Assembly: GCA_022824265.1 (NCBI GenBank)
Contig: JAJEAG010000029.1
Coordinates: 1-36,201 of the forward strand
Direction: 5' to 3'
DNA: 36,201 nucleotides
Source: Candidatus Poribacteria bacterium
GTDB lineage: Bacteria; Poribacteria; WGA-4E; WGA-3G
How positions within the stretch are numbered: the stretch's first letter is position 1; every line of letters begins with the position of its first letter. Below, piece after piece: positions 1-36,201 of the stretch. The notes beneath the pieces were generated by a model. It saw nothing but the letters and a program-made list of their open reading frames with translations. It ran no database searches and was not told where the DNA came from. Position numbers and translations under genes: made by a program.

Positions 1-128
1 TGTTTCTACCTCCTTATTCACCAGACTATAATCCAATAGAACACGATTTTGCAAACATCAAACGACTCCGGGAGTATAACGCTGATATACCACTAAATGA
101 AGTCATAAATATGTATCAAAATTCCTAA
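1..128 (+). mobile_element. IS630-family transposase, C-terminal end (partial)
   Basis: The reading frame from base 3 to the TAA at 126-128 encodes about 41 residues beginning FLPPYSPDYNPIEHDFANIK. The PPYSPDxNPIE signature is the last catalytic block of IS630/Tc1-type DDE transposases (the E of NPIE is the third acidic residue). The N-terminal part lies outside the window, so it cannot be said whether the whole gene is intact. The stop codon is directly followed by sequence that reads as part of the next gene, so the right end of the element must lie at about 128-142. The family cuts and pastes at TA dinucleotides, and a TATA occurs at 136-139. Confidence 0.85.
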
Positions 129-244
129 AGTTTACTATAATCGTATTCTTCGTAGTATTCGGTGTAGTTGTTTTAGGTATTACATCGTATTTCATATTTC
201 GTCCACATCCGCAGGTATCTATCACTCCGCAGGAATTTGCACAG

Positions 245-2233
245 GTGCCTGAAAAACCGAAACTGATTGCGAACTTTACTGCGAAGTATCAACTTTCTGA
301 TGCAAATGATGCGGTTATGCCAGAAGGTTTTAGTTTTGATATTGATGGACGATTGATTTATTCTGTAGCGTTTTCCCCAGTAGATGGTTCTCTGATAGCA
401 AGTATTAATAGAAATGGCATTATTAACTTATGGGACAGAGACAACACAGAAGTTCCAGTAAAAGTTTTAAGTCACCCTGAAGTATATTCATCTATTGGTT
501 TCTCACCTAACGGCAAACTGCTTGCGAGTGCCAGTTGGAAGCTTGTTTTATGGGATGTTGTGACCGGGAAAAAAATCAATACACTTGAGACATCTTCTAA
601 TCAATTTGCGTTTTCAGCAGATGGCAAACTGCTTGCAACAATTCCTGTGATTGCTAAATATTTCCAGGAATCTGGAGTGAAAATATGGGATATTCAAAAT
701 CCCAAGGCAATCACTGAAGTCGCAATCTTACCTTTCAATGAATCGGCATGTGCTGTAGACATTTCACCAGATGGCAAATGGGTTGCTGCCGGATATATCA
801 ATGGAACTGTTAACGTATGGGATCTACAGACACATCAGATAGTGAAGACCTTAGAAACATCTATGCTTCAAATGGATTATCTAAAGTTTTCTCCGAACAA
901 CACATATATGGTGGCAGGCGGTGATTATCGTGAATTGTATCCCTATTATTCTGCGAAGGGTTATATTATGTGGGAGTTGCCAAGTTGGGAGCGTAAGGGT
1001 GAGGTGCTGCGTGGACATATTGAAAACATGTCGTTTTCCCCGGATGACAAGTTATGTGCAAATGCGAATCACCAACGCTATTCTGGTCGCGGTATAGAAA
1101 TATGGGATATTTCCAGCGGTGCCACTATTACTTCAATAATCAGAGGTAAACCACTTCCGCCCAATGAAAAAATACCTATTGCCAACATAACATATCCTTT
1201 AGAACCAAGAGATGTTTCGTTTTCACAAGACGGTCGTTTGGTAGCAACTGGAGATAATGATGGAGTAATACGAGTATGGGAACTTACACCTGAGCACTTA
1301 TCACAGGCAACCAAACCTCTTAATGTCGTGCGAATGCTCTATCTTTTGCCAACAGGCAAGACACCGTTACCAGACATTAGACAAAAAATAGATACAACGT
1401 TAAAATCCGTTCAAAAATTATATGCTGATGAAATGGAACGTCACGGGTTCGGTAGAAAAACATTTACGTATGAAACCGATGAAAATGGAAAAGCAAAAGT
1501 CTATCTTATTGAAGAAAAGCCCACTTATACTCCTGATTTCTCAAACGATATTTGGCTTGCAATTTATGATGATAAACCAGGGAATTGGATTGGCGATTAT
1601 CAAATACATAATTCAAGTGCTGATAAAACATTTCGATATCCTGGCAAAGGGGTAGGACATCCTCTAATAGGATATTGTCATGGAAAACTTGTTACCACTG
1701 GTATAAAGAATCTGAAACGGAATGAACTTGCGTCTGTTCTCAGACCTGCATTCGATTTACCTAATAAACCTCCGCAGCGTTATGAGTTTAACGCTTTAAT
1801 ACGGCTTTTCAAACGTATGAACAATAAGATGCCGTGGGTAAGAAAGTGGCACAAACTTACCAGATGTGAGGCAGAATGGTTAGACAAAAGTCGTTTTTTC
1901 AATCCGAAGCAACCTTTCTTTGACAAACGTCCTGAGATTGAGATGAATGTATCAGACGAAGATGGTTTAGATACACGACTATTCAAGTTTGCAATCACAG
2001 ATGATGATGGTATACACCAAGTCCAACTACTGATAGAAAAGAACATTGGAAATCAACAGGATCTTTACAATTGCCAAGCACTAAATGGTAAAAAGAAAGC
2101 AGACGTTGTTTTCAGAATAACAGATCCAGAAATACATACTTTTGTGCTTCGGATGATTGATATGCATGGCAATATCGCACAAAGAGAGTTCATAAGAGGT
2201 ACAAAATCCAAAGAACCACCTAAAGAACCTTAG
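245..2233 (+). CDS. WD40 propeller protein with an extra C-terminal domain; 5' end lost
   Basis: This 662-residue protein begins at GTG 245, with an AGGAA at 231-235 as possible ribosome binding site. Residues about 30-365 hold seven WD40-like blades, each with an FSPDGKLLA-type strand and an xxWD-type end (NLWDRD, VLWDVV, KIWDIQ, NVWDLQ, EIWDIS, RVWELT), enough for one closed propeller. The C-terminal 300 residues have no WD40 pattern. They include MERHGFGRKTF and CEAEWLDKSRFFN, which I loosely associate with metalloprotease-like regions of other Poribacteria proteins, but no HExxH zinc motif is present here. The frame is open upstream to base 101 and encodes a clear transmembrane helix (IVFFVVFGVVVLGITSYFIF, about 140-199) with no ATG, GTG or TTG. 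The original membrane-anchored start was probably removed by the IS630 insertion. Any product from GTG 245 would lack the anchor. Confidence 0.8.
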   Translation: MPEKPKLIANFTAKYQLSDANDAVMPEGFSFDIDGRLIYSVAFSPVDGSLIASINRNGIINLWDRDNTEVPVKVLSHPEVYSSIGFSPNGKLLASASWKLVLWDVVTGKKINTLETSSNQFAFSADGKLLATIPVIAKYFQESGVKIWDIQNPKAITEVAILPFNESACAVDISPDGKWVAAGYINGTVNVWDLQTHQIVKTLETSMLQMDYLKFSPNNTYMVAGGDYRELYPYYSAKGYIMWELPSWERKGEVLRGHIENMSFSPDDKLCANANHQRYSGRGIEIWDISSGATITSIIRGKPLPPNEKIPIANITYPLEPRDVSFSQDGRLVATGDNDGVIRVWELTPEHLSQATKPLNVVRMLYLLPTGKTPLPDIRQKIDTTLKSVQKLYADEMERHGFGRKTFTYETDENGKAKVYLIEEKPTYTPDFSNDIWLAIYDDKPGNWIGDYQIHNSSADKTFRYPGKGVGHPLIGYCHGKLVTTGIKNLKRNELASVLRPAFDLPNKPPQRYEFNALIRLFKRMNNKMPWVRKWHKLTRCEAEWLDKSRFFNPKQPFFDKRPEIEMNVSDEDGLDTRLFKFAITDDDGIHQVQLLIEKNIGNQQDLYNCQALNGKKKADVVFRITDPEIHTFVLRMIDMHGNIAQREFIRGTKSKEPPKEP

Positions 2234-2463
2234 GTTGAATCTGTTTGAAAACGCAAGGGAAATCAATGATACACAACGAGTTTAAAAAGCGAGAGTAAAT
2301 AGATACAGAATTAATTGTGAAATATCAAAAGGATAGAAACTTTGATCTTTTTCACACTTGTTCCAGATAGAACTTTGCGTATACGTTAAGTGCCAGCGGT
2401 TATCAAAGTGCATTCCGGCTTAGAGTTCGACGTACAGTTCAAGATATATATAGCACAATAGTT

Positions 2464-3921
2464 ATGCCTCGAAACAGTATAAAGCAGCACATGTCTATGT
2501 TTTTTCCAAACATATATATCCTGATTAATATACTGCTTCTTTTTTTGTTTTCTATGATTACGGTAGGATATACAGAAAATAGGAACGAAGTCAGTATCGT
2601 TGAAAGAAGTTTTCCATCGATATTTCAGGCATGGAACGGTATTGAAAATTTACCGTCTGAGAGTGAACTTCAACGTCTGTCTCGTCATGACCTTGCTTTT
2701 GGTCATCCGTACGCCCTCCTAAAGATCAATTGGAATATCACCAAATCCCAACCTTATTTAGGACTTGCGACAAACCTTTCTCAAATTCAGATAAACGACG
2801 CGATTCAACAAAAAAATGAACTTCTATCTCTAAACCCTAATTTATTGTTGCTTATTGAGATCCGATATAGAGATGCCAAATATATGTCTAAACAGCATCA
2901 AGCAAATGCTGATCACTGGTGGGAAGTCGGATATTATCCACCAGACTCACCATATTGGTTAAAAGATGAGGAAGGTAACCCTGTTATTGGTTGGGGCGAA
3001 GATACAAATAGTGATATGCAGATTGATGAGAACGACACGATTCTCAATTATCTCATAGACTTTACGAATCCCGAAGTGCAAGATTTGATAGTAAAAAAAG
3101 TAGTTGCCTTGGAGAAATCTGGACTATTTGACGGTGTGATGTTTGATTGGTGGAACGAAGAAAATGCGACGAGTCCAATAGGAGTTGATGATTGGTCAGA
3201 TACTATCCTAACACCTGAGGTAGAATTACAGGCAAGATTATCCATCTTACGAAAAATACGGGAACAGGTAACAGACGACTTTTTAATTCTTGTTAATGCA
3301 AATATGCGAAAAATACCGTTATCCGCTGCTTATGTAAACGGCATTTTCATGGAATGTTATAAGTCAGATTTTGGTAAAGGATATGAACTGAATCAGATTT
3401 TACAGATGGAAAATACATTATCTTGGGCAGAACAACATTTAAGACAACCGAGAATTAACTGTCTTGAGGGTTGGCGGGTGGTAACAGATTATATGGGAAA
3501 CCATGATACACGCGTCATAGAAAGAAACAGTGTCCTAAACCGTCAATGGATGCGTATGATTACTACCTTAAGTCTAACTCATTCTGATGGTTACGTGCTC
3601 TTTGCAGATGACAATGCAATACCGAGTCCTGACCATTTACACAATTGGTACGACTTTTGGGATGTCAACTTGGGACAACCTATTCAAGAAAAAGGGATTG
3701 AATATAAACATATACCAGGACTATATATCAGGGAATTTGAGAAAGGTTGGACAGTTTACAACCGAAGCGGCGATAAGCAGATTGTCTCTTTTGATAATCC
3801 AGTTAAAGGAGTTAATAGTGACAACCTTCAACCTAAACATGAAATACATCAGTTTGATGGTGAGATATTTCTGAAAAATAAGAATGCAGAAATTACAGTA
3901 AAGTCAGAACTACAGGACTGA
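2464..3921 (+). CDS. putative secreted TIM-barrel glycoside hydrolase (GHL15-like)
   Basis: This 485-residue protein has an N-terminal hydrophobic signal segment (ILINILLLFLFSMITVGY, about 18-36), so export is likely. The body resembles the hypothetical glycosyl hydrolase families with a TIM-barrel fold. GLFDGVMFDWWNEE gives acidic residues at a strand end in the usual catalytic place, ILVNANMR and GIFMECYKSD fit the next two strands, and HSDGYVLFADD fits a later strand. The C-terminal 70 residues (GWTVYNRSGDKQ onward) look like a small beta-sandwich. No dockerin or carbohydrate-binding module was recognised. There are further ATGs at 2491 and 2497 and no good ribosome binding site for any of them, so the start is uncertain by about ten residues. 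The substrate is unknown, and the family assignment is from memory of motif style. It is convergent with the next gene. Confidence 0.6.
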   Translation: MPRNSIKQHMSMFFPNIYILINILLLFLFSMITVGYTENRNEVSIVERSFPSIFQAWNGIENLPSESELQRLSRHDLAFGHPYALLKINWNITKSQPYLGLATNLSQIQINDAIQQKNELLSLNPNLLLLIEIRYRDAKYMSKQHQANADHWWEVGYYPPDSPYWLKDEEGNPVIGWGEDTNSDMQIDENDTILNYLIDFTNPEVQDLIVKKVVALEKSGLFDGVMFDWWNEENATSPIGVDDWSDTILTPEVELQARLSILRKIREQVTDDFLILVNANMRKIPLSAAYVNGIFMECYKSDFGKGYELNQILQMENTLSWAEQHLRQPRINCLEGWRVVTDYMGNHDTRVIERNSVLNRQWMRMITTLSLTHSDGYVLFADDNAIPSPDHLHNWYDFWDVNLGQPIQEKGIEYKHIPGLYIREFEKGWTVYNRSGDKQIVSFDNPVKGVNSDNLQPKHEIHQFDGEIFLKNKNAEITVKSELQD

Positions 3922-3956
3922 TTTGGAAGTTCTTCTCAAATTCTACGTGTGAAAGT

Positions 3957-4841
3957 TCAAAATGATATTTCTACAAATAGAGTAGACAAGTATTCCTCCG
4001 CAACATGTCTATTGTAGACACCTGCTGAAATTACGGATCCGTATATATTGCCGAGGTAGAAGATACCGCTGAGAGTGCCGAGTGTCCACCCCTTTGCTGA
4101 TGAGATTCCATCCCTACGGAAACCGTCGTAAGCTTGCCAGCCTGTAAAACCGACGGTAACCAGAGAAGTCAAGGCATCGCTGTAACGACCCGTATACAAT
4201 CGTCCTGCCCCTGGAACAATTGTAGACATCAGTCCTGCCAAAAACGGACTCCGTGTAGGGAGCTTTGCCCCTTGTGTAGCATATTTACTATATACTGCTG
4301 CTTTTTCGCTAACGACTAAAACATCTGATTTTTTCAGATCATTGAATACCTTTTCCGCTTCAAGCCACCTGTTTTGCATCAGATATGATAACCCGATGAG
4401 TTGATGTGTTTCGGCACGGTACCTAACATCCGTTATGTGTGATAATGATTCTTCAAGATAAGTTGCCAATTTTCCATATTTCTCCATGAGAAAATAGGAA
4501 ACACCAACCTGATAATAAGCACTACTTACTAATTTTTTATCTGTAGATTCTTGAAGTAATTTCTCAAATAACCGGACTGCCTTTTCAGTTTTACCTCCCA
4601 AACGATAACAGAGGGCAATTTTATAATGAATCTCGACGCTTTCTTGCGGTTGATAAAAGAGATACTTTTGGTATTCCCCTGCGGCGCGGAGATAATCTCC
4701 CTGTTCAGTTAAATAATCAGCGAATTTTAGGATGTTTTCAGGACTGTGGTAGTCTAACGGTTCCTCGGAATATGCGTAGGATAGAAAAGATATTTTGAGG
4801 AGTATAAGGAGAAGAAATCCACATAGCTTTCTATTTCGCAT
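3957..4841 (-). CDS. TPR protein with hydrophobic C-terminal domain, yidD-linked
   Basis: This 294-residue protein is read from ATG 4841, preferred over an in-frame TTG at 4859 because the ATG starts a clean signal peptide (CGFLLLILLKISFLSYAYS). Residues about 30-190 are tetratricopeptide-like helices (AAGEYQKYLFYQP, HYKIALCYRLGGKTEKAVRLF, AYYQVGVSYF, HQLIGLSYLMQNRWLEAEKVF), a scaffold for protein contacts, probably periplasmic. The last 90 residues are different: Gly-rich and hydrophobic, with PGAGRLYTGRY and two possible membrane segments (DALTSLVTVGFTGWQAY, GTLSGIFYLGNIYGSVISAG). Its start lies inside the end of yidD, an 11-base overlap in ATGCGAAATAG, which suggests translational coupling. 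It has no ribosome binding site of its own. Its role is unknown, but the coupling points to a common job with YidD at the envelope. Confidence 0.75.
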   Translation of the reverse strand: MRNRKLCGFLLLILLKISFLSYAYSEEPLDYHSPENILKFADYLTEQGDYLRAAGEYQKYLFYQPQESVEIHYKIALCYRLGGKTEKAVRLFEKLLQESTDKKLVSSAYYQVGVSYFLMEKYGKLATYLEESLSHITDVRYRAETHQLIGLSYLMQNRWLEAEKVFNDLKKSDVLVVSEKAAVYSKYATQGAKLPTRSPFLAGLMSTIVPGAGRLYTGRYSDALTSLVTVGFTGWQAYDGFRRDGISSAKGWTLGTLSGIFYLGNIYGSVISAGVYNRHVAEEYLSTLFVEISF

Positions 4842-5268
4842 AATCTGAAATTGGATCAATGTACTTTCCTGTATTTAGGTCTCTATGGTAATGTGATGAT
4901 TGTGAACCGTTGCAGCGGAGTAACCTGTCTGCGGTTAGTAGTATTCCTCGAAACATACCAAATTCTTGTATACACGCCATACCGAAACGCGAACAACTTG
5001 GTATGAAGTTGCATGTCGGCGCATCTTGACTGGAGATAAACCTCTGATATAGACGGATTAACCCAGTAGCAACGAACTTCAATTCTGAAGGTTCTTGCGG
5101 ATTAAAGCGGATATTCTCCTTTGGAATTTCTGTTGTAATAGGGTTAACTTGACGGATAAATGTAAGGTCTGTTGCCTCATTTGCGAACAATGGTACTGCG
5201 TGGATAGCAGTAGTTAAACACATTACAATAAAAAAAGAAAAGGAACGATAGATACGATAATTTACCAT
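4831..5268 (-). CDS. yidD: YidD-family membrane protein insertion factor with secretion-type N-terminus
   Basis: YidD proteins (formerly DUF37, haemolytic domain) assist YidC-dependent membrane protein insertion. The hallmark is clear between residues about 70 and 120: GLIRLYQRFISSQ, CNFIPSCSRFGMACIQ and GILLTADRLLRCN, including the conserved cysteines. Typical YidD proteins are about 70-90 residues. This one has 145, because an N-terminal hydrophobic segment (FFIVMCLTTAIHAVPLFA) and a 40-residue spacer precede the core. That segment reads as a signal peptide or anchor, which would place the domain at or beyond the inner membrane instead of its usual cytoplasmic face. The ATG overlaps the end of the upstream LolA-like gene by 7 bases, and the 3' end overlaps the TPR gene by 11, so the three are almost certainly co-translated. 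Confidence 0.88.
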   Translation of the reverse strand: MVNYRIYRSFSFFIVMCLTTAIHAVPLFANEATDLTFIRQVNPITTEIPKENIRFNPQEPSELKFVATGLIRLYQRFISSQDAPTCNFIPSCSRFGMACIQEFGMFRGILLTADRLLRCNGSQSSHYHRDLNTGKYIDPISDYAK

Positions 5269-5981
5269 CTGATTTCTTTAACCTCAACAGAATTGGGAAT
5301 AGAGAATTGTAGGATTGGATTTGGACTTTGTAAATTCACCTTTGGGGTACTATAGACAATTCTCTCGTGTTGAATTACTTCAGACTTTTCTCCATAGGTG
5401 CTGGATGTTACAGTCATCGGAATATAGTTTACACCGATCTTACTATGGTTTTTATATATTGATCTGGCAATGATCATACCTTTTGGGTTCTTTACTTCAG
5501 CGGAAATAAGTTTATCATTTTGCATGCCAAGGATGATGGCACCAAGGGCCTCTTTCGCTTTCTCAGGAGGATTCCAATAGGTATACAGAACTTTGTCAAC
5601 AATATCATGCTTGTCCAAAGAATAACCGATTGCAGTCAAGCCGTATTCCGCTTGTGTAGTCTGAAGTATGGATTCTACAAAGGGAAGCGGAATACGTCCT
5701 TTAGAAATAAAACGGAATGCTTGCTTTTCAACAGGATAATATATCTCCAAAATTTTGTCTTTAACAAGCATTATCTGTTTGATCGGTTTGTCTATTTCAA
5801 CGACAACCCGTGCGGTTTGGACATCGTAGTGGAGTGTGCCTGAGATTTGTTCTGTTTTATTGTTTTCAGTTAGTTCACGGGTGAAATCTAAAGATAGATT
5901 CAATAAGGGGGCAGCGTGAATCGTATGAGTTAGAAAAAATACGATAAAAATCGCAACGGTTAATTGAAGGTATTTAAGCAT
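5262..5981 (-). CDS. LolA-like periplasmic lipoprotein-carrier-fold protein
   Basis: This 239-residue protein has a signal peptide (LTVAIFIVFFLTHTIHAAP) and a beta-rich body without membrane segments. The order of strands (ISGTLHYD, ARVVVEIDKPIKQIMLV, ILEIYYPVEKQAFRF, a central helix, then AIILGMQNDKLISAEVKNP and NYIPMTVTSSTYG) fits the half-barrel LolA/LolB and outer-membrane lipoprotein-sorting fold, which binds acyl chains. Individual binding residues cannot be assigned. It is the first gene of an overlapping trio with yidD (7-base overlap) and a TPR protein, so envelope maturation is a reasonable role. No lipobox cysteine follows the signal peptide, so it is probably soluble. The family call comes from the pattern of strands and context and is moderate. 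Confidence 0.6.
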   Translation of the reverse strand: MLKYLQLTVAIFIVFFLTHTIHAAPLLNLSLDFTRELTENNKTEQISGTLHYDVQTARVVVEIDKPIKQIMLVKDKILEIYYPVEKQAFRFISKGRIPLPFVESILQTTQAEYGLTAIGYSLDKHDIVDKVLYTYWNPPEKAKEALGAIILGMQNDKLISAEVKNPKGMIIARSIYKNHSKIGVNYIPMTVTSSTYGEKSEVIQHERIVYSTPKVNLQSPNPILQFSIPNSVEVKEIRW

Positions 5982-6037
5982 GAGTTTTATATAAGACTGG
6001 TGTGTGACATTTATTATGTATTCAAATAGAGGTTAAA

Positions 6038-7048
6038 TCAAAACGACAAACATCCACTTCTTCCAGGAATATAATGTTGCGAGAAAAAGATTCCGATTGT
6101 AATAGGCATCATGTCTTGATCTTCAATTTTAAAGTAAGGTCTATCTAATCGTAGTTCAATTTTTAGACGACTCTTCGTGAGACGTAGCATTGAAATACCA
6201 CCGACAACATAAGCACCTATGCCACTTTCATCTACTGTATCATGATCTTCGTAGTAATAATAGTCGTCGCTGAACCACCTATTTTCTCTTTTCTTTACTA
6301 TTGTTGTATAACTACCTCCAAAAATAGAAAAGCCTCCCCCAACATAAGGTGAAATATTCTTTTTGTTGAAGAAGTAACGTCCACCAATTGACCATGAACC
6401 GAACGAAAAATCTTCACCGAAGCTGCCTCTGAACTCTGTACCTACGGCATACTTCGGTGTCTCATAAGACCACCCAAATTCATAACCGGGTTCAGCAAAG
6501 TGATCTGTTCCCGGTATAGCTGTACCAATGATACCTAAATTCCAAAGGGATTCACCGGAAATTTTATTGAGTTTTTCAGCTTCGTGTTCAGTCACACTTT
6601 CCATGTCAACCGTAGAATCAATCGGTTTATTTTGGACAAGTGCTGTCACTAATCTTGGGGCTGCCTCAATCATCTCTTCAATATTTGAAATCCAAAGTTG
6701 TCGTTCAGCAATTATCGTACCCGGTGGGTTTTCCTGACTCAGATGGACAAGTATCTTTTCACCTAAACTGCGGAAAGTAACACGATAGATTTTCTCTGTA
6801 GAGGATGTTTCGTAAACAGGCTTTCCAACTGAGATACCGAGTTTACGGAATTCAGCTGCTATCAAAACAGCTGCACTTTGGGCATCAACTTCTGATATTG
6901 CAGGATGTTCGCCAATTAATAATATGGATGCGGGAACGTGAGTAACTGTGTTGGATGAACTTTGTTGGGAATAAGCTGCTAATGGTAATAAGCAGATTAG
7001 TATTGGTATCAATAATGCTTTTATAGGATATGTCAGATTGATTTTCAT
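6038..7048 (-). CDS. exported protein with outer-membrane beta-barrel-like C-terminus
   Basis: This 336-residue protein has a signal peptide (ALLIPILICLLPLAAYSQQ) and a good ribosome binding site (GAGGAAAC) before ATG 7048. Residues 35-150 form an alpha/beta region (AQSAAVLIAAEFRKLGI, YRVTFRSLGEKILVHLSQ). Residues about 180-336 alternate aromatic and glycine strands as in small outer-membrane barrels (FGWSYETPKYAVGTEFRGSFG, ISPYVGGGFSIFGGSY, GIGAYVVGGISML, LKIELRLDRPYF). The chain does not end in the usual aromatic beta-signal but in SGCLSF, still with a terminal Phe. The function is unknown. It lies 56 bases upstream of the LolA/YidD/TPR trio and may be in the same transcript. A MITE sits just upstream of its promoter region. 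Confidence 0.65.
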   Translation of the reverse strand: MKINLTYPIKALLIPILICLLPLAAYSQQSSSNTVTHVPASILLIGEHPAISEVDAQSAAVLIAAEFRKLGISVGKPVYETSSTEKIYRVTFRSLGEKILVHLSQENPPGTIIAERQLWISNIEEMIEAAPRLVTALVQNKPIDSTVDMESVTEHEAEKLNKISGESLWNLGIIGTAIPGTDHFAEPGYEFGWSYETPKYAVGTEFRGSFGEDFSFGSWSIGGRYFFNKKNISPYVGGGFSIFGGSYTTIVKKRENRWFSDDYYYYEDHDTVDESGIGAYVVGGISMLRLTKSRLKIELRLDRPYFKIEDQDMMPITIGIFFSQHYIPGRSGCLSF

Positions 7049-7113
7049 TTGTTTCCTCTCCGTATTGGGACAGATATTCCTAATGGAAGTGTAGTAAGAT
7101 TTTGATTATATTA

Positions 7114-7382
7114 ACTATAGTTTGGACAATTTTAATAGTTATCTGAAATTTGTTTAATCAAATACTGTGCATCCTAACCAGTTTTGGTCTTTCCACCTGT
7201 CGCCCCGCTGGGGCTTTATGTCTGAGAGTATCATGTTCTATACATATTCCGCCCCGCTGGGGCTGTTCAGATATGTAAAAAACATTCTTTTCTACGAGTT
7301 ACAATCCCTAAGAAAACTCGCAAATAGTAGATGATCTATGAGTACCCAACATAAATCAGAATATAACTGTCCAAACTATAGT
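7114..7382. mobile_element. MITE-like element, 269 bp, IS630/Tc1-mariner type ends
   Basis: The sequence ACTATAGTTTGGACA at 7114-7128 is repeated in perfect inverse at 7368-7382. The interior has no gene. The ends carry TATA, fitting an element that duplicates a TA target, as IS630/Tc1-mariner transposons do. Mobilisation would need a transposase supplied elsewhere. The IS630 remnant at 1-128 shows that such transposases have been in this genome, although its terminal sequence is not clearly the same. The element lies 66 bases upstream of the gene starting at 7048. Confidence 0.75.
7201..7264. repeat. two copies of a GCCCC-GCT-GGGGC hairpin repeat
   Basis: CGCCCCGCTGGGGCT occurs at 7201-7215 and again at 7250-7264, 49 bases apart, inside the MITE. 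Each copy folds as a 5-bp GC stem with a three-base loop. The motif stands out against an AT-rich surrounding and resembles interspersed REP-like palindromes. Confidence 0.8.
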
Positions 7383-7889
7383 ATATTAACGTGAGTTCGA
7401 TTAATGAATAGTATTGTGTGCCAGAAGGAGACCCTTTTAGATATGATGATATTTACATTACTTAAGGTCTATAGATTCAGAGTTTTCAGAGTCAAGCGGA
7501 AAATTACACAATTTTATGATGTGCCAAGAACCTATACCTTGTATGGTTTTACAGGGCAAATATGACTTATTTAGTCAACAACGACTCTGAAAATTCGGAT
7601 TATTCTACCAAAAACAATGACAACGGAATTTAGGATGAAGATTCAGACGATTTCAAAAGTTACTTATTCCGAATTCACGTTATATTAGTTGTAAGTTGAT
7701 GTTGTTTTTATTAATAAATTTCACCCATTATTGTATAACTCGCTGTACCTCTTTCATAAATTCTGTCTGAACTAAAAGAAACGAAAGAGCAGCAACAAGT
7801 ATTATTCCCGATAACAACCACGAGAAAGCTAATAATTGCTAAAACTGACTGTATTTAGTGTGTGGTTTTAAATGTCTTGAAATAACTTC

Positions 7890-8222
7890 TTAATATGGGA
7901 AATTATTGCTGATGCTTCCTATCATAGCCATTCCAGCTATAAAGATGAGAATACCTATCCCAGCACTAACAGCAAAACCTATCGCGGTATAGGTAAGTTG
8001 TATATTCCTACACTTGTTTTTATATGCTTCTATGTAAAACATTGTGTATTCACTTGATTTATCAACCATGCGTGTTGCTGGTGGAGAGGGTTGATAGATA
8101 TATGCGATAATCAGTCCTATTAGTGTTATGAAAAAACCTACAACAATCCATAGTATTTTGGTGACATCTTGTTCAGCATCTTGTTCCCCTTGAACCCGTG
8201 CTTGATGTTGGTCATTATTCAT
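7890..8222 (-). CDS. small two-helix membrane protein, paralogue of the next gene
   Basis: This 110-residue protein has a hydrophilic, Gln/Asp-rich N-terminus (about 1-23), a first transmembrane helix (WIVVGFFITLIGLIIAYIY, about 26-44), a 35-residue loop and a second helix (AIGFAVSAGIGILIFIAGMAMI, about 80-101). The loop carries PPATRxxxKSxEYxxFYxxAYK. A GGAGAA ribosome binding site precedes ATG 8222. It is clearly homologous to the neighbouring 108-residue protein (8467-8793), so the pair arose by tandem duplication. No family is recognised and the function is unknown. The 244-base gap between the copies suggests each may be transcribed separately. Confidence 0.75.
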   Translation of the reverse strand: MNNDQHQARVQGEQDAEQDVTKILWIVVGFFITLIGLIIAYIYQPSPPATRMVDKSSEYTMFYIEAYKNKCRNIQLTYTAIGFAVSAGIGILIFIAGMAMIGSISNNFPY

Positions 8223-8466
8223 TTGTTAGTTCTCCTTAATGTAGGGAATTGTTCTTAACAGAACATATTTATTTTAATTGTGATTCGCACATTAACAAGT
8301 CTATGATATGTTGCCCTGAGTATAATGTGTAATATCTATCTTGTAAGATTTTACCTGAAACGAATGGCAAACGTCAACATTATTTTAGAGTGTAATCGGA
8401 CAAAGTTGTTGGTATCGTTCTTTTTCCATCGTTCTCATCTCTATGTTCTGCGTAGAAAAAGTCATT

Positions 8467-8793
8467 TCACATAAGTCTAAATATTCTGCTGTAAAGAGTT
8501 AACATAAAGATAATGTATATGAGGAATAGTGCTACAGTAATTAAAAAACCGACTAACGCATATTTTACTTGAAGTGACCGAGATTTTGCTTTATACGCAT
8601 CCGTATAAAACGCGGAATATTCTTCTGATTTCTCAAAAAAGCGGGATGCAGGTGGGTCTTGTTGATAGATATAAGCTGCGAGAAGTCCTATTATACTTAA
8701 GGCTAAACCAACAACAAACCAGATTAATTTATTTGTATCGGATTCAGCATCCTGTTCAGCGGTAATTTGTATTTGCTGGTGATTAAGGTTCAT
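8467..8793 (-). CDS. small two-helix membrane protein, tandem paralogue
   Basis: This 108-residue protein has the same plan as the protein at 7890-8222: EQDAESDTNKLIW at the N-terminus, helix one (FVVGLALSIIGLLAAYIYQ), the loop DPPASRFFEKSEEYSAFYTDA, then helix two (ALVGFLITVALFLIYIIFML). By eye about 40-45% of positions are identical, most strongly in EQDAExDxxK, IGLxxAYIYQ, PPAxR and KSxEYxxFYxxAYKxK. Conservation of the loop over the helices hints that the loop is the functional part. GGAGAA lies 7 bases before ATG 8793. The gene begins only 38 bases after the upstream oxidoreductase and may share its transcript. The function is unknown. Confidence 0.75.
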   Translation of the reverse strand: MNLNHQQIQITAEQDAESDTNKLIWFVVGLALSIIGLLAAYIYQQDPPASRFFEKSEEYSAFYTDAYKAKSRSLQVKYALVGFLITVALFLIYIIFMLTLYSRIFRLM

Positions 8794-8831
8794 TCATGTG
8801 TTCTCCTTTCAGTATTTGTCATCTATGAATA

Positions 8832-9881
8832 TTATGGAATCTCAATAGCGCGGCGTTCAGTTGTCGCACGACGTGCGGCATCAATAATTGCGAGATTGTG
8901 ATATGCCTTCTCAGCACTTATGGGTAATGGTTTGTTTTCTGCAAGTGCATTAAATGTGGCAGTAAAATAACCAGCGTGTCCACTGGCATCTTTGAGTCCC
9001 TCTTCATCAAGGTCTGTAAGTTCAATTTGTTTCCATCCTTCCGATCGGGTATATTTTTGTAGCGCGTCGCGCACATTATACCGATGTTTGACACGTAAAG
9101 ACCCGTTTTCTGCATGAACTTCACACCAACCCCAATCTGTCGCAGGAACACTCCATGCGCCAGAGACAGTAGTGATAGTTCCGTTTTCATGCTCACATAA
9201 TAGCATGGCAAAGTCATCTACATCTATGTCAAGAACCATGGTTTTGACACGTGCTTCAACATAACGAACTGGCGATTGTATTAGGGTGCACACAGAATAA
9301 ATTTCATGATAACTTGTGTCACTGATACAACCTCCTCCTTTGTTCTTACTTGCTCGCCAAGCAAATGCTGGGTTCGGATGATTTGCATTAAAATCAGTTG
9401 ATCTTAACCCCATACCTGAACTCCGTCCGAAGTATGTGTTACCAATTTCGGGAAGCTGTGCTATTGCCGTTTGCATCCCCGCAGTATATAGGTAGTTGTG
9501 CGCGACTGTGTAAGGGACATCGTTTTTACGAACAGTCTCCATTATTTTATCTGCTTCTTCAAGGCTTGTTGCCATAGGCTTTTCAGAGATAATCGCCAAT
9601 CCTGCACTTGCTGATTCTATTACCTGTTCTGCGTGAAGTGAATGCGGAGTGGCAATCGTTACTGCGTCTATTTCAGCATTTGCAAGCATCTCCCGATAGT
9701 CAGTATATCGGTTTTGTGTAGGTACATCAAAATCATCTCCAACCTTCTGAAGATTCTCTGTTACAACATCTGCAAGCGCAGTAATCTTGACAGTTTCAAC
9801 AAGTGAATGATAGGCACGCGCATGTGTTTTTTGCACAATACCACCACAGCCAATTAACCCTAAACTTATCGGTTTTTTCAT
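8832..9881 (-). CDS. Gfo/Idh/MocA family NAD(P)-dependent oxidoreductase
   Basis: This 349-residue protein has the usual family length. The N-terminal Rossmann fold shows GLIGCGGIVQKTH (8-20), the acidic ADV at the end of strand two, and SEKPMATS with the conserved Lys101. The C-terminal alpha/beta domain has GGGCISDTSYHE, where Asp188 and His192 fit the usual catalytic pair. These enzymes oxidise or reduce sugars, inositols and related polyols; the substrate cannot be read from the sequence. GGAGAATAAT precedes ATG 9881. It is one of three paralogues in the window (others at 12284 and 21563), and they differ clearly in sequence, so they are not recent copies. Confidence 0.9.
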   Translation of the reverse strand: MKKPISLGLIGCGGIVQKTHARAYHSLVETVKITALADVVTENLQKVGDDFDVPTQNRYTDYREMLANAEIDAVTIATPHSLHAEQVIESASAGLAIISEKPMATSLEEADKIMETVRKNDVPYTVAHNYLYTAGMQTAIAQLPEIGNTYFGRSSGMGLRSTDFNANHPNPAFAWRASKNKGGGCISDTSYHEIYSVCTLIQSPVRYVEARVKTMVLDIDVDDFAMLLCEHENGTITTVSGAWSVPATDWGWCEVHAENGSLRVKHRYNVRDALQKYTRSEGWKQIELTDLDEEGLKDASGHAGYFTATFNALAENKPLPISAEKAYHNLAIIDAARRATTERRAIEIP

Positions 9882-10081
9882 ATTATTCTCCTTTTATAAA
9901 AGTGTATCACATTTTCACACCAAATCAAATTATTTAATTAGAGGCAGTCAATATGGATTTTTCTGTCTGCATTGCCAAATCAAGAAATCAACGTTACTTT
10001 ACCTGTCATGAATTTTGCATAGGTTCTGATGGCGAATTGTTTGTGCTTTTCTGGCAAATACATCGGTATTTTGCTTCTTCT

Positions 10082-10298
10082 AAAAATGCACAAAAAACGG
10101 GTGTTTTTTGCACATTTGTGCGTTTTTATATTTAGGGTTATACCAGTCTGGGACTGGGTTTATAAGGGTTTTTGAAAATTTTGAATTTTTCATTTTTTGT
10201 GCGTTTTTTATTGCTTGGTTATTGTCGGTTTTTAGGTGGATATTTTTTGGGTAACGGGTGTCGGTTTTTGTTGAGAATGTGAGTTGTAGTCGGTTTTT
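10082..10298. repeat. T/G-biased repeat cluster
   Basis: AAAAATGCACAAA (10082-10094) is mirrored with one mismatch by TTTGTGCGTTTTT (10116-10128), and the latter recurs exactly at 10196-10208. GTCGGTTTTT occurs three times, at 10224-10233, 10260-10269 and 10289-10298. From about 10130 to 10300 the plus strand is almost free of C and strongly enriched in T and G. Confidence 0.7.
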
Positions 10299-10422
10299 GT
10301 GTTTCATAGTGGTAGTATAATAACAGGTGTTAAAAGTGGATGGAAGGGGTTCGGGTGTTTGGAACAATATATTTCATGTATGTTTGGAGTAGTTTTCAGA
10401 TTTCAGTGGTCAGTTTTTTGTT

Positions 10423-10616
10423 GTCTGAACCAGGATTTTCAGGATTTCAGGATTACCAGGATAAGAGAAGAGTCTGAACCAGGATTTTCAGGATTTCAGG
10501 ATTTTCAGGATTGGGAGTTGGCGAGTATATATTCCGTTTCAAAGGAAGAAGGGTTATCTTTGACAAAAGAAACTTGGCATATCAAACTCATAATCCTGGA
10601 AATCCTGAAATCCTGA
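10423..10616. repeat. CAGGATTT direct and inverted repeats
   Basis: A perfect 32-base direct repeat starting GTCTGAACCAGGATTTTCAG occupies 10423-10454 and 10472-10503 (period 49), followed by another TTCAGGATT unit to 10512. An inverted copy of the unit (AATCCTGGAAATCCTGAAAT and on) lies at 10592-10616, so the transcript could fold into a long imperfect stem. The peptide it would encode (repeated QDFQDF) is an artefact of the repeat. Confidence 0.8.
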
Positions 10617-10708
10617 CGGACATATAAACTGTTTGTAACAATAATCAACAGAAGGTTCTTAAAAACTAAATAACCCTGGATAATTAATAACACTTGATTT
10701 GGGAAAAC

Positions 10709-10717
10709 TGCTATAAT
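10709..10717 (+). promoter_or_regulatory. extended -10 promoter candidate
   Basis: TGCTATAAT is a perfect extended -10 element (TGnTATAAT), which needs little -35 contact. A start about 7 bases on would leave a leader of roughly 28 bases before the S10 peptidase ATG at 10752. Confidence 0.55.
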
Positions 10718-10751
10718 GGTATAGTTGATACTATATAGAAAGGATTTAAAT

Positions 10752-12248
10752 ATGAGCAAAGAAGAACAAAAAAATTCTGAAGAGAATAAGTCCGAAGATA
10801 AAGAAAAGTCAATTCCTGAGGATAATCTCTCTGTTACACATCATAGTGTAACGATTGATGGAAAAGAGCTTAAGTATACTGCTACTGCAGGCACACTCGT
10901 TTTGAAGGCAGAAGACGAGAAAGAGGGTGAAAAACCGAAAGCCTCTATTTTCTTCGTCGCGTACACCCTTGATGATGTTGATGACGCATCTAAACGTCCG
11001 ATTACATTTTCCTTCAACGGTGGTCCAGGCTCATCATCAGTTTGGTTACATTTAGGAGTATTGGGACCACGTCGTGTTAAACCAGATGATGAAGGCAACC
11101 CTCCTCAACCACCGTACGAATTAACAAATAATGAGTTCTCTATTCTTGATAAGACCGATCTTGTATTTATTGATCCTGTGAGTACCGGATTCAGTAGAGC
11201 AGTACCAGGGGAAGAAGCAAAGCAGTTTCATGGTTTTCAGAAGGATATTGAATCGGTAGGGAATTTTATACTGTTGTATTTGGGACGTTACAAACGGTGG
11301 CGTTCACCTAAATTCCTTATAGGTGAAAGTTATGGCACAACACGCGCATGCGGTTTGTCTGGCTATCTTCAAGACCGAAACGGCACATATCTCAACGGTA
11401 TTATGTTGGTATCTGTAGTACTGAACTTTCAGACAATACGTTTTGCGGTTGGCAACGATTTGCCCTATATTCTCTTTCTACCAACTTATGCTGCCACTGC
11501 TTTCTGGCATAACAAACTAAGTGAATTGGAAACTACTGGAGAAGGTAGTTTTGAAAGAGTTTTAGATGATGTGAGAGAGTTTGCGTTAGGTGATTACACC
11601 GCTGCGTTGATGCAGGGATCATCCTTATCTGACCGCAAGAAGCAAGCGATTGTTAAGAAATTGGCGATGTACACAGGACTATCACCCGATTATATTGAAA
11701 AAACCGATATACGAATTAAAATAAACCGATTCTGTAAGGAGCTGCTACGAGAGGAAGGACGTACGGTCGGTCGTTTTGACAGTCGTTTCACAGGAATTGA
11801 CCGCGATTCAGCAGGTGAGAACTATGAATATGATCCCAGTTCTGCAGTTATTCAAGGTGCTTATACTGCAACGTTAAATGATTATGTTCGGGGTGATCTT
11901 GAATTTGAAAGCGATCTACCTTATGAGATTTTAAGTGGTCGTGTGCATCCATGGGATTACGGTAGCCATCAGAACGAGTATGTGAACGTCGCTGATACAC
12001 TACGTAAGGCAATGACGACAAATCCCTCGTTGAAAGTTTATGTTGCAAATGGTTACTTCGATTTGGCAACACCTTTCTTGGCGACAGAATACACCTTTAC
12101 ACATCTTGGTCTGGACCAATCTCTACAGGACAACATCAGCATGTCTTACTACCGAGCAGGACACATGATGTATATTGATATGGACGAGTTGAAAAAAATG
12201 AAGTCTGATATGGATTCGTACCTTGACGACGTACTTTCCGATATTTAG
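10752..12248 (+). CDS. peptidase S10 (serine carboxypeptidase-like)
   Basis: This 498-residue protein starts at ATG 10752, which has an AAAGGA 8 bases upstream; an in-frame ATG at 10725 lacks one. The serine carboxypeptidase signatures are all visible: [11 protein letters not shown] with the oxyanion-hole glycines, GESYGTTRA with nucleophile Ser193, NGYFDLATP with Asp437, and YRAGHMMY with His471. S10 enzymes remove C-terminal residues at acid pH. The N-terminus is a 45-residue, highly charged Glu/Lys/Ser stretch with no signal peptide, as in other bacterial S10 members, so the site of action is unclear. It is first in a tight series (gaps of 35, 12 and 12 bases) with an oxidoreductase, an OLD-like ATPase and an aldo/keto reductase. 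Confidence 0.9.
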
Positions 12249-12283
12249 TTCATTCCTATCATGGAACAGATCCAAACATTGTT

Positions 12284-13333
12284 ATGAGTTACCAAAGAGA
12301 TTTTGAAAAAAGACTTGACATTGCTGTGGTTGGGGTCGGTTCTCACGGTTATCGAAATGTGTTGCCAACTTTGACATTTCTCCCAATTCGATTGAAAGCA
12401 TTTTGCGATGTTAATCTTGACCGTGCCAAGATAACCGCTGAACAGTATGGAGTTAAGACATGTTATGAGAGCATGGCAGATATGTTTCGGAATGAAGAAT
12501 TAGATGCGATATTTCTTTGTGTTCCTCCGCGTTTACACCCGAAACTGACATGCGAAGCGTTAGATGCTGGTGTTCATGTGTGGTTAGAAAAACCACCGGG
12601 TATGTTTGCCAGTGAAGTTGAGGAGATGATCCGTCACCGCAAAGACCGCGTCGTAGTTGTAGGATTCAAAAAGGCGTTTATGCCTGCTACGCAGAAAATA
12701 ATTGAAATCTTTGACACGGAGGAGTATGGTCCCCTACGAACGTTTTTAGGTGTTTATCCGATGACGATTCCGAGTGATGGTGAACGTATTCTGCGTGAAG
12801 GCGAACATACGAACTGGCTTCAGAATGGTGTTCATCCGCTGTCGCTTCTGTTAGCAGTTGGTGGTAAGGTTTCGGCTGTTACCGTCCACCGAGGAAAACG
12901 CGGTGGCGGGGTATGTATCTTAGAATTTGACAGTGGTGCTCTTGGTAATTTTCATCTGGCAGATGGTGCGCGACATGGACAACCTTCTGAACTCTATCAA
13001 TTCTTCGGTGATGGTTGCCATGCTGAAATTCGGAATGGTACACAAGTTTTGTTGCAACGCGGTATTCAGTTCAATTATAGTGGCAGCTCAAGTTTCGCAC
13101 CAGAGGGTTTTGAAGGTGGTGCAATCGTCTGGGAACCGCAATATAGTCTCGGAACGCTTGAAAATAAGGGGCTTTTCATTCAAGGTTTCTATCAAGAGAT
13201 GCGATATTTCTGTGATTGTATATTGAAGGGACAACCTGCTGAGAAAGGATCGCTTGAGTTTGCATTAGAGGTAATGAAGGTATATGAGGCGGGATTACGT
13301 TCTGAAGGTGATACGATTGAAATTTTGGGATAA
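12284..13333 (+). CDS. Gfo/Idh/MocA family oxidoreductase
   Basis: This 349-residue protein has a Rossmann nucleotide-binding start ([17 protein letters not shown], 12-28), FCDVN at the end of strand two, and WLEKPPG with Lys103. The substrate domain is present, but the usual Asp-x-x-x-His element reads [11 protein letters not shown]: the His is kept, while the residue usually acidic is Asn. This may shift substrate or activity. The role would be NAD(P)-dependent sugar or polyol oxidation. It lies 35 bases after the S10 peptidase and 12 bases before the OLD-like ATPase, so it is probably in the same transcript. It shares only family features with the other two paralogues in the window. Confidence 0.88.
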
Positions 13334-13345
13334 ACCTTTGAGGGA

Positions 13346-15058
13346 ATGATGCTAACCAAATTAATTTGTCGGAATTTCAAAAGATTTGGTGAGGTGGATG
13401 TCGAATTAGGTAATCCTGTCGTATTTATCGGTCCTAATAATTCTGGTAAAACAACTGCATTGCAAGCACTTACTTTGTGGGAAATTGGACTCAAACGATG
13501 GACCGAGAATCGCAAGGGAAATTCCAATTCTGAGAAGCAAACGGGTGTTGTTATCAATCGTCTTCACCTCACTTCTGTCCCCGTACCACATGCGCGCTTG
13601 TTGTGGCGTAACCTGCAAGTTCGTCAGGCACAAAAAAACACACGAATAGATATTATTGTTGAAGGTGTTACAAACGGAAAAGTTTGGAAGTGTGGTCTGG
13701 AATTCGATTATGCTAACCAAGAATCATTTTACTGCCGTCCTCTTAGAACTTCAGATGACAATGGATCGGTAACCCAACAAATGGAAATTCCTGAAGAAGC
13801 AGGTAACATTTCTGTGGTCTATCTTCCTCCAATGTCTGGTCTTGCTTCCAACGAAATACGTTTAGAAGAAGGTACGATAGGTGTTCGTATCGGCGAAGGA
13901 CGTACTGCAGAAGTTTTGCGGAATCTCTGTTATCAGGTGTCCCAAGATAATGAAAAATGGGACAAACTATGTGTCCAAATCAAAGCGTTGTTCGGTGTAG
14001 AACTTGATAGACCAAACTACATTGCAGAACGGGGTGAGATAACGATGAATTATCGGGATGAGTCAGGTATCATTCTTGACCTCTCATCATCTGGTCGTGG
14101 ATTACAACAAATATTATTACTACTCACGTATATGGCTGTACATCCTGGATCTGTCTTACTGCTTGATGAACCTGATGCACATCTTGAAATTCTTCGGCAA
14201 CGACAAATATACCAAATGCTTTCAGAATTAACGCATGAATATGGAAGTCAGATTGTGGTAGCCAGTCATTCCGAAGTGATTCTGAATGAAGCGGTAAAAC
14301 GGGACGTTGTTATTGCTTTTCTTGGAAAACCACATCGGATAGATGACCGTGGCAATCAGTTATTGAAATCGCTTGGAATGATTGGTTCTGAGCAGTATAT
14401 TCAAGCAGAACAACTGGGATGGGTTCTCTATCTTGAAGGTGCTACAGACCTTTCAATATTGCGAGCTTTATCACAAAAGCTTAACCATCCTGTCAAAGCT
14501 GCATTAGAATCACCTTTTGTTCATTATGTCGGCAATCTACCTCGTGAAGCCCGTAAGCATTTTTACGGTTTACGTGAAGCAAAACCAGATTTAGTGGGTT
14601 TCAGTCTATTTGATCGTATTGATACCAAACTACGTGCACGTCCAGAGTTAACAGAGTATTCTTGGCAATGTCGTGAGATTGAAAATTATATTGTTCCCAA
14701 CAAACAAGTCTTAATCAATTGGGTTCTCTATATAGTTAAGGAACAGGAAGGAGAAATCTTTTCTGCCGATGAGTGTATTTCTATAATGGAAGATAAGATA
14801 ACTGAAATAGAAAATGCGCGAGAAACACTTGGACAAGAATCACCTTGGTCAGCAGACACGAAGGTAAGTACTGATTTTCTGGATCCTCTGTTTGCATCAT
14901 TTTTCGATCACTTCAAGTTACCTAACCTGATGCAAAAAACGAATTATCACACTTTAGTGCAATATGTTCAAACAGACCAAATTGATCCTGAAATAACTGA
15001 TGTGCTTGATACTATTTTAGAGGTTGCGAATAAAGCGAAGCCTTTGCGTAATATGTAG
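13346..15058 (+). CDS. OLD-type protein: ABC/SMC-like ATPase with TOPRIM region
   Basis: This 570-residue protein starts like an SMC/RecF-type ATPase (LICRNFKRFGEVDVEL), with Walker A GPNNSGKT at 29-36, signature-like DLSSSGRGLQQILLLL near 250, Walker B LLLDEPDAH near 270-277 and the switch His in VVASHSE. The C-terminal part fits a TOPRIM nuclease domain: LYLEGATDLSILRAL (Glu near 365), then GFSLFDRID (Asp near 422 and 425) and CREIENYI. This architecture is that of OLD-family nucleases, several of which act in phage defence or DNA metabolism. No helicase, toxin or other defence gene flanks it, so it would be a stand-alone member. It lies 12 bases after an oxidoreductase and 12 before an aldo/keto reductase. 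Activity is not proven. Confidence 0.8.
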   Translation: MMLTKLICRNFKRFGEVDVELGNPVVFIGPNNSGKTTALQALTLWEIGLKRWTENRKGNSNSEKQTGVVINRLHLTSVPVPHARLLWRNLQVRQAQKNTRIDIIVEGVTNGKVWKCGLEFDYANQESFYCRPLRTSDDNGSVTQQMEIPEEAGNISVVYLPPMSGLASNEIRLEEGTIGVRIGEGRTAEVLRNLCYQVSQDNEKWDKLCVQIKALFGVELDRPNYIAERGEITMNYRDESGIILDLSSSGRGLQQILLLLTYMAVHPGSVLLLDEPDAHLEILRQRQIYQMLSELTHEYGSQIVVASHSEVILNEAVKRDVVIAFLGKPHRIDDRGNQLLKSLGMIGSEQYIQAEQLGWVLYLEGATDLSILRALSQKLNHPVKAALESPFVHYVGNLPREARKHFYGLREAKPDLVGFSLFDRIDTKLRARPELTEYSWQCREIENYIVPNKQVLINWVLYIVKEQEGEIFSADECISIMEDKITEIENARETLGQESPWSADTKVSTDFLDPLFASFFDHFKLPNLMQKTNYHTLVQYVQTDQIDPEITDVLDTILEVANKAKPLRNM

Positions 15059-15070
15059 ATTGGAGTAATC

Positions 15071-16078
15071 GTGGAATATAGAAGACTTGGGAAAAGTGGT
15101 CTGAAGGTTTCAGAAATCTGTTTAGGGACAATGACATTTGGTCACGGAGCAGATGAAACAGAATCTCAACGCATGGTGCATCTTGCACGGGATGCAGGTG
15201 TGAACTTTTTTGATACTGCTAATTCGTATAGTGATGGCGAGTCGGAAATAATACTTGGCAAGGCACTTAAAGGTAGAAGACAGGATGCGATTGTAGCAAC
15301 AAAGTTTTTCAATCCGATGGGTAAAGGTCCTAATGATTCAGGAATGTCACGCCTTCACATCATGCAGGCAATTGATGACAGTTTGAAACGACTTCAAATG
15401 GATTATGTGGATATTTATTATATTCATCACGTTGACACACAAACCCCTTTGGAAGAGATGCTTCGGGCATTAGACGACCTTGTTCATCAAGGAAAGGTAC
15501 GTTATACAGCGTGTAGCAACTATCAAGCATGGCGTTTATCTGAAGCATTGGGGATTAGTGAAAGGCTTAACTTAGCACAATTTGCATGTTATCAACCTTT
15601 ATATAACCTTGTTGTGCGTGATATAGAACAGGAGTTGGTGCCACTATGTGAATATAAAGGTTTGGGGATTGTTGTGTGGAGTCCATTAGCTGGTGGGTTT
15701 CTCTCTGGTAAATACAAACTCGGAGAACGCATGCAAACAGGAACTCGGTCAGAAGAAGGTTGGGCATTCCCACAACGTTATTTTGCCCAAAATGCAGATG
15801 AAACCTTACAAACATTAATAGAAGTATCAGATGAATTAGGACACAGTCCTGCTCAGGTTGCTCTTCGGTGGGTGCTTGAACAACCGATGATAACTTCTGC
15901 GATTGTGGGTGCCAGACACGCGGAACATTTGCAGGATAATCTTGGTACAGCTGGATGGAAATTAGAAGAAGCAGAACTTCAAAAATTAAATAAGGTTTCT
16001 TATCTCCCTGACCGATATCCTGAAGCAATGGAAAAGAATATGCATGAACGAAGAGACAGTGCTGTGGATATGCTGTGA
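15071..16078 (+). CDS. aldo/keto reductase
   Basis: This 335-residue protein starts at GTG 15071 with TGGAG at 15060-15064. It is a typical AKR TIM-barrel: GTMTFG early, catalytic tetrad Asp48 (FFDTA), Tyr53 (NSYSDG), Lys78 (VATKFF) and His119 (YYIHHVD), then SNYQAWRL and the NADPH-binding end SAIVGARHAEHLQDNL. It reduces aldehydes or ketones, or oxidises sugars, with NADP(H); the sequence resembles the YajO/Tas-like subgroup, and the substrate is unknown. It is the last gene of the compact series starting at 10752, and a 194-base gap follows. Confidence 0.93.
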   Translation: MEYRRLGKSGLKVSEICLGTMTFGHGADETESQRMVHLARDAGVNFFDTANSYSDGESEIILGKALKGRRQDAIVATKFFNPMGKGPNDSGMSRLHIMQAIDDSLKRLQMDYVDIYYIHHVDTQTPLEEMLRALDDLVHQGKVRYTACSNYQAWRLSEALGISERLNLAQFACYQPLYNLVVRDIEQELVPLCEYKGLGIVVWSPLAGGFLSGKYKLGERMQTGTRSEEGWAFPQRYFAQNADETLQTLIEVSDELGHSPAQVALRWVLEQPMITSAIVGARHAEHLQDNLGTAGWKLEEAELQKLNKVSYLPDRYPEAMEKNMHERRDSAVDML

Positions 16079-16272
16079 AACATGTCGTCGAATTAAGCCG
16101 TGTGATAGTAAGTCAACAATCACAAACTATCTGTCAAAACAAGGATAAAAAGCGAACTTTTCTGTCTATGAAATGACTAAAAATTAAGGAGTATGTTGGT
16201 GATATAGTAATATAAATGTTCTTAATTCCATTTTTATAGCAGATGATATTTATGCTATAAGGGGGTATTCCG

Positions 16273-18324
16273 ATGGGTAAGTGGAAAATAGTCGTAATCA
16301 TTTGTGTGGTTGTACTTGTTGTAGGAGCAGCGGTGGTTGTCGGACGTATGGTTTTCGCTACGAAAAGCGAGAACAACAATGCTAATGCATCGGCAATACA
16401 AACAGCAACAGTAGAACGAGGTGATATTGCTGTGACGATTGATGCAACGGGTACTATCAAACCGTTGAATATCGTCGAAATCAGTTCAAAGGCAAGCGGT
16501 AAGATATTAGAACTTAATGTTGATGCAGGAGATTATGTTGAAAAAGATGCTATCATAGCGGTGATTGAAAAAACGTATGTTCAGATTAGTTTAGAGCAGG
16601 CAGAAGCGGATTTGAAAGCCGCACAAGCACGATATCAACAGGCTGAAATTGACATACAACTCCAGAAAGAACAATCGGAAATTCAGATAAGACAAGCCAG
16701 AGAATCTTTGGCAGAGGCAAAGAAAAAATTACAACAGATTAAGGAACAGATCCGACTTGAGAAAATTGCAAATAAACGTGGGGTGTTGGATGCAGAAAAC
16801 GGTCTAAAAATTGCTAATCTTCGGTATAAATTGCTGACTTCTGAAACTGTGCGGGAAGAGAATAAGAAACGTGCTCAAGCTTCCGTTACACAGGAAAAAG
16901 TGAATCTTGACTTGGCAGAAAAGGAACACGCAAGAAATACTGAACTGTTTGGGAAGGAACTTATCTCAAAGGCATCTCTTGAATCCTCAGAAGCACAATA
17001 TAATTCTGCGAAGGCGCGATATGAGTCTACTCAGGAACAGTTGAAACTTGTTGAACAGCCTGCAAGTGAAGTAGAACTTGAGCTGGCACAAGCGGATATC
17101 AAAAAGGCTGAATTCTCATTAGAGGTTGCAAAAGAAAAAATTGAAGCAGAGACAACACGTGATATGGATATTGAATTGCAGCAACAACGCGTTGTTCAAG
17201 CAGAAGATTCATTGAAATTAGTACTTACCAACCAGAAACAGATTGACAGAAAACAGCGAGACCTGCAAAGTGCGGAAGCATCTCTCATGAGAAGTCAAGG
17301 ACAACGGGACTTACGAAAAATCGAGTTTGAAGATACCGTCATAAGAGCACCAATCTCTGGTACTGTTCTTGAGAAAAGGGTTGAAGAAGGTCAAGTTATC
17401 ACTTCAAGACTATCATCTCTTGCTTCATCGGAAGGACAAACGTTAATAACAATGGCAGACCTGAATTCTGTCTATGTTGTTACCGAAGTTGACGAAACAG
17501 ACATTGGAAAAGTGGAAATAGGACAACCAGTAACGATTACAGTTGAAGCGTATCCAGATATGCCGTTTGAAGGACAAGTTTTGAAGATAGCACCTCTGGG
17601 ACAGGTAATTCAAAACATTACAACATTTGAAGTGACTTCTGAGTTAAAAAATGTTGGTACATCTGGTGCACCTCAAGGAGTAGGTAGAGGTACAGGAAGA
17701 TGGCAAGGTGGACAGAGAGGAGATATGACAGAGGAACAACGTGAAAGATTCCGTGAAATGCGTCAACAACGCGAAGCAAACGGTCAAAGTCCAAATCAGT
17801 TGCGTAGAACCGAGCAACAGGAATCTACTTCCCAACAAACAAGTGAACCTCCGCCTGTTGCGATTGCTGAAACGGAAGATGGAGACGATTGGGGTAATCT
17901 CTTTGGTGGTTTTTTAGAGGAAACTCAACCTGCAGATACAGAAGACATACCAGAACCACAACCTGATTTGCCTAATAAACCATTTCTCAAACCGGGTATG
18001 AATGCAAGTGTGCAAATCTCCGCTGTCAATAAGACTGGTATTCTAACACTTTCCTCCGAAGCAGTACTTGATATGCGTGGTAGGAAAATGGTTAGAATAA
18101 TTGGCGAAGATGGTCAACCTGGACGACCACAACCAATTGTTGTTGGTGTAAGTAGTTTTGATAAAGTTGAAATTCTCTCAGGACTTGCTGAGGGAGATAT
18201 AGTAGCTCTGGGAGGGTTCCAACAAGGTAATGAACGTAGTGAAATGTTCCGTCGTATGATGCAGAACCCAGCTTCCACAGTCCGTCGTATGGGAAGCAGC
18301 GGTGGTCCCAGAGGTGGAAGGTAG
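16273..18324 (+). CDS. MacA/HlyD-type efflux adaptor with long coiled coil and Gly/Arg/Gln-rich insert
   Basis: This 683-residue protein has a single membrane anchor (VVIICVVVLVVGAAVVVG). A first lipoyl half (VEISSKASGKILELNVDAGD, about 65-90) is followed by a very long helical hairpin (about 105-345, Glu/Gln/Lys/Ala rich), a second lipoyl half (IRAPISGTVLEKRVEEGQ, about 355) and a beta-barrel domain (about 395-445). About 110 residues of low complexity (GRGTGRWQGGQRGD, REMRQQREANGQ, Glu-rich to 570) split the barrel from the membrane-proximal domain (PGMNASVQIS onward). Usual MacA length is near 370-400, so hairpin and insert explain the excess. Such adaptors bridge an inner-membrane pump to an outer-membrane exit duct. 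It is followed after 18 bases by a MacB-type permease. Confidence 0.9.
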   Translation: MGKWKIVVIICVVVLVVGAAVVVGRMVFATKSENNNANASAIQTATVERGDIAVTIDATGTIKPLNIVEISSKASGKILELNVDAGDYVEKDAIIAVIEKTYVQISLEQAEADLKAAQARYQQAEIDIQLQKEQSEIQIRQARESLAEAKKKLQQIKEQIRLEKIANKRGVLDAENGLKIANLRYKLLTSETVREENKKRAQASVTQEKVNLDLAEKEHARNTELFGKELISKASLESSEAQYNSAKARYESTQEQLKLVEQPASEVELELAQADIKKAEFSLEVAKEKIEAETTRDMDIELQQQRVVQAEDSLKLVLTNQKQIDRKQRDLQSAEASLMRSQGQRDLRKIEFEDTVIRAPISGTVLEKRVEEGQVITSRLSSLASSEGQTLITMADLNSVYVVTEVDETDIGKVEIGQPVTITVEAYPDMPFEGQVLKIAPLGQVIQNITTFEVTSELKNVGTSGAPQGVGRGTGRWQGGQRGDMTEEQRERFREMRQQREANGQSPNQLRRTEQQESTSQQTSEPPPVAIAETEDGDDWGNLFGGFLEETQPADTEDIPEPQPDLPNKPFLKPGMNASVQISAVNKTGILTLSSEAVLDMRGRKMVRIIGEDGQPGRPQPIVVGVSSFDKVEILSGLAEGDIVALGGFQQGNERSEMFRRMMQNPASTVRRMGSSGGPRGGR

Positions 18325-18342
18325 ACCTAAGGAGGAAAAATC

Positions 18343-19554
18343 GTGAGTATTCTTGAAAGTTTAGCAAATGCTTTTCATGGATTATTAGCTAACAAACTAC
18401 GGTCAATTCTCACCATGTTGGGAGTAATCATCGGTGTTGGTGCGATTATTACTACTACCTCCATAGGAGAAGGCGCAAAAGCGGATATTACTGAACGGAT
18501 TCAGACACTGGGTGCGAACATTCTCGCAGTTCGCCCGGGACAAAGTATGTTCCGTGGACGAAGTTCAGCAGATGCGCGTAGAACCCTTACTGTTGATGAC
18601 ATTACAATATTACGTGAGCGCGGACAGAATTTTGGATATGTCACACCTGAAGTTAGCAGTCGAGCACAAGTAAAATATCTCAACAAAAATACCAATACTA
18701 CCATTGTAGGCACATCTCCTGAATATCTTGTCACAGCAAATTTCAATGTCGAAAATGGAAGGTTTTTCGGTGAAAATGATATCCTCTATCGGGCAAGGGT
18801 ATGTGTGCTCGGAAAAACTGTTGTTGACAATTTATTTGATCAGAGGGACCCTGTTGGGAAGACTGTCAAGATTCGGAATATTGGTTTTCATGTCTTAGGT
18901 GTGATGAAGGAGAAGGGAGCCAGTGGATGGAGAAATCCAGATGATCAAGTATTTATCCCGTATACTACAGCAATGAAACGGGTTTTTGGAAATGATTATC
19001 TGTCCAGCATCAGTTTGCAGGCAAAGAGCGATAAAGTTCTACAGGCAGCAGAGACAGAGGCAATCGAATTACTTCGTAAACAGCATAAAATCCCAATAAA
19101 TAAAGAACCAGACTTCCACATACGCAACCAAGCGGAGTTCATGGAAACATTGGAAGAGTCCAGTCAAACATTTACCAACATGATATTAGGTATTGCGGTG
19201 GTATCACTGCTTGTCGGGGGTATCGGTATTATGAACATTATGCTGGTATCTGTTACAGAACGTACGAGGGAAATTGGGCTGCGTAAAGCAGTCGGTGCAC
19301 AACGATTAGACATCCTCGTTCAATTCCTCGTAGAATCTACGACATTAGCCTTGATCGGAGGTCTTTTGGGTGTAGGCGTTGGGATTATAGGCGCGAAGAT
19401 GGTTCCATCGTTGTGGGAGTGGCGGACGGTTATATCACCTTTCTATAGTATTCTATCATTTATTGTAAGTGCGTTGGTTGGTATATTCTTTGGTGCATAT
19501 CCGGCTTGGAAAGCAGCCAAACTTCATCCGATTGATGCACTTCGTCATGACTAA
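18343..19554 (+). CDS. MacB/FtsX-type ABC transporter permease domain
   Basis: This 403-residue protein starts at GTG 18343 behind a strong AAGGAGG. The order is MacB-like: a first helix (ILTMLGVIIGVGAIITTTS) after LLANKLRS, a large periplasmic domain (about 45-270), then three helices (GIAVVSLLVGGIGIMNIMLV, TLALIGGLLGVGVGIIGA, ILSFIVSALVGIFFGAYPAW) with RTREIGLRKAVGA between. The C-terminus PIDALRHD is typical. There is no Walker motif, so it is only the membrane half. MacB normally carries the ATPase in the same chain, and split versions have a LolD-like gene alongside. None is in this window, so the ATPase must be encoded elsewhere. Export of a lipophilic compound or peptide with the adjacent adaptor is likely. 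Confidence 0.92.
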   Translation: MSILESLANAFHGLLANKLRSILTMLGVIIGVGAIITTTSIGEGAKADITERIQTLGANILAVRPGQSMFRGRSSADARRTLTVDDITILRERGQNFGYVTPEVSSRAQVKYLNKNTNTTIVGTSPEYLVTANFNVENGRFFGENDILYRARVCVLGKTVVDNLFDQRDPVGKTVKIRNIGFHVLGVMKEKGASGWRNPDDQVFIPYTTAMKRVFGNDYLSSISLQAKSDKVLQAAETEAIELLRKQHKIPINKEPDFHIRNQAEFMETLEESSQTFTNMILGIAVVSLLVGGIGIMNIMLVSVTERTREIGLRKAVGAQRLDILVQFLVESTTLALIGGLLGVGVGIIGAKMVPSLWEWRTVISPFYSILSFIVSALVGIFFGAYPAWKAAKLHPIDALRHD

Positions 19555-19611
19555 GCAAAATCTGTTATGTAACAAAATAATTGGCTAAAATTCATCTTTA
19601 GAGGTATCAAC

Positions 19612-20328
19612 ATGTCAAAAATCGCAGTGATTGCAGGTGTAGGTCCAGGGTTAGGTGCAGCAATTGCACGCAAATTCGCGAACGAGGGCTGCAACCTTGC
19701 ACTGCTGTCACGCTCATCTCCATATATTATCAACCTATCAAATAAATTGGAAGAGTCAGGAGTGGCAGTTCTTCCAATACCAACAGATATTACCGATGCT
19801 ACACAAGTTTCAGCGAGTTTCACTCAAATTCGTGAGGAATTAGGCGCACCTGATATTTTGGTCAATCATGCAGGAAATGCTGCTTGGGGCAATCTGTCAG
19901 AACTCACTCCTGAGGCATTTGAAAACTCTTGGCGGGTTTGTACACTCGGTGCATTTCTCTGTGTTAAACAAGTTGTGCAAGGTATGATTGAGAAGGGAAG
20001 TGGTACGATCCTATTTTCAGGTGCAACATCTGCAGTTCGAGGTAGAGCAGGTGCGATTGCCTTCAGCAGTGCAAAATTTGCAATGCGTGGATTGGCATCT
20101 TCACTTGCACGTGAGGTAGGTCCACACGGAATCCACGTGGCGCACGTAATTATTGACGGTATTATTGATTCACCCAATCTCAGGGAACGGTATGAATTGG
20201 AGCAAGATGAACCTTTACTCCAGCCAGACGCAATTGCCGATACTTATTGGGCACTTGTGCAACAGGAACGCAGCGCATGGACTTTTGAGGTAGATGTTCG
20301 TCCACATAATGAGGAATTCTTCACATAG
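19612..20328 (+). CDS. short-chain dehydrogenase/reductase-like protein with Tyr to Phe at the active site
   Basis: This 238-residue protein has the SDR nucleotide site AGVGPGLGAAIA (8-19), VNHAGN at 85-90 in place of NNAG, and a Ser in FSGATSA. At the catalytic YxxxK position the sequence is IAFSSAKFAM: Lys155 is kept but residue 151 is Phe (codon TTC) where Tyr donates the proton. This fits a known-looking subgroup with F-x-x-x-K and a VAHVIIDG segment, so it may be a family trait instead of a mutation. Activity as a normal dehydrogenase is doubtful; a binding or regulatory role is possible. It lies 57 bases after the permease and 53 before the YCF48-like gene. Confidence 0.88.
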   Translation: MSKIAVIAGVGPGLGAAIARKFANEGCNLALLSRSSPYIINLSNKLEESGVAVLPIPTDITDATQVSASFTQIREELGAPDILVNHAGNAAWGNLSELTPEAFENSWRVCTLGAFLCVKQVVQGMIEKGSGTILFSGATSAVRGRAGAIAFSSAKFAMRGLASSLAREVGPHGIHVAHVIIDGIIDSPNLRERYELEQDEPLLQPDAIADTYWALVQQERSAWTFEVDVRPHNEEFFT

Positions 20329-20381
20329 TCTGGTGGAGTAAACAAGTGATGTATATTTAATTCTACAAAAAGGAGATAATC

Positions 20382-21473
20382 ATGACTAAAGTTATTACTA
20401 TTTTTATCCTTGTATTTGCCACTATCATGTTCCTTTTTTCACATACAGTAGTTGAAGCAAATTGGACTGTCCTGAGAGAAGATGACATTATCCGTGCTGA
20501 TGGTATTGAAGGAATGTTACAGGATGTCTATTTTATGGACAATAAAAACGGTTTGGTAGTTGGTAACAATGGTTTAATGCTTGAGACAGCGGATGGTGGT
20601 AAAACATGGAAGAAAAAAGAGGTTAATATGCGTCCTCCTGGAGCAGGCACGGGGCAAAGACCTGGAGGTGCTGGTGGCGGACCACCGGCTGGCTTCGGAG
20701 GCGGCGGTGCTGTAACACTTTATAACATCTATTTTGTAAATCAAGAAATTGGCTTCATCACTGGGGCAAGAGGTACAATCCTAAAATCTGAAGATGGTGG
20801 AAAAACATGGAATCGGAAAATGGCAAGAAGTGGAGCTGCTGAACAAAATACTAACCGCCGTAGAGGAGGAGGAATACGTGCAAACTTGATGGGAATTCAG
20901 ATGATTAGTGAAACGGTAGGATTTATAGCGGGTTCTGAAAATACGCTTCTTAAGACTACCGATGGTGGCGAAACATGGATAGGCAGTTCAGAACGGGCAC
21001 GCGTCGGGGAAACACGAAATAATCTTGAGAACATCTTGTTCGTCTCTCCTACAAATGGTTGGGTGATAGGTTCTTATGGAACGCTACTACATACCACTGA
21101 TAGTGGTGAAACATGGGAAAAACGGAATGCAGGTGTTGATCATAATCTGTTCGGAATCCATTTTTTTAATGAAAAAATTGGATGGATTTGTGGACAAGAG
21201 GGATTGATCCTACATACAAACGACAGTGGAAAAACATGGAAGCAGCAAAAGACAGATTCTTTTGACAATCTATACGACATAGTGTTTGTTGATGAAATGG
21301 TTGGTTGGGCAGCTGGAGATTACGGTGCTGTTTTGCATACAATAGATGGCGGCAAAACATGGAATGCCTCAAAAGTTGGTAGTAGTGGTGCTATCAAAGG
21401 TATTCACGCCACGGACAAAGACCACTGTTGGACTGTAGACGATTGGGGTGTCATCGCTGCATACAAAAAGTAA
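20382..21473 (+). CDS. secreted YCF48/BNR-like repeat protein with Gly-rich insert
   Basis: This 363-residue protein has a signal peptide (IFILVFATIMFLFSHTVVEA) and AAGGAG before ATG 20382. The chain is a series of beta-propeller repeats of the YCF48/Hcf136 type, each with GWxxG-like and DGGKTW-like motifs: DGGKTWKKK, DGGKTWNRK, DGGETWIGS, DSGETWEKR, DSGKTWKQQ and DGGKTWNAS. YCF48 assists photosystem II assembly in phototrophs; here no photosynthesis gene is near, so the fold is used for another, probably extracytoplasmic, binding task. A Gly/Pro-rich insertion (about residues 87-110, GAGTGQRPGGAGGGPP and on) interrupts the repeats, and a shorter Arg/Gly run (NRRRGGG) follows near 157-163. 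It is last in the series from 16273. Confidence 0.85.
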   Translation: MTKVITIFILVFATIMFLFSHTVVEANWTVLREDDIIRADGIEGMLQDVYFMDNKNGLVVGNNGLMLETADGGKTWKKKEVNMRPPGAGTGQRPGGAGGGPPAGFGGGGAVTLYNIYFVNQEIGFITGARGTILKSEDGGKTWNRKMARSGAAEQNTNRRRGGGIRANLMGIQMISETVGFIAGSENTLLKTTDGGETWIGSSERARVGETRNNLENILFVSPTNGWVIGSYGTLLHTTDSGETWEKRNAGVDHNLFGIHFFNEKIGWICGQEGLILHTNDSGKTWKQQKTDSFDNLYDIVFVDEMVGWAAGDYGAVLHTIDGGKTWNASKVGSSGAIKGIHATDKDHCWTVDDWGVIAAYKK

Positions 21474-21518
21474 GTGGATAACATAAGGTGTATGTCGTTT
21501 ACGGACAACATTTACAAA

Positions 21519-21527
21519 TGGTATAAT
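21519..21527 (+). promoter_or_regulatory. extended -10 promoter candidate
   Basis: TGGTATAAT matches the extended -10 form TGnTATAAT. The -35 position (TTACGG, 21499-21504) is weak. It would serve the oxidoreductase starting at 21563, giving a leader of about 30 bases with AAGGAG near the ATG. Confidence 0.5.
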
Positions 21528-21562
21528 GTATAGGTAATAATAACAATTCTCAAGGAGAACGA

Positions 21563-22786
21563 ATGTCAGGACAGAAAAGCCATAAGGTTACTATGCTCGG
21601 TTCTGGACTCATCGGTATGTTTTACACGATGACGCTACATAACCAGCGCGGTACAGATCGCGTTCACACTGTCTACTCTCGACGTGAGGAGCGCGCAACT
21701 GAATTCGCTAAAGAGTGGAATATCCCTAACGCTACAACAGATATGGCGGAAGCCATCAATCATTCTGAAACGGATGTCGTTGTAATCGGATTACCGAACA
21801 ATCTGCATTTGAAAGCGGTTGAACTTGCAGCAGAAGCAGGCAAGGCAATCCTCTGCACAAAACCGCTTGGACGGACTGCTGAAGAAGCGAAAGCAATGCT
21901 GGACATCGTTGAAAACGCAGGAGTTTTTGGTGGATATCTTGAAGATTTGGTGTATCCTCCCAAAACGCTTAAAGCATTGGAGTCGGTTCAAAACGGGGCA
22001 CTTGGAAAAATTCTATGGGTGCGTTCCCGTGAGACACATCCCGGTCCACACAGTGATTGGTTTTGGGATTTGGAACAAGCAGGTGGTGGGGCTATCGTTG
22101 ATATGGGATGTCATTGTATTGAAATTATTCGGAATTTCGTTGGTAAAAATAACAAGCCGCTTGAGGTAATGTGTTGGGCAGACACACTTGTACATCCAAT
22201 TGATGCGGAAGACCATGGGATCGCACTTATCCGATTTGAAAGCGGTGCGATGGGTCAGTTTGAGGTTAGTTGGGCATTTAGAGGTGGTATGGATCTACGC
22301 GATGAAGTTTCTGGTAGTGAAGGCACTATATGGCTTAATCATTGGCTTAGAACGGGTTATGAGATGTTTACGGCTGTTGGACAAGGTGGATATGTTGCTG
22401 AAAAAGCAGAGAGTGATACCGGTTGGCTTTTTCCTGTTGGTGATGAGGTTGCAGAACTCGGATATCGGGATATGTTCCTTGATATGTTCAACGCAATAGA
22501 TGAGAACAGAGAACCTATGGAAACTTTCTACGATGGTTATGTTGTGAATGCTATTATTGATGCATGCTACAAATCAGCAAAATCTAAAAAGTGGGAATCA
22601 GTAGAACTCTCAGATTGGCGTGGTAAAGCAGAAGCGGATGATGCTCAGGCAAGCCAGTCAGAGACAGATGAACGGTATGCACATCTCAAAGATGAACGGA
22701 TGCCAGATGGTAGAATGAAACGTATCTACAGAGACCGAGAAACAGGAGAGATTATTGAACGCGTAGAAGAAAAAGAAGCTTCATAG
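21563..22786 (+). CDS. Gfo/Idh/MocA family oxidoreductase with charged C-terminal tail
   Basis: This 407-residue protein begins at ATG 21563 behind AAGGAG. The Rossmann motif is [12 protein letters not shown] (9-20). The usual EKP element reads CTKPLG: Lys100 is retained, but Thr replaces the Glu. [15 protein letters not shown] supplies the Asp and His of the substrate domain. After the normal end of the fold there is a 45-residue charged tail ([18 protein letters not shown] and on) not seen in the other two paralogues, possibly a contact or oligomerisation element. It probably uses a sugar or polyol substrate. It has its own promoter candidate and is followed 104 bases later by a PhyH-like dioxygenase, which may act on a related compound. 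Confidence 0.88.
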
Positions 22787-22890
22787 CGGTGTTTTGATTA
22801 AATTGGCATAACTACGGGAAAAACTCAAACGATTTGAAGAAAATCACCCAAATAATAAAACTTTAACAAATAATTCCTTTGTATAGAAAT

Positions 22891-23742
22891 ATGGATAATA
22901 CTTGGCTTGAATACTGTGCTACTGAACAGCAACTGAAAGCATTTAACGACACTGGTTATCTCATTGTTGAGGATGCCATAACTCCTAATTTGGCAGATGC
23001 ATTGGAGGAAGTTGCTGATCGACTTGATGCTGAAGAACGTTCCAAGACAGGGCTACCGCCACACAAATTGTTGTCAAAATTCCGCACTGTTATTGAGGAC
23101 GATATACTACTTGAGCTTCTTGATAACAAGAAGGTGTTTCCACTTCTCTGGGACATCTTAGGTTGGAATATACAACTTTATATCTCACATCTCATCATGT
23201 ATCCACCCGAACCACCAGATACACCGCGTGTTAGTAAAGCTGCACATTGGCATCAGGACGGTGGCAGACCTATCCCTGAAATGGAACGTCCACACCCCAG
23301 ACTTTCGTTGAAGGTCAGTTACTGGTTAAGTGATGTTACACACCGAGACAATGGTGCGATGCGTCTAATACCGGGAAGCCATAAACTTGATACACGTCCA
23401 CCAAATAGCGAGAACGATCCTGATGGAGATCCAGAAGGTGCAATGGATCTCCTTGTAAAACGTGGTACAGCAGTGCTATTTGATAGACGCATGTGGCATT
23501 CACGGGGTTGGAATTTCTCCGATGTAACACGAAAAGTTCTGTTTATGGGGTACAGTTATCGGTGGTTACGCGGTTTGGATTACAATCTTATGCCGCCAGA
23601 AATACTTGAAAAATGCGATCCAATTCGCCGGCAATTGTTAGGGGATGGTGTGAATATTAAAGGTTGGTGGCAACCCACAGATGCTGATGTGCCATTGAAA
23701 ACATGGATTGCAGAACATCGCGGTGAGGAATACGTAAAGTAG
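22891..23742 (+). CDS. phytanoyl-CoA dioxygenase (PhyH) family protein
   Basis: This 283-residue protein is read from ATG 22891, in preference to an in-frame TTG at 22879. The non-haem iron site is visible: HWHQDGG with His121 and Asp123, and the distal His203 in MWHSRGW. Arg214 in TRKVLF fits the 2-oxoglutarate salt bridge. Enzymes of this group hydroxylate or otherwise oxidise varied small molecules with Fe(II), O2 and 2-oxoglutarate; the bacterial members are rarely linked to phytanate itself. The N-terminal AFNDTGYLIVEDAI is typical of the family. It lies downstream of a Gfo/Idh/MocA gene and convergent with a sialidase. The substrate is unknown. Confidence 0.9.
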   Translation: MDNTWLEYCATEQQLKAFNDTGYLIVEDAITPNLADALEEVADRLDAEERSKTGLPPHKLLSKFRTVIEDDILLELLDNKKVFPLLWDILGWNIQLYISHLIMYPPEPPDTPRVSKAAHWHQDGGRPIPEMERPHPRLSLKVSYWLSDVTHRDNGAMRLIPGSHKLDTRPPNSENDPDGDPEGAMDLLVKRGTAVLFDRRMWHSRGWNFSDVTRKVLFMGYSYRWLRGLDYNLMPPEILEKCDPIRRQLLGDGVNIKGWWQPTDADVPLKTWIAEHRGEEYVK

Positions 23743-23817
23743 AAATTGATTAATATCAAGTCTCGAAAAACTTTATCTAATTTGACCTGTTATATCCCAT
23801 AAATCGTGAGGAGAACC

Positions 23818-23892
23818 GTGGCACCAAATCAACATTGTGAACGATGTTCTGCTATTGATTCGGTTTCACAGTATGTCCTCCCCATCCGTTAA
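23818..23892 (+). CDS. 24-codon micro-ORF with strong ribosome binding site, possibly a gene remnant
   Basis: GAGGAG (23808-23813) stands 4 bases before GTG 23818. The frame encodes MAPNQHCERCSAIDSVSQYV and four more residues, then TAA. CERC has a zinc-finger-like look. Its end overlaps the 3' end of the opposite-strand sialidase by 27 bases, so it may be the start of a lost gene cut off at this junction. There is no homology evidence. Confidence 0.25.
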   Translation: MAPNQHCERCSAIDSVSQYVLPIR

Positions 23893-24930
23893 CCACGCTA
23901 AATCAAACTTTGCAAACGACAACGTTTCATAAGCACCGCGCTCACCTCGTTCATAGAGACAACAGATATTCATGTCTGAATCAATACAGAGGTCGGAATA
24001 TGCGGCGGGACCTTCGTGTAAGACTTTGCCATCGTTCCAACTGCGACACTCATCATAACTGATACGTATTGTTAGTTTTTCGCGACCCGTACTTGCAGGA
24101 TTAGAAAACAACACACGGTTTTTATCGTGAATATCGGCATTTGTATAGCGAATCAAACTTGCTTGACAGATAGGTTCAATTAGATTGTCGTTATAACCAA
24201 ATTCGGTGAACGTATCTCCACCGTCAGAACTCCATGCATACGCGCGCCGTTTCGGTGCTACATAGTTGCGACAGTTAAAATATAGATCACCATCTACAGT
24301 CTCAACAACAGTCGATTCGTTCGTGCCGGGTTGTGCTTTGCCTGCAATACGCCACGTTTCACCGTGGTCGTCACTTACAATAAGATGCGAATAACCCATT
24401 TCTGCGTAGTTACGGCTTTGACCAAGCACGTGGTCACACGGAATAACCATCCGACCACTTGCTAATTGAATACCATGACAGGGACCTGTGGCATACCACG
24501 TCCATGTATCTAATTTAGTATCACCTGTAACTTCCCTCGGTTCAGCCCAAGTTTCACCGTCATCAGTGCTTGATGTTACCCAGACAGTGCGTGGTGCTTC
24601 TCCTGCTATAATTTTTCCTTCCCCGCCATCAGCGAAGTTTTTACAGAAAAGCAACCAGATTGTCCCGGTATCACGGTCAACAACAGGGGCAGGATTTCCA
24701 TCCGTGTCACTTCCAGTGGATACAGCAACTTGTATCGGTTGCCATGTTTCTCCGTTGTCAAAACTCCTTTTCAGCACAATGTCTATGTCGCCTGAATCTC
24801 CACCACCTAATTTTCTACCTTCACAGAATGCTAAAAGCGTTCCATCATTGGATGCAGCAAGAGCAGGTATTCGAAATGTGTTATATCCTTCGGTTCCCGA
24901 CGTGAAAAGCGGATTTTCTGTTTTATACAT
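23866..24930 (-). CDS. exo-alpha-sialidase-like BNR protein (GH33 type)
   Basis: This 354-residue protein has the FRIP motif near the N-terminus (TFRIPALA, Arg20 as first of the carboxylate-binding arginines) and four Asp-box repeats: SFDNGETW, STDDGETW, SDDHGETW and SSDGGDTF. The Glu in NEST and the late Tyr in AAYSDLCI match the nucleophile pair region of bacterial sialidases. Sialidases cleave terminal sialic acids from glycans. No signal peptide is visible from ATG 24930, so it may act in the cytoplasm or use another route. Alternatively it is a sialidase-fold enzyme with another sugar specificity. AGGAAT precedes the start. The adjacent LamG gene lies upstream on the same strand, 208 bases away. 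Confidence 0.88.
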   Translation of the reverse strand: MYKTENPLFTSGTEGYNTFRIPALAASNDGTLLAFCEGRKLGGGDSGDIDIVLKRSFDNGETWQPIQVAVSTGSDTDGNPAPVVDRDTGTIWLLFCKNFADGGEGKIIAGEAPRTVWVTSSTDDGETWAEPREVTGDTKLDTWTWYATGPCHGIQLASGRMVIPCDHVLGQSRNYAEMGYSHLIVSDDHGETWRIAGKAQPGTNESTVVETVDGDLYFNCRNYVAPKRRAYAWSSDGGDTFTEFGYNDNLIEPICQASLIRYTNADIHDKNRVLFSNPASTGREKLTIRISYDECRSWNDGKVLHEGPAAYSDLCIDSDMNICCLYERGERGAYETLSFAKFDLAWLTDGEDIL

Positions 24931-24964
24931 TTACATTCCTCTGTCAGTCTGTATTTAAGGGTAA

Positions 24965-25046
24965 AAGCACCTTTCTCGGTGAACCAAATTAGTATTCAGT
25001 CTCATATAGAGTCGTAACTCCTAAATTGGATAGTAGAAAGGTGCTT
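24965..25046. repeat. 82-bp imperfect palindrome with perfect 12-bp arms
   Basis: AAGCACCTTTCT (24965-24976) and AGAAAGGTGCTT (25035-25046) are perfect inverse copies. Inside them ACCAAATTAG and CCTAAATTGGAT form a second, imperfect inverted pair. It lies between the LamG gene and the sialidase. It could be a tiny transposon-derived element or fold in the transcript, and there is no U-tract for a terminator. Confidence 0.65.
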
Positions 25047-25138
25047 ATGCTCAGATCGAAGTTGTAAGAAGGTTGTTTTCAGTATTAATTACATACGTTT
25101 ATACCAAATTGGGTAGAACAATAGTCTCACCCAACCTT

Positions 25139-25858
25139 TTATTTTCCAGTTTTCAATTGTCCCCAAGTTATTGCCAATTTTCCTTGAGGTTGAACAGGAG
25201 CAGGGTTGTCCAGTACCAATTCATCAACATCCTTTTGATGGTCTGAAATCCTTAGCCCATCAACAACACAGTTCGTTGGGAAGTTGGGATCAGGTGGAGA
25301 GGCGTTGTTAATTTCAAAGGTTTCTGCGAACACAGTAGGACCTTTATTAGAGGCGTTTTCCCCTGCCAGTTCTCCATCAAGGTATAACTTCAACCCATCA
25401 GGTCCCCATGTCCCTGCCATGTGATGATGTTCACCTTTCTTCCAGTTTAGTGCCCCACTATCAGCGTTGATCCAACTACCAGCACTTTTTATACGCATAC
25501 GCGCTTTTCCACCATTGTCAAATTGCAGGAAAACCGCATCTGTTCCACGTTTATATGTCATAAATAGAAAAAGTTCACCGGTAACTGTAGCAATATCCAT
25601 GCCCATCGTTACCCATAACTCAACAGTACCTTCTTTCAGATTTACAAACCGATCTTCCACGGGATAGTGAATAACATCGCCAGCATTTTCACTAACAAAT
25701 CCGTTTCCAAATTTACCGGGAGCAAAACTCCCACCATCAACTATTCCACCCTCTTTTTCCACTTCCGCTTTACTTTCAAGCGCAGAAAAGAAGGTCTCTT
25801 TTGCAACAGCAACTGAACAACATAACAATATAATTGTAATGATACTCAATATTTTCAT
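25139..25858 (-). CDS. secreted LamG/concanavalin-like protein with KLAxTWGQLK tail
   Basis: This 239-residue protein has a signal peptide (IITIILLCCSVAVAKE) and a GGAGAC site before ATG 25858. The body is a LamG-type jelly roll: GKFGNGFVS, LKEGTVELWV, MTYKRGTDAVFLQF, then KKGEHHHMAGTWGPDGLKLYLDG and VDGLRISD, the standard order for laminin G-like lectin folds, which bind glycans or act as adhesive modules. After a linker (DNPAPVQPQ) the chain ends GKLAITWGQLKTGK. The same tail ends the unrelated CBM9-like protein at 33047-33850, and the DNA is identical over TGGGGACAATTGAAAA. The tail may be a sorting or anchoring tag. The ligand is unknown. Confidence 0.85.
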   Translation of the reverse strand: MKILSIITIILLCCSVAVAKETFFSALESKAEVEKEGGIVDGGSFAPGKFGNGFVSENAGDVIHYPVEDRFVNLKEGTVELWVTMGMDIATVTGELFLFMTYKRGTDAVFLQFDNGGKARMRIKSAGSWINADSGALNWKKGEHHHMAGTWGPDGLKLYLDGELAGENASNKGPTVFAETFEINNASPPDPNFPTNCVVDGLRISDHQKDVDELVLDNPAPVQPQGKLAITWGQLKTGK

Positions 25859-25966
25859 GAATTGTGTCTCCTCTAATTTGATATTATGCGAGTGAATATT
25901 ATCCGCAGTTTGTTGACGTAATAAAACATAGACATGTTCTTGATATTATATCAATTTACCTATTTT

Positions 25967-27463
25967 TTAAAAAGATTTCTCTGTTAACATGACAGCATTG
26001 TTTTGAATAATGGGACAAAGATCGCAGAGTTGGTCTACACAGTAGTTCTTATAAAGCCGAATTATCCCTTGTTGGATTTTGGCTGTGGGTTTGATCAGAC
26101 GCATCGGTTGTGCTTCTGTAAATAACTGATCTCCAACCTGACGAATGATAGTATTATCCTGCATTTTAGTATAGTCACTGTATAGTGCCAAAATAGCATT
26201 TTGTAATTTTAGACTCTCCGACTCTACTGCCCAAATATATGCTACCGGCAGTATTTTGTTGACTATAATATCCAATGCTCTCGCTTCTCCGATGAGTTTT
26301 GCTTTGTTGGTTCCTCCCTTACCGAAATTAGAGTGTGTTTCCCAATAACCAGTAGGTTCCAGCATTAGAAGTTCAAGCAGTTCTTTTCTGATTTTCCGTA
26401 ACATATCCGATGTATCAGTATTTGCTGCCATTTCACATGTTGGGAGAAAATACATCATCAAACTCCCTTTGCACTGAAAAATTAATTGACTCATTGCAGC
26501 AATACGTCTGGCGGGATGATTGTTTGGACGTATCCTACCAAAACGCCACTGTGATGCCATCATACGATCGGAACTTTTAGATTGATCAGATGTTTCCCAT
26601 AACTTCTCCAACGTTCCGATGAATGGATTTTCTGTTTCCTTAGCAGGCAGCGGTTTCTCTAATTGCGACGGCAAAAGTCCCGCAATACCATAGAGAATGG
26701 CTTGAATTTCATGAACTGTTTTATAATCAAAATCAGCAAAAGGCACACGTTGTGCCAACTCCCGCAAAGGCTTGCTATTTTGTGAGTAACCCAACGCCTC
26801 CATTATTCCTTCATATAGGATTTGTTCAAAATTGAGACGGGTTCGTAACAACCTGACTGCATCTGTTTTTTCTAAAAAACGTTCCTGTCCTAACGCCTCA
26901 AAAACACTCTTGATACTGTCTATATTTAACTGATTTCCTGTGACACGGCAGAAATTGGATGCATCTTCTTCTGCTTGTACTACTTCGTCAAATAGGTCTC
27001 CGATAGGAGCATCTATCCACTTGAGGAGTTCCAGTGTTGGGATTCGCTTCCCATTCTGCAGACGTGTGCGTAAATTAAAATTGTCATTAAATAGCACCAC
27101 ATGCAGAACAACACGATTATATCTTGAATTGAGATGATGTTTGTGGGCATACCATTCTGATGATTTTACATGGATCTCAACATCACCGACACACAGTTTA
27201 CCGTCAATTTCAATCTCTGCATGCATAAAATCTGGACCTTCTTCACGGTTCCAAACCCCTGGTTTCAGCACCCGTATTTCTTTACCAGCAATTGAGATAA
27301 GACTTGCATTAAAGAAACGTTGTCCATTCCACAATTTCTGCACAAAATCTTCATCAATCTTATCAAAATCCGGTTCGTAGAACTGATCTACTTCCCTGAA
27401 TTCCATTGACGAAAATTCACTTGAAGGGACTGAGGGTACATTCCCCTGTGTATGTTCAGACAT
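25967..27463 (-). CDS. DUF2851 family protein
   Basis: This 498-residue protein matches DUF2851 in its N-terminal half: LWNGQRFFNASLIS, GVWNREEGPDFMHAEIEI, GDVEIHVKSSEWYAHKHH, YNRVVLHVVL. The function of the family is not known. The GPDF...VEIHVK spacing recalls the acidic/lysine layout of PD-(D/E)xK nucleases, but the Glu and Lys are three apart, not one, so this is only a speculation. The C-terminus has a Cys cluster (NYCVDQLCDLC) that could bind zinc or iron. The start is 24 bases downstream of the thiE stop, so the two are probably co-transcribed, though no functional link is known. Confidence 0.85.
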   Translation of the reverse strand: MSEHTQGNVPSVPSSEFSSMEFREVDQFYEPDFDKIDEDFVQKLWNGQRFFNASLISIAGKEIRVLKPGVWNREEGPDFMHAEIEIDGKLCVGDVEIHVKSSEWYAHKHHLNSRYNRVVLHVVLFNDNFNLRTRLQNGKRIPTLELLKWIDAPIGDLFDEVVQAEEDASNFCRVTGNQLNIDSIKSVFEALGQERFLEKTDAVRLLRTRLNFEQILYEGIMEALGYSQNSKPLRELAQRVPFADFDYKTVHEIQAILYGIAGLLPSQLEKPLPAKETENPFIGTLEKLWETSDQSKSSDRMMASQWRFGRIRPNNHPARRIAAMSQLIFQCKGSLMMYFLPTCEMAANTDTSDMLRKIRKELLELLMLEPTGYWETHSNFGKGGTNKAKLIGEARALDIIVNKILPVAYIWAVESESLKLQNAILALYSDYTKMQDNTIIRQVGDQLFTEAQPMRLIKPTAKIQQGIIRLYKNYCVDQLCDLCPIIQNNAVMLTEKSF

Positions 27464-27487
27464 GCGTCCATTTTCTCCGTGCAGTAA

Positions 27488-28123
27488 TTATGTCTGTTTT
27501 GCTTCTTGTATCGCTTGCCTAAGTCTATGCGTAGCTGCTGCTGGGTCTTTCTGTCCACATACAGCAGAAATAACAGCGATACCGTGTGCGCCTGCTCGTA
27601 CCACCTCCCCTGTGGTTTGTAAGGTAATTCCACCGATTGCAATCACCGGACATTTTGCTATTTCACACATTCTATGTAATTGTTCTAAACCTTTTGGTTG
27701 TTCTGCATCAGGTTTTGAGGAAGTTTGATATATAGGACCAAACCCAATATAATCTGCCCCTTCAGTTATAGCCTCAATAATCTTCTCTTCAGTTCGTGCA
27801 GATGCCCCGATAATGGTTTCTGTAGGTAGTATTCTTCTACCAATGGATACTGACATATCATCTTGTCCAAAATGTGTTCCCTTTGCTCCAACTGCCAGAG
27901 CAATGTCTGCCCTATCGTTAACAATCAATGGTACACCATGCTTTGAACATATTGCTTGCATCTGGTTTGCAATATCTATCAACTCGCGCGTCGATCCATT
28001 CTTTTGACGGAATTGAATGGTATCCGCCCCTCCCTGTATTGCAAGTTCTGCAAGTTGCGGATGCGTAAATCGTGATTGGCATGTTGTATCAGTAATGACG
28101 TGCAAAACTCCTATGTTTTTCAT
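27488..28123 (-). CDS. thiE: thiamine-phosphate synthase ThiE
   Basis: This 211-residue protein has the usual length. ThiE joins hydroxymethylpyrimidine diphosphate and thiazole phosphate to give thiamine monophosphate in the cytoplasm. Its TIM-barrel motifs are present in order: LHVITD, ADTIQFRQKNGSTREL, LIVNDRADIALAVGA, GTHFGQDDM, IIGASART, YIGFGPIYQTSSKPDA, VIAIGGI and GIAVISAV. No other thiamine gene is in the window, and the upstream 111 bases show no TPP riboswitch core (no CUGAGA element), so regulation is not evident. It is followed by a DUF2851 gene after 24 bases. Confidence 0.95.
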   Translation of the reverse strand: MKNIGVLHVITDTTCQSRFTHPQLAELAIQGGADTIQFRQKNGSTRELIDIANQMQAICSKHGVPLIVNDRADIALAVGAKGTHFGQDDMSVSIGRRILPTETIIGASARTEEKIIEAITEGADYIGFGPIYQTSSKPDAEQPKGLEQLHRMCEIAKCPVIAIGGITLQTTGEVVRAGAHGIAVISAVCGQKDPAAATHRLRQAIQEAKQT

Positions 28124-28234
28124 GTTGGCATTCTATTGAAAATGTGATAAGGTAATGGAATACGCCTGTTATTGGAAATAGGTCAAACCAAGATAAATGT
28201 CTGTAATTAGTATAACATAGATAGGAGATTGTTT

Positions 28235-28870
28235 GTGAGTAATTTATTATTTGAATCTGGGGATAAAGTGCTTTTCATTGGGGATAGTATCACAGATTGT
28301 GGTAGACGAGGTGACCACGCGCCTTACGGCCATGGATATGTACGTAAGATAACCGAACTGATTACCGCTAAATATCCTGAACGCGATATTACTTATGTCA
28401 ATAAAGGGATTGGTGGGGATATTGTTGAAGGTCTTGAGAATCGTTGGGATACAGATGTGATTGATGAAAAACCGGATTGGCTTTCAGTGAAAATAGGTAT
28501 CAACAATGCAAGTCGTCAACTCGGACAAGGTGTCTCTAATGAAGATTATCTACCTGAATGGGAATCATGCTATCGGAGAATTCTTACGCGAGTCAAAGAT
28601 GAATTAGATGCACCAATTTTCCTGTTTGAGATTTTCTATATTGAAGAGGATGTTGAAAACCCGCGTCCATTAGCAGTTGATGCCTATAACGTCTGTATTC
28701 ACCAACTTGCAAGGGAGTTTGAGGCAAGGTTAATTCGGACAAATGATGTGTTTGATAGTGCTGTTGCAGCGAGACCAGGGGCATTATGGACAACCCAAGA
28801 CGGTGTGCATCCGAATGCAGAAGGACATACATTGATGGCGTTAGAATTCTTGAAACTTGCGGGTTGGTAA
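28235..28870 (+). CDS. SGNH/GDSL-type esterase
   Basis: This 211-residue protein starts at GTG 28235, 6 bases after AGGAGA; an in-frame TTG at 28229 is too close to that site. The SGNH hydrolase blocks are all found: block I VLFIGDSIT with nucleophile Ser18, block II NKGIGGD, block III VKIGINN with the Asn, and block V DGVHPN with Asp189 and His192. These enzymes hydrolyse esters on lipids, glycans or acetylated sugars. There is no signal peptide, so it is probably cytoplasmic. It is divergent from thiE and convergent with the CvpA-like gene. The substrate is unknown; deacetylation of sugars would suit the surrounding catabolic genes. Confidence 0.92.
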   Translation: MSNLLFESGDKVLFIGDSITDCGRRGDHAPYGHGYVRKITELITAKYPERDITYVNKGIGGDIVEGLENRWDTDVIDEKPDWLSVKIGINNASRQLGQGVSNEDYLPEWESCYRRILTRVKDELDAPIFLFEIFYIEEDVENPRPLAVDAYNVCIHQLAREFEARLIRTNDVFDSAVAARPGALWTTQDGVHPNAEGHTLMALEFLKLAGW

Positions 28871-28923
28871 ATCGGAATAGTAATGGCAAATCATTCTTAG
28901 AATGCTGGTCTACTTATTAGATT

Positions 28924-29418
28924 TCATTCCGTGTCAAGGTGCTTCTTAACATTCTCTTTGCTAAATACCCATACTTCTTCACCAAATTCCAGCAAATGAG
29001 ACGCGAAAAGCGAATCCTCTATTTGTTCTGGTATGTATTCCTCTATATGCGGATTGAGGAAATGCAGGAGAAGCGAAACTATAAGTACACTTGAGGCAAT
29101 ACCAACTGCTAAGCCGAGGAAACTATTCAACCATCCCAAAATACCTTTCTCAAATATTTCATATAAGCGCGCAAAAATTATATCGGTAATGATTGTGGTT
29201 ACAACAATCAAAACAACAATGCTAATCCATTTTGCCGTGCCTTCGTGAGGGATTATGTTTTCAAGGAGAAAAGCGAGGTCTTGCCATAATTGACTTGCCA
29301 CGACAATACCAGCACCCAAAGCAAAGATGCCCCAGATACTACGTGTGAATCCTGCCATGTAGCAACTAAATCCGGCTAACCCAACAAGAATAATGATTAC
29401 AATATCAAGTAATGTCAT
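28924..29418 (-). CDS. CvpA family inner-membrane protein
   Basis: This 164-residue protein has four transmembrane helices (about 4-22, 27-44, 65-84, 98-121) and the family layout LLDIVIIILVGLAGFSCYMAGF, then GILGWLNSFLGLAVGI, then a hydrophilic C-terminus. CvpA was first described for colicin V production and is today seen as an envelope-homeostasis protein of uncertain mechanism. The conserved Asp in LLDI and Gly-rich second helix are present. It lies 112 bases after a TPR/peptidase-MA gene on the same strand and may be in one transcript with it. Confidence 0.85.
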   Translation of the reverse strand: MTLLDIVIIILVGLAGFSCYMAGFTRSIWGIFALGAGIVVASQLWQDLAFLLENIIPHEGTAKWISIVVLIVVTTIITDIIFARLYEIFEKGILGWLNSFLGLAVGIASSVLIVSLLLHFLNPHIEEYIPEQIEDSLFASHLLEFGEEVWVFSKENVKKHLDTE

Positions 29419-29530
29419 AATGCAATTACAGAATCAAATATACTTGAATCTATGTTATGAATGATTGGTGAGGAATTTCGAATTAGAAATTAAAATATGA
29501 TACCGAGATTATAGGAATGTATTCACTCTG

Positions 29531-30538
29531 TTAATTTAGTAGTATACTCATATCATAAACTTTCCGCAACGCCTTTTCCAGCGGAATACCATTTCCTATT
29601 AGACTTAGGAATTGTCGGATTGAAGAGAAACCACCCTCATTGATTAAAGATGCAACGATTGCTGCGGATTGGAGATACGCAATTTTTCGCTCTGAGACAC
29701 TAAATGTCGTAAAGGGTTGGTTCAATTCAGATATCGTTGGTAGCGTGCCGTTTTTGTCTGCTTGTTGTAAGGAGAGTTTTTCGTAAGACAACAAGGGGCG
29801 AGCAATCGTGTTCGCGAGTCCTTCGTTAAACCAAATTGGACATTTCCCATGTGTTAGCAATTCAACTAACAGATGTGTCCATTCATGTCGGATTAGGGAA
29901 TAGAGGACACCCAGTTCCGGTTCACCATCAGCACAATACTTCAATAGAATATCCCCATCATAACATCCACTTGCCCATTTCGGTAGGTTTGTCTGTGTAG
30001 GTGCATCGTATGTATTTATTATTGAAATACGGACTTGATTATTCGGATAACAATCAAGATGCGAACCAACTTCGTCGTGTGTTTTTTCAACGAGTTGACA
30101 GATATACCAGAGCGTTTTTGGTGTGACAGCAGGTTCTACAGTGAGTTTGAAAAACTTGTATTCTACTATGTGTTGGGGACGTTCCGAATTTTCGGTGTTA
30201 ATAGTCGGATCAAACTGTTGGGTAGGATTATCCACTAAATCTATTTCAGAGATTAGTGTCTGATAGTATGTCTTTTCTTCTTTGATCCGCGCTTGTCGTC
30301 TCAAAACTGTTGGTGAATCAGGACACAATTTGAGTGCCTTATCCAAATACACCAATGCTTGTTCCCATTTCCCTACCATTTCATAGGCTTTCGCAAGGTC
30401 AGCGTAAATATGGTAACGACTCTTATCATATTTCAAGCCAGATAAGTAGTGCTGAATTGCATCAACATAACGGGCTTGTTGATAATAAGTCGCTGCTTGC
30501 TGGAAATAGGATAAAGCGACCACTGACGTATCATGCAC
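29531..30538 (-). CDS. TPR protein with peptidase-MA-like HExxH domain
   Basis: This 335-residue protein is read from GTG 30538. Residues 5-90 hold tetratricopeptide repeats (YFQQAATYYQQARYVDAIQHY, ADLAKAYEMVGKWEQAL). The C-terminal half has the zinc-metallopeptidase motif HEWTH (218-222), with WFNEGLA bringing the third ligand Glu239, as in the peptidase MA family. Such enzymes act in or beyond the periplasm, yet the predicted start shows no signal peptide and no ribosome binding site. The frame is open upstream to a TAA and includes the hydrophobic run ILPFVLPFPI but no start codon, so the N-terminus may be damaged or misread. It lies 125 bases after the half-FHA gene. Confidence 0.82.
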   Translation of the reverse strand: MHDTSVVALSYFQQAATYYQQARYVDAIQHYLSGLKYDKSRYHIYADLAKAYEMVGKWEQALVYLDKALKLCPDSPTVLRRQARIKEEKTYYQTLISEIDLVDNPTQQFDPTINTENSERPQHIVEYKFFKLTVEPAVTPKTLWYICQLVEKTHDEVGSHLDCYPNNQVRISIINTYDAPTQTNLPKWASGCYDGDILLKYCADGEPELGVLYSLIRHEWTHLLVELLTHGKCPIWFNEGLANTIARPLLSYEKLSLQQADKNGTLPTISELNQPFTTFSVSERKIAYLQSAAIVASLINEGGFSSIRQFLSLIGNGIPLEKALRKVYDMSILLN

Positions 30539-30663
30539 GGATTTGTTGCTATTTATTGGAAACGGGAGAACAAAAGGGAGTATATTTGATGTATAAGTTT
30601 CGCAGCGGATTGTAGAAACTGTTATGTAAGATTGCGATGTATCTCCCTTGTTCCCCTTATAGA

Positions 30664-31290
30664 TTAAGATGTCTCTATGTCAACGATTTGGAAAGTAATA
30701 TCGCCGCACTTGAACTCTGCCCCTTCCTGAATTGGAGCTGAGTCATTTACACGTATTCCATCAACATAAACTTGTGTTGGGCTGCCCAAATCTGTAATAG
30801 AGATCTCATCATCATGTGCCTCAAACGTAAGATTGAGATGTGCCAATGTTCGTGTATCAGTTTTTTCTGTATTCTCAGGGCTATTCCACTGTTTCAGTTC
30901 ATCTTCATTCGGAGTTTTTAGTGAATTGGGTAATACATCCGTATCAACATTCCCCATTGCTTCTGGACTATAGGCTGGTTGAGGAACAGCAACGGTGGTC
31001 TGTTGTGTTTCACTTTTTATCGCTTCCATCAGTTTTTCAGCGACGCGTTCCTTTGAACCTACATGAGGTGTAACGCTTTCTGTTTCCTGAAAACGATAAT
31101 GTGCGAAATCAATCAAATCTTTAACCTTATGAAAATGTACTGATCCCTGAATGTTTTTAAGCAGACCTTTCTGTTTCCGACTGAGTTTTTCATTTTTCAA
31201 CCAACAAGTATAAGCTTCCAGAATTTCTGATTCTTTTATATCGGTATCGCTATACCGAGCGTTCTTTGGTGTCTTTCTAAGAAAATGCAT
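30664..31290 (-). CDS. half-FHA-domain protein next to ECF sigma factor, possible anti-sigma
   Basis: This 208-residue protein is read from ATG 31290, which has GGAGGAAAC directly upstream; an in-frame start at 31356 inside the sigma gene is unlikely. The N-terminal 70 residues (LEAYTCWLKNEKLSRKQKGL, then VHFHKVKDLIDFAHYRF) have the spacing of zinc anti-sigma domains (LxxYxxxxL... HxxxCxxC), but the Cys pair is absent. The middle is a disordered Thr/Pro/Glu-rich linker. The last 65 residues match the second half of an FHA domain (LAHLNLTF, ITDLGSPTQVYVDGIRV, GAEFKCGDITFQIVD); the GR motif of the first half is missing. FHA domains bind phosphothreonine. Its place 34 bases after a sigma gene makes a regulator of that sigma factor plausible, but unproven. 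Confidence 0.7.
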   Translation of the reverse strand: MHFLRKTPKNARYSDTDIKESEILEAYTCWLKNEKLSRKQKGLLKNIQGSVHFHKVKDLIDFAHYRFQETESVTPHVGSKERVAEKLMEAIKSETQQTTVAVPQPAYSPEAMGNVDTDVLPNSLKTPNEDELKQWNSPENTEKTDTRTLAHLNLTFEAHDDEISITDLGSPTQVYVDGIRVNDSAPIQEGAEFKCGDITFQIVDIETS

Positions 31291-31324
31291 TAGTTTCCTC
31301 CATTTATATATAACTATAATTTCA

Positions 31325-31942
31325 CTATTGTATCCATCGAATTCCGTTATTAACAAGTATTTGTCTGAGTTCCTGTGTACAACGAAAGATCCATATTTTT
31401 ACTGTTCCATCTTTCCGGTTTAAAATTCGTGATATTTCAGCGACACTGCATCCTTCCAAATGCCTTAAAATCCATGCGATGCGGTGGTTCGGTTTTGTCA
31501 CCTGTTCAAGAGCCTTCTCTAATATTTCTTGTGCCTCTTTTGCTATAATGTGTTTATCGGGTCCTGGTCTCCCATCTTCATATTCATTTAACGGCAGATC
31601 ATCTTGTTCTTCAAGAGTTAATAACGATTCACGGATTCGATCTCTTTTTCGTATCGCATCAATAGTAGTGTTTCGGGCAACGATATTTAACCACGCCTGA
31701 AAACTGCCTTTCTTGGGATCCCATTTTTCGTTTTGTAATTCTCTCCAAACTTTTGTGAAAACATCAAGACTAACCTCTTCTGTATCTTGGTGATCCTTAA
31801 GTATACGATAAGCCTTGCTATAAACCCAATTATAGTGTTTATCAAACAACTGACTAAACGCAGCTTCATCACCTTCTTTTGCTTGTGTAGCCAAATAAAT
31901 ATCTTCTGTAGCGGATAGGTCGTTTTTTGTTTGGCGCGCCAT
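31325..31942 (-). CDS. ECF-type RNA polymerase sigma factor
   Basis: This 205-residue protein has region 2 (AAFSQLFDKHYNWVYSKAYR, DTEEVSLDVFTKVWREL, FQAWLNIVARNTTIDAIRKR) for core binding and -10 melting, a 40-residue linker, and region 4 with a helix-turn-helix (GCSVAEISRILNRKDGTVKIW) for -35 contact. It has no region 1 or 3, as in extracytoplasmic-function sigma factors. GGGAGGG and AGGAGG precede ATG 31942. It is the first of a two-gene unit with a half-FHA protein. Autoregulation is possible: short GAAAC/GTTTC palindromes lie upstream near 31987-31998, but no clear ECF promoter could be defined. Confidence 0.93.
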   Translation of the reverse strand: MARQTKNDLSATEDIYLATQAKEGDEAAFSQLFDKHYNWVYSKAYRILKDHQDTEEVSLDVFTKVWRELQNEKWDPKKGSFQAWLNIVARNTTIDAIRKRDRIRESLLTLEEQDDLPLNEYEDGRPGPDKHIIAKEAQEILEKALEQVTKPNHRIAWILRHLEGCSVAEISRILNRKDGTVKIWIFRCTQELRQILVNNGIRWIQ

Positions 31943-32247
31943 AGGCTAAACCCTCCCTTTTCCTCCTTAAGCCAAAGAAATAATATTGAAACAAGTTTCG
32001 CTACTATTAACGAAACTATTCCGTGTTACGTTACAGAAAAGTATGAAATGGTTTCTATAACAAAGAAATAAAGAGTTTGACAGATAAGAGGTAAGTAATA
32101 TAAATAGGATATAATGTGTAACGTTTTCAAGTATATCATACAACGCATATCAATTCAATCTGTTTACTCAATTAGCAGGGTTATTTAGTTTTAGGTTTTT
32201 CTGATGTATTTTATCACAAACGTTAATGTAGTGTAGTGAAACGCAAC

Positions 32248-32285
32248 ATGGTAGTATGCACACTCCAGAGTGTGCATACTACCAT
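32248..32285. repeat. perfect 17-bp stem hairpin
   Basis: ATGGTAGTATGCACACT (32248-32264) and its exact inverse complement (32269-32285) are separated by CCAG. The stem is unusually long and without a mismatch. No U-tract follows, so it is more likely a REP-like or transposon-derived unit than a terminator. Confidence 0.85.
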
Positions 32286-32312
32286 AAAATTCACGCTAAA
32301 TTGACGTTTACG

Positions 32313-32337
32313 GCAGAATGCGCGTTTGGCATTCTGC
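32313..32337. repeat. second hairpin GCAGAATGC / GCATTCTGC
   Basis: GCAGAATGC (32313-32321) and GCATTCTGC (32329-32337) form a perfect 9-bp stem with a seven-base loop (GCGTTTG), 27 bases after the 38-base palindrome. Confidence 0.7.
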
Positions 32338-32392
32338 ATTGGTTAGGAAACCGAACCTACCGTTGTGTGTAAATAATTATGGCTCCCACTAT

Positions 32393-32435
32393 AATAATAC
32401 CAAACAATACCATTTGGTATTACCGTGGTATTATT
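32393..32435. promoter_or_regulatory. nested inverted TGGTATT array, operator-like
   Basis: The outer arms AATAATACCA (32393-32402) and TGGTATTATT (32426-32435) enclose inner arms AATACCA (32406-32412) and TGGTATT (32415-32421). Four half-sites in two nested palindromes within 43 bases suggest a binding site for a dimeric or tetrameric regulator, or a cruciform. Confidence 0.5.
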
Positions 32436-32755
32436 GCTAAATTGGTTCTTAGGATAGTCACTGTATGGGTTTATAGATGTTTTCTTGAGCATAGAATATT
32501 TTTTTATTTTTCGGTATCGTCTTATATTTTATATATATTGTTTTGATAATTGCGTATCGTAATTTGTGAACATAATTGTTTCATCTTCAACCTAAAAACG
32601 ATATATTATACTAATTATAACATAAGCAGCAGTTAACATAAAATTAAAATATTACTTTTATGTTATTTTTTTGTGTTTTTTCAAAATTTGTATACTATTG
32701 TGTAATATTATTAGCGCGAAAAACTTTACACATCTCATCATATTCCAAGTTTTGA

Positions 32756-32784
32756 TTGACACATATAGGTTGTAGACATAAAAT
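32756..32784 (+). promoter_or_regulatory. sigma70 promoter, TTGACA-17-TAAAAT
   Basis: TTGACA at 32756-32761 and TAAAAT at 32779-32784 are exactly 17 bases apart. It would start transcription near 32791 for the small membrane protein and the CBM9-like gene downstream. Confidence 0.75.
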
Positions 32785-32822
32785 GATAACAATATAATGA
32801 TTTGTTTACTAAGGAGTTTATT

Positions 32823-33017
32823 GTGGATATATTTGACTTGATTGTTGTAGGCGCATTAACATATCTCGTTCCAGTATTATTTGGTACAGTGTTTATTGCA
32901 ATAGCAATTGCATGGGGGATCAGATTAGGTGGTTGGTGGCTTATAAACGCCATTGCTAAGGATCACATACTTAATGAATGGCTCAAACAAACTTTCAACG
33001 CATCCAAAGAAGATTAA
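32823..33017 (+). CDS. small membrane protein, 64 residues, unknown
   Basis: The start is GTG 32823, because AAGGAG (32811-32816) stands 6 bases before it; an in-frame TTG at 32802 lies upstream of that site. The protein has one long or two short hydrophobic segments (LIVVGALTYLVPVLFGTVFI, AIAIAWGIRL) followed by a polar tail (AKDHILNEWLKQTFNASKED). It is unrecognised. It is expressed from a consensus promoter and is followed after 29 bases by a secreted CBM9-like protein, probably in one transcript. Confidence 0.7.
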   Translation: MDIFDLIVVGALTYLVPVLFGTVFIAIAIAWGIRLGGWWLINAIAKDHILNEWLKQTFNASKED

Positions 33018-33046
33018 CAATATACTATATCATAGGAGTAAATCAG

Positions 33047-33850
33047 ATGTTAAAACGAACTGCTTTTTGTTCCATCTTGTGTGTTCTCCTTGTCGTTTCA
33101 GCAAATGGAGCATTTCTACCTGAAGACAACAGTGCTGATTTTGGACTAAAATATGGTGAATCTATTACCGGCATGCCACCCAGTAAACCGAAGATTGACG
33201 GAAAACTTGACGATTGGAAATATGCTGTCTGGGTCGCATTTGATTCAGAAAAAGAACTACTTCGTGGAAAAGCCGCATGGAAAGGAAAAGATGACTTAAC
33301 GATGACGTGGTCGACAATGTATGATGACAAGAATTTCTATTTTGCGGCAGCAGTATGGGATGATCTCTTTACACCTGCAGCGGTTCCAGCTGACGCGTGG
33401 AAAGGAGACACGATATTCTTATATATTGATTGGGAAAATCTGGGGGCAGGAGTTCCCGCCAGTAAACCCAATTTTGCCCGGATCAATAATAAAGCACATA
33501 TTACGGACTATAGTGGAGTAAAAAATCAGAATCTACCAAATTCAGACATCGCCATCATTCCCACTCCAGAATTGGGTAAAGGTGGTATGATATACGAGGT
33601 AGCTATGCCTTTTGAATGGTTGACAAAAGAGAATATAGAACAAGGTTCGGAAGTAGGTTTTACTCCTGGATATGAAGAAGGAACTGATAACCTTGAAAAG
33701 AAAGCAGAGATAGTATTCATGTGCTGGCACGGTTTAAATCCTGATGATTCAGCGAATCTTGGAACATTAAAGTTTGAGGGACCTCTTGCAGTAAATGCAT
33801 ATAGTAAGTTAGCATCCACATGGGGACAATTGAAAAAAGCATTACATTGA
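33047..33850 (+). CDS. secreted CBM9/DOMON-like protein with KLAxTWGQLK tail
   Basis: This 267-residue protein is read from ATG 33047 behind AGGAG; the longer frame from 32978 would overlap the preceding gene. It has a signal peptide (CSILCVLLVVSANGAF). The body resembles family 9 carbohydrate-binding modules: PKIDGKLDDWKYAVWVAFD, WSTMYDDKNFYFAAAVWDD, WKGDTIFLYIDW and YEVAMPFEWL. CBM9 domains bind sugar ends. The chain closes with SKLASTWGQLKKALH, the same tail as the LamG protein at 25139-25858, though the folds differ. No catalytic domain is attached. It could be a surface sugar-binding or sensing protein. Confidence 0.82.
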   Translation: MLKRTAFCSILCVLLVVSANGAFLPEDNSADFGLKYGESITGMPPSKPKIDGKLDDWKYAVWVAFDSEKELLRGKAAWKGKDDLTMTWSTMYDDKNFYFAAAVWDDLFTPAAVPADAWKGDTIFLYIDWENLGAGVPASKPNFARINNKAHITDYSGVKNQNLPNSDIAIIPTPELGKGGMIYEVAMPFEWLTKENIEQGSEVGFTPGYEEGTDNLEKKAEIVFMCWHGLNPDDSANLGTLKFEGPLAVNAYSKLASTWGQLKKALH

Positions 33851-33874
33851 TAATTTAATTTGTCCCAAACATGT

Positions 33875-33904
33875 CGTAGGTCGATTTGCTCGTTCCGACC
33901 TACG
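33875..33904. repeat. CGTAGGTCG hairpin downstream of the CBM9 gene
   Basis: CGTAGGTCG (33875-33883) and CGACCTACG (33896-33904) form a perfect 9-bp stem with a 12-base loop, 24 bases after the stop codon. No run of T follows, so a REP-like repeat or a transcript-stabilising hairpin is more likely than a classic terminator. Confidence 0.65.
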
Positions 33905-33997
33905 GATTGAAACAAAAATTAGATTGACATACTCTATAAATCAGTAGTAAACTATAAAATATTTATTTCATACTTTGTATATTTCAACCGTAACACA

Positions 33998-34891
33998 ATG
34001 TCAGAACAGAAGCGGAATCAAGAAGACTTTTTTATACAACTGCTTGAAAAAGTTGACAGTTTAATATCTCATTTGAATAATAATTCAACATGCATTCCGA
34101 GTGAATGTCTTGACAATTACATTGCATTCAAATGGCATACACAGAACGGTAAAGGACACCTTATCCCGGTAAAACATCCGCACCTTGTTGAAAGTGTGGA
34201 TCTTATCGGAATTGATTCTCAGTCATCCGCTCTTGACAGAAACACCCGTCAGTTTTTGCAGGGATTACCTGCAAATCATGTTTTGCTGTGGGGTGATCGT
34301 GGTACAGGAAAATCTTCGTTGGTGAAAGCAATGTTGAATCGTTATGCTGATGAAGGTCTAAGACTCGTCGGAGTCAGTAAAGAGGGACTCGCCCATTTAC
34401 AAGAGATTGCGGAAATATTGTGGGATCGGCAGGAACGTTATCTCCTTTTTTGTGACGACCTTGCCTTTAGTGAAAGCGAACCAGAATATCGTGAACTGAA
34501 GGCAGTATTGGAAGGTGGTATTGCTGAATGTCCAGATAACATTCTGATTTACGCCACATCAAATCGTCGACACTTGATGCCGAGACAGGTAGGTGAAAAT
34601 CAATACCCACATAATGAGGAAGATGAACTCTATCCTCGTGAAGCAACCGAAGAAAAGGTTTCGCTAAGTGACCGTTTTGGGTTGAGACTGGCTTTCTACC
34701 GAATTTCACAGGAAACCTATTTACAAATAGTTTCTCATTATGCACAGAAATTGGATCTGGATATTCCGACTAAAGAATTACATCGTTCTGCATTGGAATG
34801 GGAAGCATCATCCAGTGGGAGATCCGGAAGAGTCGCATATCAGTTCATCACTAATCTTGCGGGACAATTAGCACTTAGAGATAATCCATAG
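33998..34891 (+). CDS. DUF815-type AAA ATPase
   Basis: This 297-residue protein matches the DUF815 AAA+ family in length and layout: Walker A GDRGTGKSS at 99-107, Walker B LLFCDDLAF, sensor-1 IYATSNRRHL, SDRFGLRLAFY, and a C-terminal helical SGRSGRVAYQF element. The N-terminal 50 residues are an Asn/Glu-rich helical lead-in. The family acts as a molecular machine of unknown target, and genome context here does not settle it. It is preceded by 147 bases holding a hairpin and followed 55 bases later by a PhyH-like gene. Confidence 0.9.
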   Translation: MSEQKRNQEDFFIQLLEKVDSLISHLNNNSTCIPSECLDNYIAFKWHTQNGKGHLIPVKHPHLVESVDLIGIDSQSSALDRNTRQFLQGLPANHVLLWGDRGTGKSSLVKAMLNRYADEGLRLVGVSKEGLAHLQEIAEILWDRQERYLLFCDDLAFSESEPEYRELKAVLEGGIAECPDNILIYATSNRRHLMPRQVGENQYPHNEEDELYPREATEEKVSLSDRFGLRLAFYRISQETYLQIVSHYAQKLDLDIPTKELHRSALEWEASSSGRSGRVAYQFITNLAGQLALRDNP

Positions 34892-34946
34892 TTCTAAGCG
34901 AAATATTCAGGAACTACATAATCTATACAAATAGGAAGGGAAGTTC

Positions 34947-35723
34947 ATGAGTGACCTACAAACCATACAGTACCTATTTGACGTACAAGGTTACTTAGTT
35001 ATTGAAGATGTTTTAGATTCTGATGAGGTGGCTGAACTGAATCAACGGATTGATGACCAAGGTCTTCCAATACCGGGAAAGGTACAAAGATTTGGCAGTG
35101 CCCCAGATGGAGCAGGTTTTCTACAGTGGGGCAAATCATTTTGTAATTTACTTGATCATCCGAAGATAATGGAAGTCCTACGTATCCGTTTAGGAGACTG
35201 CTTCCGACTTGACCGTATCTATGGGATGTATATGCGAGAGGGAATGCCGAGAGGTGGGTTGCATGCTGACTATGGAGCATCATCCCCTACATCAAATGCA
35301 AAACCTGGAGAGTATTTCGCTTTTCGAGATCATGAAATACACAACGGATTTGTTGTAGTAACATGGAATTTGGCTGACACAGGACCAGGACTCGGTGGAT
35401 TTTGCTGTATACCAGGCAGCCATAAGAGCAACTATAGATTGCCACATGAAATTGCTGCCGCACCCCATGATGCCCCTTGTGTTGTTATACCAAATGCACC
35501 TGCAGGCTCAGCGATCCTGTTTTCTGAAGCATTAACACACGGCACAGCAGCTTGGAACGGAAAACATGAACGTCGTTCACTACTGTATAAATATTGTGTA
35601 TCTCACATGGCATGGACATCACGACGTGTAGCACAGCCAGAGGATATAGAATTAACGGAACGTCAAAAGATACTTTTCCGTGAACCTGCTGACCCACATC
35701 GACACTTTCCATCACTCTTTTAA
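34947..35723 (+). CDS. phytanoyl-CoA dioxygenase (PhyH) family protein, second copy
   Basis: This 258-residue protein has the iron ligands His106 and Asp108 in GLHADYGA, His198 in LTHGTAAW, and the arginine pair 209-210 (HERRSLLYKY) for 2-oxoglutarate. The N-terminal LFDVQGYLVIEDVL is typical. GFCCIPGSHKSNY is the common PhyH loop. GGAAGG stands upstream of ATG 34947. It is clearly different from the protein at 22891 (for example HAD against HQD), so it probably handles another substrate. It is convergent with the tnpB remnant. Confidence 0.9.
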   Translation: MSDLQTIQYLFDVQGYLVIEDVLDSDEVAELNQRIDDQGLPIPGKVQRFGSAPDGAGFLQWGKSFCNLLDHPKIMEVLRIRLGDCFRLDRIYGMYMREGMPRGGLHADYGASSPTSNAKPGEYFAFRDHEIHNGFVVVTWNLADTGPGLGGFCCIPGSHKSNYRLPHEIAAAPHDAPCVVIPNAPAGSAILFSEALTHGTAAWNGKHERRSLLYKYCVSHMAWTSRRVAQPEDIELTERQKILFREPADPHRHFPSLF

Positions 35724-35813
35724 GTTAGTGATTACGGTCATAGCACCCAAAGCTAAAGCATTGGACTTGCGCTTCGTAGCAGTTAGCGTTGTTTTCCGAA
35801 GAAAACACCCGTC
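35724..35813 (-). ncRNA. candidate right end and guide-RNA scaffold of an IS605-type element
   Basis: Directly after the tnpB stop, the minus strand has a 7-bp stem closed by a UUCG loop (35790-35807, TGTTTTC/GAAAACA on the plus strand) and further short pairings to about 35730. TnpB elements carry their omega-RNA at this place, ending at the element's right end. The boundaries could not be fixed from the sequence. Confidence 0.35.
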
Positions 35814-36201
35814 TTATATCTGCTCCACAACGGGATCATAAGCAGCCCGTAATATATTGATAGCAGCGTTTATGTCTCTATCGTGGTGTGAACCACATTG
35901 TGAACATGTCCACTGTCTATCATTGAGAGAAAACGTCCCATTTTTGAATCCACAATCTGAACAAGGTTTTGTAGTAGGTGTCCATTGTCCAACTTGATGG
36001 AATTCACGATTATGTTTAAAACACTTATATTCCAACAACTGAACAAATTGATAAAAAGCGAGGTCAGACACTTTTCTGCCCCAGAGACGCTTCATACCGT
36101 CAAGATTGAGTGTCTCTGTAGCGATGGTATCAAAACGCCTGCACAAGTCTGTGGCGACTTTCCACTGCCAATCAAGACGTTGATTAGCAACTTTGATATA
36201 G
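35814..36201 (-). CDS. tnpB: TnpB (IS200/IS605 OrfB), C-terminal part, cut by window edge
   Basis: About 129 residues are visible, and the frame continues past the window edge upstream. RuvC-II is TETLNLDGMKRLWGRKVSD with its Glu, followed by the zinc ribbon CSDCG...CSQCG and RuvC-III HDRDINAAINIL with the Asp. TnpB is an RNA-guided nuclease carried by IS200/IS605 elements and the ancestor of Cas12. All three visible catalytic or structural elements are intact, so the end of the protein looks functional, but the N-terminal half lies outside the window. No tnpA is in view. Confidence 0.93.
   Translation of the reverse strand, partial: YIKVANQRLDWQWKVATDLCRRFDTIATETLNLDGMKRLWGRKVSDLAFYQFVQLLEYKCFKHNREFHQVGQWTPTTKPCSDCGFKNGTFSLNDRQWTCSQCGSHHDRDINAAINILRAAYDPVVEQI

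Follow-up and report, generated by a model that had tools for sequence, protein, structure and literature searches.

Many exported proteins of the Poribacteria end in the same short peptide, and this tail looks like an address label, so far undescribed, that would be tied to the type IX secretion system (T9SS). We favour, with moderate confidence, the reading that it is a short, sequence-specific C-terminal sorting or anchoring tag of the phylum, which the Poribacterial T9SS would read; this reading is drawn from comparison of sequences, and the link to the T9SS, based on homology and on co-occurrence, is the most likely one. The Poribacteria are an uncultured phylum of sponge symbionts that are dominant in sponge microbiomes. 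The tail offers a direct means of listing their presumed surface proteins, and may reveal the way in which these symbionts bring proteins to the exterior of their cells. Were the tail alone to prove a T9SS signal, it would also show how little of a canonical T9SS signal domain (CTD) suffices, and would represent a compact secretion tag.

Structure and distribution of the tail

The window, by which we mean the whole stretch of 36,201 nucleotides that was analysed, encodes two exported proteins with the tail. The first, P0002, is a LamG-domain protein of 239 aa on the minus strand (25139..25858). On that strand it comprises an N-terminal signal peptide of approximately 20 residues (MKILSIITIILLCCSVAVAK; 25799..25858), predicted from hydropathy rather than by a dedicated cleavage-site tool, a LamG_3 or concanavalin A-like lectin domain at aa 73-210 (25229..25642; Pfam, 1.8e-12), and the full tail motif VQPQGKLAITWGQLK (25151..25195), after which only TGK and the stop codon follow (25139-25150). 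The second, P0001, is a CBM9-like protein of 267 aa on the plus strand (33047..33850, with an additional in-frame ATG at 32978), and has a signal peptide of about 22 residues, seen in its sequence and hydropathy (33047..33112), a CBM9_1 domain at aa 50-242 (33194..33772; Pfam, 6.9e-9), and the full motif VNAYSKLASTWGQLK (33791..33835), followed by KALH and the stop codon. A T9SS CTD was found in neither protein by Pfam or NCBIfam. When both sequences were re-read, P0002 was seen to end in PAPVQPQGKLAITWGQLKTGK and P0001 in PLAVNAYSKLASTWGQLKKALH, directly before the stop codon (the terminal sequences are also given as VQPQGKLAITWGQLKTGK and VNAYSKLASTWGQLKKALH, respectively), just as the original prediction had stated; its further statements, that the two proteins have different folds and that their genes share 16 identical bases, agree with the Pfam assignments and with the longest DNA identity between the two copies, TGGGGACAATTGAAAA. 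The core of the motif at the DNA level, ACNTGGGGN7AAR, occurs at exactly two sites in the window, and two sites were found in none of 100 shuffles. An AlphaFold model of P0002, built from 12 sequences and of low confidence (mean pLDDT 59), has the tail disordered at residues 215-230 with a short helix at 232-236; this predicted conformation is compatible with a flexible peptide and carries no evidential weight.

Alignment of 76 tails shows that the real motif is longer than the KLAxTWGQLK originally described. In full it reads V-[ED]-[PA]-x-[GD]-K-L-[AT]-T-T-W-G-x-[LI]-K, and is followed by 0-10 residues, most commonly 2-4. Numbered relative to the tryptophan, V(-10) and K(-5) are each present in 74 of the 76 tails and L(-4) in 66, the first of these being part of none of the search patterns; [ED](-9), [PA](-8), [GD](-6), [AT](-3) and T(-2) complete the upstream part, before the T-W-G-x-[LI]-K that closes the motif. 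There is no conserved cysteine in these tails, and no hydrophobic stretch within the 0-10 residues after the last lysine.

The tail occurs far beyond the two proteins in which it was noticed. In the 4.45 Mb genome to which the window belongs, matches to the strict pattern KLAxTWGx[LIVMF]K number 18, against none for the reversed control, and each of them is located 1-5 residues from a stop codon in an open reading frame (ORF) that starts with a signal peptide; a looser pattern gives 50 matches against two in the control, and at least 40 ORFs of this genome are closed by the tail. It is also present in all 85 genomes of the phylum, with reversed-pattern controls at zero everywhere. The number of copies per genome reaches approximately 70 and is usually in the dozens, but falls to a handful or a single copy in certain deep branches. 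A GC-rich form of the pattern, which does not reach AT-rich outgroups, found six matches over 84,980 species, all of them in Candidatus Poribacteria. The tail is therefore a phylum-wide trait, and so far none has been seen outside the Poribacteria or the likely phages of that phylum. Its C-terminal position, which the original prediction had taken as the mark of a tag, holds in essentially all cases: among 434 ORFs from stretches of the window's own genome, every match of at least 11 bits to a tail profile falls within 10 residues of the end bar one, and this single internal match directly precedes a T9SS CTD.

Those likely phages are represented by three IMG/VR contigs (L079, L090 and L080), each with a gene for a tail-bearing protein. 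This protein (L079:12770-13693, L090:5498-6418 and on L080) is approximately 307 aa long, begins with a hydrophobic segment and ends in KLTTTWGEVKK/R; L079 and L090 carry genes for a phage DNA polymerase and a replicative helicase, and L079 also for a clamp loader. The other 11 pattern matches in IMG/VR encode no protein ending with the full motif, and so provide a natural negative control. With Poribacteria as the only other known source of the tail, these contigs point to phages of Poribacteria that would have borrowed a host tag.

Relationship to the T9SS signal and its candidate machinery

One observation behind the proposed T9SS link is that the tail motif also stands, at the same spacing, directly before a canonical CTD on long exported proteins, which we call hybrids (for instance ...TAVEPNDKQHITWGRIKSAEVFQNYPNPFNPETW...), in 75 of the 85 genomes. 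The pattern used to find hybrids comprised only G..K and QN[YF]PNP, and at the positions that it left free the 35 hybrid rows, which include orthologues and so are not all independent, still show V in 74%, E/D in 69%, P in 66%, G/D in 72%, K in 66% and the T at -1 in 71%. The tryptophan of the tail is replaced by leucine in 23 of these 35 pre-CTD copies and retained in six. The combination V.[PA]..K sits where the spacing of the tail would place it in 18 of the 35 rows, and only once over 32 other offsets; it is on this offset test that we rely, since a score test against shuffles is weaker, part of the motif having been kept fixed in the shuffled sequences. Judged by these alignments, the tail is homologous to the stretch that leads into the canonical CTD. 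The original prediction had held that the motif matches no known tag. This stands insofar as NCBIfam contains no model for it and no description was found in the literature on T9SS, sortases or C-terminal motifs of Poribacteria, and it has to be amended insofar as the motif is homologous to the pre-CTD segment.

Most canonical CTD proteins of the window's own genome lack the motif. The same domain can carry either ending, with 41% identity between tail and CTD proteins for NPCBM and about 40% for a cohesin-like domain. In several places (L179, L182, L187 and L197) tail genes and CTD genes are immediate neighbours in the same orientation, and such mixed clusters are suggestive of a link between the tail and the T9SS. 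The loci L144, L146, L202:12739-14813 and L073:1807-2457 illustrate large CTD proteins that combine dockerin with cohesin or NPCBM domains, and tail proteins that have related cohesin-like domains; it is possible that the two kinds of protein form cellulosome-like assemblies at the cell surface.

In many hybrids the motif, directly before the CTD, is followed by K-R-T-[AS]-L-L-Q-N, which resembles the reported preference of PorU for cleavage between T/E/D/N and G/A/S (PMC10202324). This would suit an alternative that we regard as attractive but unlikely, namely that the tail works only once export is complete, as a ligand for surface docking or anchoring, with no dependence on recognition by the T9SS. 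Long proteins would be exported by their CTD, and PorU-type cleavage would leave the motif as their new C-terminus; short proteins would carry it ready-made and reach the outside by another outer-membrane route, and the same receptor or sugar linkage would hold them all. The lectin and carbohydrate-binding folds of the carriers are what might be expected of surface or matrix proteins. However, both the cleavage site in hybrids and the receptor are hypothetical, and a second outer-membrane route, of which none is known, would be needed for the short proteins.

Under the preferred reading, of a tag recognised by the T9SS itself, a tail protein would be exported by the Sec system and fold in the periplasm, where its flexible tail, with the invariant lysine, tryptophan and glycine, would be bound by the outer-membrane machinery of the T9SS, plausibly by one of the PorV-family shuttles at the SprA-type channel; the protein would then be delivered to the cell surface or held there. 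The tail would thereby act as a minimal T9SS-type signal without a beta-sandwich domain. Small signals have a precedent, in that GFP is secreted when it bears no more than the final 22 residues of a particular T9SS signal, for which a lysine close to the end is needed (PMC10202324). Against recognition by the T9SS stands that the tail is too short for the CTD beta-fold and is without motifs B, D and E, while each type A CTD solved to date forms a 7-stranded beta-sandwich, and it is the surface shape of this folded domain that is recognised (PMC10994853). The loss of the tryptophan from most pre-CTD copies, the lack of the motif on most canonical CTD proteins of the window's own genome, and the limits of the SprA-like and PorV-family matches given below also count against it. 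The stronger proposition, that the tail is a minimal T9SS signal in a phylum outside the Bacteroidota, a linear C-terminal peptide of approximately 15-18 residues with no folded domain that serves dozens of small proteins per genome beside canonical CTDs on large ones, and that it evolved from or is shared with the pre-CTD linker, seems to us evenly balanced.

The original prediction had also proposed looking for a co-occurring sortase-like or transport gene, and here the two parts fared differently. Sortase was found in none of the 85 genomes (the positive control was matched in three Gram-positives) and exosortase in three, the window's own genome not among them; these counts rule out sortase and exosortase, respectively, as readers of the tail. 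True exosortases are present in G003, G015 and G017 (loci L099-L102), with E-values down to 1.8e-66. Parts of a T9SS, on the transport side, do co-occur. A SprA-like translocon is encoded in 84 of the 85 genomes as a single ORF of approximately 2,150-2,300 aa; in the window's own genome it lies at G000:C14:34615-41082 (L108:7616-14083) and is approximately 2,155 aa long. TIGR04189 is matched by each of the 13 members that were aligned (4.8e-39 for the window's own genome). Across the genomes, SprA-like matches stay below the NCBI curated cut-off in all but one. A PDB profile search with the alignment of SprA-like members returned nothing, while the single sequence from G006 did match SprA (PDB 6h3i) at 8e-31. 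In the 13 genomes whose neighbourhoods were compared the gene is solitary, and no partner is conserved beside it. In G082 a tail gene (L111:7303-8058) is located 96 bp upstream of the SprA-like gene (8157-14984) on the same strand, and in the window's own genome three paralogous tail genes are found approximately 3.5 kb upstream of it.

Proteins of the PorV family exceed the NF033709 cut-off in all 85 genomes, with 8-24 matches each; the window's own genome has 15, of which only one, at C36, is near known tail genes. A C25 peptidase of the gingipain/PorU type is found in 84 of 85 genomes, a count in which PorU orthologues are not separated from gingipain-like enzymes. Canonical T9SS CTDs are present in all 85 genomes, with about 22 in the window's own, on proteins of median length 787 aa. 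By homology, then, the phylum possesses three hallmarks of a T9SS, a SprA translocon, a PorV-family shuttle and a C25 peptidase. Because all genomes have both the tail and a T9SS, a correlation of presence and absence is impossible inside the phylum. A single-cell genome study of 2014 reported T9SS-type CTDs in Poribacteria, found no structural genes and left the route unknown (PMC3909097). The SprA-like, PorV-family and C25 homologues described here, present in essentially all 85 genomes, are candidates for those missing genes and so bear on the question that the study left open.

Carrier proteins and the unit of selection

The tail is closely associated with signal peptides, a correlation that the original prediction had proposed to test: under a single hydropathy criterion applied throughout, signal peptides are seen in 43 of 45 tail ORFs compared with 98 of the 311 remaining ORFs (Fisher p = 3e-17). 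Tail ORFs have a median length of 256 aa and are mostly of 200-350 aa, with only two above 360 aa. Its appearance on unlike folds extends well past the two proteins of the window, since 106 tail proteins match 22 Pfam families, among them LamG (55 proteins), the DUF1080 fold (11), NPCBM, CBM9, PA14, DUF4960, LDL-receptor, PD40 beta-propellers and others; PF18962 is absent from these families, and part of the 106 have no Pfam match. Across whole carrier proteins sequence conservation outside the tail is minimal. C-terminal position, linkage to signal peptides and occurrence on unlike folds together support the pattern of a sorting or surface-anchoring tag, and it is from this pattern that we infer sorting or anchoring itself. 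Five tandem paralogues of approximately 320 aa in the window's own genome (C4; L187:8886-13966) end in a variant, TTTWAxxK, in which alanine replaces glycine, and lie directly downstream of two hybrid CTD genes. C-terminal targeting to encapsulins or microcompartments was considered and rejected, as its cargo would be cytosolic and tail proteins have signal peptides.

The Sec signal peptide is the sole certain feature of the export route, and a short exposed peptide with lysine and tryptophan could bind any periplasmic partner. The tail might accordingly mark proteins for handling in the periplasm, whether by a chaperone, by a protease or for storage, with no role in surface delivery; we think this improbable, given that the tie of the motif to the CTD segment and the glycan-binding folds of the carriers both point outward. 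Homology to the pre-CTD linker would be expected if the tail were a relic or linker with no active role, left in truncated CTD genes that had spread by duplication and domain shuffling. This is very hard to credit, because a relic would decay, yet V, K, T, W, G and K hardly vary over unrelated folds and in both GC-rich and AT-rich genomes while synonymous sites are free. In the 76 tails the fixed threonine is encoded by ACA (28), ACT (26), ACG (15) and ACC (7), and all four glycine codons are used at the fixed glycine; because third codon positions at fixed residues vary freely, the selected unit is the peptide and not the DNA. A DNA-level repeat or mobile element ending in these genes by chance, which the 16 bases common to the two copies in the window might suggest, is refuted by this synonymous divergence, and the copies are moreover always in frame and at ORF ends, with no matches to the reversed pattern.

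Comparison with known systems

The tail has partial analogues among several C-terminal sorting signals. In GlyGly-CTERM proteins, the substrates of rhombosortase, a glycine-rich motif is followed by a transmembrane helix, whereas the tail has no hydrophobic helix after the motif. MYXO-CTERM, processed by myxosortase, is likewise a phylum-wide C-terminal surface tag on dozens of proteins per genome (PMC11980579), but has an invariant cysteine and a tripartite layout, while the tail has neither cysteine nor hydrophobic segment. The string K-L-[ATP]-x-T-W-G is superficially like the L-P-x-T-G of sortase substrates; the tail differs in its extra tryptophan, in having no membrane helix and in the absence of sortase from all 85 genomes. 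PEP-CTERM proteins and exosortase provide another parallel, since there too numerous exported proteins of a genome have homologous C-termini while being otherwise dissimilar. They are distinguished by a PEP motif, a transmembrane helix and a basic end; the tail has no PEP motif or helix, and exosortase is limited to 3/85 genomes and absent from the window's own.

Closer in kind are the short CTDs of Prevotella intermedia, which are also shortened T9SS signals on dozens of proteins in one genome, but are 40-55 residues long, retain motifs B, D and E, and form three beta-strands (PMC11969387), none of which applies to the Poribacterial tail. With the type A CTD of the Bacteroidota (PF18962, TIGR04183) the tail shares its occurrence on Sec-exported proteins, its place at the extreme C-terminus and a basic residue near the end; in Poribacteria, moreover, a homologous motif directly precedes that CTD, and SprA-like, PorV-family and C25 proteins co-occur. 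The type A CTD, however, is an Ig-like domain of 70-90 residues with motifs A-E, while the tail has approximately 18 residues, no beta-sandwich and no motif B, D or E, and CTD proteins here have a median of 787 aa compared with 256 aa for tail proteins. Because the defining folded domain of 70-90 residues with motifs A-E is absent, we do not class the tail as a T9SS CTD, but it may still work like one.
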